Translations under genes and position numbers: made by a program | Assembly (NCBI GenBank): GCA_022822855.1 | Contig: JAJDYG010000030.1 | Span: 1 to 64,000, forward strand | Length of the DNA stretch: 64,000 bases | Direction of reading: 5' to 3' | Source: Dehalococcoidia bacterium | GTDB taxonomy: Bacteria; Chloroflexota; Dehalococcoidia; Bin125 | Part shown: positions 1 through 64,000 of the stretch, piece by piece | Layout of the letters: each line of letters opens with the position of its first letter | Numbering within the stretch: the first letter of the stretch is position 1 | The notes under the pieces: generated by a model | Database searches by the model: none | What the model was told of the DNA's origin: nothing | Seen by the model: the letters and a program-made list of their open reading frames with translations, nothing else

Positions 1-31
1 TGGTCTGACTGTGTGGGAAGTGAGGAGAAGG

Positions 32-346
32 ATGCAGAAACCGATGGGTTACCGCGAAGCGATGGGCGATCTCTCGGGCATCGCGAAGGAGGGTCCCGCC
101 TACGTGCGGGTCAAGGCGCTGGTCACGATTGTGCGCGAAACATCGCCCAACAACCCCCGCCACGCCGACGTGATGCGTGAGATGGGCCTGGCCGACGAGT
201 TGGCGGGGGGATCGGAGGGCGATTCCGGATGTCCGCAGTGCGGACACGGGAATCGGGCACAGGAATCGATGCGGATGCTACGCGAGGAGGTTCTCGCCAG
301 AAGAGAAGCCGAGGAAGCCGCAGAGGACGAGGAGGACCCCCATTGA
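32..346 (+). CDS. Hypothetical small acidic-tailed protein (intact paralogue of the broken gene at 34900-35251)
   Basis: I do not recognise this family. The 104-residue product has a basic N-terminal part, a conserved-looking stretch YVRVKALVTIVRE near residues 27-39, a single CPQC pair near residue 70 and an acidic end (EEAAEDEEDPH). I chose the ATG at 32 because GAGGAG lies just upstream. Translation from there also lines up with the gene that starts at 35251 on the minus strand: both read MxxP, then a Tyr/Phe-Arg, then YxRxKALxxIVRE, and both end in an acidic run. A GTG at 11 would add seven residues. Function is unknown. The lone CxxC pair is too little to claim a zinc site. Confidence 0.6.
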   Translation: MQKPMGYREAMGDLSGIAKEGPAYVRVKALVTIVRETSPNNPRHADVMREMGLADELAGGSEGDSGCPQCGHGNRAQESMRMLREEVLARREAEEAAEDEEDPH

Positions 347-437
347 CCCCCGGCCCCGATCGCGGCCGACCGTCCGGATAGAGGCGGCGAACTCGGCGCT
401 GAACACGCCCTAGGCTGCGATCTATTGGAGTCTTCCC

Positions 438-773
438 ATGACGACGATGCGCCGCCGCCAACAGTTCAAGGCCGAGGTGTTGACCACGCGCGGCTCGCTC
501 CTGACCGAGTGCTTTGCCATCGTTGACATCGAGACCACCCGCTCGGGCGATGTCCGTGAGCGCTCCTGGCGCGGCAAGATCTCTTCCCTCTCCAATCCCG
601 AGCACTCGCTCGGCGGGGCCTACCGACTGCGCCCGCGCGGCGAAGACGGCGATGGCGCGCGGATCGAGATCGTCGACGGATTCGAGGAACGCCTCGGCGT
701 CACCTCGGATGAATACGGCTTTATCGGCAGCGGCGATCCGCCCAAGCCGCCCGCCCGCCGGCGGCGGCGATGA
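438..773 (+). CDS. Hypothetical protein, 111 aa
   Basis: This ORF encodes 111 residues rich in Arg, Glu and Gly, ending in a Pro/Arg tail (KPPARRRRR). The middle alternates charged and hydrophobic residues in a way that suggests a small beta fold (FKAEVLTTRG, ECFAIVDIETT, ARIEIVDGFEERL). No catalytic motif or membrane segment is visible. It sits 60 bases before proA on the same strand and could share a transcript with it. The upstream Shine-Dalgarno match is weak (ttggagtcttcccATG). Codon use matches the neighbouring genes, so I consider it a real but unassigned gene. Confidence 0.55.
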   Translation: MTTMRRRQQFKAEVLTTRGSLLTECFAIVDIETTRSGDVRERSWRGKISSLSNPEHSLGGAYRLRPRGEDGDGARIEIVDGFEERLGVTSDEYGFIGSGDPPKPPARRRRR

Positions 774-832
774 GAGCCCCCGACGACTACGATCAGTGAC
801 GAGCGACCGAACCAGGGATTGGGAAGAGCACG

Positions 833-2128
833 ATGGCGACAACCCACGCGGTAGATGCGTCGACGGAGTTGAGACAGCAGGTTGAGGCGGCCAAAGCCGC
901 GTCGCCGTCGCTGGGCTGGGCCTCGACCGAGCAGAAGAACGCCGTCCTGCAGGCTGCCGCGAACCTGCTGCGGGCACGCCGCGATCAGATCGTCGCGGCC
1001 AACGCGGAGGACGTGGCCGAAGCCAGCGGACACCTGAGCGATGCGATGATCGACCGACTCAAGCTGACCCCGGAGCGGGTCGAGGCGCTCGCCGTCTCGC
1101 TTGAGGACCTCGCCCTGCTCGATGATCCCGTCGGAGAGACGATCGACTCCACAACCACGGATTCGGGTCTGGAGATCGAGCGCGTCCGGGTACCGCTCGG
1201 CGTGATCGCCTCGGTCTACGAGTCTCGCCCCAACGTGACCATCGACATCGGCGCGATCTGCCTCAAGTCCGGCAACGCGTCGGTCCTGCGCGGCGGTCGC
1301 GAGGCGCTCCGCTCGAATCGCCTCCTGGCCGACGTGCTCCGGGACGCGCTGGCCGGCAATGACCTGCCCGCAGATGCGATCCAGTTGGTGCGCAGCACCG
1401 ACCGCGCCCTGGTCGGCGAGATGCTGGCTATGAACGACCTGATCGACCTGATGGTCCCCCGAGGCGGTCAGGCGCTGATCAACCGCGTCCGGCGCGAGGC
1501 CTCGATGGCGGTCGTCGCCGGCGGGGTCGGCATCTGCCACACCTACATCGACGCCGCCGCCGACCTCGAGATGGCCTTGGCGGTGGTCGACAACGCCAAG
1601 CGCCGCCGGGTCAGCATCTGCAACGCGCTCGACGTGATGCTCGTCCACGAAGCGGTCGCCCCGCAGTTCCTGTCCGAGCTGGGACGCCGTTGGGCGGGCG
1701 ATGGTCCGACGCCGGTCGAACTGCGCGCCGACGATCGGGCGATCGAAGCGCTCGCGGCGACCGCCGCCAACGTGCATCCGGCCGGCCCCGACGACTTCGA
1801 CACCGAGTTTCTCTCGCTGACGGCCGCGGTGGGCGTGGTCGATGACGCCGACGCCGCCCTGGCACATATCGCCGAGCACGGCAGCGGTCACTCCGAAGCC
1901 GTGATCACGACCGACGAAGCCCTGGGCCAACGTTTCCTGCGCGAAGTCGACGCCGCCGCCGTCTACGTCAACGCCTCGACCCAGTTCACCGACGGCGGCC
2001 AGTTCGGCCTCGGGGCCGAGGTCGGCATCTCCACCGGCAAACTGCACGCCCGGGGTCCTATGGGTCTGCGCGAGCTGACCTCGTACAAGTGGGTAATCCG
2101 CGGCGACGGCCACATCCGTCCCGTCTGA
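833..2128 (+). CDS. proA: Glutamate-5-semialdehyde dehydrogenase (gamma-glutamyl phosphate reductase)
   Basis: ProA reduces gamma-glutamyl phosphate to glutamate-5-semialdehyde with NADPH, the second step of proline synthesis in the cytoplasm. The 431-residue length is typical. Visible family landmarks are VIASVYESRPNVTIDIGA and the following KSGNASVLRGG (cofactor-binding region, about residues 123-155), the GGVGICHTYID block holding the catalytic Cys (about residue 240), and the C-terminal VNASTQFTDGGQFGLG and EVGISTGKLHARGP blocks. The ATG at 833 has GGGAAGAG just upstream. The partner kinase gene proB is not next to it, which is unlike many bacteria. It lies four bases before the DUF3500 reading frame. 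Confidence 0.97.
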   Translation: MATTHAVDASTELRQQVEAAKAASPSLGWASTEQKNAVLQAAANLLRARRDQIVAANAEDVAEASGHLSDAMIDRLKLTPERVEALAVSLEDLALLDDPVGETIDSTTTDSGLEIERVRVPLGVIASVYESRPNVTIDIGAICLKSGNASVLRGGREALRSNRLLADVLRDALAGNDLPADAIQLVRSTDRALVGEMLAMNDLIDLMVPRGGQALINRVRREASMAVVAGGVGICHTYIDAAADLEMALAVVDNAKRRRVSICNALDVMLVHEAVAPQFLSELGRRWAGDGPTPVELRADDRAIEALAATAANVHPAGPDDFDTEFLSLTAAVGVVDDADAALAHIAEHGSGHSEAVITTDEALGQRFLREVDAAAVYVNASTQFTDGGQFGLGAEVGISTGKLHARGPMGLRELTSYKWVIRGDGHIRPV

Positions 2129-2152
2129 GCCGTGTCTGAGAGAGAACGAACC

Positions 2153-3142
2153 ATGACCGAGAGACCATCACCCACAGCCGCCGGCGCAGCGATGCGCGCC
2201 GCCGCCAACGACTTCGCCAACAGCCTGAACGCCGAGCAGCGCGCGACGACGATCTACGACTTCATGGATGGCGAGCGGATCTTCTGGTACTACCCGCCGA
2301 CCAATCGTCACGGCCTGCCGCTACGCGGCATGAGCGAGGCCCAGCGCGGCCTCGCCCTGGATCTGATGAAGTCCGGGCTCAGCCAGCGGGCCTATGACCA
2401 GGCGGTCGGGATCATCGACCTTGAAGTGATCCTCGGCGAGATCGAACTCGGCGCCGGCCGCAAGACCTTCAAGCGCGACCCTGAGCTCTACTACTGGACG
2501 ATCTTCGGCGATCCCTCCAACGACGAATCGCCCTGGGGCTGGCGCGTCGAAGGACATCACATCTCGCTCAACTTCTCCCTCTGGGGCGACGGTCTGCTCG
2601 CGCTGACGCCGTTTTTCTTCGGCACCAATCCGGCCGAGGTCCGCAAAGGACCTCAGACCGGACTGCGCATCCTCGACCAGCGCGAGGATCTCGCCTTCGA
2701 CCTGATGGTCTCGCTCGACGCGGAGCAGTCGGAGCGCGCCGTGATCTACCCCGAAGCTCCCTGGGACATCCTCACCTTCAACGCCTCCCGCGCCGTCATG
2801 CCCGCCTACGAGGGGCTGGCCGCCTCGGAGATGGACGACGACCAGCGCGCAGTCCTGGATCGCTTGATCGATCTGTACGTTGATCAGGCCCCGCCCGATC
2901 TCGCCGACGATCGCCGCGCTCGAATCGCCGCCGCCGGCCGCGACGGCATGCACTTCGCCTGGGCCGGACCGGCTCAGACCGGCGAGCCGCATTACTATCG
3001 GATCCACGGCGGCAACTTCCTCGTCGAGTTCGACAATCGCCAGAACGGGGCCAATCATATCCACTCCGTCTGGCGCGATGTCGAGAACGATTTCGCTAAC
3101 GATGTCCTCGGCGACCACCTGATCCTCTATCACGTCCTCTAG
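2153..3142 (+). CDS. DUF3500 family protein
   Basis: The product (329 residues) matches the pattern I know for DUF3500 proteins: an N-terminal helical part followed by WRVEGHHISLNFSLWGDG, the segment LTPFFFGTNPAEV, and a C-terminal YYRIHGGNFLVEFDN block with a closing HSVWRD. These proteins are widespread and have no settled biochemical role. No signal peptide is visible here. I chose ATG 2153 because GAGAGAACGAACC precedes it at good spacing; a GTG at 2132 would add seven residues. It follows proA by 24 bases and may be cotranscribed with it. Confidence 0.8.
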   Translation: MTERPSPTAAGAAMRAAANDFANSLNAEQRATTIYDFMDGERIFWYYPPTNRHGLPLRGMSEAQRGLALDLMKSGLSQRAYDQAVGIIDLEVILGEIELGAGRKTFKRDPELYYWTIFGDPSNDESPWGWRVEGHHISLNFSLWGDGLLALTPFFFGTNPAEVRKGPQTGLRILDQREDLAFDLMVSLDAEQSERAVIYPEAPWDILTFNASRAVMPAYEGLAASEMDDDQRAVLDRLIDLYVDQAPPDLADDRRARIAAAGRDGMHFAWAGPAQTGEPHYYRIHGGNFLVEFDNRQNGANHIHSVWRDVENDFANDVLGDHLILYHVL

Positions 3143-3176
3143 CGGCGGCCTGAAGACGCGGGGAGGCGGAGAGACG

Positions 3177-3467
3177 ATGTTTCACTACGAACGCGAAAGC
3201 CGCACGGCCCAGTCCGAGTGCTACGTCGTGGAAAATGAAACCGGCTCGCGCGCGCGGGTCGATCTGCACTACGCCTCGCCTCTGGTCTACGCCACGCTCT
3301 GCGTGCCCGAGGCATGGGCCGAGGAAGATATCCAGGACGTGATCGCCGACATGGACGATCGCTGGGCGTTGACCGCCGACCCGCTGCGCGATGACCTGAT
3401 TGTGACCGTCTGGCGAGGCCAGGAGGTCGGCGTGTACTCACAGGAAGATGGAGGGGCCGATGACTAG
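3177..3467 (+). CDS. Hypothetical protein, 96 aa
   Basis: This is a 96-residue acidic protein with the alternating pattern of a small mixed alpha/beta domain (ECYVVENETG, ARVDLHYASPLVYATLCVP, DDLIVTVWRGQEVGVY). The start ATG is preceded by GGGGAGGCGGAGAG, a strong ribosome site. Its end overlaps the next gene, whose start lies within its last codons, so the pair is probably translated together. I do not recognise the family. No catalytic or metal-binding motif is apparent. Confidence 0.65.
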   Translation: MFHYERESRTAQSECYVVENETGSRARVDLHYASPLVYATLCVPEAWAEEDIQDVIADMDDRWALTADPLRDDLIVTVWRGQEVGVYSQEDGGADD

Positions 3468-3885
3468 CGAGGACGTAACGAGCGCCGAGCCGCAGACCGA
3501 GGAAGAAGCCGCCGACGCGCTGCAGATGCTGTTCGACGGGCACGTCGACGTGATGCTTCCGCCGGAAGAGATCGAGGAATTCCACGACTTCATCCGCGAG
3601 GAGGCGCTCATGCGCCGGCGTTTCGCGGTTTCGTTTCGTCTCGAATGCCGCTGCCTGGCCTGGATTGGCTACTCGCTCGCCAACATCGTCACCCACGAGG
3701 ACGGCATCGAGTTCAAGGCCAATCCGATGCAGACCTACGTCCCCGACCACGAGCCCGACGTCGAGCATCCCGAGGGCGCAACCGAAGATCCGCCGGAACA
3801 GTTCCTCGACTGGCCGATCTGGCCGCTTGAGATTTATCAGGACGAACTCGAGGAAGAACTGGACGAAGACGAGGTCGAGGAATGA
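3460..3885 (+). CDS. Hypothetical acidic protein, 141 aa
   Basis: The ATG at 3460 is favoured over the one at 3448 because GGAGG sits five bases before it. The product is strongly acidic at both ends (EETEEEAADALQ-like start, EELEEELDEDEVEE-like finish). A central stretch of moderate hydrophobicity (FRLECRCLAWIGYSLANIVTHEDG) holds two cysteines in a CRC arrangement. No family is recognised. It overlaps the gene before it by 8 bases and shares an ATGA junction with the HAD hydrolase after it, so the three genes form a tight translational unit. Confidence 0.65.
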   Translation: MTSEDVTSAEPQTEEEAADALQMLFDGHVDVMLPPEEIEEFHDFIREEALMRRRFAVSFRLECRCLAWIGYSLANIVTHEDGIEFKANPMQTYVPDHEPDVEHPEGATEDPPEQFLDWPIWPLEIYQDELEEELDEDEVEE

Positions 3886-4610
3886 GCGGAGCCAACGGCC
3901 GCTTCGCCGCCGTCTTCTTCGACCTTGACGGCACGCTGGTCAGCGAACGCAGCGGCGTTCGCGAGGCCCGCACCGCGGTCGGAGCGCGGCTGATCGAACT
4001 CGGCCTCTATCGCAAGCCCGCCTCAGCCTTTGCCGATACGGTCGAAACGGTGATCGGCGGGATCATGGAGGACAATGACTGGCAGTGGCCGCTCTGGCTC
4101 CATGCCGAGGAATGGATGAAGCGCAGCCTGGCAGTCGAGGAGATCGCGGTCGGCGAGGATGAGTTCCGCGAACTCAATCAGGTCTACCGCGATGAGCGCA
4201 GCGATCGGGCGGCGGCGATCGCGGGCTGGCCCGAGGTGCTGTCGGCCGCCCGTACTCACGGTCCGATCGGCCTGATCACCAACTTCAACGACGGTTCGAT
4301 GCAACGTGAGAAGATCCGCGGCGCAGGCCTCGAGGGTCAGTTCAACGGCGTCTACATCTCCGGCGAGGTCGGCCTCTGGAAACCCGAGCCCGGCATCTTC
4401 GAGCATGCCGCGCGAGACCTGGACGTCGACCCCCGAGACTGCGTCCACATCGGCAACAGCATCCAATCCGACGTCGAAGGCGCGCTCTCAGCGGGGATGC
4501 AGGCGGTGTTGGTCGAGGAAGACGATCGGCCAAGGCCGCCAGGTCTGAATGGCGACGTGGTCTGGTGTGCGGATCTGTTGGGAGTGGCGAGCTGGCTCGA
4601 GGGAGGATAG
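3882..4610 (+). CDS. HAD-superfamily hydrolase (YjjG/PGP-like phosphatase)
   Basis: The four HAD signatures are present in order: FFDLDGTL (nucleophile and acid/base Asp, residues about 12-19), GLITNFNDG (motif II Thr), KPEPGIF (motif III Lys) and HIGNSIQSDVEGA (motif IV acidic metal ligand). An alpha-helical cap lies between motifs I and II, so it belongs to the C1-cap group that includes phosphoglycolate phosphatases and nucleotidases. The substrate cannot be told from the sequence. At 242 residues it has the usual size. It starts in an ATGA overlap with the gene before it and ends three bases before the GTG of the next gene. Confidence 0.9.
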   Translation: MSGANGRFAAVFFDLDGTLVSERSGVREARTAVGARLIELGLYRKPASAFADTVETVIGGIMEDNDWQWPLWLHAEEWMKRSLAVEEIAVGEDEFRELNQVYRDERSDRAAAIAGWPEVLSAARTHGPIGLITNFNDGSMQREKIRGAGLEGQFNGVYISGEVGLWKPEPGIFEHAARDLDVDPRDCVHIGNSIQSDVEGALSAGMQAVLVEEDDRPRPPGLNGDVVWCADLLGVASWLEGG

Positions 4611-4613
4611 AGC

Positions 4614-4946
4614 GTGCGGCGGCGCCCCAGGCCCTCAGCGCTAGATATTCGCCCGGGATCCAGCGACAAGTTGGCCCAAAGGGAATTCGACTTGGAAGAT
4701 GCCAAATTCGCGTTCGAACACAATCCTCATTGGAGGTGGCAGAATCCCAAGCCTCGGGTATCTGATGGGCGGACGACAGGCATGCAACCGGGACGTTGGA
4801 GAATGACCGGGCGTGGCTTGAGTGGCCAGATACTGACTTTCATTATCGAGCCGCCGGATATGAGTGGTACTTCATATGTTGTTACGGGGTGGGTTGCGTC
4901 GCCACAGGACCGAAAGCGATACAATCGGAAGCAATGGAAAACCTAG
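4614..4946 (+). CDS. Possible BrnT-like toxin of a two-gene module
   Basis: A basic 110-residue protein starting at GTG 4614, with GGAGG seven bases upstream. Its layout recalls BrnT/RelE-like small toxins: an early DLEDAKFAFEHNPHWRW segment, then a beta-rich GRWRMTGRGLSGQILTFII stretch, and a final block VVTGWVASPQDRKRYNR resembling the basic Arg-rich C-terminus of BrnT (ISAR.A...ERR.Y). Similarity is only by eye. It overlaps the next, acidic gene by 13 bases, as toxin-antitoxin pairs often do. The stretch from about 4640 to 5110 is visibly richer in A and T than its surroundings, which suggests acquisition. A non-toxic hypothetical is the alternative. Confidence 0.45.
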   Translation: MRRRPRPSALDIRPGSSDKLAQREFDLEDAKFAFEHNPHWRWQNPKPRVSDGRTTGMQPGRWRMTGRGLSGQILTFIIEPPDMSGTSYVVTGWVASPQDRKRYNRKQWKT

Positions 4947-5125
4947 CAGATGATGAGCAGCGGGCTTGGTTAGAGTCGCTCAAGCCGGACGTGCGTCGGC
5001 TCGTGGAGGCCGAGATCGCCCTATACGACGACGAGGATATCTGGGAGTTTGAGGAAGTCGAAGATGGCGATTGGGAGTCTTCGCCTTGGACTGGGGCAGA
5101 GTCGGAAGTGGTCGCTGCGGACTAA
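4934..5125 (+). CDS. Small acidic protein, possible antitoxin partner
   Basis: A 63-residue, very acidic protein starting at ATG 4934 inside the end of the preceding gene (13-base overlap, different frame), with GGAAG just upstream. It has an Asp/Glu-rich helix-forming start (NLADDEQRAWLESLKPDVRR) and an acidic tail (YDDEDIWEFEEVEDGDWE). No ribbon-helix-helix or other DNA-binding motif is visible, so it is not a standard BrnA. Size, charge and overlap with a basic partner fit an antitoxin that binds its toxin directly. A longer frame open from 4796 is out of step with the upstream gene and I treat its N-terminal part as spurious. Confidence 0.45.
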   Translation: MENLADDEQRAWLESLKPDVRRLVEAEIALYDDEDIWEFEEVEDGDWESSPWTGAESEVVAAD

Positions 5126-5142
5126 GCTGCCGGCCTCGCTGA

Positions 5143-6096
5143 TCACTTCCGCTCGATTGCTTGCTTTGCGGTGTCAACTACCGATTCCGCCGTCAATCCA
5201 TACTTGGTAAGCAGTGACTGCCAAGGTCCAGACTGACCGAAGGTGTCGTTGATCCCGACCTGCTCCATCGGGGTTGGCCGATGCAGGGCCAGCGTGCGAG
5301 CGACGGCAGAACCCAGGCCTCCGATGACGTTGTGCTCCTCGGCGCAGACGATGGCGCCCGTCTGCTCTGCCGCCCGAATGATCGCCTCATCGTCGAGCGG
5401 CTTCAACGTGGCCATGTTCAGTACCCGAGCTGAGATTCCTGCCTCAGAGAGAGCGTCGGCAGCGTGCAGCGTCGGCTCGACCATCAGGCCGCAGGCAATC
5501 AAGGTCACGTCGCTGCCGTCGCGGAGTTGATCGGCCCTGCCCAGCTCGAACGAGGCGCCGTCGGTGTAAACGACGGGCAGCTTGGGCCGGCCGAGTCGGA
5601 TGTACCACGGTTCCTCATCTTCGGCGGCACTGCGGATCATGGCGTCGGCCTCGACCGCGTCGCAGGGCACGACCACGTTCATACCGGGCAGCGAGGTCAT
5701 CAGCGCCAGATCCTCGATCGCCTGCGCCGAGGCGCCGTCCTCGCCGACCGAGATGCCGCCGTGCGAGGCGACCAGCTTGACGTTCATCCGCTGTTGCGCG
5801 ATGTGTACTCGAATCTGGTCGAAGCAGTGACCCGGCATGAACACGGCGAAGGAGGCGGCGTACACCGTCTTGCCAGTCGACGCCAGTCCGGCGGCGATGC
5901 TGATCATGTTGGCTTCCGCCGCGCCAACAGTGAACCAACGCTCGGGGAATGACGCGGCAAGCTTGTTCCCGCCCGTCGAAGCGGAAAGGTCGGCGTCGAG
6001 GGCGACGATGTCGCACCCGGCTTCGGCCAACTTGACCAGGGCCGGGCCGTACGCTTCGCGAGTTGCGGCTGGCGGAGGCGCTGCGGTGGTTGTCAT
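5143..6096 (-). CDS. Transketolase, C-terminal subunit (pyrimidine-binding and C-terminal domains)
   Basis: This 317-residue protein is the second half of a split transketolase. The N-terminal part is the pyrimidine-binding domain: DIVALDADLSAST, FTVGAAEANMISIAAGLAS (the Glu of GxAExN is the family's catalytic glutamate), then PGHCFDQIRVHIAQQ and a SHGGISVGEDGASAQAIEDL block. The transketolase C-terminal domain follows from about residue 190 (DVTLIACGLMVEPTLHAAD). It overlaps the N-terminal subunit gene by four bases. The pair moves two-carbon ketol units in the non-oxidative pentose phosphate pathway. Split forms are common in archaea and in several bacterial phyla. Confidence 0.93.
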   Translation of the reverse strand: MTTTAAPPPAATREAYGPALVKLAEAGCDIVALDADLSASTGGNKLAASFPERWFTVGAAEANMISIAAGLASTGKTVYAASFAVFMPGHCFDQIRVHIAQQRMNVKLVASHGGISVGEDGASAQAIEDLALMTSLPGMNVVVPCDAVEADAMIRSAAEDEEPWYIRLGRPKLPVVYTDGASFELGRADQLRDGSDVTLIACGLMVEPTLHAADALSEAGISARVLNMATLKPLDDEAIIRAAEQTGAIVCAEEHNVIGGLGSAVARTLALHRPTPMEQVGINDTFGQSGPWQSLLTKYGLTAESVVDTAKQAIERK

Positions 6097-6977
6097 TGGA
6101 GCCCCGCCTCGATTTCCTTGAGCGCCTGGGCCAGTTGCTCGTCCGACGGTCCTTTGCCGTGCCAGCCGGCCGGGTTTTCGGCCATGAACGAGACGCCGCG
6201 TCCTTTGACGGTCTCGCAGATCACCACTTGGGGAGCGTCGGTCCGCGCCCGCGCCGTCAACAGGGCGTCGCGAACGGCTTCGACGTCATGGCCGTCGACG
6301 TGTTGCACGCCCCAGCCAAACGCCTGCCATTTGTCGCCGACGGGATCGATCCGCATGATCTCGTCGCCGGGACCATCGTTCTGGAAGTGGTTGCGGTCGA
6401 GGATGGCCGTGATCCGATGCAGCCCGAAGTGCGAGGCTGACATGATCGCCTCCCAGTTCTGTCCTTCGTTCAATTCGCCGTCGCCGATGACGACGAAGAT
6501 CTGACCTTCGTCGTTGCCCAAACCGTTGAGCTGGTGCCCGAGCGCGATCCCGACGGCGAAAGAGAGTCCCATGCCCAACGCGCCGCCCGACATCTCGACG
6601 CCGGATGGCTTGTTGCGCACCACGTGTCCCTGCAGCTCCGTTCCCAATGAGCGAAAGGTTGGAATCAGATCGGCGCTGAAGTAGCCCGCCTCGGCCAGGG
6701 TGGCGTAAACGACCGGCGTGGCGTGTCCTTTGCTCAGGATCACTCGGTCACGTCGCTCCCACTGCGGATTGGCCGGGTCGTGCCGCGCGACGCCGCCGAA
6801 ATAGAGCGCGGCGAAGATCTCGGTTGAGGAAAGCGAACCGCCGGGATGTCCGGACTGGGCGGCGTGAGTCATCTCCACGATGTGTCGTCTGATCCGCTGA
6901 CACACGCCGAGCAACGCATCGGTGTCAACGGTGGTCGCGGTTCCCGCAACGGACTGCGGCACGGGCTTTGTGGTCAT
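6093..6977 (-). CDS. Transketolase, N-terminal subunit (thiamine diphosphate-binding)
   Basis: The 294-residue product is the pyrophosphate-binding half. It shows MTHAAQSGHPGGSLSSTEIF (conserved His and GGSLS region near residues 35-55), ILSKGHATPVVYATLAE, GALGMGLSFAVGIALG, and the thiamine diphosphate motif GDGELNEGQNWEA ending in DRNHFQNDG. It is the first gene of a two-gene unit with its partner downstream on the minus strand (four-base overlap). Together with fbp and fda further right it supplies sugar-phosphate interconversion. Whole-length transketolases are about 660 residues; the two chains sum to about 611. Confidence 0.93.
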   Translation of the reverse strand: MTTKPVPQSVAGTATTVDTDALLGVCQRIRRHIVEMTHAAQSGHPGGSLSSTEIFAALYFGGVARHDPANPQWERRDRVILSKGHATPVVYATLAEAGYFSADLIPTFRSLGTELQGHVVRNKPSGVEMSGGALGMGLSFAVGIALGHQLNGLGNDEGQIFVVIGDGELNEGQNWEAIMSASHFGLHRITAILDRNHFQNDGPGDEIMRIDPVGDKWQAFGWGVQHVDGHDVEAVRDALLTARARTDAPQVVICETVKGRGVSFMAENPAGWHGKGPSDEQLAQALKEIEAGLQ

Positions 6978-7085
6978 ATGGCTCTGGATTTCACTGGCAA
7001 TGAGATGCTGCGAGAGCGCACAATCATGCTAGTGGCGGATCGGGATTGCAGATAGGAAGCTCTGGATAACAGGGAGAAGAAGCGG

Positions 7086-7658
7086 ATGCGGTTGTTCATT
7101 GAGGCAGTCGTCGAACCCTCGGCCCTGGACGAGGTCTGGTCGGTTGGAAATCGGATGCGAAGCGAACCGGGTTTCCCAGTCGGCGCGGTGCGCTGGGTCA
7201 AACCGGAGGCCATGCACCTGACGCTTCGCTTCCTGGGCGACGTGGATCGGAAGAGACTCGAGGGGGTGATGACGGCTGTTGCGAGGTTGGAAGGCAGTGG
7301 CCGCATCGAGCTTCGGATGGTTGAGGTCGGATCATTCGGCGCCCGCAGTCCCAGGATCGTATGGGTTGGCCTGGCTCGCGATCAGGGATTCGAGGCGCTA
7401 CGACACTTGCGTCGGCGTCTTGACCAAGCGCTAAACGGCGCCGGATTCGAGCCTGAACAGGCTTCGTTCCGGCCGCACCTGACGCTCGGCCGGGTGCGCA
7501 GGCAGGCGACGAGGCAAGATCGGGCGAGCATTCGCGCAGCCGTCGAGGCGGCGGCCGAACTGGACATCGCGACATCCTTACAGCGCGTGGCGTTGGTCGA
7601 GTCGACATTGTTGAAAGATGGGCCGCGCTACCGTCGTCTGGCGTTCGCCGAGTTGTAA
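7086..7658 (+). CDS. thpR: RNA 2',3'-cyclic phosphodiesterase (2H family)
   Basis: The 190-residue protein carries the two HxTx motifs that define 2H phosphoesterases: HLTLRFLGDV near residue 46 and HLTLGRVRRQ near residue 132. Spacing and length agree with ThpR (LigT), which opens 2',3'-cyclic phosphates and can join tRNA half-molecules in vitro. The family's start (MRLFIEA) is intact. AGGGAGAAG lies upstream of the ATG. It is divergent from the transketolase genes and is followed by a SWIM-finger protein on the same strand. Its cellular substrate is not known from context. Confidence 0.9.
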   Translation: MRLFIEAVVEPSALDEVWSVGNRMRSEPGFPVGAVRWVKPEAMHLTLRFLGDVDRKRLEGVMTAVARLEGSGRIELRMVEVGSFGARSPRIVWVGLARDQGFEALRHLRRRLDQALNGAGFEPEQASFRPHLTLGRVRRQATRQDRASIRAAVEAAAELDIATSLQRVALVESTLLKDGPRYRRLAFAEL

Positions 7659-7711
7659 CATTCGGGTGTACCATTGCCCGCCCGGCGGAGCGATTTCGAG
7701 GGAGTTGAGCG

Positions 7712-7972
7712 ATGCAGAGCAGCCTCATCTCGAAGATCGAGAAGGCGCGTATCTACGCGGAAGAACGGGAACGGTTTCGCATGCTGTCGTTGCGCTGTGA
7801 CGTGCGCGGGGACTCGAAAACGCATACAGCAGAACTCGGCGCCGAGGGCTGGCAGTGCGACTGCCACTTCTTCCAGGACGCGAAGACCTGCTCGCACACG
7901 ATGGCGCTCGAGCGAGTGCTCGACCAGATGCTCCCCGAGGCGTATCGCCCGGCGTTCCCGAGCGGGAAGTAG
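7712..7972 (+). CDS. Small SWIM zinc-finger protein
   Basis: An 86-residue protein with a SWIM-type motif CxCx(n)CxH: WQCDCHFFQDAKTCSHTMAL, about residues 47-66. SWIM fingers bind nucleic acid or proteins and usually occur within larger proteins such as SWI/SNF ATPases or MULE transposases. Here the finger stands almost alone after a helical N-terminus rich in Glu and Arg (KIEKARIYAEERERFRML). The ATG has GGGAGTTGAGCG upstream. It lies 53 bases after thpR. No enzyme domain is present, so it is probably a binding module or a regulator. Confidence 0.75.
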   Translation: MQSSLISKIEKARIYAEERERFRMLSLRCDVRGDSKTHTAELGAEGWQCDCHFFQDAKTCSHTMALERVLDQMLPEAYRPAFPSGK

Positions 7973-8070
7973 CCGGTCGTCGCTCGTGACTCGCGGGCTC
8001 AGCCCGGGAGTGATGTCCCGTGTTGCTCCGTCCCGGGACGAGCAGAGCGTGCATTAGCCCTGTGCGTTCA

Positions 8071-8124
8071 CATCTCAGCGGCCGCGCTGCTGAGATGTTT
8101 GAGTTATCCGCGGCAATCGCGGAT
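8071..8124. terminator. Two adjacent hairpins between convergent genes
   Basis: The first hairpin pairs CATCTCAGC (8071-8079) with GCTGAGATG (8089-8097) and is followed by TTTGAGTT. The second pairs ATCCGCG (8106-8112) with CGCGGAT (8118-8124). They lie between the end of the SWIM gene and the end of fabF, which converge. They are candidates for a bidirectional terminator, although the T run is short. Confidence 0.45.
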
Positions 8125-8161
8125 ACGGCTGAGGGACCTGGGACGGTGTGACTGAGTCCTG

Positions 8162-9439
8162 CTAGTCACCGTCGACGCGGCGGAAGACGAGGCAGGCATT
8201 CTGGCCGCCGAAGCCGAACGAGTTCTTGAGTACGGCATTGACCTCGGCCTGGCGGGACTCGTTGGGGACGTAGTCCAGGTCGCATTCGGGGTCGGGCGTG
8301 GTGTAGTTGATCGTCGGGTGGATCTCGCCGTCGGCAATCGACCTAATCGCAGCGATCGATTCCAGACCGCCGGCGCCGCCGAAGATGTGACCGATCATTG
8401 ACTTGGTCGAAGAGATCGGGATGTTGCGGGCGGCTTCGCCCAGAGCGATCTTGAGCGCGCGTGTCTCCGAAGCGTCGTTGAGCGGCGTGGAGGTGCCGTG
8501 AGCGTTGACGTAGTCGATCTCCTCCGGCTCGATTCCGGCGTCTTCCAGGGCCCAGTTGATCGCGCGAATCGGCCCGGCGCCGTCGGCGTCGGGCATGACT
8601 AGATGGTGGGCGTCGGCCGAGGAACCGAAACCGGCCAGTTCGACCTGGTAGTCGACGCCGCGCCGGCGCGCCGACTCCTCTGATTCGAGCACGATGATGC
8701 CGGCGCCCTCGCCGGGGACGAAGCCGTCGCGGTCAGCGTCGAAGGGACGCGAAGCAGCGGTCGGATGCTCGTTCCTGGTGCTCAAGGCGCGCATGACAGC
8801 GAAGCCTCCGAGGCCGAGCTGGCAAAAGCCCGCCTCGGTGCCGCCGGAGATGACGATGTCGGCCTGGCCGTTGCGGATCACGTTGGCGGCGTCGCCGAGC
8901 GCCTGCGTACCGGCGGCGCAGGCGGTCACGACCGTGGTGTTGTAGCCAAGTAGGCCAAACTGCATGGCGATGTTGGCCGCCGCCATGTTGGGCAGGACCT
9001 TGGGCAGGAAGAGCGGATCGAGCCGCATGCCGCCTCGCTCGAAGAGCGTGCTCGCCGTGGCCTGGATCTCGGGGTAGCCGCCCGCGCCGTTGCCGAGCAC
9101 CACGCCGATTCGGCTGCGATCAACCGAATCCAGGTCCAGTTGGGCGTCCTGGAGCGCCTCGCGCGCCGCCGCGACGGCGAACTGGGAGAAGCGAGCCATG
9201 CGGCGGGCCGACTTCCGGTCGATGAAGTCGCGGGCGTCGAAGCCGCGGATCTCGCCCCCGATGGTGCAACTGAAGCCGGAAATGTCGAAGTTCTCGATCG
9301 GCTTGATCGCGCTCTCGCCGGCCAACAGGCCGTCCCACAACAAGTCCACACCGGGCCCGTATGGCGAGACGGCCCCCATTCCGGTGACGACCACTCGAGT
9401 GCGCTCGGAACGTTGAGAGGCTGGCTCGGACTCAGTCAT
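8162..9439 (-). CDS. fabF: Beta-ketoacyl-ACP synthase II
   Basis: FabF condenses malonyl-ACP with a growing acyl-ACP in fatty-acid elongation. The 425-residue protein has the catalytic triad in its family contexts: Cys in VVTACAAGTQALGDA (about residue 173), His in YVNAHGTSTPLNDASE and His in TKSMIGHIFGGAGG. The N-terminal VVVTGMGAVSPYG and C-terminal NSFGFGGQNACLVFRR are standard. No acpP, fabG or fabD lies nearby. Instead its start overlaps the end of folC by four bases, so lipid and folate genes appear to share a transcript here. Confidence 0.96.
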   Translation of the reverse strand: MTESEPASQRSERTRVVVTGMGAVSPYGPGVDLLWDGLLAGESAIKPIENFDISGFSCTIGGEIRGFDARDFIDRKSARRMARFSQFAVAAAREALQDAQLDLDSVDRSRIGVVLGNGAGGYPEIQATASTLFERGGMRLDPLFLPKVLPNMAAANIAMQFGLLGYNTTVVTACAAGTQALGDAANVIRNGQADIVISGGTEAGFCQLGLGGFAVMRALSTRNEHPTAASRPFDADRDGFVPGEGAGIIVLESEESARRRGVDYQVELAGFGSSADAHHLVMPDADGAGPIRAINWALEDAGIEPEEIDYVNAHGTSTPLNDASETRALKIALGEAARNIPISSTKSMIGHIFGGAGGLESIAAIRSIADGEIHPTINYTTPDPECDLDYVPNESRQAEVNAVLKNSFGFGGQNACLVFRRVDGD

Positions 9440-10896
9440 ACAGTCGGATCCTCGGCTCGGCGAACGATGTGTGTTTCCGGCGGGGCGCTCAGGAAGCGTC
9501 GCGCGTCTGCGGCGAGGGAGAGGGATCCGAGCACCAGGATTAGATCATCAGGGTGGGCGCTCTGGCCGGCGGCGCTCAGCGCGGCCTGCGGGTCGGTATG
9601 GACGCCGATGTCGCCCGGCCAGTCGGGATCGGCGAACGCATCGGCGACCTGCTGCGGCGGCCGAGCGCGGGGATGGTCCGAGGTCGTCGCGTAGACGTGC
9701 GTGCTGCGGGTTTGGATGACGTTGGCCATGTCCTGCAGGGCCTTGTCTCCGAGCACGCCGAAAATGACGTGGAGCTGTTCGTGCGGGAAGTAGTCGCGGC
9801 AGGCATCCAGCGCTCGCTGCACCGACTCGGCATTGTGGGCGCCGTCGATCACGACGTTCGCCGATCCTCCGGGCTCGTTTGAGGCGAACACTTCGGGCAA
9901 ATCGAACGACTCTAGACGACCCGGCCAGCGCACGGTCGCGAGGCCCTTGTGCAGCGCCTCGGAGGAGATGGCGACGGTTCCGGCGGCGACCAATGTGTCG
10001 ATCACGGCAATGGCCGTTAGCGCATTGTCAAGCTGGTGCCGTCCCAACAGAGGCAGCAGGTGCATCGCTCGAGGCTGTTCGCCCGGTCGCGGGTTTCGGC
10101 GTTGCACGCGGAACCACTGGCCCCATGGCTCGACGCCGGCTGGCTCGGCCGAGTAGTCGGCGCCGACATCAACCAAGGGGACAGGCACGTCGTCGGCGGC
10201 GTTCCGCACGACCTCCGCGGCCTCGGCAAATCGTTGCGGCGACAGGATCGCGCTGCGGCAGGCGGCGCTGATGATGCCCGCTTTCTCTGAAGCGATCTGC
10301 GTGATCTTGTCGCCCAGGATGTCGGTATGTTCGTGCGACAACGAGGTGATCACGGCGGCGTCGGTCTGGGAGAACACGTTGGTGCAGTCCAGCCGGCCGC
10401 CCAGTCCGACCTCGACGATTTGCACGTCCACGTCGTGCGCGTGAAATGCGTGGAAGCTCAGCGCGGTGAGGATTTCGAATGTGCTGATGTGACCGGGGTC
10501 TTCGCGTTGCTCAGCGTCGATCACATGGCGCACCTGTTCGCAGAGCCGGGTGAATTCTTCCTCGGGCAACGGCGCGCCAAGAATGCGGATTCGCTCGGTG
10601 AACTCGTGCAGGTGCGGGCTCGTGAACAGGCCGGTGCGGAAGCCGGCGGCCCGCAGGATCGATTCAAGGATGGCCGCGGTGGAGCCCTTGCCCTTGCTGC
10701 CCGCGACGTGGAGCGTGGTCCGTCCGTGCTGCGGGTCACCGAGGCGGCGCAAGATTGAGCGAATCCGGTCGAGCGCGAAGTCACCCTTCGAACGCCGGGG
10801 TCCAGAGCCCCGTTCGAAGTCGGCGAACGACATCAGCCAGTCGATCGCGCTCGCGTAGTCGCCGATCGGTTTGCTGGAAGCCTCAACATCAGACAT
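9436..10896 (-). CDS. folC: Bifunctional folylpolyglutamate synthase / dihydrofolate synthase
   Basis: FolC adds glutamate to dihydropteroate and to folates. The Mur-ligase-like P-loop is HVAGSKGKGSTAAILESIL (about residues 62-80), followed by LFTSPHLHEFTERIRI, the GLGGRLDCTN block, SLSHEHTDILGD and, in the C-terminal domain, VIDGAHNAES and FGVLGDKALQDM. I start it at the third codon of the open frame (10896), because GGGGAG is then six bases upstream, while the first ATG abuts that site. At 486 residues it is slightly longer than the common 420-440. It is upstream of and overlaps fabF. Confidence 0.93.
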   Translation of the reverse strand: MSDVEASSKPIGDYASAIDWLMSFADFERGSGPRRSKGDFALDRIRSILRRLGDPQHGRTTLHVAGSKGKGSTAAILESILRAAGFRTGLFTSPHLHEFTERIRILGAPLPEEEFTRLCEQVRHVIDAEQREDPGHISTFEILTALSFHAFHAHDVDVQIVEVGLGGRLDCTNVFSQTDAAVITSLSHEHTDILGDKITQIASEKAGIISAACRSAILSPQRFAEAAEVVRNAADDVPVPLVDVGADYSAEPAGVEPWGQWFRVQRRNPRPGEQPRAMHLLPLLGRHQLDNALTAIAVIDTLVAAGTVAISSEALHKGLATVRWPGRLESFDLPEVFASNEPGGSANVVIDGAHNAESVQRALDACRDYFPHEQLHVIFGVLGDKALQDMANVIQTRSTHVYATTSDHPRARPPQQVADAFADPDWPGDIGVHTDPQAALSAAGQSAHPDDLILVLGSLSLAADARRFLSAPPETHIVRRAEDPTV

Positions 10897-11020
10897 CAAC
10901 ATCTCCCCGCTCGTCTTCCCGTCGCCGCTGCGGAATCCCTTCGGCCGTATCGGTCAACCGCTGTGGAAGTCCGCCCTACTTCCTGGTTCACTCATCGTAC
11001 GCCACTTGCTCGGGCCCCAC

Positions 11021-11049
11021 TTGATCAGTCGCATTCAGGCTGCGACGAT
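11021..11049 (+). promoter_or_regulatory. Candidate sigma-70-type promoter for fbp
   Basis: TTGATC (11021-11026) and GACGAT (11044-11049) are separated by 17 bases, which puts the predicted start near 11056 and the fbp ATG about 55 bases further on. The -10 hexamer differs by one base from the TACGAT seen in the stronger candidates before rpoB, groES and nuoA. Confidence 0.4.
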
Positions 11050-11111
11050 CCGCCCAAGAGCAGCAGCGCGACATCGCGCCGCACCTTGGGACACGGGCGG
11101 GCGAAACGGTT

Positions 11112-12089
11112 ATGTCTGATCCTGGTGGTTCATTGAAGACCCTGGCCGATGTGGTTTCCCAGACGGCGCCGCCTGAGCTGGTTGCCGACGGCTTCCTGAC
11201 GGTGGTCGACGCGATTGCCGACGGGGCCAAACGAGTCGATGGTCTGACCCGCCGCGCAGCTCTGGCCGGCGTGCTCGGCGATACCGGCGAGCTGAACGTG
11301 CAGGGCGAGATCGTGCAGGTGCTCGACGCGGCAGGCACTGACGCCTTCGTCTCCTCATTGCGCGACTGCGGCGTCGTCGCCGCGCTGGCATGTGAGGAGC
11401 TGGAAGACGCTGTCTTTGTCTCCGACGCCGCCGATCATCCCTACCTGGTCATGTTTGACCCGGTTGACGGTTCGTCGAACATTGATGTTGCCGTCACGAT
11501 CGGTTCGATTTTCGCGATTTACCACCGCAGCGACGATTCGCCGGTCGGCGATGCGACGCTGCTGCGGCCCGGGCGCGAGCAGTGCGGCGCGGTGTACGTT
11601 GTCTACGGGTCGTCGACCGTGTTGGTGGTCGCGACGCAGGGCCGGGTGGACGGATTCACCCTGGATCCGGCGTCCGGTGAATTCCTGCACTCGCACGACC
11701 AGATTCAGATTCCGGCGAAGTGCGGAGCCTATTCGGTGAACGAGGGGAACCAGGGGAACTGGCATCCCGAGATGCAGGCAGCGGTGGCCGAGCTACGCAA
11801 CGACTACGGCTTGCGTTACGTGGGGTCGCTTGTGGCCGACTTCCACCGCGACCTGCTCAAAGGCGGCATCTTTCTCTACCCGGGCGACCTCAAGTCGCCG
11901 GCTGGCAAGCTGCGACTGGGGTACGAGGCAAATCCCCTCTGTTATGTCGCGGAGCAGGCTGGCGGCGCCGGGTCGACCGGGACCGAGCGCATTCTTGATG
12001 TGCAGCCCGTGCTGTTGCACCAGCGCACGCCCTTGATCGTGGGAAACGCCGACGTGGTCGAACGCGTCGTAGCCAAACTGGCCGAGTAG
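11112..12089 (+). CDS. fbp: Class I fructose-1,6-bisphosphatase
   Basis: FBPase removes the 1-phosphate of fructose-1,6-bisphosphate in gluconeogenesis or the Calvin cycle. The class I metal-site signature DPVDGSSNIDV occurs near residue 116, followed by TIGSIFAIYHR, and the C-terminal part has the substrate-site sequence FLYPGDLKSPAGKLRLGYEANPLCY split as usual around Lys and Arg. The length of 325 residues is typical. It is followed by class I aldolase 86 bases downstream, and the two act in sequence on the same metabolite. The ribosome site before ATG 11112 is weak. A short direct-repeat array lies right after its stop. Confidence 0.95.
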   Translation: MSDPGGSLKTLADVVSQTAPPELVADGFLTVVDAIADGAKRVDGLTRRAALAGVLGDTGELNVQGEIVQVLDAAGTDAFVSSLRDCGVVAALACEELEDAVFVSDAADHPYLVMFDPVDGSSNIDVAVTIGSIFAIYHRSDDSPVGDATLLRPGREQCGAVYVVYGSSTVLVVATQGRVDGFTLDPASGEFLHSHDQIQIPAKCGAYSVNEGNQGNWHPEMQAAVAELRNDYGLRYVGSLVADFHRDLLKGGIFLYPGDLKSPAGKLRLGYEANPLCYVAEQAGGAGSTGTERILDVQPVLLHQRTPLIVGNADVVERVVAKLAE

Positions 12090-12130
12090 GACAGCCCAGT
12101 AAGACGGCCAGTAAGACAGCAGGCAAGACA
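12086..12130. repeat. Short degenerate direct repeats in the fbp-fda gap
   Basis: Three to four imperfect copies of a unit like CCAGTAAGAC(A/G)G, spaced about 12-15 bases, fill the start of the gap between fbp and fda. They have no dyad symmetry. They may be slippage products or part of an untranslated segment. Confidence 0.5.
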
Positions 12131-12175
12131 GACTGTTTCCACCCAACAGGTCGAGATCGCGAGAGGCGAAGTCCA

Positions 12176-13186
12176 ATGAGCAACCCACTGCATGAGACCG
12201 CACGCGCCCTGGTCGCGCCGGGTCGCGGCATCCTCGCCGCCGACGAGTCGAGTCCGACGATCAAGCGGCGCTTCGACACGATCGGCCTCGAGTCGACCGA
12301 AACCAACCGCCGCGATTGGCGCCAGTTGTTGTTCACCTCTGAAGGGATCGGCGACTGGATCTCGGGGGTTATCCTGTTCGAGGAAACGCTGGCTCAGGAC
12401 GCGTCAGACGGACGCTCGCTGGTCGAGGTGCTGACCTCAAATGGCGTGATCCCGGGCGTCAAGGTCGACAAGGGCGCCAAGGATCTTGCCGGCTCGCCGG
12501 ACGAGAAGGTGACCGAGGGATTGGACGGAATGCGCGAGCGGCTCGAGGTCTATCGGGAGCAGGGCGCGCGCTTCACCAAGTGGCGCGCCGTGATCGATAT
12601 CGCCGAGGACCGTCCGACCGCCTACTGCCTGAACGTCAACGCGCACGCGCTGGCCCGTTTTGCCGCGCTCTCGCAGGAAGCGGGGCTGGTGCCGATCGTC
12701 GAGCCTGAGGTGCTGATGGATGGCGACCACGAGATCGCCGCCTGCGCCGAGGCGACAGAGGCAGCGCTGCGGGCGACGTACGCTGCGCTGGCGGTCCAGA
12801 ACGTCGACCTCGAGGGCACGCTGCTCAAGCCGAACATGGTGCTCTCGGGCAAGAGCGCTGCCGACCGCGCGCCGGCCGAAGTGGTTGCTTCCGAGACGCT
12901 GCGCGTGTTCGCCAACTCGGTGCCCTCGGCGGTGCCGGGCTGCGTCTTCCTCTCCGGCGGTCAGTCGGACGAGGAGGCGACGGTGAATCTTAACGCGATC
13001 AACCAGGCAGCGGCAGGTTCATCCTCGGCGCCGTGGGAGCTGAGCTTTTCTTACGGCCGAGGTTTGCAAGCGACACCACTCGCGGTCTGGGGCGGCAAGC
13101 CTGAGAATGTGGCAGCCGCGCAAGCCGCGTTCCAGGAACGAGCGCGGATGACCTCGGCGGCTCGCAAGGGTGAGTACGCGGGCTAA
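12176..13186 (+). CDS. fda: Class I fructose-bisphosphate aldolase
   Basis: This is the Schiff-base (metal-independent) aldolase of the animal/plant type rather than the usual bacterial class II enzyme. Landmarks: GRGILAADESSPTIKRRF near residue 20, PGVKVDKGAKDL near residue 97, FTKWRAVIDI, VNAHALARFAALSQEAGLVP, VEPEVLMDGDH and the active-site Lys in GTLLKPNMVLSGK (about residue 221). The 336-residue length is slightly shorter than animal enzymes. It follows fbp, so cleavage or condensation and dephosphorylation of fructose-1,6-bisphosphate are encoded side by side. GAGAGGCGAAGTCC precedes the ATG. Confidence 0.95.
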   Translation: MSNPLHETARALVAPGRGILAADESSPTIKRRFDTIGLESTETNRRDWRQLLFTSEGIGDWISGVILFEETLAQDASDGRSLVEVLTSNGVIPGVKVDKGAKDLAGSPDEKVTEGLDGMRERLEVYREQGARFTKWRAVIDIAEDRPTAYCLNVNAHALARFAALSQEAGLVPIVEPEVLMDGDHEIAACAEATEAALRATYAALAVQNVDLEGTLLKPNMVLSGKSAADRAPAEVVASETLRVFANSVPSAVPGCVFLSGGQSDEEATVNLNAINQAAAGSSSAPWELSFSYGRGLQATPLAVWGGKPENVAAAQAAFQERARMTSAARKGEYAG

Positions 13187-13223
13187 CTGGAGGACCTCCT
13201 CCGGGGTCTTGAGACGAGAACCA

Positions 13224-13853
13224 GTGCCCCACCGACTACTGATCGCCACCGGGAACCCCGGCAAGATTCGCGAATTCCGCGAGCTGTTCGACGCTCATGT
13301 CGATTCGCAGTGGAAGTTGGTCGCTCCGGCTGAGGTTGGATTGCGGGACTTCACGGTCGTGGAAGACGGCCAGACCTACGCCGAGAACGCCGGGCGCAAG
13401 GCTCGCTCGTACTCGAACGCCGCCGGACTGCCGGCGCTGGCCGATGACTCGGGCCTGGAGGTTGACTCGTTGGATGGCGCGCCCGGGCTGTACAGCGCTC
13501 GATATGCTGGGGAGGCAGCGGATGATGCCGCCAATCGCGCCAAGCTTCTCAGGGCATTGGCCAACGTCCCAACCGAACGGCGGGCGGCCCGATTCCGCTG
13601 CGTGATCGCCCTGGCCTTCCCCTACACGACCAATGTGCGGCTGGGCGAGGGTGTAGTAGAAGGTTCGATCGCCATGGACGAGCGTGGAGACCGCGGCTTC
13701 GGCTACGATCCGCTGTTCGGGCTGCCCGGCGGCAGGCGGATGGCGGAGTTGGACGTTGCAGAGAAGAATCGGATCTCGCACCGCGCTCGGGCGCTTGCCG
13801 ATGCAGCGTGGGCGCTCAACTCAATGGCTCAGACCCTGGACAAGTCCTCGTGA
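13224..13853 (+). CDS. rdgB: XTP/dITP diphosphatase (non-canonical purine NTP pyrophosphatase)
   Basis: RdgB (Ham1) hydrolyses inosine and xanthosine triphosphates, keeping them out of nucleic acids. The domain begins RLLIATGNPGKIREFRELF, has LADDSGLEVDSLDGAPG with GLYSARYAG after it, and RGFGYDPLFGLP near the C-terminus, all family signatures. I chose GTG 13224, which gives 209 residues and starts just before the conserved domain; the frame is open back to 13170, inside the end of fda. Its stop overlaps the GTG start of moaA (GTGA), so the two are translationally coupled. Confidence 0.9.
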   Translation: MPHRLLIATGNPGKIREFRELFDAHVDSQWKLVAPAEVGLRDFTVVEDGQTYAENAGRKARSYSNAAGLPALADDSGLEVDSLDGAPGLYSARYAGEAADDAANRAKLLRALANVPTERRAARFRCVIALAFPYTTNVRLGEGVVEGSIAMDERGDRGFGYDPLFGLPGGRRMAELDVAEKNRISHRARALADAAWALNSMAQTLDKSS

Positions 13854-14881
13854 ACCCGACCGCATATGCGCCGATCGACCGGTTGGGGAGACGTTTCGCC
13901 GATCTGCGCATCTCGGTCACCGATCGCTGCAACTTCCGCTGCCCGTACTGCATGCCCAAAGAGATCTTCGGACCAGGCTACGAGTTCCTGCCGCGCACGG
14001 CGATCCTGAGTTTCGAGGAGATCGTCCGGCTGGCCGGAATCTTTGGCCGCATGGGTCTGCGCAAGCTTCGTCTAACGGGCGGCGAACCGACCGTGCGGGC
14101 CGAGCTGCCGACCCTGGTGCGGATGCTGCGCGAGGCGCTGCCCGATGTCGACCTGGCGCTGACGACGAACGGGTCTCGGCTGGCCTCACTGTCCGAGGAG
14201 CTCAAGGCGGCAGGGCTGGACCGGGTGACCGTCAGCCTCGACTCGGTCGATCCTGAAATCTGCCGCGAGATGAACGGTGTCGACTTCCCGCCCGAGCGCG
14301 TCCTTGAAGGCATCGACGCCGCCGCTGCGGCCGGACTGGGACCGATCAAGATCAATGCGGTCGTTAAGCGCGGTGTCAACGACGACGGCATCGTCGATAT
14401 GGCCCGCCACTTCCGCGGTACGGGGCAGATCGTCCGCTTCATCGAATACATGGACGTCGGCGCGACCAACGGCTGGAAGCTGGACGAAGTGGTGCCGGCC
14501 CGCGAGATCATCGAGCGGTTGGAACAGGTGGAAGGTCTGGAGCCGGTTGAGGCGGCCTACCTGGGCGAGGTCGCCCGGCGCTGGCGCTGGTCGGACGGCA
14601 GCGGTGAGATCGGCGTGATCACATCTGTGACCGAGCCATTCTGCGGCGACTGCACGAGAGCCCGGCTCTCTGCCGAGGGCTCGCTCTACACCTGCCTGTT
14701 CGCCTCCGTCGGCAACGACCTGCGCGGTCCGATGCGCGAAGGCGCGACCGACGAGGAGCTGCTTGAGCGGATCGCCGGCATCTGGACAGTGCGAGAGGAC
14801 CGCTATTCGGAACTCCGGGCCGCAATGACCGATGATCTGCCGATTCGCGATCGGGTGGAGATGTCGCACATTGGCGGATGA
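13850..14881 (+). CDS. moaA: GTP 3',8-cyclase (molybdenum cofactor biosynthesis, radical SAM)
   Basis: MoaA uses S-adenosylmethionine to convert GTP to the cyclic intermediate for molybdopterin. The radical-SAM motif CxxxCxxC is CNFRCPYC near residue 23. The SAM-binding [11 protein letters not shown] and the second cluster [13 protein letters not shown] with a later Cys (YTCLF) are present. The protein ends in Gly-Gly (HIGG), the C-terminal di-Gly that MoaA needs for activity. The GTG at 13850 overlaps the rdgB stop; a start at 13808 would only read the end of rdgB in another frame. moaC follows with an overlap. No other molybdopterin genes are in the window. Confidence 0.95.
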
Positions 14882-15374
14882 GCAATCCCCAGACACTCCG
14901 TCGGATCTGAGTCATATCGACGCGCAGGGTCGCGCGCGGATGGTCGATGTAGGCGACAAGGATGTGACCGAGCGTCGTGCGGTGGCCGAAGGCCGCGTGC
15001 TGATGAAGCCCGAGACGCTGGAGCTGATCCGCAACTCGGCGCTGAAGAAGGGTGATGTGCTGGCCGCAGCCGAGATCGCCGGCGTGATGGCCGCCAAGCG
15101 CACGCACGAGCTGATCCCACTCTGCCACCCCTTGATGCTGAGCAAGGTGCTGGTCGAACTCAGCCTGGTCGACGAGCCGCCCTCGATCGCGATCCGGGCG
15201 GAAGTGCGCAGTTCGGGCAAGACGGGCGTTGAGATGGAGGCACTGACCGCTGTCTCGGTCGCCGGGCTGACGGTCTACGACATGGCCAAGGCGGTCGATC
15301 GGGGTATGCAGATCGACGCGGTGCGGCTTCGGGAGAAGGATGGCGGGCGGTCTGGGTCGGTGCGCCTAGAATGA
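14871..15374 (+). CDS. moaC: Cyclic pyranopterin monophosphate synthase
   Basis: MoaC completes the conversion begun by MoaA to cyclic pyranopterin monophosphate. Family blocks are [33 protein letters not shown] and [20 protein letters not shown] followed by the KAVDRGMQI segment. I place the start at TTG 14871, which overlaps the moaA end by 11 bases and has GGTGGAG nine bases upstream; it gives 167 residues, the family's size. The frame is open back to 14832 but that part only reads moaA sequence out of frame. Confidence 0.93.
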
Positions 15375-15396
15375 GCCTGAGCGACCCTGGCTGAGC

Positions 15397-16620
15397 TCAG
15401 TCGAGGTTGTAAACGCGGGCAGCGTTGTCGTGTAGCACCTTTTCCAGGATCTCTTCAGAGATGCCGGTGTTGTCAAACTTGCGATCCAGGTTTTCGCTGG
15501 CCGACTCCGAGAACTCGAACGCGCCAGGTGTGATACTGGTCGGATGAGGGAAGTCGGTCTCGTACATCACGTTGTCTTGGATCAAGTCAATCACTCGGAC
15601 CGCGGACTCCTGCTCGAACCAGAAACTGCCGTAGACCTGGCGATAGAAGTACTCGCTGGGTAGCAGGTCGCGATCGGGGTGGGCCCGGTGCATGCCGAGG
15701 TTGATCCACTGCCAGTCCATCGACTCGAGCAGGTAGGGGATGTAGCCGATGCCACTCTCGACGGAGACGAAGTCGAGGTTGGGGAATCGGTGACAGAGTC
15801 CGGAGAAGATCACTTCTGAGATCGCATCAGTGTTGCCGAGGAAGCTCATGATCGTGAGCTTGACCAGGTGCGTGGCCGGGTCGTAGTCCGGCCAGACGTT
15901 CATCTCGCGTCCGGCGTCGATGTGGAACGTGATTGGCAGGCCGGTGTCTTGCGTCGCTTCCCAGATCGGATCCCAATGTTGGTCGGCGAGCCAGGGCAGA
16001 CCGTAGCCGTCGGGCTGGTAGGTCATCATCACCGACTTGTGGCCGGCGGCTGCGTTGCGTTCAATTTCCTCGACGCAGGCGGGGATGTCCCAGAGCGGTA
16101 GGCTGACCTGTGCCAGGAGCCGGTTCGGGTCGGCGCTGCACCAATCGGTGAGGAAGTCGTTGTAGGCCCGGCAGCATTCGAGCGCGAGCTCGGGCTCGGA
16201 TCTCGCGATGCTCAGGTACTGACGGCTGCCGCCGACGTTGGGGAAGAGCAGGTTGGCGTGGACGCCGACCTCGTCCATGAGCCTAAGTCTCGCCCGGGGG
16301 TCGTAGGCGGCTGCGTGGGCGTCGGCCAATGTGCGCGGATGACGGGGCCAATGCTCGCTGTGGCCCGACCAGGCGAGTAGGGCCGTGGGCATGCCCGGCT
16401 TACCGTCGACAATCCAGATGTCGTCCGTGGCACCGCGGTCGATCTCAACGTTGCGTACGACATCGGCGCCGCCCGTCGCGTGGGCGTCTGCGGCTTTGAC
16501 GACGTGCGGGATACGCTCTCCCCATTTGGATGAGACCCGCGAGGTCCAGAGGTCTTCGGGCTCGGATATGTGGGTGTCGACATCGATCACCTTGATGCGA
16601 TCGGTGATGCCGGAGGTCAT
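15397..16620 (-). CDS. Amidohydrolase family 2 protein
   Basis: A 407-residue TIM-barrel metal hydrolase or decarboxylase of the amidohydrolase-2 group. The N-terminal metal-binding strand is IDVDTHISEPEDLW. A mid-protein TFHIDAG gives another likely His ligand, and ETDFPHP near the end the conserved Asp. A 40-residue region YDPRARLRLMDEVGVHANLLFPN is typical of members that act on aromatic or cyclic substrates. The substrate is unknown. The gene is alone between moaC (convergent) and the TPR gene. Just upstream, TTCTCTACC at 16632 and its reverse complement at 16680 form a widely spaced dyad, which could be an operator. Confidence 0.85.
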   Translation of the reverse strand: MTSGITDRIKVIDVDTHISEPEDLWTSRVSSKWGERIPHVVKAADAHATGGADVVRNVEIDRGATDDIWIVDGKPGMPTALLAWSGHSEHWPRHPRTLADAHAAAYDPRARLRLMDEVGVHANLLFPNVGGSRQYLSIARSEPELALECCRAYNDFLTDWCSADPNRLLAQVSLPLWDIPACVEEIERNAAAGHKSVMMTYQPDGYGLPWLADQHWDPIWEATQDTGLPITFHIDAGREMNVWPDYDPATHLVKLTIMSFLGNTDAISEVIFSGLCHRFPNLDFVSVESGIGYIPYLLESMDWQWINLGMHRAHPDRDLLPSEYFYRQVYGSFWFEQESAVRVIDLIQDNVMYETDFPHPTSITPGAFEFSESASENLDRKFDNTGISEEILEKVLHDNAARVYNLD

Positions 16621-16718
16621 GACGGGTCGCTTTCTCTACCGTTCGCCGCAGTCGTCCGCGACTGGAGCGTGTGCCAGAAGGGTAGAGAATCCAGGGCGTG
16701 ATGGCCGCCGAGTCGGCA

Positions 16719-17852
16719 CTAGCCGCCGGGGTTGACCAGCGATTCGAAGCCTTGGTTGCCCCTCAGACTGTCGAAGTGATCGTCGGTCCTGGCGGCTTCG
16801 GCGTAGCGGGGGTTGAGCGTCGTCGCCTGGCGCAGGGCGGAGATAGCGTCGTCGGCCTGGCCCATCTTGGCCGCCGCCGAGGCGAGGCCGTAGTGCGCGC
16901 CGGGCTGCTCCGGCTCGAGCCGCACCGCTTCCTGGAAGGACTCGAGCGCCTCCTGGGCGCGGTCCTCGTAGAGCAGGGTCAGGCCCAGGTTGGTGTGCGC
17001 GGCGCCGTCGTCGGGGCGCAGACGCAGCGCGTGACGGAAATCGCCCTCGGCCGTGTCGAAGTCGCGGCCGAATAGCCGCAACAGACCGCGGTTGACGTAG
17101 ATGTCGGGGTCGTCCGGTGCGAGTTCGATCGCGCGCTCGTAGTCGTTGGCCGCCTCCTCCGTGCGGTCCAGTCGGACCAGCGCGTTGGCGCGGTTGTAGT
17201 AGGCGGCGGCCGAGTTGGCGTCGAGGTCGATCGCTCGCGCGTACTGGTTGACGGCGGCGTCGTAGTTGCCGGCGCCGAAGTAGGCGTTGCCCTCATCGAG
17301 GTGCGAGGCGGCGCTGCGATCGGCCGGAATGGTCGGCGCGGATTCGACGGCAGCCGCTGCCGGCGGGGCCGGCGGCGGCTCGGGTGCTTCAACCGGAGCT
17401 GCGGCGGGAGTCGGAGGAGGAGTTGGGGCCGCGGGAGCAGGGGCCGGCGGCGGTGTGGTCGCTGCGGGCGGCGGTGTGGGCGGCGTTGGGGCTGGAGGCG
17501 GGGGAGGAGGAGATGGCGGAGCAGCAGCCGGAGCCGGAGGCGCGGGCGGCGGTTGTGGAGCTCGCGCGGCCGGGGGAAGCGGCCGAGCTGGTGCAGGTGC
17601 AGGTGCCGGGCTGGGAGCCGCCGCGCTCGGCGTCTCGGACATCGAGGCGCCGCTGGCCTGTGCGATCTGGCGGGCCATGAGCTCTGCTTGTTCGCGTCGC
17701 GAGCGCTCGTTGCTCAGCTGCAACTCGAGGTGGTCGATCCGTTCTTCGGTCAGTTCTCGCTCCAGCCGCTGCTGAGACTGCAGAGCTCGATAGATCCACA
17801 CGATTGCGGCCCAGGGCAAGAGCACGCGCAAGACGATGGCGATGAAATTCAA
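16719..17852 (-). CDS. Membrane-anchored TPR-repeat protein with Pro/Ala-rich linker
   Basis: The product (377 residues from TTG 17852) starts with one hydrophobic segment, NFIAIVLRVLLPWAAIVWIY, then a short Glu/Arg-rich coiled-coil-like part (residues about 25-60) and a long Pro/Ala-rich linker (about 70-165). The C-terminal half holds four to five tetratricopeptide repeats (for example AAYYNRANALVRLDRTEEA and AHTNLGLTLLYEDRAQEAL). TPRs bind partner proteins. The TTG has GAGGAG six bases upstream, which settles the start against a frame open back to 18062 that overlaps the next gene. It likely forms an operon with the gene at 17953. Confidence 0.75.
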   Translation of the reverse strand: MNFIAIVLRVLLPWAAIVWIYRALQSQQRLERELTEERIDHLELQLSNERSRREQAELMARQIAQASGASMSETPSAAAPSPAPAPAPARPLPPAARAPQPPPAPPAPAAAPPSPPPPPPAPTPPTPPPAATTPPPAPAPAAPTPPPTPAAAPVEAPEPPPAPPAAAAVESAPTIPADRSAASHLDEGNAYFGAGNYDAAVNQYARAIDLDANSAAAYYNRANALVRLDRTEEAANDYERAIELAPDDPDIYVNRGLLRLFGRDFDTAEGDFRHALRLRPDDGAAHTNLGLTLLYEDRAQEALESFQEAVRLEPEQPGAHYGLASAAAKMGQADDAISALRQATTLNPRYAEAARTDDHFDSLRGNQGFESLVNPGG

Positions 17853-17952
17853 GGGATTCTCCTCTGCTTCGCGTGCTGCGAGCTCGCCGGCTGGGCGGTC
17901 ATCCGATCGGTCTGGCGGGCCGCGTGACGGGTACTCAGACGGCTGCCGTCCC

Positions 17953-18405
17953 TCATTCGGGCTGCTGTTCGAGTTGGTCGCTAATCGCCTCAAGCCCGTT
18001 GATCGCCAGCGTGAGCCGGTCCCGCGGGGACAGGTCTTCCAGCTCGACCAGCGTTTCGTCACGCATCGAGACGGGGTCGTTGGCGCCTAGGAACGCCGCC
18101 GGTCCTTCGTCGTCAAACGACAACTGCAGTTCCCGCAATGCACCCTCTTCGGTCACGATCACACAGCCGATGCTGTTGTCATGCAGACCGTCTGGTTCGA
18201 CTTCGACGCCCATCGTGAAGAACGCGCCGGGGAAGGGCGGGAACGGCCGCAATTCCAGCGCCGCCTCGCGCAGCAGGGCCTCGACCTGCTCTGCCGCCGC
18301 CGACAGCGCTTCATCGGCCATCCGCCGCCGGAGCTGGATGCGCACGGTTCGCTGGGTCATCTGTCGCCCAGTTTCCTGAACGGCGGCGGGATCGGAGTCT
18401 GGCAT
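17953..18405 (-). CDS. Hypothetical protein, 150 aa
   Basis: I do not recognise this 150-residue protein. It has an amphipathic helix-rich N-terminal half (RMADEALSAAAEQVEALLRE) followed by a beta-rich segment (FFTMGVEVEPDG, NSIGCVIVTEEGALRELQLSF) and a helical end. No signal peptide or membrane segment is visible. An internal ATG at 18360 is an alternative start, and neither start has a clear ribosome site. It is divergent from the large membrane protein gene at 18608 and lies 100 bases before the TPR gene, so the three may belong to one envelope-associated function. Confidence 0.55.
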   Translation of the reverse strand: MPDSDPAAVQETGRQMTQRTVRIQLRRRMADEALSAAAEQVEALLREAALELRPFPPFPGAFFTMGVEVEPDGLHDNSIGCVIVTEEGALRELQLSFDDEGPAAFLGANDPVSMRDETLVELEDLSPRDRLTLAINGLEAISDQLEQQPE

Positions 18406-18607
18406 CGGCTTGGGTTGTGGACTGTCCGGTCGCCTGAGGGTGCGCCCAGAAGTTTCAGGTGGATGAGATACGAGTATACGCAGGGTCTGGGTTTGGTACC
18501 GCCGATGACGTAACAGCCTGGCTCAGCGCGAGTGAGCACGAAGTCCTGAGTGGGTACGATGGTTGCGGGGCGCGAGGGTCGGTCAGCGTGACTAACAGGA
18601 CGACTGG

Positions 18608-20950
18608 ATGACGCAACCACACGAGATCTGGAGTTCGCAGCTCCGCATCGCGGCTGGCCGGGCAGTGGAGGAAGCGCCGCAGGTCGGGTTCGCCGAGCAG
18701 CGGGACCAGCTCGGACGGCTGGTGCGCCTCTCGATCCTGGCCGAGTCGGCCGCCGCTGGGGCCGACGCATTCATGGATCAGTTCGTCCGTCGGCTCGGTG
18801 AGCTGTTCGATCCGGCGGCCCGGTCGTTGACCGGTGCGATCAAGTTCGCGGTCGAGACCACTCATGAGGAGCTGCGCGCCTGGAATCGTCAGCATCTGCC
18901 CGAGGACCACGCCATGTACGGCGTCTCGTTCCTGATCCAGCGCGCCGATCAGCCGGCCGTGCTGGGCCAGGTCGGTCCTTCGGTTGGGTTGCTTGCCGGG
19001 GACGCCGGACTCGCCGGCCTACGGGCCACGGCACTGTACGTCCACCAGTCTCGCCGGGGCGACCCTGTCTCGGCTGCGATCGGCAGTTCCGACCCGCTCA
19101 ATCTGGAGTTCGTCTCGGGACCCGAAGCCTCGGACGGCTGGGCTCTGCTGTTGACCTCGAATACGGCGACGATGCTCGATCCCGAGCGGCGTGTTGCGCT
19201 GAGCCGGATGGAGGTCGAGGAAACCCTGCGACATCTCTATCCGTCGATGGTCAATCTGCGCGATGCCGCGGCACTTGTGATCAGCTTGGGCGCCGGTCCG
19301 TCGCCGGGCGATTCAGCCGCCCCGCCGCAGACCGAGACCGTAGAAGACGCTGACGAAGCTAGCGATGATGAACCGCTAGAGGATTCGATAGAACCCGATG
19401 ATTCCGAGCGTGAACTAGCAATTCTGGATCAAAACCCCATCGAGTTCGGCCGCGACTACTCGCAAGCCAGTGATGCGAGCGAGGCGGGGGGACGTGCCCC
19501 GCCTGCTGCCGGCCAATGGGAAGTGACCTTTGCGCCGCCCGCTCCGGCGGAGCTGGAGGTCGTCGGTTGGCCGGTCAACCCCTTCGCGGTGACCCGGGTC
19601 GACCAGGTCCAGCCGCCGACGCCGCTCCCGGCAGTTGGGCCGCCGCTGACGAAGCCGATCATGGAGTTGGGCCGGGCGATCCCTTCGCTGCTCGAGAAAC
19701 GCAATGAGCCCGCGGTCGAGCAACCCAAGATTCGTCCCCGCGACCCACGGACGCGGTCTGCGACCGCCCGTCGTGTGGGACTGGTCCTGCTGGGCATGCT
19801 GGCCGTGCTGATCGGCGTCGCCGCCGTGCTTCTGGGACCGTCGCTGCTGCAGTCGGACGACGATCAGTTCCGCTCCCGGGTCGAGCGGGGCCGCAACGGA
19901 TTGGCGGCCTCCCAGCTGGCGGTGACGACCGAAGGCGCCAGGCTTTCTCTGCAGGATGCGCTGAGCGAAGTCGAAGCTGCGCTCGAAATCAATCCCCTGG
20001 CCGAGGAAGCCCTGCAACTGCGCGAAGAGATCGAGGCCGTGCTGGCCGAACTGAACCTCGTCCAGTCGCCCGGCGAGCTCAGCACGATTGCCGATCTCAG
20101 CCGGTTCGGCCCATCGATCGCCCTCGGCACGGTCCGTTTCGGAGCAGGCCGCGCGTTTGTGCTCGACGATGCCGGCGGCCGCGTGTTCAGTGTGAGCGCC
20201 GACGGCGCCGTCTCGGTGATTTTCTTGGAAGGCGAGCTGCTCGGGCTTGGCGGACAGTTACGCGCCGGCAAGCCGATCTCGCTCGCCTGGCAGACCGCGC
20301 AGACGGCGCAAACGGCGCAGACCGCAAATGGCGTGGCCGTGTCGAGCGCCGAAGACGCGCTCTGGATCCTCGACTCCCAGGATCGGCTCTATCGTTGGAC
20401 CCCCTCCGGGGTACTGCTCGTGCCGATCCCCGGCCTGGTCCGGCTCGGCTCGGTCGACGCCGTGGCCGCAACAGCGGGCAGCGTCTACCTGCTCGATCAA
20501 GCCGGCGGCGCGGTCTGGCGCTTCGCCGTTGAACGCTCGGAACTGAGCGAACCCGTCCGTGCGGTCGGTCGCACCGATCTGCTTGAGGCCAGCGAACTGG
20601 TCGCCACGGTCAACTCCTCGGGCGCCGTCGAGTTTCTGGTCGCCTCGAGCGACGGACGATTACGCCGCTTCAGCGCTGACGAAGAGCTGCCGCTTGCACT
20701 CGGACTCCAGCGAAGCCTGCTCAACCCCGCATCGATCTCGACCGGTGCCCAGTCGGGACTGATCTTCGTCGTCGATCGCGGCGAGGGGCGGATCATCGCG
20801 CTCGGGGCGGACGGCAACGTGGTGAGTCAGATTCAGTCGGCCGAGCTGGCCGCGTTGCGCGGCGCCTGGGTTGACGAGCAATCCGGGCAGATCATCTACG
20901 CGCTGCCGTCCTCGATTCTGACCGGCCGGCTGCCCGCCGGTCAGGAGTAG
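18608..20950 (+). CDS. Large single-pass membrane protein: PP2C-like N-terminus, propeller-like C-terminus
   Basis: The 780-residue product has three parts. Residues 1-230 form a globular domain whose order of strands and helices (YGVSFLIQ, AVLGQVGPSVGLL, DGWALLLTSNT) loosely recalls PP2C-type phosphatase folds, but the metal-binding Asp motifs are not evident, so it would be inactive. An acidic, Pro-rich linker follows. A single transmembrane segment lies at about 390-414 (VGLVLLGMLAVLIGVAAVLL). The remainder has a helical hairpin and then repeated beta blades such as RVFSVSADGAVSVIF and RLYRWTPSGVLLVP, consistent with a beta-propeller on the other face of the membrane. Four tandem 9-base units at 20291-20326 encode repeated Gln-Thr-Ala. 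Confidence 0.7.
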   Translation: MTQPHEIWSSQLRIAAGRAVEEAPQVGFAEQRDQLGRLVRLSILAESAAAGADAFMDQFVRRLGELFDPAARSLTGAIKFAVETTHEELRAWNRQHLPEDHAMYGVSFLIQRADQPAVLGQVGPSVGLLAGDAGLAGLRATALYVHQSRRGDPVSAAIGSSDPLNLEFVSGPEASDGWALLLTSNTATMLDPERRVALSRMEVEETLRHLYPSMVNLRDAAALVISLGAGPSPGDSAAPPQTETVEDADEASDDEPLEDSIEPDDSERELAILDQNPIEFGRDYSQASDASEAGGRAPPAAGQWEVTFAPPAPAELEVVGWPVNPFAVTRVDQVQPPTPLPAVGPPLTKPIMELGRAIPSLLEKRNEPAVEQPKIRPRDPRTRSATARRVGLVLLGMLAVLIGVAAVLLGPSLLQSDDDQFRSRVERGRNGLAASQLAVTTEGARLSLQDALSEVEAALEINPLAEEALQLREEIEAVLAELNLVQSPGELSTIADLSRFGPSIALGTVRFGAGRAFVLDDAGGRVFSVSADGAVSVIFLEGELLGLGGQLRAGKPISLAWQTAQTAQTAQTANGVAVSSAEDALWILDSQDRLYRWTPSGVLLVPIPGLVRLGSVDAVAATAGSVYLLDQAGGAVWRFAVERSELSEPVRAVGRTDLLEASELVATVNSSGAVEFLVASSDGRLRRFSADEELPLALGLQRSLLNPASISTGAQSGLIFVVDRGEGRIIALGADGNVVSQIQSAELAALRGAWVDEQSGQIIYALPSSILTGRLPAGQE
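20291..20326 (+). repeat. In-frame 9-base tandem repeat, four copies
   Basis: Four copies of a unit close to CAGACGGCG lie head to tail inside the propeller-like domain and encode Gln-Thr-Ala four times. The unit keeps the reading frame. This is probably recent slippage and a likely length-variable site. Confidence 0.8.
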
Positions 20951-21179
20951 CCAGGCCCCTGGCCTGTTGCTGTGAGGGCCGATTAATCTGATCTTCAGAG
21001 AGTTGCAAGCTTAACTGTTCGCCGTGCCGCCGCTTGCCGCGCCGCCTGCCCGCGCCAACCGGGACGGGAGCAGCTGGCCGAGTCGAGCACGGACATCGGC
21101 TCAGGAGGCGGCGAGAGCGTCACGGCGAAGCGTGATGATGACCAACAACATCGAGGATCGTGCCGGAGCGAGGTGAACC

Positions 21180-22229
21180 ATGACGTTTCGAGTGCTAGCG
21201 CTGGAGTCTTCCTGCGACGAGTTTGCCGGTGCCGTGATCGAAGACGGGATCGAGGTCCTGGCCTCGGTGGTGGCCTCACAGGCCGGGATCCATGCCCGCT
21301 ACGGCGGCGTTGTGCCCGAGGTCGCCGGCCGCGAGCACCTGCGCAACCTGGCTCCCGTGATGCGAGCCACACTCGAGTCTGCCGGTCTGGGCTGGGATGA
21401 TCTCGACGCGATCGCCGTGACCCAGGGGCCAGGCCTGGGCGGTTCGCTGTTGGTCGGCGTCAATGCGGCCAAGTCCGTCGCGTGGGCGCGTGGCTTACCG
21501 CTGATCCCGGTCCATCACATCGCCGGCCACCTCTATGCCAACTGGCTGCGCCCGGCGCGTGACGATTGGGACGACTCGGCCCCACCCTTCCCCCTGGTCG
21601 CGCTGGTCGTCTCCGGGGGTCATACCGAACTCTTCTGGATGGAGGACCATGAGCGGGTTGAACGGATCGGCCAGACCCGGGACGATGCCGCCGGCGAGGC
21701 CTTCGACAAGGTCGGCCGGCTGCTCGGCCTACCCTTCCCTGGAGGCCCGGAGATCGAGCGCGCCGCCAACCAGGCAACGCCGGAACGGATCGCTGCGCTT
21801 GATCCGTTGCCACGGGCCTGGCTCCCGGGCAGCTACGACTTCTCTTTTTCCGGACTCAAGACAGCGGTGCTCAACCGGGCGCGCAAGACCGAGGCCGCCG
21901 GTCAACCGGTCGACGTGCCGGCGATGGCAGCGCGGTTCCAGGAATCCGTGACCCACGTGTTGTCCGAGAAGACGGCTCGAGCGGCCGAAGAACTTGGAGC
22001 CGCCTGCGTGATTGTGGCTGGCGGGGTCGCCGCCAATGGCGCCCTGCGCGAAGCGCTCAAGACCCGCTGCGCCGAGATCGGCCTGCCGGTCCGAGTACCG
22101 CCGCCCCGGCTATGCACAGACAACGCGGCCATGATCGGGGCCGCCGCTTGCTACCGTCGAAGCGAAGCGCCGCTCGATCTGGACGTGTTCTCCACCTCAG
22201 GGCCGGAAGTCTTCTCACCCGGATCGTAG
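21180..22229 (+). CDS. tsaD: tRNA N6-adenosine threonylcarbamoyltransferase
   Basis: TsaD transfers the threonylcarbamoyl group to A37 of tRNAs that read ANN codons, working with TsaB and TsaE. The 349-residue protein has LALESSCDEFAGAVI at the start (ESSCDE signature), VPEVAGREHLRNL, GPGLGGSLLVG, the iron-binding HHIAGHLYANWL, VSGGHTELF and SFSGLKTAVL. GAGGTGAACC precedes the ATG. The 230 bases upstream hold no gene or clear regulator that I can identify, apart from a small CCAGG/CCTGG hairpin just after the preceding stop. Its end overlaps the convergent DUF2851 gene by 15 bases. Confidence 0.95.
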   Translation: MTFRVLALESSCDEFAGAVIEDGIEVLASVVASQAGIHARYGGVVPEVAGREHLRNLAPVMRATLESAGLGWDDLDAIAVTQGPGLGGSLLVGVNAAKSVAWARGLPLIPVHHIAGHLYANWLRPARDDWDDSAPPFPLVALVVSGGHTELFWMEDHERVERIGQTRDDAAGEAFDKVGRLLGLPFPGGPEIERAANQATPERIAALDPLPRAWLPGSYDFSFSGLKTAVLNRARKTEAAGQPVDVPAMAARFQESVTHVLSEKTARAAEELGAACVIVAGGVAANGALREALKTRCAEIGLPVRVPPPRLCTDNAAMIGAAACYRRSEAPLDLDVFSTSGPEVFSPGS

Positions 22230-23411
22230 GCGAAGATCCAGGGCCGCAAGCGGACAGATGCGGCAGGCCAGTTGTCGGCAGCGGGTTCGCTCCAGTTCCA
22301 GCAGGGCCTGCGTCTGTGGATGCCGCCAGGCCAGGTGGTTGACCGCGCCGCACTCGATCCGCTCGCGTAGCTCGTTGGTCCGCCGATAGCGCGCCCCCGC
22401 GATCCGGGACCATTGCGTCCATGAGCCGGTGAGCGGATAGACGGCGTCGGCCAGGAGTTGAGCCGCCCTCGCCGGGCCCAGACGCCTCGCGATCCGCAGT
22501 TCGCCGATCGCTTCCCGCGGCGGCAACGAAGACAACCGCTGGAACGCAGCCCAGGGCGCCGCATCTCCGGTCGTCCAACGCTCCACAAGCGTTGCAAGGA
22601 TCTGGCCCAGGCCGCTGGCAGAGCCCAGTGCGCCCCGGCCTTGCCGCCAGCCGTCGCCATCGACGAGCGGCCGGAAGTCCCGCCACTGTTCAGCGTGTCC
22701 CAGCGCCCGGCGAGCGGCATGCTCGCTGATCCGTGTGTTGTTCGGCTGGCCCAGCGCCCGTGCCGCCGCCACCACCGAACGTCGATCATCGTCGGAGCCG
22801 GGCCCGGGAGCGACATGCAGGCCGCGCAGCTCAGCCATCTTGCGCAAGAACCGATGCTGGCCGATCCGCAGCAGCCGAGCCTCCACCGCGGCCGCGCCTG
22901 CCCGTTGTGCGATCCCGGCGCACGGTGGAGCGTTCGTAGCGGCGGCGAACGTCTGGGGCAGGTCGCTGGTTTCCAATGCCGCGTCGTTCATGGCTGGCGG
23001 CAAGTTGCTCATTGCCTGCGGCAAGTTGCTCGTTGCCTGCGGCAAGGGGACGGGCGGGGGAATCCGCGGATCCGCCGAAGTGGAAGCGCGCCTGCGCGGC
23101 TCGGTTCGCTCTACCCATTCCACGACGTGCAGCAGGAGGTTCTCATAGGCTGGGTCGGTGTCGTGGCCGTGCTGCAACCACGAGTGGGCTTGAAGGTGCA
23201 GTTCGACATCGCCGCGCCGCGAGCGGCCTTCCGCATCGAGGATCTGAGCGCCGCGAAAGTCCGGCCCCGGCCCCCGGTTCCAGCTACCCGGCGAGATCAC
23301 CCGGATCGGCGACCCCTGAGGCGACTGCAGGAATGGAGTCGGCCAGCGCGACTCGGCCCAACGGCGCTGCAGTTCGAGCTCGTTTGCCGCGGGCTCAGCC
23401 ACTCTGTTCAT
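22215..23411 (-). CDS. DUF2851 family protein
   Basis: The 398-residue protein matches DUF2851: an N-terminal ELQRRWAESRWPTPFLQS, the signature SWNRGPGPDFRGAQI, GDVELHLQAHSWLQHGHD and DPAYENLLLHVV, with a Cys-containing end (CRQLACRICPL). Function is not established for the family. About residue 130 there is an insertion of imperfect repeats (SNLPQAM-like) encoded by a 21-base tandem unit, where close relatives would be expected to have a short loop. It overlaps the upstream HTH gene by 17 bases and converges on tsaD. Confidence 0.85.
   Translation of the reverse strand: MNRVAEPAANELELQRRWAESRWPTPFLQSPQGSPIRVISPGSWNRGPGPDFRGAQILDAEGRSRRGDVELHLQAHSWLQHGHDTDPAYENLLLHVVEWVERTEPRRRASTSADPRIPPPVPLPQATSNLPQAMSNLPPAMNDAALETSDLPQTFAAATNAPPCAGIAQRAGAAAVEARLLRIGQHRFLRKMAELRGLHVAPGPGSDDDRRSVVAAARALGQPNNTRISEHAARRALGHAEQWRDFRPLVDGDGWRQGRGALGSASGLGQILATLVERWTTGDAAPWAAFQRLSSLPPREAIGELRIARRLGPARAAQLLADAVYPLTGSWTQWSRIAGARYRRTNELRERIECGAVNHLAWRHPQTQALLELERTRCRQLACRICPLAALDLRLRSG
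22999..23046. repeat. 21-base tandem repeat inside DUF2851
   Basis: Two full copies (22999-23019, 23020-23040) and a partial third of a unit that reads GGCAAGTTGCTC(A/G)TTGCCTGC on the plus strand. The 21-base length keeps the minus-strand frame and adds seven residues per copy (PQAMSNL-like) to the DUF2851 protein. Confidence 0.85.
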
Positions 23412-23691
23412 CCTGCTCAGCCGTATCAGGCGGTTCTAGATTGGGCTCATCGTCCGAGCCGGACCCCGCCACGAACGGAAACTGAACGTCTTCCGCGACC
23501 CGGGTCAGCAAGCGCGCCGCAGTACCGCGCGGCGTGTACTCACCGCGCTCCCACTCGGAGATCGTCTGCTGCCGCGCGTTGAGCTCTTCCGCCAGCTCAC
23601 GCTGGCTCAGTCCGGCGTGACGACGGAGCCGGCGGATCGCCTCGGCGTCCCAGCTGCCGTCCCGCTGTCTTCTGTCTTCTGTGATACCCAC
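23395..23691 (-). CDS. Small XRE-type helix-turn-helix regulator
   Basis: A 98-residue protein dominated by one HTH: AIRRLRRHAGLSQRELAEEL followed by NARQQTISEWERGEYTPRG, the classical five-helix XRE/Cro layout with Gln and Ser at the recognition helix start. The tail is short and acidic. I chose GTG 23691, with GGAG nine bases upstream; the frame is open far back to 24126, but that part runs through the rpoB promoter and leader and is not credible. It overlaps the DUF2851 gene by 17 bases, so the two are coupled. Its start lies about 110 bases from the rpoB promoter, in the opposite direction. Confidence 0.75.
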   Translation of the reverse strand: MGITEDRRQRDGSWDAEAIRRLRRHAGLSQRELAEELNARQQTISEWERGEYTPRGTAARLLTRVAEDVQFPFVAGSGSDDEPNLEPPDTAEQDEQSG

Positions 23692-23802
23692 TGGACCGTG
23701 CTCCGGACTCAGGATACACGTTACCGTGTGAACGGGGTGGGATCGCTGACGAAGCCGTCGGAGCGCTCGGGTCAAGTCAGTCCGGATTGAGCGGATCAGA
23801 GA

Positions 23803-23831
23803 TTGACGCAGCAAACGCGTCGGCATACGAT
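23803..23831 (+). promoter_or_regulatory. Sigma-70-type promoter for rpoBC, with a long leader
   Basis: TTGACG (23803-23808) and TACGAT (23826-23831) are exactly 17 bases apart. The predicted start near 23838 leaves a leader of about 250 bases before rpoB. I see no ribosomal protein genes (rplJ, rplL) upstream, so rpoBC has its own promoter here. The leader contains several GC-rich dyads (around 24015-24060) that could form structure, but I cannot assign a known leader element. Confidence 0.7.
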
Positions 23832-24091
23832 GGGGTCTCAACCTATGCCCCAGATCGTCACTGCACCCGCAAGTTGCGCGCTGGTTGGCTATGGAGCGCG
23901 GTCCGCCAGCCGCTCCTGGCCTTCGCTCCGCTGCGCTCATCAGGTGTGGAATTGCTGACTGCGAACGGCTTCGGCCGATACCTCCGCAGTCGCAATCGGC
24001 CGCATCGCGCGGTGCGCCGTGCCGCTTGGGCAGTCCGCCCCCCGCGGGGAACAGGGCGGAGATCGACCACGTGGAATGAGGAGGCACGCTG

Positions 24092-32525
<8,434 letters not shown>

Positions 32526-32566
32526 GCGTTCCGGGCTTTGAGCTTCTGAACTGCTCGGGAGCAACG

Positions 32567-32599
32567 AAACAGCCCCGGCTCATTGAGCCGGGGCTGTTT
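32567..32599. terminator. Bidirectional intrinsic terminator between rpoC and groEL
   Basis: A perfect 16-base inverted repeat, AAACAGCCCCGGCTCA (32567-32582) against TGAGCCGGGGCTGTTT (32584-32599), with As on one side and Ts on the other. It sits between the stops of convergent rpoC and groL and can stop transcription from both directions. Confidence 0.92.
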
Positions 32600-32634
32600 G
32601 ATTGTCGGCCGTGGTGGCCCGTGGCGGGTTGGAC

Positions 32635-34610
<1,976 letters not shown>

Positions 34611-34660
34611 TGTGCAGTCTTCCATTCCCTGTTGTTGTTGAGGTACCTGATTGCGGACGC

Positions 34661-34685
34661 TAGCACTCTCACACATCGAGTGCTA
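34661..34685. promoter_or_regulatory. CIRCE operator (HrcA binding site) of groES-groL
   Basis: TAGCACTC (34661-34668), nine spacer bases, then GAGTGCTA (34678-34685): an exact CIRCE dyad. It lies just downstream of the -10 box of the groES promoter, covering the transcription start, so HrcA bound here would block initiation until heat stress inactivates it. hrcA is not in this window. Confidence 0.95.
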
Positions 34686-34693
34686 ACGAGTGC

Positions 34694-34722
34694 ATCGTAT
34701 GCAACGAATGCCGGTGCTGCAA
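34694..34722 (-). promoter_or_regulatory. Sigma-70-type promoter of groES-groL
   Basis: On the minus strand TTGCAG (34722-34717) and TACGAT (34699-34694) are 17 bases apart. The predicted start falls at the edge of the CIRCE dyad. The -10 hexamer is identical to those of rpoB and nuoA. Confidence 0.75.
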
Positions 34723-34899
34723 GCAAGTGAGGGTGAGCGAAGCAGCCATTACGTCGCGCGCCGAGGCTCGCGCGGCGTGGTTGCGTAATCCACTGAACGG
34801 AGCGAGGCGATCCATCAAATCGGGCGAGCACGGCGGGGCCGGGGTCGAGGGATCGCCCAGGAGAAAAAGAAAACGCGAGAAAACAGAAACCGAGGCGAA

Positions 34900-35251
34900 T
34901 TACAGGGGGTCGTCGTCTTCCTCGGGCGATTCCTCCTCCTGAGCGGGCCCCCCCCTCTGTCCCCGCATCAAGTGCGGGGCAGGCTTCTACGAGACATCTC
35001 CCCCCGCCGGAGGCGGGGGGAGAGAGGAACAGGTCGGCGTGGTCGTAGAGGTCGCGGAGGTGGTGGCGGGCGACGTCGTAGGGGTCGGTGGCGAGGTACA
35101 TCTCGTGGTTGAGGCGGGCTCGCTCGGTGGGGGCGAACAGTTCTCGGACGATGGCGTTGAGGGCCTTGAGTCGGATGTAGCCGGGGTTGTGGTCGCCTGA
35201 GCGTCGCCAGAGGCGGTCGATTTTGGCTCGGAAGTGGTAGGGGTTGGGCAT
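34900..35251 (-). pseudogene. Small hypothetical gene broken by a palindromic repeat
   Basis: The ATG at 35251 has GGAGA upstream and opens a frame reading MPNPYHFRAKIDRLWRRSG, then YIRLKALNAIVRELFAP, up to DHADLF near 35030. There an element of about 77 bases (34948-35024) begins. Beyond it, one of the other frames reads QEEESPEEDDDPL and stops at 34902-34900, which matches the acidic end of the paralogue at 32-346. The start and this stop are one base out of phase, so the current frame misses it and runs on as an unlikely Arg/Pro-rich tail to 34571, across the groES promoter and start. The N-terminal 70 residues may still be expressed as part of a longer chimera. Confidence 0.75.
34948..35024. 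repeat. Dispersed palindromic repeat (family A/C composite) inside a gene
   Basis: The segment begins with a CCCCCCTCTG-type end, contains CCCCGCATCAAGTGCGGGG (a 7-base-stem palindrome near 34961-34979) and ends in a long palindrome CTCCCCCCGCC/GGCGGGGGGAG. The same pieces recur at 35361-35424 and 35483-35501 and in valS, the SIS-CaiB gap, the nuoD-nuoH gap and the glnA-glnA gap. Confidence 0.85.
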
Positions 35252-35360
35252 TGGGGGGTCTCCTTGGTTTGGGATAGACGTATGTTCTGATGGTGTCGGG
35301 GTGATGAGGTGCGTGGGGAGTAGGTGAGGGCGCGGTGTTGTGTTGGTTGCGTTTCGGGGA

Positions 35361-35424
35361 GCCCCCCTCTGCCCCCGGGTCGGAGCCCGGGGCAGGCTTC
35401 GGCATCTCCCCCAAAGGGGGGAGA
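35361..35424. repeat. Family A palindromic repeat
   Basis: It starts GCCCCCCTCTGCCCCCGGG, contains a CCCCGGG/CCCGGGG palindrome and the linker GCAGGCTTCGGCATCTCCCC, and ends in a CTCCCCC/GGGGGGAG stem with an AAA loop. The order CCCCCCTCTGCC, TTCGGCATCTCCCCC, G-run, GAGA defines family A in this window. Confidence 0.85.
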
Positions 35425-35482
35425 AAAGGGAAAGCGCGGCATATCGCCCACGTGGCGGCGGAGATAAGGGGAAGCGTGGCAC

Positions 35483-35501
35483 CCCCGCATCAAGTGCGGG
35501 G
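35483..35501. repeat. Short palindrome CCCCGCATCAAGTGCGGGG
   Basis: A 19-base palindrome identical to the one within the element at 34948-35024, including the following CAGGC. It stands here without the rest of the family A element and is followed by AAGCACGGGGCA, which resembles the end of a family C unit. Confidence 0.8.
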
Positions 35502-35537
35502 CAGGCAAGCACGGGGCAACGGAGGGGGAGGGAGCGG

Positions 35538-35558
35538 GTCCCCGAATAAATCGGGGAC
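35538..35558. repeat. Family B palindrome (GTCCCCGA...TCGGGGAC)
   Basis: GTCCCCGA and TCGGGGAC flank a five-base centre, ATAAA. The preceding GGGAGCGG and following TGGGAA match the right half of the element at 60261-60350. Confidence 0.85.
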
Positions 35559-35620
35559 TGGGAATAGGAGAGTGGGGTTGGTTGCTGAGACGAGGTGTGT
35601 TGCGGTGGCCGGGTTGGGTG

Positions 35621-35652
35621 CTCTGGGCCCCGTGTCAAGCACGGGGCATCGA
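35621..35652. repeat. Solo family C unit
   Basis: CTCTGGGCCCCGTGTCAAGC continuing to ACGGGGCATCGA: a palindrome-bearing unit almost identical to the terminal inverted repeats of the two elements at 63565-63938. It occurs here alone, like a REP sequence or a MITE remnant. Confidence 0.85.
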
Positions 35653-35821
35653 ACGGGCGCGGGCATGGATGGGAACCGGGAGGCAAGGACTCACGTGGGC
35701 GTGTGTCCACCGCGGGTGGTGTATAGGTTTGACAACTGGGGTTGCGGCCTGTTCGTTTTTCGGGGGTGAGATAGCTTGACGGCGTGAATCAAGTTGCGCC
35801 GTCGGCGGGGAGGGCGTTGCG

Positions 35822-36769
35822 ATGAGTCGATATGTCGGTGAGCCGGTGGTCTTCACGGGCAACGCGCACGCGGAGCTTGCCCGCGATGTGTGCTCGGCGC
35901 TGGGCGTCGAGCTGGGCTGCGCCAATGTTTTCGACTTCGCCAACGGCAACACGTTCGTGCAGTTCCTGGACAACATCCGCGAGCGCGACGTGTTCCTGAT
36001 CCAGCCGGGGGCGAAGCCGGTCAACCATCACCTGGTCGAGTTGTTGATCATGATCGACGCGGCGCGGCGGGCCTCGGCCGGGCGGATCACGGCGGTGGTG
36101 CCGTACTTCGCCTACGGACGCTCGGACAAGAAGGACCAGCCGCGGGTGCCGATCACGGCGCGGTTGTTCGCCGACCTGATCCAGACGGCGGGCGCCGACC
36201 GGATGCTGACGATGGACCTGCACGCGGGTCAGATCCAGGGGTTCTTCCACATCCCGACGGACGAGCTGACCGGTCAGATGCTGCTGATCGAGCATTTCGC
36301 CGAGCAGGAATTCAACGGGGTCGTGGTGGCGCCGGACCTGGGATCGGCGAAGCGGGCGCGGGCGGCGGCGGACCGGTTGCACCTGCCCCTGGCGATCACG
36401 GAGAAGCGGCGCAGCGGGAACGAGGACGCGGCGGAAGTGATGCAACTGATCGGCAAGGTGAAGGGTCGGGACGTACTGATCATCGACGATGAGATCGATA
36501 CGGCGGGGACGCTCTGCAACGTGGCCGAACTGCTTCGCGAAGAGGGCGCGCAGCGGATCTTCGGTGCGGCGACGCACGGGGTGCTGTCGGATCCGGCGCT
36601 GGAGCGGCTGGACTCGAGCCCGATTTCGAAGGTGGTGGTGACGGACACGCTGCCGCCGAAGTCGAACGGTTCGGGCTGCGGTCTGGAGGTGGTGTCGATC
36701 GCGCCGCTGTTGGGGGAGGCGATTCGTCGGATTCATGAGGGCGACTCGGTCGGGGCGCTGTTTACGTAG
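35822..36769 (+). CDS. prs: Ribose-phosphate pyrophosphokinase
   Basis: Prs makes PRPP from ribose-5-phosphate and ATP for nucleotide, His and Trp synthesis. The 315-residue protein shows the ATP/flexible-loop region PYFAYGRSDKKDQPRVPI, MTMDLHAGQIQGFF, the catalytic-loop region PDLGSAKRARAAAD and EKRRSG, and the PRPP-binding loop VLIIDDEIDTAGTL. GGGAGGG lies seven bases before the ATG. A lipoprotein gene follows on the same strand 35 bases later. Its substrate ribose-5-phosphate connects it to the transketolase genes at the left of the window. Confidence 0.96.
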   Translation: MSRYVGEPVVFTGNAHAELARDVCSALGVELGCANVFDFANGNTFVQFLDNIRERDVFLIQPGAKPVNHHLVELLIMIDAARRASAGRITAVVPYFAYGRSDKKDQPRVPITARLFADLIQTAGADRMLTMDLHAGQIQGFFHIPTDELTGQMLLIEHFAEQEFNGVVVAPDLGSAKRARAAADRLHLPLAITEKRRSGNEDAAEVMQLIGKVKGRDVLIIDDEIDTAGTLCNVAELLREEGAQRIFGAATHGVLSDPALERLDSSPISKVVVTDTLPPKSNGSGCGLEVVSIAPLLGEAIRRIHEGDSVGALFT

Positions 36770-36804
36770 GGGAACCGGCCGAGTCTCGTTTGCGTCTGTA
36801 TGGC

Positions 36805-38883
36805 ATGAGGACGTTGTGGATCGTGGGCGGGCTGTTGCTGGCGGTGTGTCTGGCTGCCTGCGGGGATGAGCTACCGACGGCGGCGCAGTCTCAGCAGGCT
36901 GCGTCTGCCGCTCAGGAACCGCAGGCGGAAGCTGCGCAACAAGGGAGTGCGGCGCAAGCGGAGAACCAGGCACGGTCAGAGGCTGCGGCGACGGCGCTGC
37001 AGTCGGAGACGCAAGAGCAGCAGAACGACCCTGCTCACGAGGATCAGGCGGAGCCGGCGGTGGAGAGTGAGGCTGGGGCGGTTGAGGAGGAATCGGCTGA
37101 GGTTCGGGAGTCTGCGCCGAGTGACCTGACCGAGGTGCCGGCGGTGGTCGTGGCCGATGCGGAGATGCGAGTACGGCCTGGATTGGCCTGGGGCGTGAAT
37201 CGGCAATTGGCGGCGGGCGACGAGGTGCTGGTCTTGAGTCGCATCAGTGGCTGGATGCATATCCGTGTCGACATCTGCGAGGGATGGGTGCGGTCGGATG
37301 TCCTGGACTTGGGAGAGGTCGATGAGTCCGACACTTTTGAGCAAGCGGCGGCGCCGATCATCGCCGAGTGGCAAGGGGTCGAGTACGGCGTGATGGGTCA
37401 ATCGGCGGATGCAGCGGAGGTGCGGTTGCTGAGCGAGTCTGACGAGATTGTGAGCGCGCCCAAGGACGAAGTGACGTTGCTGGCCAATGACATCACGGTT
37501 GACGACCTGCCGGTGCTGATCGGCGAGGAGACAGTCGTCTTCCCCGGCGACGACTTCCGCGCGGGTCAGGGAAAGATCCTGCCCCAGGCCGACGAGTGGA
37601 TGTGGCTGCCCTGGGGTTGGCTACTCGCCCACAATGAGGAGTACATCTGGCAGTGGCGTCCGGAGAAGGACGAGCTGGAGTTCATCCGCCGGCCGCCGGG
37701 ACGTGCTGGGTTCTCGCCCGGGGGCGAGAGCCTGGCGATCCTGACCTGCGGCGGCGAAGAGTCTTGCTTTCCCTACTTGGACGTCACGATCTTGCCTCTC
37801 GACGGCACGCCGTCGGTCAGGCTTATGGAACATGCCGAAGTCAACCCGAGTCTGGGTGCGTTGAAAGCAATCGACATGTTGCGGTGCGACGACGGGTGGT
37901 GCGACGACTTCTTCTGGACCAGCGACGGGCGGGGGCTGCTGATTCCGCTCGTGCCAGATATCGCAACTGCTGCTTTTGCTGCCGGGCTACTCCATGTCGA
38001 CCGAGAGTTGGCCATACTCAACCTGGCACCTCGTGATTCCAGGTTGCCCGGACATTGCGTTCCGCAACGGGTTCCCTACGGATACGGATGGAGACTGAGC
38101 TCCGATGACCTGGTGGCGTTCCTCGTTCGCTGTGAGATCGACGGTGATGAGCCGAACTTGCATCTGGCGTCCTATTACGCCAACGGCCAGTCGATCACGG
38201 TTGGACCTGCTCTTGAGTTCGCGGAGCAGGCCTCGACAGAGGAGTTGCCGCTTTCGGCCATGTTTGGTGAGCTCAGCGATGACGCGTTCGAGATACGCGG
38301 CGGCACTCAAGGACACTCGATTGTCGTCGCGCCAGAGTCACACCAGCTATTCCTTCACGACAAGGCAAGACGCGAGCATCGGCCTGTAGCCGACGTCTCG
38401 AAGGGAATTCCCGAGTGGTTCTGGAGAGTGCTCGTGCGTGGACCAAGTCTTGGACAATGGGATCTGTATTGGACAGATCACCACGTTGTCGTCGTTGCGC
38501 GAACACACGTTACCTGGGTTGTCGCCGGCCTGTTGGTCGATCTGGCCACAGCCGATTCGCTTCCGCTCGAGATTGGTTCGATCAGGACGTGGCCCTGCTT
38601 TCCGAACGGTGGATGGAATCCCGACGGCACGATTTTCCAGATTGAGTTCCAGGACTTCACCAGTTATGAGCAGCTCGAAGACCATTGGAACGATGGAACC
38701 GCAACCCCTGGTGGCAAAATTGCGCAAAGGCAGATCGTGAACTCGGATGGCGAAACTCTCGCAGTGATGAGAGCGCTCGCGCACCTGAAGTTCACCGTGC
38801 CGACCCATATTGCCGGGTGGTCGGCGGATGGAGGCTGGTTGGCGATTGGCGGACATCAAGAACTGGGTCATTTCTGCGCCTGA
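36805..38883 (+). CDS. Predicted lipoprotein with SH3-like domain
   Basis: From ATG 36805 the protein (692 residues) starts MRTLWIVGGLLLAVCLAAC, a lipoprotein signal with the lipobox Cys at residue 19. A low-complexity Gln/Ala/Glu-rich stretch follows to about residue 100. Then comes an SH3b-like domain: AEMRVRPGLAWGVNRQL, VLVLSRISGWMHIRV, and EGWVRSDVL (about 115-170). The C-terminal 450 residues are beta-rich with Trp/Gly and Asp-Gly turns, like a degenerate propeller, but I cannot assign a family. It is probably tethered outside the cytoplasmic membrane. A TTG at 36790 is an unlikely alternative start. Confidence 0.7.
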   Translation: MRTLWIVGGLLLAVCLAACGDELPTAAQSQQAASAAQEPQAEAAQQGSAAQAENQARSEAAATALQSETQEQQNDPAHEDQAEPAVESEAGAVEEESAEVRESAPSDLTEVPAVVVADAEMRVRPGLAWGVNRQLAAGDEVLVLSRISGWMHIRVDICEGWVRSDVLDLGEVDESDTFEQAAAPIIAEWQGVEYGVMGQSADAAEVRLLSESDEIVSAPKDEVTLLANDITVDDLPVLIGEETVVFPGDDFRAGQGKILPQADEWMWLPWGWLLAHNEEYIWQWRPEKDELEFIRRPPGRAGFSPGGESLAILTCGGEESCFPYLDVTILPLDGTPSVRLMEHAEVNPSLGALKAIDMLRCDDGWCDDFFWTSDGRGLLIPLVPDIATAAFAAGLLHVDRELAILNLAPRDSRLPGHCVPQRVPYGYGWRLSSDDLVAFLVRCEIDGDEPNLHLASYYANGQSITVGPALEFAEQASTEELPLSAMFGELSDDAFEIRGGTQGHSIVVAPESHQLFLHDKARREHRPVADVSKGIPEWFWRVLVRGPSLGQWDLYWTDHHVVVVARTHVTWVVAGLLVDLATADSLPLEIGSIRTWPCFPNGGWNPDGTIFQIEFQDFTSYEQLEDHWNDGTATPGGKIAQRQIVNSDGETLAVMRALAHLKFTVPTHIAGWSADGGWLAIGGHQELGHFCA

Positions 38884-38953
38884 GGGTCGCTCAGCGCCCG
38901 TTACACTGGATGTGTATGCCCTGATGTGGGGCTGACTGATTGGGGACTGCTGG

Positions 38954-41680
<2,727 letters not shown>

Positions 41681-41682
41681 GC

Positions 41683-42594
41683 ATGGCAGAGGCGTCGGCC
41701 GACACGACAGAGCATGCTGGGCAGGCAGGCGACAATCCCTTCCCGCATCTCGCCGGACGGGGGGACGGCGACGGTCCCTTCGAGACCGGCTTCGCTTCCG
41801 ATCATGGTCCGGAGGACGAGCACATCGTCGACGGCGAGTTGATGGAGTTCGGTCCGGAGGCGCTGCTGGCGCAGTTTCACGCGCAGCTACACGCTGGGAC
41901 GCCCTGGTTCGACGCGCTGCTGGATTGCATCCGCGACTGGGAATCGCCGCGCGAGACGTTCGACGGACGCGAGTATGTCTACCTGATCGAACACGAGGCG
42001 TTCGACTGGTTGCTGTTGGCCGAGCGGATCTGCGACTCGGCGCCTCCGGGACTGTTGCCGCGACATGAGGTCGAGGCGCTGCTGGTCGACGAATCACCGC
42101 CGACCACGCTGAGCGAGATCGAGTTCCAGGACCGCCTGGGTACGGCGAAGTACTGGGCGCATCTGAACTTTCTCTACGGCGTGCGGGTCGAGCAGGCGCT
42201 GCACCTGGCCATGGAGCGCGTTCTGCAGAAGGAGCGGAGCGGACTCTCGTTCTCGCACGCCCGCAACGACCTGGACGGCGACGTCTTCGGCCGCATCTAC
42301 GGCGCGCGGCAGGCGGAGCTGCTGCGCGAGTTTCGGTCGGCTGCCGACCGCTCGGACGCCGATCCGGAGCGGATCGAGCACGCCGAGTGGCAGGCATTCA
42401 CCTATTGGCTCTTCCGGCGTCGGCTCGAGCGTCAGGATCCGGCGCGGGTCGCCTCGGATACGCGGCAGGGGATGGAAATGCTCTACGAACTGGAAGCGGC
42501 CAAGCAGCGGCGCTTCCGACGCCGGGCTGCCGATGCCGAACGACCGGCCGACGATGCAGAGATTATCGACGGCGTACTCGTCGCTGTAGGTTAG
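41683..42594 (+). CDS. Hypothetical protein, 303 aa
   Basis: I do not recognise this family. From ATG 41683, two bases after the secA stop, the product has an acidic, disordered-looking N-terminus (to about residue 50) and then a mostly helical body rich in Trp, Arg, Glu and Leu (FDALLDCIRDWESPRETF, YVYLIEHEAFDWLLLAERI, YWAHLNFLYGVRVEQALH). No signal peptide, membrane segment or catalytic motif is visible. Position suggests cotranscription with secA. GGGAAGG upstream could serve as the ribosome site. Confidence 0.7.
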   Translation: MAEASADTTEHAGQAGDNPFPHLAGRGDGDGPFETGFASDHGPEDEHIVDGELMEFGPEALLAQFHAQLHAGTPWFDALLDCIRDWESPRETFDGREYVYLIEHEAFDWLLLAERICDSAPPGLLPRHEVEALLVDESPPTTLSEIEFQDRLGTAKYWAHLNFLYGVRVEQALHLAMERVLQKERSGLSFSHARNDLDGDVFGRIYGARQAELLREFRSAADRSDADPERIEHAEWQAFTYWLFRRRLERQDPARVASDTRQGMEMLYELEAAKQRRFRRRAADAERPADDAEIIDGVLVAVG

Positions 42595-42628
42595 GTTCGG
42601 CGCGCGCCCGGGCCAGAACGCGCCGAAC
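42595..42628. terminator. GC-rich dyad before valS
   Basis: GTTCGGCGCG (42595-42604) pairs perfectly with CGCGCCGAAC (42619-42628). No T run follows. The next 75 bases are C-rich and G-poor, which could be a Rho-utilisation site, so this may be a Rho-dependent end of the secA unit rather than an intrinsic terminator. Confidence 0.4.
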
Positions 42629-42715
42629 CCACCAGTCGCTCCCCTCAGCCAGCCACTCCACCAGCTCACCAGCCACACGCCACAAGCCAAGCCCAGCATC
42701 ATGCGGAGTTCAGCC

Positions 42716-45568
42716 GTGACCACTACTGAATTCGACCTGTCAATCGTCAGCGGCCTGACCGGCGCCTACGACGCGTCGGTCGTCGAGGACCCGATCTACG
42801 CCTTCTGGGAGGACAACGGCTGGTTCCGGCCGACGGATGCCTCGGACAGCGACTCTTCGCGTGATTCCCGCGCGGGCGGGAAGGAGCCGTTCACCGTGAT
42901 CATGCCGCCGCCGAACGTGACCGGCGTGCTGCACCTGGGCCACGCGGTGACGCTGACGATCGAGGACGCCCTGATCCGCTGGCATCGGATGCTGGGCGAG
43001 CCGGCCCTCTGGCTGCCGGGCCTCGACCACGCCGGGATCGCGACCCAGAGCGTGGTCGAACAGCAGCTCGCGCGCGAAGGGATGACCCGTCACGACCTGG
43101 GGCGCGAAGCGTTCGAGGAGCGGGTCTGGGACTGGGTCGGCGTGACTCGTCCGCGCATCACCGCGCAGGCGCGGCGGATGGGCGCGTCCTGCGACTGGGA
43201 ACGGACGGCCTTCACGCTGGATCCGACGCCGCGGGATGCGGTGCGGAAGACGTTCGTCGATCTGTTCAAAGACGGCAAGATCTATCGCGGGGCGCGGATC
43301 ATCAACTGGGATCCGCAGATGCTGACCGCGCTCTCCGATGTCGAAGTGGAGTACGAGGAGGAAGAAGGGAAACTCTGGCACGTCCGCTACCCGTTCGTCG
43401 ACGAGCGCGGCAATGAGCTAGAGGATGGAGTGGTCATCGCGACCACCAGGCCGGAGACGATTCCGGCAGACGTCGCCATTGCGGTCCACCCCGACGACGA
43501 GCGCTGGCAGCCGCATCTGGGTCGGCGCGTCCGACTGCCGCTGCGCGGCTTTGACCGCTTGATTCCGCTGATTGCCGATACCGGCGTCGACCTCGAGTTC
43601 GGCACCGGCGCGCTGAAGATCACGCCGGGACATGATCAGCTCGACTTTGAGATCGGCGAGCGTCACGGGCTGGAACCGATCCGCGTGGTCGACTGGGACG
43701 GCACGCTGACGGTCGAGGCCGGACTCTACGCCGGTATGGATCGGGACGAAGCGCGAGAGCTGGTCGCGCAGCATCTGGATCAGGACGGTTACCTGGTCGA
43801 GACCGAGACCCACGTCCATAACGTCGGGCACTCCCAGCGCTCCGGGGTGGTCGTGGAGCCGCTGGTCTCGAACCAGTGGTTCGTCGACACCGACGAGATG
43901 GCCGCCGAGGCGGCGCGGGTGGTGCGCGACGACGAAGTGCGGATCGTTCCCGAACGTTCCAAGAATGTCTACCTGCAGTGGATGGACAACATCCGACCGT
44001 GGTGCATCTCGCGGCAGCTCTGGTGGGGACACCGGATCCCGGCCTGGTACTGCCGAGTCTGCGACGCCGAGGCGATCATCACCGGAGACGACGGCGAGAT
44101 CACGATCGACGAAGGGTCCAATCCAATCGTCGAGCTGGAGGATCCCACGAGTTGCCCGACCTGCGGCCGGACGGAACTGGTGCAAGACCCCGACGTGCTC
44201 GACACCTGGTTCTCGTCTGGTCTGTGGACGCACTCGACGCTCGGCTGGCCCAATACGACCGACGATCTCTCGCGCTTCTATCCGTCCTCGGTGATGGAGA
44301 CCGGCTACGACATTCTCTTTTTCTGGGTCGCGCGGATGATCATGCTGGGCTGCTACAACATGGGCTCGGCGCCGTTCCACACGGTCTACCTGCACGGCCT
44401 GGTGCGCGACGCGCAGGGGCGCAAGATGTCGAAGTCGCTGGACAACGTGATCGACCCGCTGGAGAAAGCCGACCAGTACGGCATGGACGCGCTGCGCTTC
44501 ACGCTCGCCACCGGCTCGACGCCGGGCAACGACATGCGCCTGACCGACGAACGGCTGGAGGGTTCGCGGAACTTCGCGAACAAGTTGTGGAACGGCGCGA
44601 AGTTCGTCCTCGGCGAGATAGCTCAGGCTGATCTCACCTCTCCCCCAGCGGGCCAGGCTGAGAAGGCTCCCCTTAACCTCTCCTCTCCCCCCGCGGAGCG
44701 GGGGGAGATGCCGCAGGCAGAGGGGGGTTCCCCGCTCGAAGACCGCTGGATCCTTTCCCGACTCCAGGCTGTGACCGAGTCTGTCGACGAACTCCTGCGC
44801 CAGTTTCAGCTGGGAGAAGCGGGCAGGCAGATCCAGGACTTTCTCTGGGGCGAGTTCTTCGACTGGTACGTGGAAGCCAGCAAGGTGCGGCTACGGAACG
44901 GTGATCTCACGCCGCTTCCGGTGCTGACCAAAGTGCTTGACGGCGGGCTGCGGTTGCTGCATCCGTGGATGCCGTTCGTGACCGAGGCGATCTGGCAGCA
45001 ACTGCGGCCGCATCTTGGCGACGACGCGGATGCGACGGCGTTGATCGGCGCTCAGTATCCGCAACCGGGCGACTCAGCGCGGGACCTTGAGGCCGAGGAG
45101 GCCTTCTCAGCGGTGCAGGAGATCGTCACCGCGGTTCGCCAGGTGCGGGCCGACTACCGCGTGCAGGCCGGCCAGTGGGCGGAGGCGTACGTCCTGCCCC
45201 AGACCGAGGTCGCCGACGCGGTCAGCGCCTCTGCGCCGATCGTTGAAGTGCTGTCACGAGCTCGACCATTGACCATCGTTGCTGAGCGAGCCCAAGCTCC
45301 CACCGACCAGATCGCGTCTGCCGTGCTGCCCGCCGCGGAAGTCATCCTGCCGTTGGGGGGACTGGTTGACCTCGAGCAGGAGCGAGCCCGGCTGAACAAG
45401 GACCTCGAAGGCATCCTCAAACGACTTCGCGGCGCCGAGGCGAAGTTGGCCAACGAGGGCTTCCGCTCGAAAGCCCCGGCCGAGGTCGTGAAACAGGCGG
45501 AAGAGCTGGCCGCCGATCTCCAGCGTCAGCAGGCTGATCTGGAGTCGCGGATTGGGGCGCTGGGCTAA
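42716..45568 (+). CDS. valS: Valine--tRNA ligase (with a repeat-derived in-frame insertion)
   Basis: ValRS charges tRNA-Val. The 950-residue protein has the HIGH motif in MPPPNVTGVLHLGHAVT (about 65), the editing-domain block IATTRPETIPADVAI, and the KMSKS motif GRKMSKSLDNVIDPL near 570. The anticodon-binding domain and a C-terminal coiled coil follow. Between the catalytic and anticodon domains, at about residues 639-673, an Ala/Pro/Ser-rich stretch (LTSPPAGQAEKAPLNLSSP) is encoded by a family A repeat read in frame. I chose GTG 42716, with GGAG seven bases upstream; ATG 42701 would add five residues. Confidence 0.95.
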   Translation: MTTTEFDLSIVSGLTGAYDASVVEDPIYAFWEDNGWFRPTDASDSDSSRDSRAGGKEPFTVIMPPPNVTGVLHLGHAVTLTIEDALIRWHRMLGEPALWLPGLDHAGIATQSVVEQQLAREGMTRHDLGREAFEERVWDWVGVTRPRITAQARRMGASCDWERTAFTLDPTPRDAVRKTFVDLFKDGKIYRGARIINWDPQMLTALSDVEVEYEEEEGKLWHVRYPFVDERGNELEDGVVIATTRPETIPADVAIAVHPDDERWQPHLGRRVRLPLRGFDRLIPLIADTGVDLEFGTGALKITPGHDQLDFEIGERHGLEPIRVVDWDGTLTVEAGLYAGMDRDEARELVAQHLDQDGYLVETETHVHNVGHSQRSGVVVEPLVSNQWFVDTDEMAAEAARVVRDDEVRIVPERSKNVYLQWMDNIRPWCISRQLWWGHRIPAWYCRVCDAEAIITGDDGEITIDEGSNPIVELEDPTSCPTCGRTELVQDPDVLDTWFSSGLWTHSTLGWPNTTDDLSRFYPSSVMETGYDILFFWVARMIMLGCYNMGSAPFHTVYLHGLVRDAQGRKMSKSLDNVIDPLEKADQYGMDALRFTLATGSTPGNDMRLTDERLEGSRNFANKLWNGAKFVLGEIAQADLTSPPAGQAEKAPLNLSSPPAERGEMPQAEGGSPLEDRWILSRLQAVTESVDELLRQFQLGEAGRQIQDFLWGEFFDWYVEASKVRLRNGDLTPLPVLTKVLDGGLRLLHPWMPFVTEAIWQQLRPHLGDDADATALIGAQYPQPGDSARDLEAEEAFSAVQEIVTAVRQVRADYRVQAGQWAEAYVLPQTEVADAVSASAPIVEVLSRARPLTIVAERAQAPTDQIASAVLPAAEVILPLGGLVDLEQERARLNKDLEGILKRLRGAEAKLANEGFRSKAPAEVVKQAEELAADLQRQQADLESRIGALG
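44632..44737. repeat. Family A repeat inserted in frame in valS
   Basis: Read on the minus strand this segment has the family A order: CCCCCCTCTGCCTGCGGCAT, then CTCCCCCCGCTCCGCGGGGG and GAGAG. A second, partial palindromic piece (CTCTCCCCCAGCGGG) adjoins it. It contributes about 35 codons to valS without a stop or frameshift. Confidence 0.88.
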
Positions 45569-45572
45569 GCGG

Positions 45573-46121
45573 TCAGGCTCGCACGCCGCGCCGCACCCTG
45601 GCGAGCACCAGGCTCGATCCGACCGCCACTACGGCGGCCAGGGCGTTGAACAGCATGTCGACCGGATCGAACACTCGGTCCGGCAGCGCGAGCTGGATGA
45701 CTTCGTCGACCACCCCGATCGCCGCCACGATGAGGATGGCGACGACTCCGGGCAGACGCGCGCCACGGCCCTGATCGGCGCGTTCGGTCAGGGCGGCGTG
45801 GATGAAGACCGCCAGCACGCCGAACTCGATCAGGTGTGAGCGCTCGGCGAGGGTCAGGCGCAGGAGCACCATCAGGATGACGGCAGCAATGCCGAACGCG
45901 ACGGCGATCTCAATGTGCGTCGGCTTCGATTGCAACCCGTCGGTCAACACCGTCGCCGCAACAAGGAGCAATGCCAGGCTGAACGCCACCGCGCCCGCGG
46001 TATCGTCGTTGAGCAGATCAACCAGTCTCCCGCTGAGTCCGAGAGAGGCAAAGATCAGCGCGACGACCGCGAACGTCCAGAGCCAGAGCCGGCGTTCACG
46101 CCGAGAGCTGAAGAAGCCCAT
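45573..46121 (-). CDS. VanZ-like membrane protein
   Basis: From ATG 46121 the product has 182 residues with four to five hydrophobic segments (LWTFAVVALIFASLGL, AGAVAFSLALLLVAATVL, IEIAVAFGIAAVILMVLL, LPGVVAILIVAAIGVVDEV, and a last one). The VanZ pattern is present near the C-terminus: GVVDEVIQLALPDRVFDPVD followed by LFNALAAVVAV. VanZ-family proteins are linked to low-level teicoplanin resistance in enterococci, but most members have no known role. The frame is open back to 46352, but that part lies over the SIS gene in another frame. Confidence 0.75.
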   Translation of the reverse strand: MGFFSSRRERRLWLWTFAVVALIFASLGLSGRLVDLLNDDTAGAVAFSLALLLVAATVLTDGLQSKPTHIEIAVAFGIAAVILMVLLRLTLAERSHLIEFGVLAVFIHAALTERADQGRGARLPGVVAILIVAAIGVVDEVIQLALPDRVFDPVDMLFNALAAVVAVGSSLVLARVRRGVRA

Positions 46122-46149
46122 CCCGTCGCGGCTCGCCTGTTTCAGTTCG

Positions 46150-47196
46150 TCAGAGACTGAGCTTCGACAGCGCGGCGAGGAACTCGGGCACGTCGGTGCG
46201 GAAGTCGTCGGCGTTGACGCCGTCGTTGGCGGCCAGGTGCGCGGCGAGCAGTTGCGCCGGGACGACGGCGGGAATCGTGAGGAGCTCGGGGGAGAGTTCG
46301 GGCAGCACGAGGTGGCGGGCGGACTCGGGGCCGGGCGCACGTTGCGGCGCAACCCAGGCGGCGGCGCAACCGTTGTCCATTGTCAGTTGCGTGATGGCGC
46401 GGGTTCGCCCGGCTGAGTCGTCATTGGCGGCAAAGGCGAGAATTCGGTCGGAGTCGACGAGCTGGATGGCCGGACCGTGGAGGAATGATTCAGGTTCCTG
46501 GTGACGTACCGCCCGACGCGAGGCCTCGGCGATCTTGATGTGCGCCTCCTCGGCGGCGGTCAGCATCGGTCCGGCACCGAGCGCGATCAATGCTCCCGAC
46601 GACCACTCCTCCGCCAACTCGGCGATCTCATCCTCCAGCTTGAGCGCCGACGCCAATGCCGACGGAACCTCCGAGATGTCGCCCAACGCGCCGGGCGAGA
46701 CGAGGTCGGCGATCTTCGCGGCCGCGGTCATCGCCGTGGTGTGGGAGACGGTGTACATCGAAGACGGATCCTGCGTTGTGGTGTGCAGGACGGTCACGCT
46801 GTCGGGGAAGGAATCGAGATCGAATCCGGTCTCGATCTTGGTGATGAGCACGGTTGGGATGCCGCGCTCGATGCACAGATCGAGCGAGTGTCCGCTGTAG
46901 GTCTTGCGGCCGGTGTGGGCGAAGAGCAGGACGGCGTCGCCGTCGGCGACGGTCGGCCAGGTCGCGAACTCGAAGCTGGTCAGTGGGCGGGCCTCGAGTC
47001 CGGCGGCGCGCAGCATCCAACTGGCCGCGTTGGCGGCGTTGAACGAGGTGCCGATGCCGACGGTCCAGACGCGCGTCGCTGCAGAGAGCGTCTGCGCCGC
47101 GCGACTGAAGGGTTGGACACTGCTGAGGACCTTGGCGCACTCGGAGGGTTGCGCCTGGATCGCGGGGTAGAGGCGGTAGTCGCTGATTGAGACCAT
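46150..47196 (-). CDS. SIS-domain protein (sugar isomerase / GlmS-like isomerase domain)
   Basis: This 348-residue protein carries two SIS-like halves. The first has VWTVGIGTSFNAANAASWML, then LLFAHTGRKTYSGHSLDL (Ser/Thr-rich sugar-phosphate loop). The second has ALIALGAGPMLTAAEEAHIK and the EPESFLHGP block that is typical of glucosamine-6-phosphate synthase isomerase domains. No glutaminase domain is present, so it is probably a sugar-phosphate isomerase or deaminase rather than GlmS. ATG 47196 has GAGG nine bases upstream. The frame extends to 47289, but the extra part crosses a family A repeat. Confidence 0.8.
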   Translation of the reverse strand: MVSISDYRLYPAIQAQPSECAKVLSSVQPFSRAAQTLSAATRVWTVGIGTSFNAANAASWMLRAAGLEARPLTSFEFATWPTVADGDAVLLFAHTGRKTYSGHSLDLCIERGIPTVLITKIETGFDLDSFPDSVTVLHTTTQDPSSMYTVSHTTAMTAAAKIADLVSPGALGDISEVPSALASALKLEDEIAELAEEWSSGALIALGAGPMLTAAEEAHIKIAEASRRAVRHQEPESFLHGPAIQLVDSDRILAFAANDDSAGRTRAITQLTMDNGCAAAWVAPQRAPGPESARHLVLPELSPELLTIPAVVPAQLLAAHLAANDGVNADDFRTDVPEFLAALSKLSL

Positions 47197-47267
47197 GTTG
47201 TCGGACCTCGGATCTTCCGCCTTGACGGCAGCCAGTTGAGTGGACAGATTGGGCGTCGGCTGACCAG

Positions 47268-47312
47268 CGCCCCCCTCTGCCTTCGGCATCTCCCCCCGCG
47301 GAGCGGGGGCAG
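47268..47312. repeat. Family A repeat between SIS and CaiB genes
   Basis: GCGCCCCCCTCTGCCTTCGG, CATCTCCCCCCGCGGAGCGG and GGGCAGAA in succession: the cleanest short example of family A. It lies in the gap between the two minus-strand genes and creates a spurious N-terminal extension of the SIS frame. Confidence 0.88.
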
Positions 47313-47355
47313 AACGGGAGTCGTCAGGTCGTCTTCGCCTGTGCGGATCAGTGCG

Positions 47356-48498
47356 TCAGGCGACCGCGCCGGCTGTCTTGAGGTCTTCGCCCTGCGAGCC
47401 GTTGAGGCCGATTTCGGCGAGGATTTCGTCGGTGTGCTCTCCTGGATAGGCGGGCGGGCCCTGGATCGCGGACTTGGTACGGCTGAACCTCGGAGCCGGC
47501 GCGGGTTGGACGACGCCGGCGACCTCTTCGAATGCGCCGCGCGCCTTGGCATGCGGGTGATTTGGCGCTTCCCAGGGCTCGAGCACGGGGCCGAAGCAGA
47601 CGTCCGAGCCCTCAAAGATCGCTTCCCACTCGGCGCGGGTCTTGGTGCGGAAGATGGCGGTCACGCGATCCTTGAGCTCGGGCCAGCGGGTGTTGTCCAT
47701 CTGGTGCGGCAGTTCCTCGTTCTCGAGGCCGAGCAAGTGCAGCAGCTCGGCGTAGAATTGCGGCTCGATCGAGCCGATCGAGACGAATTTGCCGTCCAGC
47801 GTCTCGTAGGCGTCGTAGAAGTGCGCGCCGGTGTCGAGCACGTTGGCCGCGCGGCCGCGTCGCCAGCCGCCCGTGGCGAGTCCGGCGTGGACCGAGGTGA
47901 TCAGCGACGATGCGCCGTCGACCATGGCCGCGTCTACCACCTGTCCCTTGCCCGAGCGCTGCGCTTCGATGAGGGCGCCCAGCATGCCCACGGCGAGGTA
48001 CATGCCGCCGCCACCGAAGTCGCCGACGAGATTGAGCGGAGGCACCGGGACCTGGCCCTTGCGGGCGATCGGCGCGAGCGCGCCGGCCAGCGAGATGTAG
48101 TTGATGTCGTGGCCGGCCATCTGCGCGTACGGACCTTCCTGGCCCCAGCCCGTCATGCGGCCGTAGACGACCTTTGGGTTGCGCTCGAGGCAGACGTCGG
48201 GACCGAGGCCCAGGCGCTCCATCACGCCGGGCCGGAAGCCCTCGAACAGCGCGTCGGCGCCCTCGATCAGCTTGAGCGCGACCTCGACGCCCTCGGGGTT
48301 CTTGAGGTCGAGCGCGATCGAGCGGCGGCCGCGGGCGAGCAAGTCGCCGGGCGGGTTGACCGGCGCTTCGCCGGGCGCGTTCGAGGCGCGGTCGATGCGG
48401 ACGATGTCGGCGCCCATGTCGGACAGGATCATGCCGCAGAACGGCCCCGGTCCGATGCCCTGAAATTCAATGATCCGAATGCCGCTCAGCGGTCCCAT
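47356..48498 (-). CDS. CaiB/BaiF-family (class III) CoA transferase
   Basis: The 380-residue protein opens with LSGIRIIEFQGIGPGPFCGM and MGADIVRIDR, has the LDLKNPEGVEVALKLIEGAD block and ALFEGFRPGVMERLGLGPD, all marks of the CaiB/BaiF family. The candidate catalytic Asp lies in GQVVDAAMVDGASSLI (about residue 200), and a late AGVVQPAPAPRFSRT block closes the small domain. It resembles alpha-methylacyl-CoA racemase as much as a transferase, and the substrate is unknown. GAGGAG precedes the ATG at good spacing. It is divergent from the GNAT gene. Confidence 0.9.
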   Translation of the reverse strand: MGPLSGIRIIEFQGIGPGPFCGMILSDMGADIVRIDRASNAPGEAPVNPPGDLLARGRRSIALDLKNPEGVEVALKLIEGADALFEGFRPGVMERLGLGPDVCLERNPKVVYGRMTGWGQEGPYAQMAGHDINYISLAGALAPIARKGQVPVPPLNLVGDFGGGGMYLAVGMLGALIEAQRSGKGQVVDAAMVDGASSLITSVHAGLATGGWRRGRAANVLDTGAHFYDAYETLDGKFVSIGSIEPQFYAELLHLLGLENEELPHQMDNTRWPELKDRVTAIFRTKTRAEWEAIFEGSDVCFGPVLEPWEAPNHPHAKARGAFEEVAGVVQPAPAPRFSRTKSAIQGPPAYPGEHTDEILAEIGLNGSQGEDLKTAGAVA

Positions 48499-48567
48499 AT
48501 CGTGCTCCTCACGTGCGCAACGCGCTTGATCTGAACGTGGTCGTCTTCAGTGGCAGAGTAACGCGCC

Positions 48568-49053
48568 ATGAGCTTGCAGATAGAACCGGTTGGCCACGAA
48601 GCCGCGCCCGAGGTGATCGAGCTGATCCACCGCGTCTTCGACGAGTACGGGTTTATCTGGGATCCCGAGGACGAGTTCTGGGATCTGCTGGCCGAAGAGC
48701 GGGCGTTTCCGTACCGCTCGCCGATCGGCGGGATGTGGGTCATGCGCGACGAGGAGGGCGTGGTCGTTGGCTCGGTTGCGGCCAATCGGGTCGATGGACC
48801 GTCTGTCGAGTTGCATCGGCTGTATCTGGATTCGCACCTGCGTGGGCAAGGCCTGGGCCGGAAGCTGTTCGAGACCGCAGTCGACTGGGCCCGCACACAT
48901 GGCGCCTGGCGGATCGAGCTCTGGTCGGACACTCGGTTTGAGGATGCGCACCGGTTGTATGAACGTCTCGGTTACGTCAAGACGGAGTCTCGGAAGCTGG
49001 ATGACGTGAACGAGACGGTCGAGTTCAAGTTCGAGCGGGACATCGCGCCGTGA
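48568..49053 (+). CDS. GNAT-family N-acetyltransferase
   Basis: The 161-residue protein follows the GNAT fold order: EVIELIHRVFDEYGF, a strand VVGSVAANRV, VELHRLYLDSHLRGQGLGRK (acetyl-CoA pyrophosphate loop RGQGLG, about 95), then IELWSDTRFEDAHRLYERLG. The substrate amine cannot be inferred. It lies upstream of hicAB on the same strand with 13 bases between. The ribosome site is poor. An ordinary single-domain member of the family. Confidence 0.9.
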   Translation: MSLQIEPVGHEAAPEVIELIHRVFDEYGFIWDPEDEFWDLLAEERAFPYRSPIGGMWVMRDEEGVVVGSVAANRVDGPSVELHRLYLDSHLRGQGLGRKLFETAVDWARTHGAWRIELWSDTRFEDAHRLYERLGYVKTESRKLDDVNETVEFKFERDIAP

Positions 49054-49066
49054 AGGATGAGCTCAC

Positions 49067-49267
49067 ATGCCGAAAGTGAGGGACGCAATCAGATTCGTCG
49101 AGAGTGATGGATGGGTGATCGATCGCATGCGCGGTAGCCATCGAATGTTCCCGCATCCAACGAAACCAGGCGAGGTGGTGATTCCTGGGCACCCCTCCAA
49201 GGATCTTCGCGTGAAGACGTGGCGGAGTATCCTGAGGCAGGCCGGCTTGAGGGAGGAAAGACGATGA
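49067..49267 (+). CDS. hicA: HicA-family toxin (mRNA interferase)
   Basis: A 66-residue basic protein matching the HicA double-stranded RNA-binding-like fold: VRDAIRFVESDGWVIDRMRG followed by SHRMFPHPTKPG and VVIPGHPSKDLRVKTWRSIL. The catalytic His lies in the G-S-H motif. HicA cleaves mRNA in the ribosome-associated pool until bound by HicB. GGATGAG precedes the ATG. It overlaps hicB in an ATGA junction, the usual toxin-first arrangement. Confidence 0.9.
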   Translation: MPKVRDAIRFVESDGWVIDRMRGSHRMFPHPTKPGEVVIPGHPSKDLRVKTWRSILRQAGLREERR

Positions 49268-49593
49268 AGCTGCAGTACGCCGTGGTCTTTGAGCGGGCCC
49301 CGAACAACTACTGCGCGTACATTCCCGACATTCCCGGTTGCATCGCTGCTGACGACACGCTCGAGGGCACGAGAACGATGATGCGAGAGGCGATCGAGTT
49401 CCTCTTCGAGACGAAGCAGGAACGGGGCGAGCCGATTCCGATGCCGACTATGAACGTGCTGGAGGCCATGGCCTATCACGCCTCGGACCTGGACGACGTG
49501 ACGGATGCAGACTTTGGGTCCGGCTACGAGGCGACTGTGGCGTTAGTGGAGGTCGAGCTGGCGCCGGGCGCGGCTGAGGCGGCCGGTGGCTAA
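49264..49593 (+). CDS. hicB: HicB-family antitoxin
   Basis: A 109-residue acidic protein with the HicB partial-RNase-H fold: LQYAVVFERAPNNYCAYIPD followed by IPGCIAADDTLEGTRTMMRE and AIEFLFETKQERGEPIPMP. It lacks an obvious C-terminal HTH or ribbon-helix-helix domain, ending in an Ala/Gly/Glu-rich stretch, so it may not autoregulate in the common way. It starts in the hicA stop (ATGA). The pair stands about 100 bases before nuoA, upstream of its promoter. Confidence 0.9.
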   Translation: MKLQYAVVFERAPNNYCAYIPDIPGCIAADDTLEGTRTMMREAIEFLFETKQERGEPIPMPTMNVLEAMAYHASDLDDVTDADFGSGYEATVALVEVELAPGAAEAAGG

Positions 49594-49608
49594 CCGCACG
49601 GTCTCAGT

Positions 49609-49638
49609 TTGACCCTGATTGCACCGCGCGGGTACGAT
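49609..49638 (+). promoter_or_regulatory. Sigma-70-type promoter of the nuo operon
   Basis: TTGACC (49609-49614) and TACGAT (49633-49638) with an 18-base spacer, just after hicB and about 55 bases before the GTG of nuoA. Confidence 0.65.
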
Positions 49639-49694
49639 CTGTTCGCACTGGGGAATCTGGTGCGTATCTTCAGAGCGGGTGACGGCAGGTAGAC

Positions 49695-50084
49695 GTGTCT
49701 GAGCTGTTTGAGAACTACGGCGCCGTCCTGGTCGCGATTCCCGTCGGGATCATGCTGGTCCTGACCGCGCTGCTGGCGACCAAGCTGCTCGCCCCGCAGC
49801 GACGCACCGCGCTGAAGGGTCAGGTGTACGAGTGCGGCATGCTGCCGATTGGGCGCAACTGGGCCCAGGTCCACGTCCGCTACTACACCTATGCGCTGCT
49901 CTTTCTCGTCTTCGACGTGGAGGTCGTCTTTCTCTTCCCCTGGGCCGTCTCCTTCCTCGGACTGATGGGCGAGCCCGACTGGGGCAAGGTCATCCTCTGG
50001 CAGATGGTGCTCTTCATCGGCACGCTGCTGATCGCGCTGGCCTACGCCTGGCGCAAGGGCGTCTTCGACTGGCAACGGAACTAA
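49695..50084 (+). CDS. nuoA: NADH-quinone oxidoreductase subunit A
   Basis: NuoA is a three-helix subunit of the complex I membrane arm. The 129-residue protein has the conserved loop VYECGMLPIGRNWAQVHVRY (Cys of the deactive/active loop) followed by YYTYALLFLVFDVEVVFLFP. The GTG start has AGGTAG upstream. It is first in a run of ten same-strand nuo genes. Confidence 0.96.
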   Translation: MSELFENYGAVLVAIPVGIMLVLTALLATKLLAPQRRTALKGQVYECGMLPIGRNWAQVHVRYYTYALLFLVFDVEVVFLFPWAVSFLGLMGEPDWGKVILWQMVLFIGTLLIALAYAWRKGVFDWQRN

Positions 50085-50108
50085 CGGAACACGGAGCGAG
50101 AGGGCCGC

Positions 50109-50693
50109 ATGACGACCTCCCAGCCACCACACATGATTGATCCCGGAGGCGATCCGACGCCGGTGATCATCTCGCCCGAGTCGCTTCGTCTGCAGGCGAT
50201 TGACGACGCTCCGCCGACCGTTCCCTACAAGGTTGTGTTGCCGGGCGTCATGCAGGCTCCGGCCGAGGCATTGATCTCGGCTGCGCGCAAGTCTTCGCTC
50301 TGGCCGATGACCTTTGGTCTGGCCTGCTGCGCGATCGAAATGATCGCCACCTATATGGCCAACCACGACCTCGACCGCTTCGGCATCGTGCCCTGGCCCT
50401 CGCCGCGACAGTCGGACGTGATGATCGTGGCCGGCACCGTAACCAAGAAGATGGCCCCGGCGGTCAAGCTGCTCTATGAGCAGATGCCGCATCCCAAATG
50501 GGTGATTTCGATGGGCGCCTGCGCGACCAACGGCGGGCCGTACACGCAGTACGACCGCGTGGTCCAGGGCGTCGACAACATCGTGCCGGTCGACGTCTAC
50601 GTGCCCGGCTGCCCGCCCCGTCCGGAAGCCCTGATCGACGGTCTGCTGGCTCTGCAGGAGAAGATCGTCGAGGAACGGGCACGGGGTTACTAA
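50109..50693 (+). CDS. nuoB: NADH-quinone oxidoreductase subunit B
   Basis: NuoB carries cluster N2, the last Fe-S centre before quinone. Its four Cys ligands are visible: [20 protein letters not shown] and [10 protein letters not shown]. The 194-residue protein has an N-terminal extension of about 45 residues before the fold ([10 protein letters not shown]). GAGCGAGAGGG precedes the ATG. nuoC follows after six bases. Confidence 0.97.
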
Positions 50694-50699
50694 ACCGCC

Positions 50700-51701
50700 A
50701 TGACATCACGTCGCACGCCGGCCGCGCTCGAGGAACCGCCGAGTAACGAACCGCCTCCCGGTTCGATTGCCGACACCTACCGCGAGGTCATGCCGTTGGT
50801 CGACTTCGACGCGGCCATGACCAAGGGCGACGACGTGGCGTTGACGATTCCCGCCGACTCGATCCATGAAGTGCTCGAACGGGGCCGCGACGACGAGCGC
50901 CTGCAGATGAACCTGCTTCGCAATCAGACTGCGGTCGACTGGGAAGATCGCGGGCTGGAGATCGTCTATCACCTCTACTCGATTCCTCTGCGCCAGGCCG
51001 TGACGATCAAGTCCTGGCTGCCATCGGAGGGCGCCGTCGTCGAGTCGATCACCGACATCTACGAAATGGCCAACTGGGCCGAACGCGAATGTCGGGAGAT
51101 GTTCGGGATCGAGTTCATCGGTCATCCCGACCCGCGCAATCTGTTGCTCGACGAAGACCTCGATATCCATCCGCTGCGCAAGAGCCATCCGCTCGCGCCG
51201 ATCGAGATGGAGCAGGGCGTCGACGTCGAGTTCTTCACCAAGCAATACCCGCCGCCGGAACCCGAGGAAGAAGAAGCGGCGGCGCCCGAAGCCGCCGCCG
51301 CTGCCGCGCCCGAGCGCAAGCGGCTTGAGGACATGACCGAAGAGGAACGCGAAGAGCGGCGGGCCGAGCAGGCCGAACGCGTCGCTCGGGCTCGCGAACT
51401 CGCGGCCGTCCGTCGAGCCGAGCGTCTGGCGGGCGCGCCGCCTGCCGGCGGTCCGCGACCGGAAGGCGCGGCTCCGCCGCCGCCTCCCGCAGCGCCCGCT
51501 GCAGCTCCAGCCGCCGCCGAGCCAGCGCCGTCCAGCGCACCGGCCCAGGACGACCGACCGCCGGCGCCTCCGCCGCCGGAATTGCCGACCATCCCCGACG
51601 CCGAAGAAGACCCCGAGGGCCGTGCCGCCGCGCAGGCCGAGCGGGTCCGACTCGGCCGCGAGCTGGCCGCCGCCAGGCGAGCCCAATTGCGCGGCGAATA
51701 G
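50700..51701 (+). CDS. nuoC: NADH-quinone oxidoreductase subunit C with a long Pro/Ala/Glu tail
   Basis: The NuoC core occupies about residues 1-182 and ends in the family block WAERECREMFGIEFIGHPD followed by PRNLLLDEDLDIHPLRKSHP. After it comes a tail of about 150 residues absent from ordinary NuoC (160-230 residues): a charged helical stretch with EQAERVARARELAAVRRAER (about 222-241), a Pro/Ala-rich linker, and a second copy, AQAERVRLGRELAAARRAQL, at about 311-330. The copies look like a duplicated amphipathic helix, perhaps for docking. Tail codon use and GC match the core, so the frame is genuine. Confidence 0.93.
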   Translation: MTSRRTPAALEEPPSNEPPPGSIADTYREVMPLVDFDAAMTKGDDVALTIPADSIHEVLERGRDDERLQMNLLRNQTAVDWEDRGLEIVYHLYSIPLRQAVTIKSWLPSEGAVVESITDIYEMANWAERECREMFGIEFIGHPDPRNLLLDEDLDIHPLRKSHPLAPIEMEQGVDVEFFTKQYPPPEPEEEEAAAPEAAAAAAPERKRLEDMTEEEREERRAEQAERVARARELAAVRRAERLAGAPPAGGPRPEGAAPPPPPAAPAAAPAAAEPAPSSAPAQDDRPPAPPPPELPTIPDAEEDPEGRAAAQAERVRLGRELAAARRAQLRGE

Positions 51702-51765
51702 TCGGCCGTTCGTTGGTCAGCGGGGCTGACCGCAGCAACGAGACGAGGAGCAGGGAGTAGACCGC

Positions 51766-52929
51766 ATGGTCCAGCAGACCTTTGAAGGTGAAGTACTCAC
51801 TGAACCCGTCGTCGTCGAGCGCGAGTTCGAGACGGTCGACATGAACATCAACATCGGGCCGCAGCACCCGGCGACGCACGGCGTGTTCCGGATGGTGCTG
51901 ACCGTTGACGGAGAGATCGTCAAGGACGCCATCCCATACATCGGCTACATGCACCGAGGCGGCGAGAAGCTCTCCGAGAATCTCGACTACCGCGGCGCGC
52001 TGGGTTACCAGGACCGTACCGACTACCTGGCCGCGTTCAACTCCGAGTGGGTCTACGTCAACGCCGTCGAGCGGCTGGCGGGCATCGAAATCCCCGAGCG
52101 GGCCGAGTACGTCCGCCTGATCCTGGCCGAGTTCAACCGCCTGCTCTCGCACTTCATGTTCATGGGCGCGTTCGGCACCGACGTCGGCTATTTCGGAACC
52201 GCCTTCACCTGGACGTTCAAGGAACGCGAACGGATCCAGGATCTGTTTGAGGCGGTCTGCGGCGACCGGATTATGTACAACTACTTCCGAGTCGGCGGAC
52301 TGGCCTGGGAGCCGCACGAGACCTTCATCGAGGATTCGCACTGGGTGCTCGACCAGGTCGAGGTCGGAATCGGCGACGTAGACGACCTGATGACCAACAA
52401 CGAGGTCTTTGTCGCCCGCTGCCGCGACGTGGGCGCGATGACAGCTGACGAGGCGATCTCCTACGGCGTCACCGGTCCCATGCTGCGAGCCTCGGGCGTG
52501 CCCTTCGACCTGCGGGTCGACGAGCCCTACTCGATCTACGACCGCTTCCACTGGGAGATCCCGGTGGGCGAGCGCGGTGATGTCTACGACCGCTACCTCG
52601 TGCGCCTTGAAGAGATGCGGCAATCGGTCACGATCCTGCGCCAGGCGCTGGATCAGATGCCGACCTCGGGGCCGATCGAGCCGGAGCGGATGCCCGCGCG
52701 GCTGCGCCCGGCGCCCGGCGAAATCTACATGCGCCAGGAGAATCCGCGCGGCGAATACGGGATCTACATGGTCTCGGACGGCACCGACAAGCCGTGGCGC
52801 GTCAAGATGCGCTCACCATGCTTCCACAACCTGTCGGCGCTCAAGCCGCAGGTGATCAACACCTACCTCGCGGACGCGGTCGTAGCGCTCGGTTCGATCG
52901 ACATCGTGCTCTGCGAGGTCGACCGCTGA
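51766..52929 (+). CDS. nuoD: NADH-quinone oxidoreductase subunit D
   Basis: The 49 kDa subunit forms the quinone site with NuoB. The 387-residue protein has NINIGPQHPATHGVFRMVL, YIGYMHRGGEKLSENLDY, FNRLLSHFMFMGAFGTDVG and the C-terminal VINTYLADAVVALGSIDIVL with the DR ending. No hydrogenase Ni-binding cysteines are present, as expected for complex I. GAGGAGCAGG lies upstream. A family A repeat and about 70 other bases separate it from nuoH. Confidence 0.96.
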   Translation: MVQQTFEGEVLTEPVVVEREFETVDMNINIGPQHPATHGVFRMVLTVDGEIVKDAIPYIGYMHRGGEKLSENLDYRGALGYQDRTDYLAAFNSEWVYVNAVERLAGIEIPERAEYVRLILAEFNRLLSHFMFMGAFGTDVGYFGTAFTWTFKERERIQDLFEAVCGDRIMYNYFRVGGLAWEPHETFIEDSHWVLDQVEVGIGDVDDLMTNNEVFVARCRDVGAMTADEAISYGVTGPMLRASGVPFDLRVDEPYSIYDRFHWEIPVGERGDVYDRYLVRLEEMRQSVTILRQALDQMPTSGPIEPERMPARLRPAPGEIYMRQENPRGEYGIYMVSDGTDKPWRVKMRSPCFHNLSALKPQVINTYLADAVVALGSIDIVLCEVDR

Positions 52930-52956
52930 TGCGGACTGAACAAGAGGTTTGCCAGG

Positions 52957-53001
52957 CACCCCCCTCAGCCTTCGGCAGCTCCCCCCAGAGGGGGGAGCGA
53001 G
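52957..53001. repeat. Family A repeat in the nuoD-nuoH gap
   Basis: CACCCCCCTCAGCCTTCGGC, AGCTCCCCCCAGAGGGGGGA, GCGAGA: a family A unit inside the operon. Its CTCCCCCC/GGGGGGAG stem could act as an RNA processing or attenuation hairpin between nuoD and nuoH. Confidence 0.88.
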
Positions 53002-53078
53002 AGGGTGAGCTGATGGGCGTAAGCCGGATCGCGTGTAACCTGCGTGAGCAGCGCCAACAGGCAGCGGGGATGCGCTAA

Positions 53079-54287
<1,209 letters not shown>

Positions 54288-54320
54288 CAGAGCAGCTAGC
54301 AGAGGAAGAGGAGCAACCGC

Positions 54321-54839
54321 GTGGAGGACGGCGTCACCGCGACTCAGGTGGTGTTCTGGATCCTGGCCGTGGTCATGCTGGTCTCAGCGATCGGCGTGGT
54401 CACCGCGGGCAACATCGTCTATGCGGCGTTGTTCTTCATCGCCTCGCTCGCCGGAGTCGCCGGCATCTACCTGATCCTCACGGTCGAGTTCATCGCCCTC
54501 GTCCAACTGCTGATCTACGGCTCCGCCGTCGTGATCCTGATTCTCTTCGCGCTCATGCTCACGCGAGCCCGCGAGCGACCCCAGGCGTTGTTCGGACGCT
54601 CGCGGCCGCTCGGTATCGCCGCCTCGCTCGGCCTGTTGGCCGCGCTGATCGGCGGAATCGTCGCCACGACCTGGACCACTCCCGAATCTTCCTCGGCGAT
54701 ACAGCCGGTCGGCCTGCAAGCGATCGGCGATGCGATCTTCACGATCTGGATCGTGCCCTTCATCATCGTCGGCGTGCTGCTCTCGATCGCCCTGGACGGC
54801 GCGATCATGCTCGCCTCACCTGATGAGGACGACAACTGA
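54321..54839 (+). CDS. nuoJ: NADH-quinone oxidoreductase subunit J
   Basis: NuoJ is a membrane-arm subunit of five helices. The 172-residue protein has AGNIVYAALFFIASLAGVAG and the conserved EFIALVQLLIYGSAVVILIL helix that contains the pi-bulge. The GTG start has AGAGGAG upstream. Its stop overlaps the ATG of nuoK by one base. Confidence 0.95.
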   Translation: MEDGVTATQVVFWILAVVMLVSAIGVVTAGNIVYAALFFIASLAGVAGIYLILTVEFIALVQLLIYGSAVVILILFALMLTRARERPQALFGRSRPLGIAASLGLLAALIGGIVATTWTTPESSSAIQPVGLQAIGDAIFTIWIVPFIIVGVLLSIALDGAIMLASPDEDDN

Positions 54840-55153
54840 TGCCGCCGCTTGACCACATTCTGATCGTCAATGCGGTGCTCTTCGCGATCGGCGCGATGGG
54901 TGTCCTTACGCGCCGTAACGCGGTATTGATCCTGCTCTCGGTCGAGCTGATGCTCAACGCCGTCTCGCTCAACATGGTCGCCTTTGCCGTCTACGGACAC
55001 GTCGATTTCGGCAACATCACGGGGATCATCTTCGCCTTCTTCATCATCGTCATCGCCGCGGCCGAGGTCGCGCTGGCGCTGGGCATCGTCGTGCGGACCT
55101 TCCGCAACCGGGCCACCGCCAACGTCGACGAAGTGAATCTCCTCAAGTGGTAA
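54839..55153 (+). CDS. nuoK: NADH-quinone oxidoreductase subunit K
   Basis: NuoK, 104 residues and three helices, has the two conserved membrane Glu residues in LLSVELMLNAVSLNMVAF and IVIAAAEVALALGIVV, which belong to the proton pathway. It is coupled to nuoJ by an overlap. Confidence 0.96.
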   Translation: MPPLDHILIVNAVLFAIGAMGVLTRRNAVLILLSVELMLNAVSLNMVAFAVYGHVDFGNITGIIFAFFIIVIAAAEVALALGIVVRTFRNRATANVDEVNLLKW

Positions 55154-55169
55154 CCGGGAGCATGCAGCA

Positions 55170-57104
55170 ATGATCTGGGCTGACCACGCGTGGATTCTGC
55201 CGGCGATCCCGGCCCTCTCCTTCGTCGTGCTGTTCCTGTTCGGCCGTAAGCTGCCGCGCGGCGGCGACTTCATCTCGGTCGGCGCGGCGCTGGCCGTGTT
55301 CGTGCTCTTCTTCTTCGTGTTGGAGTCTCACCTCGACTGGCTCGGCGCGGGACTCGGCGGGATTCGCAACGTCGGCACCGACTGGATCAACTTCGACAGT
55401 TTCGTCGTCCGGCTTGGTTTCACCGTCGACTCGATTGCGATGGTGATGGTCTTCGTCGTCGCCACGGTGGCGCTGATGGTCAATATCTATTCGACCAACT
55501 ATCTGCGTCATCACGGCAAGCCCGAGCCTCGGTACTGGTGGTACTTCGCCGTGCTCTCGCTGTTCGTGGCGATGATGCTGACCCTCGTCCTGGCCGACAA
55601 CCTCTTGCTCATGTTCGTGGCCTGGGAGGGCGTGGGCCTCTGCTCCTTCCTCCTGATCGGCTTCTACTACGAGCGCCGCTCGGCGGTCGAGGCGGCCAAG
55701 AAGGCGTTCGTCACCACGCGACTGGGGGATGTCGGCCTGTTCATCGGCATCATCCTCTTCTGGCGCGCGACCGGCTCCTTCCAAATTTCCGACATCATCG
55801 CCGCCGCCGAGGCGGGCCGCGTCAATGACCTGCCGCAGGTCATGGGCGACGGCTACCTGACGCTCTCGACCCTGATGCTTTTCCTCGGCGCAGCGGGCAA
55901 GTCGGCGCAGGTGCCGTTCCACGTCTGGCTGCCCGACGCGATGGAAGGCCCGACCCCGGTCTCCGCGCTGATCCACGCGGCCACGATGGTCGTCGCCGGC
56001 GTCTACCTGGTCGCCAGGCTGCTGCCGGTCTTCGAAGTCACCCCGGGCGCGTCCAACGTGGTGCTCGCGGTCGGCCTGACAACCGCGCTGCTCGCCGGCA
56101 TGATGGCGCTCGCCCAGAACGACATCAAGCGAGTGCTCGCCTATTCCACGGTGTCGCAGCTGGGATTCATGTTCGTCGCCCTGGGGGTCGGCGCCGTCGG
56201 CATTGCCATGTTCCATCTACTCACGCACGCCTTCTTCAAAGCCTGCCTCTTCCTCGGCTCGGGATCCGTGATCCACATGACAGAGGAGCAGGACGCTCGC
56301 AAGCTGGGCGGCCTCTGGTGGCGGATGCCGGTCACGGCTTCCACGTTCATCATCTCCTCGGTCGCGCTGGCCGGTATCCCGCCGCTATCCGGGTTCTTCT
56401 CCAAGGACGAGATCTTCCTCGCCACGATCGGCGGCGCGAACACGGCGGTGGCAATCCTGCTCGGTGTGGCCGCCTTCCTTTCGGCGCTCTATATGGCCCG
56501 GCTGGTGATCATCACCTTCTTCGGTCCGCCCAAGGACATGGCCGTGATCAAGCGCGCTCGCGAGGCCGCCCCGACGATCCTGATTCCGCTGGTCTTCCTG
56601 ACCGTCCTCACCTTCCTGGTCGGCTTCGTCGCCTTCGACCAGGTCGGCGACGCGCTCGGGTTCCCGGGCGGGATCAACAACTACGTCTATTTCCCCGAAC
56701 CGCACGACTTCCACTTCTCCAACTCGATCGCCGCCGTCACCGGCACCGTCTCGCTGCTCGGCTTCCTGACCGCATGGTGGTTCTTCTGGGGCCGCAACTC
56801 CCACCGCGCGCAGGCGGTGCGTGAATTCCAGCCGCGACTGGCCGCCGTGATCGAGAACAAGTTCTACTTCGACGAGGCCTACCAGTGGGGCATCGACCGA
56901 GCCATGCTGCCGCTGGCCCGGATCGTCGCCTGGTTCGACCGCATGATCGTCAACGACACCGGGATCAACGCCCCGGCCGACGCGACGCGCTATGCCGCCT
57001 ACTGGCTGCGCTACCACGTCACCGGACGGATTCCCGACTACGCGCTGCTCATGGTCGTCGGCGTCGCCCTTGCGGGCGGCCTCGCCTTCCTGCTGCGCGG
57101 CTAA
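55170..57104 (+). CDS. nuoL: NADH-quinone oxidoreductase subunit L
   Basis: NuoL is the distal antiporter-like pump. The 644-residue protein has LLLMFVAWEGVGLCSFLLIG (conserved Glu), KSAQVPFHVWLPDAMEGPTP (key Lys), VSALIHAATMVVAGVYLVAR and KRVLAYSTVSQLGFM. The C-terminal half includes the long lateral-helix region and a final hydrophobic segment. It follows nuoK by 16 bases. Confidence 0.97.
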   Translation: MIWADHAWILPAIPALSFVVLFLFGRKLPRGGDFISVGAALAVFVLFFFVLESHLDWLGAGLGGIRNVGTDWINFDSFVVRLGFTVDSIAMVMVFVVATVALMVNIYSTNYLRHHGKPEPRYWWYFAVLSLFVAMMLTLVLADNLLLMFVAWEGVGLCSFLLIGFYYERRSAVEAAKKAFVTTRLGDVGLFIGIILFWRATGSFQISDIIAAAEAGRVNDLPQVMGDGYLTLSTLMLFLGAAGKSAQVPFHVWLPDAMEGPTPVSALIHAATMVVAGVYLVARLLPVFEVTPGASNVVLAVGLTTALLAGMMALAQNDIKRVLAYSTVSQLGFMFVALGVGAVGIAMFHLLTHAFFKACLFLGSGSVIHMTEEQDARKLGGLWWRMPVTASTFIISSVALAGIPPLSGFFSKDEIFLATIGGANTAVAILLGVAAFLSALYMARLVIITFFGPPKDMAVIKRAREAAPTILIPLVFLTVLTFLVGFVAFDQVGDALGFPGGINNYVYFPEPHDFHFSNSIAAVTGTVSLLGFLTAWWFFWGRNSHRAQAVREFQPRLAAVIENKFYFDEAYQWGIDRAMLPLARIVAWFDRMIVNDTGINAPADATRYAAYWLRYHVTGRIPDYALLMVVGVALAGGLAFLLRG

Positions 57105-57147
57105 CGGCCAGTTGGCGAAGAGAACGAGATAGAGAGAGGCGCACAGC

Positions 57148-58668
57148 GTGGACGCAGGCGAAGCACTCCTCCTGCTCTTGCTGATCCCCGGGGCAGCCAT
57201 GCTGCTCACGATCCTCGTGCCCTCCAGGCACGCCGACGTCGTGCGTTGGATCGCGTTGGTCGCCACGACCGCCACGTTGATCGACTCGATCTGGATCTTC
57301 GCCGTCTACGACTTCGCCGAGGGCGGCTACCAGTTCAACCTCCAGTACCCGTGGATTGAGAACATCGCGTTCCTCGGCGAGAACGGCATCTCGCTGCATC
57401 TCGCCGTCGACGGCATCGCCGCGCCGATGGTCCTGCTCAACGGACTGGTCGGTTTCGCCGGTGTGCTCGTTTCGTGGAAGATCACGCATCGGGTGAAGGA
57501 CTTCTTCATCCTCTTCATGGCGCTGTTCACCGGCGTCTACGGCGTGTACATCGGCCAGGACCTGTTCTTCTGGTTCTTCGCCTACGAGCTCGCCGTGTTG
57601 CCCATGTACCTGCTGATCGTGATCTGGGGCTCGACCAACAAGGAATACGGCGCGATGAAGCTGACCATGGTCCTGGTCGGCGGCTCGGTGCTGATCTTCA
57701 TCGGCATCTTCGCCGTCTTCGCCGAGGCCGGCGCCGGCACCTTCGACATGGCCGTCCTGCGCGAGATCGAATTCGGCCGCGGCTTCGCCAACACCTTCTT
57801 CCCCTTCTTCATGATCGGCTGCGGCATCCTGGCCGGCCTCTTCCCCTTCCATACTTGGTCGCCCGACGGCCACGTGGCCGCTCCAACCGCGGTCTCGATG
57901 CTCCACGCCGGGGTCTTGATGAAGCTGGGCGCCTTCGGCATCATCCGCCTGGGCATGGAGATCCTGCCCGCCGGCACCGACTTCTGGATGCCCGTGCTGC
58001 TCGTGCTGGGCGGCGTCGCCGCTGTCTATGGGGCGATCTCGGCCATCCACCAGACCGACCTCAAGTTCGTGATCGGTTACTCGTCCGTCTCCCACATGGG
58101 CTTCGTCCTGATGGGTCTGGGCACGATGAACAACATCGGCGTCAACGGCGCCGTGCTGCAGATGTTCTCGCACGGTGTGATGACCGCCCTCTTCTTCGCC
58201 ATGGTCGGCGGACTCTACGACCAGGCGCACACGCGCGATATCCGCGTCTTCGGCGGACTCGTGCGCAAGATGCCGCTGTTCGTGATCTTCTTCGGCATCG
58301 CCGGCCTGACCTCGCTCGGCTTACCCGGACTGTCGGGATTCGTGGCCGAGTTCCACATCTTCGTCGGCACGATCGACACGTTCCCGCTGTTCGCCGCGCT
58401 GGGCATCCTCTCGGCCGCGCTGACCGCCATCTACGTGCTGCGGCTGATGGGCCGCGCCGCGCTGGGTCCGTTCAACCCGCGCTGGGAGAACCTGAAGGAT
58501 CTCACTCGCTGGGAGATCGCCGCAGCCATCGTGCTGATCGCGCCGATCATCGCCATGGGTATCTGGCCCGACCCGTTCATTGACCGGATCGCGCCCACCG
58601 TGGCGGAACTGCCGAAGATTGATCAGATCGGCGGGCTGTTCACACTCAGCTCGCTGACCGGACGGTGA
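57148..58668 (+). CDS. nuoM: NADH-quinone oxidoreductase subunit M
   Basis: NuoM is the second antiporter-like subunit. The 506-residue protein has FFWFFAYELAVLPMYLLIVI (conserved Glu), FPFHTWSPDGHVAAPTAVSM, the LHAGVLMKLGAFGIIRLGM region and KFVIGYSSVSHMGFVL. The GTG start has AGAGAGAGGCG upstream. Its stop overlaps the nuoN start as GTGA. Confidence 0.97.
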   Translation: MDAGEALLLLLLIPGAAMLLTILVPSRHADVVRWIALVATTATLIDSIWIFAVYDFAEGGYQFNLQYPWIENIAFLGENGISLHLAVDGIAAPMVLLNGLVGFAGVLVSWKITHRVKDFFILFMALFTGVYGVYIGQDLFFWFFAYELAVLPMYLLIVIWGSTNKEYGAMKLTMVLVGGSVLIFIGIFAVFAEAGAGTFDMAVLREIEFGRGFANTFFPFFMIGCGILAGLFPFHTWSPDGHVAAPTAVSMLHAGVLMKLGAFGIIRLGMEILPAGTDFWMPVLLVLGGVAAVYGAISAIHQTDLKFVIGYSSVSHMGFVLMGLGTMNNIGVNGAVLQMFSHGVMTALFFAMVGGLYDQAHTRDIRVFGGLVRKMPLFVIFFGIAGLTSLGLPGLSGFVAEFHIFVGTIDTFPLFAALGILSAALTAIYVLRLMGRAALGPFNPRWENLKDLTRWEIAAAIVLIAPIIAMGIWPDPFIDRIAPTVAELPKIDQIGGLFTLSSLTGR

Positions 58669-60230
58669 CACTGATGGACCTCGAATATCAGCTGATCATC
58701 CCCGAATTCGTCATGGCCGGCCTGGCCGTGCTAGTCATCGCCGCTGCATTGGCGTTCCGAAACGTCGACCAGAAGTGGTTCGGCTACGCCACGGCGGCGG
58801 CGCTGGCCGTGATCGCCGTCGTGACAGCCGTCGCCTACTGGAACACCAACGACGACTTCGGCGGAGTACTCGCCGTCGACCACTTCACGGTCTTGTTCCG
58901 AGTCTTTTTCCTCGGCATCGCCTTCTTCACGGTGATGGCGGCCGTCCAGTTCGCCGGCGACCGACTCAAGAATCACGCCGAGTTCTACGGCCTGATCGTC
59001 TTCGCCACGCTCGGGATGATGCTGCTCGCCGCCTCGCGCGAGTTGCTGACCGCGTACCTCTCGCTCGAGCTGCTCTCGTTCAGCTTCTACATCCTGGTCG
59101 GCTTCAACAAGCTCAACCCCTTCTCCAACGAGGGTTCGCTCAAGTACATGCTGCTCGGTGCGTTCTCTTCGGCGCTGATGCTCTACGGGATCTCCCTGAT
59201 CTACGGCGTCACCGGGACGACCACCTACTCCGCCATCGGCCCCGACGTCGTCGAGGGCACGCGCAACATCGCCGGACAGCTCGCCTCGTTCGCCGGAGGC
59301 AGCGGCGGCGTTGACCCCGACGGCGCGCGACCCGGCCTCCTGATCGGCCTGGTCCTGATCACCGCCGGACTCGGCTTCAAGGTCTCGGCCGTGCCCTTCC
59401 ACCAGTGGACGCCTGACGCCTACCAGGGCGCGCCGCTGCCGATCACCGCGTTCCTCAGCGCCGGCGGCAAGGCCGCCGCCTTCGCCTTCTTCCTGCGGCT
59501 CTTCTCCGAGGCCTTCCTGCCCGCCGCCGCCGAGTGGGTCTGGTTCGTCGGCATCCTCGCCGCCGTCACCATGATCGTCGGCAACCTGATGGCGCTGCAG
59601 CAGACCAACTTCAAGCGACTGATGGCCTATTCCTCCATCTCGCAGGTCGGCTATCTGCTTGTCGGTATCGTCGCGCTCGACGCGGCCAACATCACGCAGT
59701 CTCAGGACGCCGCCTCAGCCCTGGTCTTACATCTGATCGGCTATGTGACGACCAATATCGCCGTGTTCGCCGCGATCATTGCGTTCTACAACCGAACCGG
59801 CCGCGACGACATCGTCGACCTGCGCGGCCTGGCCGAGCGTCAACCGTTCCTCGCCTTTGCGATTGCGGCAGCGCTGTTCTCGTTAGCCGGAATGCCGCTC
59901 TTCGCCGGATTCGCGACCAAGTTCATCATTTTCCAGGCAGCCTTCAACAACGGTTTCCTCTGGCTCGGAGCAATCGGCGTCACCGCCTCCTTCGTCTCCC
60001 TCTACTACTACCTGATGGTGATCAAGCAGATGTACCTGTACGAGCCCGAAGGTTCCGACCGGGCCCGCTTCCACGTCTCGCGCCCGCTGGCCGGAGCGCT
60101 GGTGGTGCTGGTCGCCGGCGTCCTCTTTATCGGCCTGTACCCGACGCCGCTGTTCGACGTGATTCACAGCTCGACCGAGGGTCTCTTCGAGCAGGCCGCT
60201 GCCTTGTCGGCGGCAGTGGTGGGCGGATAG
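58665..60230 (+). CDS. nuoN: NADH-quinone oxidoreductase subunit N
   Basis: NuoN is the third antiporter-like subunit and the last gene of the operon. The 521-residue protein has LLTAYLSLELLSFSFYILVG (conserved Glu), KVSAVPFHQWTPDAYQGAPL, FKRLMAYSSISQVGYLLVG and a LFSLAGMPLFAGFATKF helix. Start is either the coupled GTG at 58665 or ATG 58674. It converges on the glutamine synthetase genes, with a family B element between. Confidence 0.96.
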   Translation: MTLMDLEYQLIIPEFVMAGLAVLVIAAALAFRNVDQKWFGYATAAALAVIAVVTAVAYWNTNDDFGGVLAVDHFTVLFRVFFLGIAFFTVMAAVQFAGDRLKNHAEFYGLIVFATLGMMLLAASRELLTAYLSLELLSFSFYILVGFNKLNPFSNEGSLKYMLLGAFSSALMLYGISLIYGVTGTTTYSAIGPDVVEGTRNIAGQLASFAGGSGGVDPDGARPGLLIGLVLITAGLGFKVSAVPFHQWTPDAYQGAPLPITAFLSAGGKAAAFAFFLRLFSEAFLPAAAEWVWFVGILAAVTMIVGNLMALQQTNFKRLMAYSSISQVGYLLVGIVALDAANITQSQDAASALVLHLIGYVTTNIAVFAAIIAFYNRTGRDDIVDLRGLAERQPFLAFAIAAALFSLAGMPLFAGFATKFIIFQAAFNNGFLWLGAIGVTASFVSLYYYLMVIKQMYLYEPEGSDRARFHVSRPLAGALVVLVAGVLFIGLYPTPLFDVIHSSTEGLFEQAAALSAAVVGG

Positions 60231-60260
60231 CTCCAGGATTCCATTCTCGGACACGAATGT

Positions 60261-60350
60261 CCCAGTCCCCGACTTGTTCGGGGACCAGTTCCAGTCGGCA
60301 CTGGCGAAGACGGGAGCGGGCGGGTCCCCGAATGAATCGGGGGACTGGGG
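60261..60350. repeat. Family B element with inverted ends, possible terminator
   Basis: Left unit: CCCAGTCCCCGA then TCGGGGAC (60261-60285). Right unit: GTCCCCGAATGAATCGGGGG and ACTGGG (60324-60350). The outer ends CCCAGTCCCC and GGGGACTGGG are inverted repeats, giving a MITE-like layout of about 90 bases. Placed between the convergent ends of nuoN and a glutamine synthetase gene, its hairpins could also end transcription. Confidence 0.85.
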
Positions 60351-60355
60351 AAGTC

Positions 60356-61705
60356 TTACAGCACCGCGAGATATCGGCGCAGCTCGTAGTCCGTGACCTG
60401 CGAGCGGTACTCGTCCCACTCAAGCAGCTTGTTCTGCAGCACCGTCGACCAGACGTACTCGCCCAGCACGCTCTTCATCAGCTCGGATGTCGAGAAGGCG
60501 TCGATCGCCCGGCCCTGGGTCGTGGGCATCTCGACGATGTTGCGGGCCATGCGCTGCGCCGGGGTGAGTTCGAAGACGTTGTCCTCGGCCGCCGGCGGCG
60601 GAGTGAGGCCTTCGTCGATGCCCTGCAATCCGGCCGCGAGGAAGGCTGAGAAGGCCAGGTATGGGTTGGTCGCCGAGTCCGCGCCTCGGTACTCGAGCCG
60701 GGTCGACTCGGAATCGCCCGGCTCATAGTCAGGGATTCGCACCAGGTCGGACTGGTTGGCGTGCGACCAGGTCAGGTAGACGGGAGCCTCGGTGCCCGGC
60801 GCGAGGCGCTTGTAGCTGTTCGACCATTGGTTGGTGATCAGCGTGAACTGCGGCGTGTAGGCGAGCAGGCCGGCGAGGAATGAGCGGGCGATCTCCGAGA
60901 GTCCGCCGCCTTCTTCGTAGAAGAGGTTCTGCTCGTGGTCGAACAGCGAGAGGTAGACATGCATCCCCGAGCCGTTGACGCCGTTGAGCGGCTTGGGCAT
61001 GAAGGTGGCGTGGACGCCCTGCTTGATCGCCACCTCCTTGACCACCAGGCGCGTCGTCATCACCTGGTCGGCCATCGTCAGCGCGTCGGTATAGCGCAGG
61101 TCGATCTCGTGCTGCGAGGGCGCCGCCTCGTGGTGCGACGACTCCACGCCGATGCCCATCTCCTCCAGCGTCAGGACCGTTTCGCGACGCAGATCGGTGG
61201 CCGTGTCCAGCGGCGAGAGGTCGAAGTAGCCGCCGGAGTCCAGTGGCGAGGGGTCGTCGGGCGCGCGGAAGTAGAAGTACTCGATCTGCGGGGCGACGTA
61301 GAAGGTGTAGCCGCGCTGCTGGGCCGACTCGAGCTGCCGGCGCAGGATCCTGCGCGGGTCGCCCTCGAACGGCTCGCCGTTGCGCCGGTAGATGTCGCAG
61401 ATCATCCGCGCCACGCGGTGTTGTTGCGGACGCCAGGGCAGGACGACGAAGGTGTCGGGGTCGGGCCGCGCCACCATGTCCGACTCGTCGTGGCGGGCGA
61501 ACCCCTCGATCGAGGCACCGTCGAACTCGACGCCCTTTTCCAGCGCTCCGGGCAACTCGTCGATCGTGATCGCGACCGACTTCAATTGCCCCAGCAGGTC
61601 GGTGAACCAGAGCCGCACGAAGCGGACATCATGCTCGCGGCAAGCATTGAGAACATGCTGATGCTCACTGGGTGGAGCGTTGAGGTCAGCGTCGAGGGTG
61701 GTCAT
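60356..61705 (-). CDS. glnA: Glutamine synthetase, GSI-alpha type
   Basis: Glutamine synthetase makes glutamine from glutamate, ammonia and ATP. The 449-residue length and the sequence are of the shorter GSI-alpha type. Visible: FDGASIEGFARHDESDM (N-terminal beta-grasp with active-site Asp), the ESSHHEAAPSQHEIDLRYTD metal/ammonia region, ATFMPKPLNGVNGSGMHVYL (ATP/glutamate site), and the STRLEYRGADSATNPYLAFS block. At the position of the adenylylated Tyr of GSI-beta it has Phe (DNVFELTP), so adenylylation control is not expected. It lies 180 bases after the second glutamine synthetase, with repeats between. Confidence 0.93.
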   Translation of the reverse strand: MTTLDADLNAPPSEHQHVLNACREHDVRFVRLWFTDLLGQLKSVAITIDELPGALEKGVEFDGASIEGFARHDESDMVARPDPDTFVVLPWRPQQHRVARMICDIYRRNGEPFEGDPRRILRRQLESAQQRGYTFYVAPQIEYFYFRAPDDPSPLDSGGYFDLSPLDTATDLRRETVLTLEEMGIGVESSHHEAAPSQHEIDLRYTDALTMADQVMTTRLVVKEVAIKQGVHATFMPKPLNGVNGSGMHVYLSLFDHEQNLFYEEGGGLSEIARSFLAGLLAYTPQFTLITNQWSNSYKRLAPGTEAPVYLTWSHANQSDLVRIPDYEPGDSESTRLEYRGADSATNPYLAFSAFLAAGLQGIDEGLTPPPAAEDNVFELTPAQRMARNIVEMPTTQGRAIDAFSTSELMKSVLGEYVWSTVLQNKLLEWDEYRSQVTDYELRRYLAVL

Positions 61706-61723
61706 GATGCTTGCAGTTCCCCG

Positions 61724-61876
61724 CTTCCCCCCTCTGGGGGGAAGCTCCCGCGTAGCGGGTGAAGGGGGGTCTGCCCCGCGCTAGTCGACGGGCCCCCCGC
61801 AGCCTTCGGCATCTCCCCCCAGAGGGGGGAGAGATGAATCGATCCGACATCTCCCCCGCCGGAGCGGGGGGAGATG
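61724..61876. repeat. Cluster of three family A repeat units between the glutamine synthetase genes
   Basis: Unit 1 (61724-61772) is built on CCCCCCTCTGGGGGGAAGCT. Unit 2 (61792-61833) has CCCCCCGCAGCCTTCGGCAT and a CTCCCCCC/GGGGGGAG stem. Unit 3 (61847-61876) is a bare CTCCCCC...GGGGGGAG palindrome with the GCCGGAGC core. They fill most of the gap. Confidence 0.88.
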
Positions 61877-61886
61877 GAATCGCACC

Positions 61887-63305
61887 CTAGATGTGGTAGT
61901 AGTGGAAGAACTCCGCCGCGACCGGGTGCATGAAGACATCCCGGGCCTCGGTCAGCTTGAAGTCCTGGTACTCGTCGATCAGGTCCTGGGTGAAGACCCC
62001 GCCTTCCATCAGGAAGTCGTGGTCGTCGGCCAGCGCCTGCAGCGAGCCCTCGAGCGAGTGCGGCACCGAGGGGATGCCGGCCGCTTCCTCGGCGCTCAGC
62101 TCGTAGATGTCGGTGTCGACCGGGTCGTCCGGCTCGATCTGGTTGCGGATGCCGTCCAGGCCGGCCATCAGCATCGCCGAGAAGGCCAGGTAGGTGTTGG
62201 CCGAGGCGTCGGGCGGTCGGAACTCGATCCGCTTGCTGTTGGGCGAGGTCTCGTAGGTCGGGATCCGGACCGCCGCCGAGCGGTTGCGCTGTGAGAAGGC
62301 CAGGTAGATCGGCGCTTCGAAGCCGGGCACCAGTCGCTTGTAGGAGTTGGTCGTCGGCGCGCAGAAGGCGAGCAGGGCGGAGCCGTGCTTGAGCAGGCCG
62401 CCGATGTAGTGGCGGGCGGTATCGGACAGCTCGGCGTACTTGCCCGCCTCGTAGAAGAGCGGGGCGCCGTCCTTCCACAGCGACTGGTGGCAATGCATGC
62501 CAGTGCCGTTGTCGCCGTAGAGCGGCTTGGGCATGAAGGTCGCCGACTTGCCGTGCGCCTTGGCCACGTTGCGGACGATGTGCTTGTACCACTGGGTCTC
62601 GTCGGCCTTGGTGCGCAGCGTGTTGAAGCGCGTGGCGATTTCGCCCTGGCCGCCGGTCGCGACCTCGTGGTGATGGACTTCCAGCTCCATCCCGACTGCT
62701 TCCATCGCGTCGGCCATCTCCCAGCGAATGTCGCTCAGGGTGTCGAACGGCGCGGTCGGCGAGTAGCCCTGCTTGGGCGGAATCTTGTAGCCGAGGTTGC
62801 TCTCGTCCTCGTCGCGGCCGCTGTTCCAGTCGGCCTCGTCCGACTCCACGACATAGAAGGCCTGGTTGATCGACATCTGGAACTGGACGTGGTCGAACAT
62901 GAAGAATTCGAGCTCGGGACCGAAGAAGGCCTGGTCGGCGATGCCCGAGTCGACCATGTGCTGTTCTGCCTTGGTCGCGACGTAGCGCGGGTCGCGGCTA
63001 TAGCGGTCGCCGGTCACCGGGTCGTGAACGTCGCAGATGAACTTCAGCGTCGGCACGTTCTCGGTCGGGTCGATCCGGGCCGTGTCGAGATCCGGTCGAA
63101 GCAGCATGTCCGACTCGTCGATGCTCTGGAAGCCGCGCAGCGAGGAGCCGTCGAAGCCCTGGCCGCGGTTGACCAGGTCCTCATCGACCTTGGATGCGGG
63201 AATGCTGAAATGCTGCCAGCGGCCGATCAGGTCGGTCACCAACAGGTCGACGCGCCGAATGCCCTGATCCTGGATCAGCGCCTGGATGTCGCCAAGGGTT
63301 GCCAT
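61887..63305 (-). CDS. glnA: Glutamine synthetase, GSI-beta type
   Basis: The second enzyme (472 residues from ATG 63305) is of the longer E. coli-like GSI-beta type. It has GFDGSSLRGFQSIDESDMLL, the insertion region KIPPKQGYSPTAPFDTLSDI, EVHHHEVATGGQGEIATRFN, KSATFMPKPLYGDNGTGMHC, and the adenylylation-loop context TDIYELSAEEAAGIP with the Tyr in the place of E. coli Tyr397. Regulation by a GlnE-type adenylyltransferase is therefore possible, but I see no glnE or glnB in the window. The frame is open to 63377, but AGAGAGG before 63305 and the family start support the ATG. Confidence 0.94.
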   Translation of the reverse strand: MATLGDIQALIQDQGIRRVDLLVTDLIGRWQHFSIPASKVDEDLVNRGQGFDGSSLRGFQSIDESDMLLRPDLDTARIDPTENVPTLKFICDVHDPVTGDRYSRDPRYVATKAEQHMVDSGIADQAFFGPELEFFMFDHVQFQMSINQAFYVVESDEADWNSGRDEDESNLGYKIPPKQGYSPTAPFDTLSDIRWEMADAMEAVGMELEVHHHEVATGGQGEIATRFNTLRTKADETQWYKHIVRNVAKAHGKSATFMPKPLYGDNGTGMHCHQSLWKDGAPLFYEAGKYAELSDTARHYIGGLLKHGSALLAFCAPTTNSYKRLVPGFEAPIYLAFSQRNRSAAVRIPTYETSPNSKRIEFRPPDASANTYLAFSAMLMAGLDGIRNQIEPDDPVDTDIYELSAEEAAGIPSVPHSLEGSLQALADDHDFLMEGGVFTQDLIDEYQDFKLTEARDVFMHPVAAEFFHYYHI

Positions 63306-63366
63306 GGGCTTGTGCCTCTCTATCTCTCTTCGTGCTGCACGGTGGTCGGGGCCGGTTGGTCTCGCA

Positions 63367-63417
63367 CGCAGGCGCATTCACCTGACTTTGGGCGATGCAG
63401 GCGCATTCGCCTGCGTA
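63367..63417. repeat. Pair of GCAGGCGCATTC palindromic units upstream of a glutamine synthetase gene
   Basis: CGCAGGCGCATTCACCTG (63367-63384) and TGCAGGCGCATTCGCCTGCG (63396-63415) share a 12-base core. The second is a clean stem (GCAGGCG/CGCCTGC). They lie 62-112 bases before the start codon and could be a regulator site or another REP-like sequence. Confidence 0.6.
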
Positions 63418-63564
63418 TCAGCCGTGCAGCGTCAATGATTGCTGGGACTCATCCTATGCGCAGCGCAGACGCAGACCGGCTCGATTCGGTTACACCTGAG
63501 TTACGCCCGCCGCCCGCCCCGTCGGCGGCCCTGCTGTGTATTGCGCTTATCGCTCTGCGCTCCT

Positions 63565-63735
63565 GATGCCCCGCGCTCCGACGCGGGGCCCAGACCTCCA
63601 TGTCTGAGCGGACCTCCGCCGCGAGCCTCACCTGAATCGTTGAGCGGGAGGTCCCCCATCGGCGTCTGAGCAGAGGCAACCCGCATCTCGTCATCAGGCG
63701 TCGTAGCTCTGGGCCCCGCGTCGGGGCGCGGGGCA
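63565..63735. mobile_element. MITE-like element, copy 1
   Basis: The left end (63565-63594) reads GATGCCCCGCGCTCCGACGC then GGGGCCCAGA. The right end (63706-63735) is its near-perfect reverse complement (CTGGGCCCCGCGTCGGGGCG then CGGGGCATCG). Each end is itself a hairpin of the family C type. About 110 bases lie between. No transposase is encoded, so it would have to move with another element's enzyme. Confidence 0.75.
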
Positions 63736-63765
63736 TCGCATTGGCGACGCGAGAGATATTGGTTC

Positions 63766-63938
63766 GATGCCCCGTGCTTGACACGGGGCCCAGTCCTCGA
63801 TGGTTGAGCGGACCTCCGTGGTGAGCCTCGCCTGAGCCGGTGCGCAGGAGGTCCGCTATCGGCGTCTGAGCTGAGGCAACCTGCATCTCGTCAGCAGGCG
63901 TCGTAGCTCTGGGCCCCGCGTCAAGCGCGGGGCATCGA
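63766..63938. mobile_element. MITE-like element, copy 2
   Basis: A second copy of the same element 200 bases to the right of the first, in the same orientation, about 80% identical by eye over its core (for example GAGCGGACCTCCG and GGCGTCTGAGC are shared). Its ends (GATGCCCCGTGCTTGACACG ... CAAGCGCGGGGCATCGA) are again inverted. The 31 bases between the two copies are unlike the element. Confidence 0.75.
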
Positions 63939-64000
63939 CCAGTTTTTTTCCCTCCCCGAGCTGCCTCCGAACCCCTGTCAACTCCGACGCAGGGATGCTT

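Follow-up and report, generated by a model that had tools for sequence, protein, structure and literature searches.

Introduction

Palindromic elements carried in frame within bacterial genes are best known from Rickettsia. The Rickettsia palindromic elements (RPE) are described as repeats of ~150 bp that encode a conserved peptide and have hit unrelated genes (PMC10969869, citing Ogata et al. 2000, 2002). The palindromic repeats analyzed here resemble RPE in being short, dispersed, and in frame within coding genes (PMC10969869), here including the housekeeping gene valS. They differ in measuring 24 to ~80 bp, short of the ~150 bp that goes with the conserved RPE peptide, in being apparently unrelated in sequence, in being concentrated as many mutually nested kinds in one linker of one multicopy family, and in having a Chloroflexota genus rather than Rickettsia as host. 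Because of the different length and the apparently different sequence, we do not file them as RPE.

REP sequences offer a second comparison; they go with TnpA-REP (Y1) transposases (PMC8266576, PMC3733652) and, like the elements described here, are short GC-rich hairpins of high copy number that lie mostly between genes (PMC8266576, PMC3733652). However, the elements here also lie inside genes, in frame, and no match to the Y1 transposase domain (Y1_Tnp, PF01797) was found in the genome under study, with a single weak match, in genome G009, among 15 genomes of the genus. The REP-associated Y1 transposase was dropped as a candidate mover of the elements on account of its absence from the genome under study.

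The present analysis concerns a 64,000-nucleotide stretch of a Dehalococcoidia genome (hereafter the window), and the genome to which it belongs (G000) comprises 2.87 Mb in 42 contigs. In the explanation that we consider likely as a whole, a family of small proteins, each composed of a four-helix N-terminal domain and a conserved acidic tail with a disordered linker in between, has multiplied within a single genus, probably under LexA control. Short palindromes dispersed through the genome would settle in the linker and be tolerated only where the frame is kept; gene conversion would homogenize the copies, so that a composite of elements may arrive by inheritance or by copying as part of a linker; and the copy in the window would later have been put out of frame by a distinct one-base change in a G-run on the edge of its element. 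In this genus, several kinds of element keep changing in one protein linker, and the ~80 copies in 11 genomes act as replicates from which the tolerance of the linker, the choice of site by the elements, and the homogenization of paralogues can be measured. If SOS control is true, the multicopy family with its lexA-like boxes would in addition be a previously unrecognized component of how an uncultured lineage mounts its SOS response.

Results and Discussion

The window copy carries a palindromic composite and a probably separate frame break

The features of the window discussed below are as follows.

34900 to 35251, minus strand: family member in the window, with its frame disrupted (start at 35251; original stop TAA at 34900-34902, in another frame)
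35036 to 35251, minus strand: conserved N-terminal domain (N-domain), ~72 residues, four predicted helices (alignment and AlphaFold2)
34948 to 35023, minus strand: composite palindromic element within the linker, an outer E1 (TCTCCCCCCGCC...GGGGGGAGATGTCTC...AGAGGGG) with the inner hairpin E6 nested in it
34962 to 34985, minus strand: nested 24-base hairpin E6 (AGCCTGCCCCGCACTTGATGCGGG), its core present 59 times in the genome
34948 to 34955, minus strand: run of eight G at the 3' edge of the element, net one base longer than in in-frame paralogues
34900 to 34938, minus strand: acidic C-terminal tail EEESPEEDDDPL with stop, conserved family-wide
35276 to 35288, minus strand: LexA-like box AGAACATACGTCT, lying downstream of a -10-like sequence and ahead of the start codon
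35260 to 35265, minus strand: AAGGAG, resembling a ribosome-binding site
35357 to 35651: upstream spacer of the window copy, with additional palindromic elements (E1'/E6-type at 35357-35412; hairpins at 35483-35506, 35538-35558, and 35628-35651)
32 to 346, plus strand: distant relative in sister subfamily B, which has ~8 or more copies in G000 (profile search and hhalign)
44684 to 44733, plus strand: palindromic element of E1 type carried in frame by the gene for valyl-tRNA synthetase (valS, 42590-45565), where it reads SSPPAERGEMPQAEGGSP

The open reading frame that begins at 35251 on the minus strand reads MPNPYHFRAK...LYDHADLF, enters the palindromic element, and leaves it out of phase, giving 226 amino acids as read. 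The loss of frame reported in a preliminary description of this locus, made from the window alone, was borne out, the acidic end with its stop at 34900-34902 lying one frame off. That description had attributed the split to the arrival of the element, and had missed both the multicopy nature of the gene and the in-frame position of the element in its other copies. The same E1+E6 composite was found in frame and in the same place in the G000 paralogues C2.1068 and C8.82078, and a close variant, also in frame, in C9.154821, C23.21749, and C36.22847. Given these in-frame paralogues and the net additional base at the G-run of the window copy, the frame break appears separate from the arrival of the element; judged from the alignments, it was probably caused by a one-base change at the 3'-edge G-run and not by the element, whose arrival at the window copy need not have been recent if the break is a later event. 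The reading in which a recent palindromic insertion split an intact gene and threw its frame would account for a frame that breaks down inside the element region and for two halves that can still be recognized, but it is most improbable in view of the other G000 copies with the same composite in frame at the same position, the one extra base in the G-run, and the length of the nested insert in these copies, 24 bases. Compared with its closest paralogue, the window copy shows 11 synonymous and 3 nonsynonymous differences (dN/dS 0.07), which suggests that it was under selection until recently.

All genomes considered here are draft assemblies, and the additional base could therefore be an error within the G-run of a copy that is really in frame. 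The eight-base run itself, the presence of 20 near-identical copies in the genome with paralogues ~90% identical, and contigs of relatives that end in family copies, a sign that assembly is strained here, all speak for such an error. Nevertheless, short-read assemblies are rarely wrong in a run of eight, and the G8CCC context at the edge of the element is unique to the window copy, which argues against its having simply been copied from a paralogue; we thus regard an assembly error as unlikely, and a genuine one-base change as the preferred reading. A further alternative is that the element-borne G-run acts as a slippage switch that flips copies in and out of frame. Runs of G6 to G8 do lie exactly between the N-domain and the tail in E1-bearing copies, and three copies are out of frame. 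Phase variation of this kind is nonetheless very unlikely, since a slippage switch would normally need more than a run of six, and most linkers hold other elements without such runs, with 75 of 78 copies in frame.

A multicopy family limited to one Chloroflexota genus

Searched with the gene at the DNA level, its own genome returned more than 15 long matches; at the protein level, 20 loci were recovered in G000 together with 65 listed in 10 relatives of the genus. The same protein search recovered the family in none of 26 genomes outside the genus. A profile search gave 30 loci in G000, with the sister subfamily included, and detected no member in those genomes of the class that were sampled beyond the genus. 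Public relatives are Chloroflexota or Dehalococcoidia metagenome-assembled genomes. By these searches, the family is limited to one Chloroflexota genus. Several contigs of relatives were observed to end in family copies; repeats of the family probably break assemblies, so that the copy numbers given here are lower bounds.

Almost all copies read as in-frame proteins of 96-136 residues, in which a linker of 28-66 residues, in ~30 different lengths and with palindromic elements as its usual content, separates the N-domain from the tail. The N-domain and the acidic tail are joined in frame in 75 of the 78 copies with a recognizable tail, although the copies are related and neither this frame retention nor the conservation of the promoter box described below can be counted as independent observations; the three copies out of frame are that of the window, G012.C22.190809, and G001.C2.110597. 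The N-domain is under purifying selection, with a median in-genome dN/dS of 0.31-0.83, values of up to 0.8 representing only moderate constraint. Selection on both ends of the protein would explain why only elements that keep the frame are tolerated, and the frame retention and the many types of element are the observations that support such tolerance.

The preliminary description had also named the gene at 32-346 as an intact paralogue showing the original form. The two genes are indeed related: the family profile detects 32-346 with E=2e-8 while no other open reading frame of the window falls below 1, and hhalign aligned the two over residues 1-45 with a probability of 96.8. The N-terminal half and the acidic end are common to both, but the likeness ends there, and 32-346 belongs to sister subfamily B. 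The contig of the window both begins (32-346) and ends (C20 64057-64158) in copies of this subfamily.

At least six kinds of palindromic element, some nested

The linker palindromes are of at least six kinds, some of them nested, and are read in frame as listed here.

E1: SPPASGGGRCLVETEGGSPQ, variant SPPAERGEMPKAEGGSPQ
E2: PLPLGEGWGEG
E3: VAPAQAGA
E4: SPLGGGAPHPCGAEGAAP
E5: VPAPERGPVP
E6: ACPALDAG; nested inside E1, E2, and E4

That the palindrome is dispersed, as first described, was confirmed for the inner hairpin GCCCCGCACTTGATGCGGGG, which occurs 59 times in G000 at no more than one mismatch compared with 0 for a reversed control, and whose core is present in 12 of 15 genomes of the genus. 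Nesting was also observed between genes, where E6 lies in the loop of another hairpin (CCCCGTGCTT...CACGGGGC) at L021, L168, L171, L233, and other loci, forming perfect palindromes of ~50 nt. The elements thus seem to insert into each other's loops.

The E1-type element of valS lies between the catalytic and anticodon-binding domains, where the valyl-tRNA synthetase encoded in the window is ~27 residues longer than the Thermus enzyme 1gax. This in-frame element indicates that in-frame tolerance is not restricted to the multicopy family. Another E1-type element was seen at 47255-47297, at the very start of a SIS-domain gene on the minus strand, which makes the true start codon of that gene uncertain.

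Copies are most likely homogenized within each genome

The window copy lies between groES and prs, and a gene of the family occupies this position in the same orientation, with matching flanks, in G000, G001, G006, and G012; a copy in G014 adjoins groES at the start of a contig and was placed by its groES-side flank. The gene is absent from the groES-prs interval in G004, G005, G007, G008, G009, G011, and G013. The preliminary description had proposed alignment of this locus in close relatives, where an empty site with an uninterrupted gene would define the ends of the element. An intact gene of 99-127 codons was found in the relatives, but it bears other elements in its linker rather than being free of elements, and nowhere at groES-prs in these genomes did an empty site accompanied by a target duplication come to light. 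The linkers at the locus hold E1+E6 in G000, E1 in G001, E5 in G006, E3 in G012, and two E2 in G014, and among these five copies only that of G000 is out of frame.

These genomes share 93-97% identity in prs, yet identity to the window copy is only 60-78% for the N-domains at the locus, each of which has a nearer match among the paralogues of its own genome. Across all syntenic pairs, 58 of 68 comparisons placed the best paralogue from the same genome nearer than the copy at the syntenic site. Moreover, a single clade of the five locus copies was rejected (p-AU 6.6e-70), and the N-domain tree requires at least 32 changes of linker element. As far as these sequence comparisons can tell, the copies are homogenized within each genome, most likely by gene conversion, so that the window copy probably acquired its element composite together with a linker, by inheritance or by copying.

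The family also gains loci, since three G000 copies occupy spacers whose counterparts in G006, G012, or G011 are short and empty. The extra DNA at these spacers amounts to ~0.9-1 kb or more and comprises upstream palindromes, the gene, and a conserved 3' tract; neither target duplications nor terminal repeats were seen at the three empty sites. Such gains raise the possibility that copies group by genome as a result of repeated moves into the same intergenic sites, and not of gene conversion. We consider this rather unlikely, if still worth entertaining, because four genomes share the groES-prs position, orientation, and flanks, for which one old insertion followed by conversion is the simpler account, and because repeated moves would have to be squared with the lack of any visible target duplication or terminal repeat. 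Homogenization by gene conversion thus remains the reading that we favor.

A LexA-like promoter box suggests SOS control

GAAC-N4-GTTC is the Gram-positive type of LexA/SOS box. A sequence of the form GAAC-N4-GTNC or GNAC-N4-GTTC was found within 110 nt upstream of 61 of 81 family copies, compared with 40 of 5675 control stretches and with 0.7 expected by shuffling, and lies mostly 31-45 nt ahead of the start codon. The box of the window copy departs from the family consensus GAAC-N4-GTNC at its last position, and about a quarter of the copies likewise fall outside the strict box pattern. A box of the same class precedes lexA in all 15 genomes, that of G000 (AGAACGCAAGTTC) being identical to the box ahead of the family copy C9.133716, and GCAC-N4-GTTC is present in the recA promoters of all 15. 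The sequence AGAACRYRNGTNC has 17 matches in G000, 9 of them ahead of family copies and 1 ahead of lexA; on a rough look, most of the remaining 7 fall within long open reading frames, and the only match in a clear spacer lies ahead of an AIR-synthase-type gene.

As in a LexA/SOS regulon, the box is thus at the promoter of most family copies, as it is at lexA and recA of the genus; the family differs in that its right half-site is usually GTAC or GTCC and in that its control is predicted from sequence. On the likeness of its box to those of lexA and recA, the family is probably SOS-controlled, that is, repressed by LexA and induced by DNA damage, which we offer as a strong prediction. To our knowledge, the family is not among known SOS genes. 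One could go further and suppose that a damage-induced family spreads and homogenizes through its own palindromes, with hairpins provoking breaks and repair from sister copies during the SOS response swapping linkers and multiplying copies, although we think this quite unlikely.

AlphaFold2 models of 20 relatives showed a confident four-helix N-domain (pLDDT 87-95 over residues 1-70 in one in-frame relative) followed by a disordered linker and tail, the latter ending in a conserved acidic EEDDDPL/W before the stop codon. Neither the window copy nor 32-346 matched Pfam, and a fold search with the N-domain against the PDB and viral models gave no match with E below 0.5. Our best guess at its role is that of a small protein accessory to the SOS response. 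Its layout, an ordered domain and a disordered linker with an acidic end that includes a proline and a hydrophobic last residue, and the EEDDDPL/W tail itself could suggest that it mimics the acidic C-terminal tip of the single-stranded DNA-binding protein (SSB) and competes for SSB partners. However, the SSB of the genus ends in PDAGDLPFE, and the likeness goes no further than an acidic-proline-hydrophobic end; this different end led us to reject SSB-tail mimicry, a reading that is very improbable. As a separate observation, G009 carries 11 SSB-domain genes, several of them adjacent, and the other genomes carry 1-6.

A LexA-type box was also present upstream of 5 of the 15 sister-subfamily copies examined. 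The boxes upstream of the sister subfamily B genes L178, L181, L179, L180, and L175 read GAACATGTGTTC, GAACCGCCGTTC, GCACAGCCGTTC, GCACAACCGTTC, and GCACGGTCGTTC, respectively.
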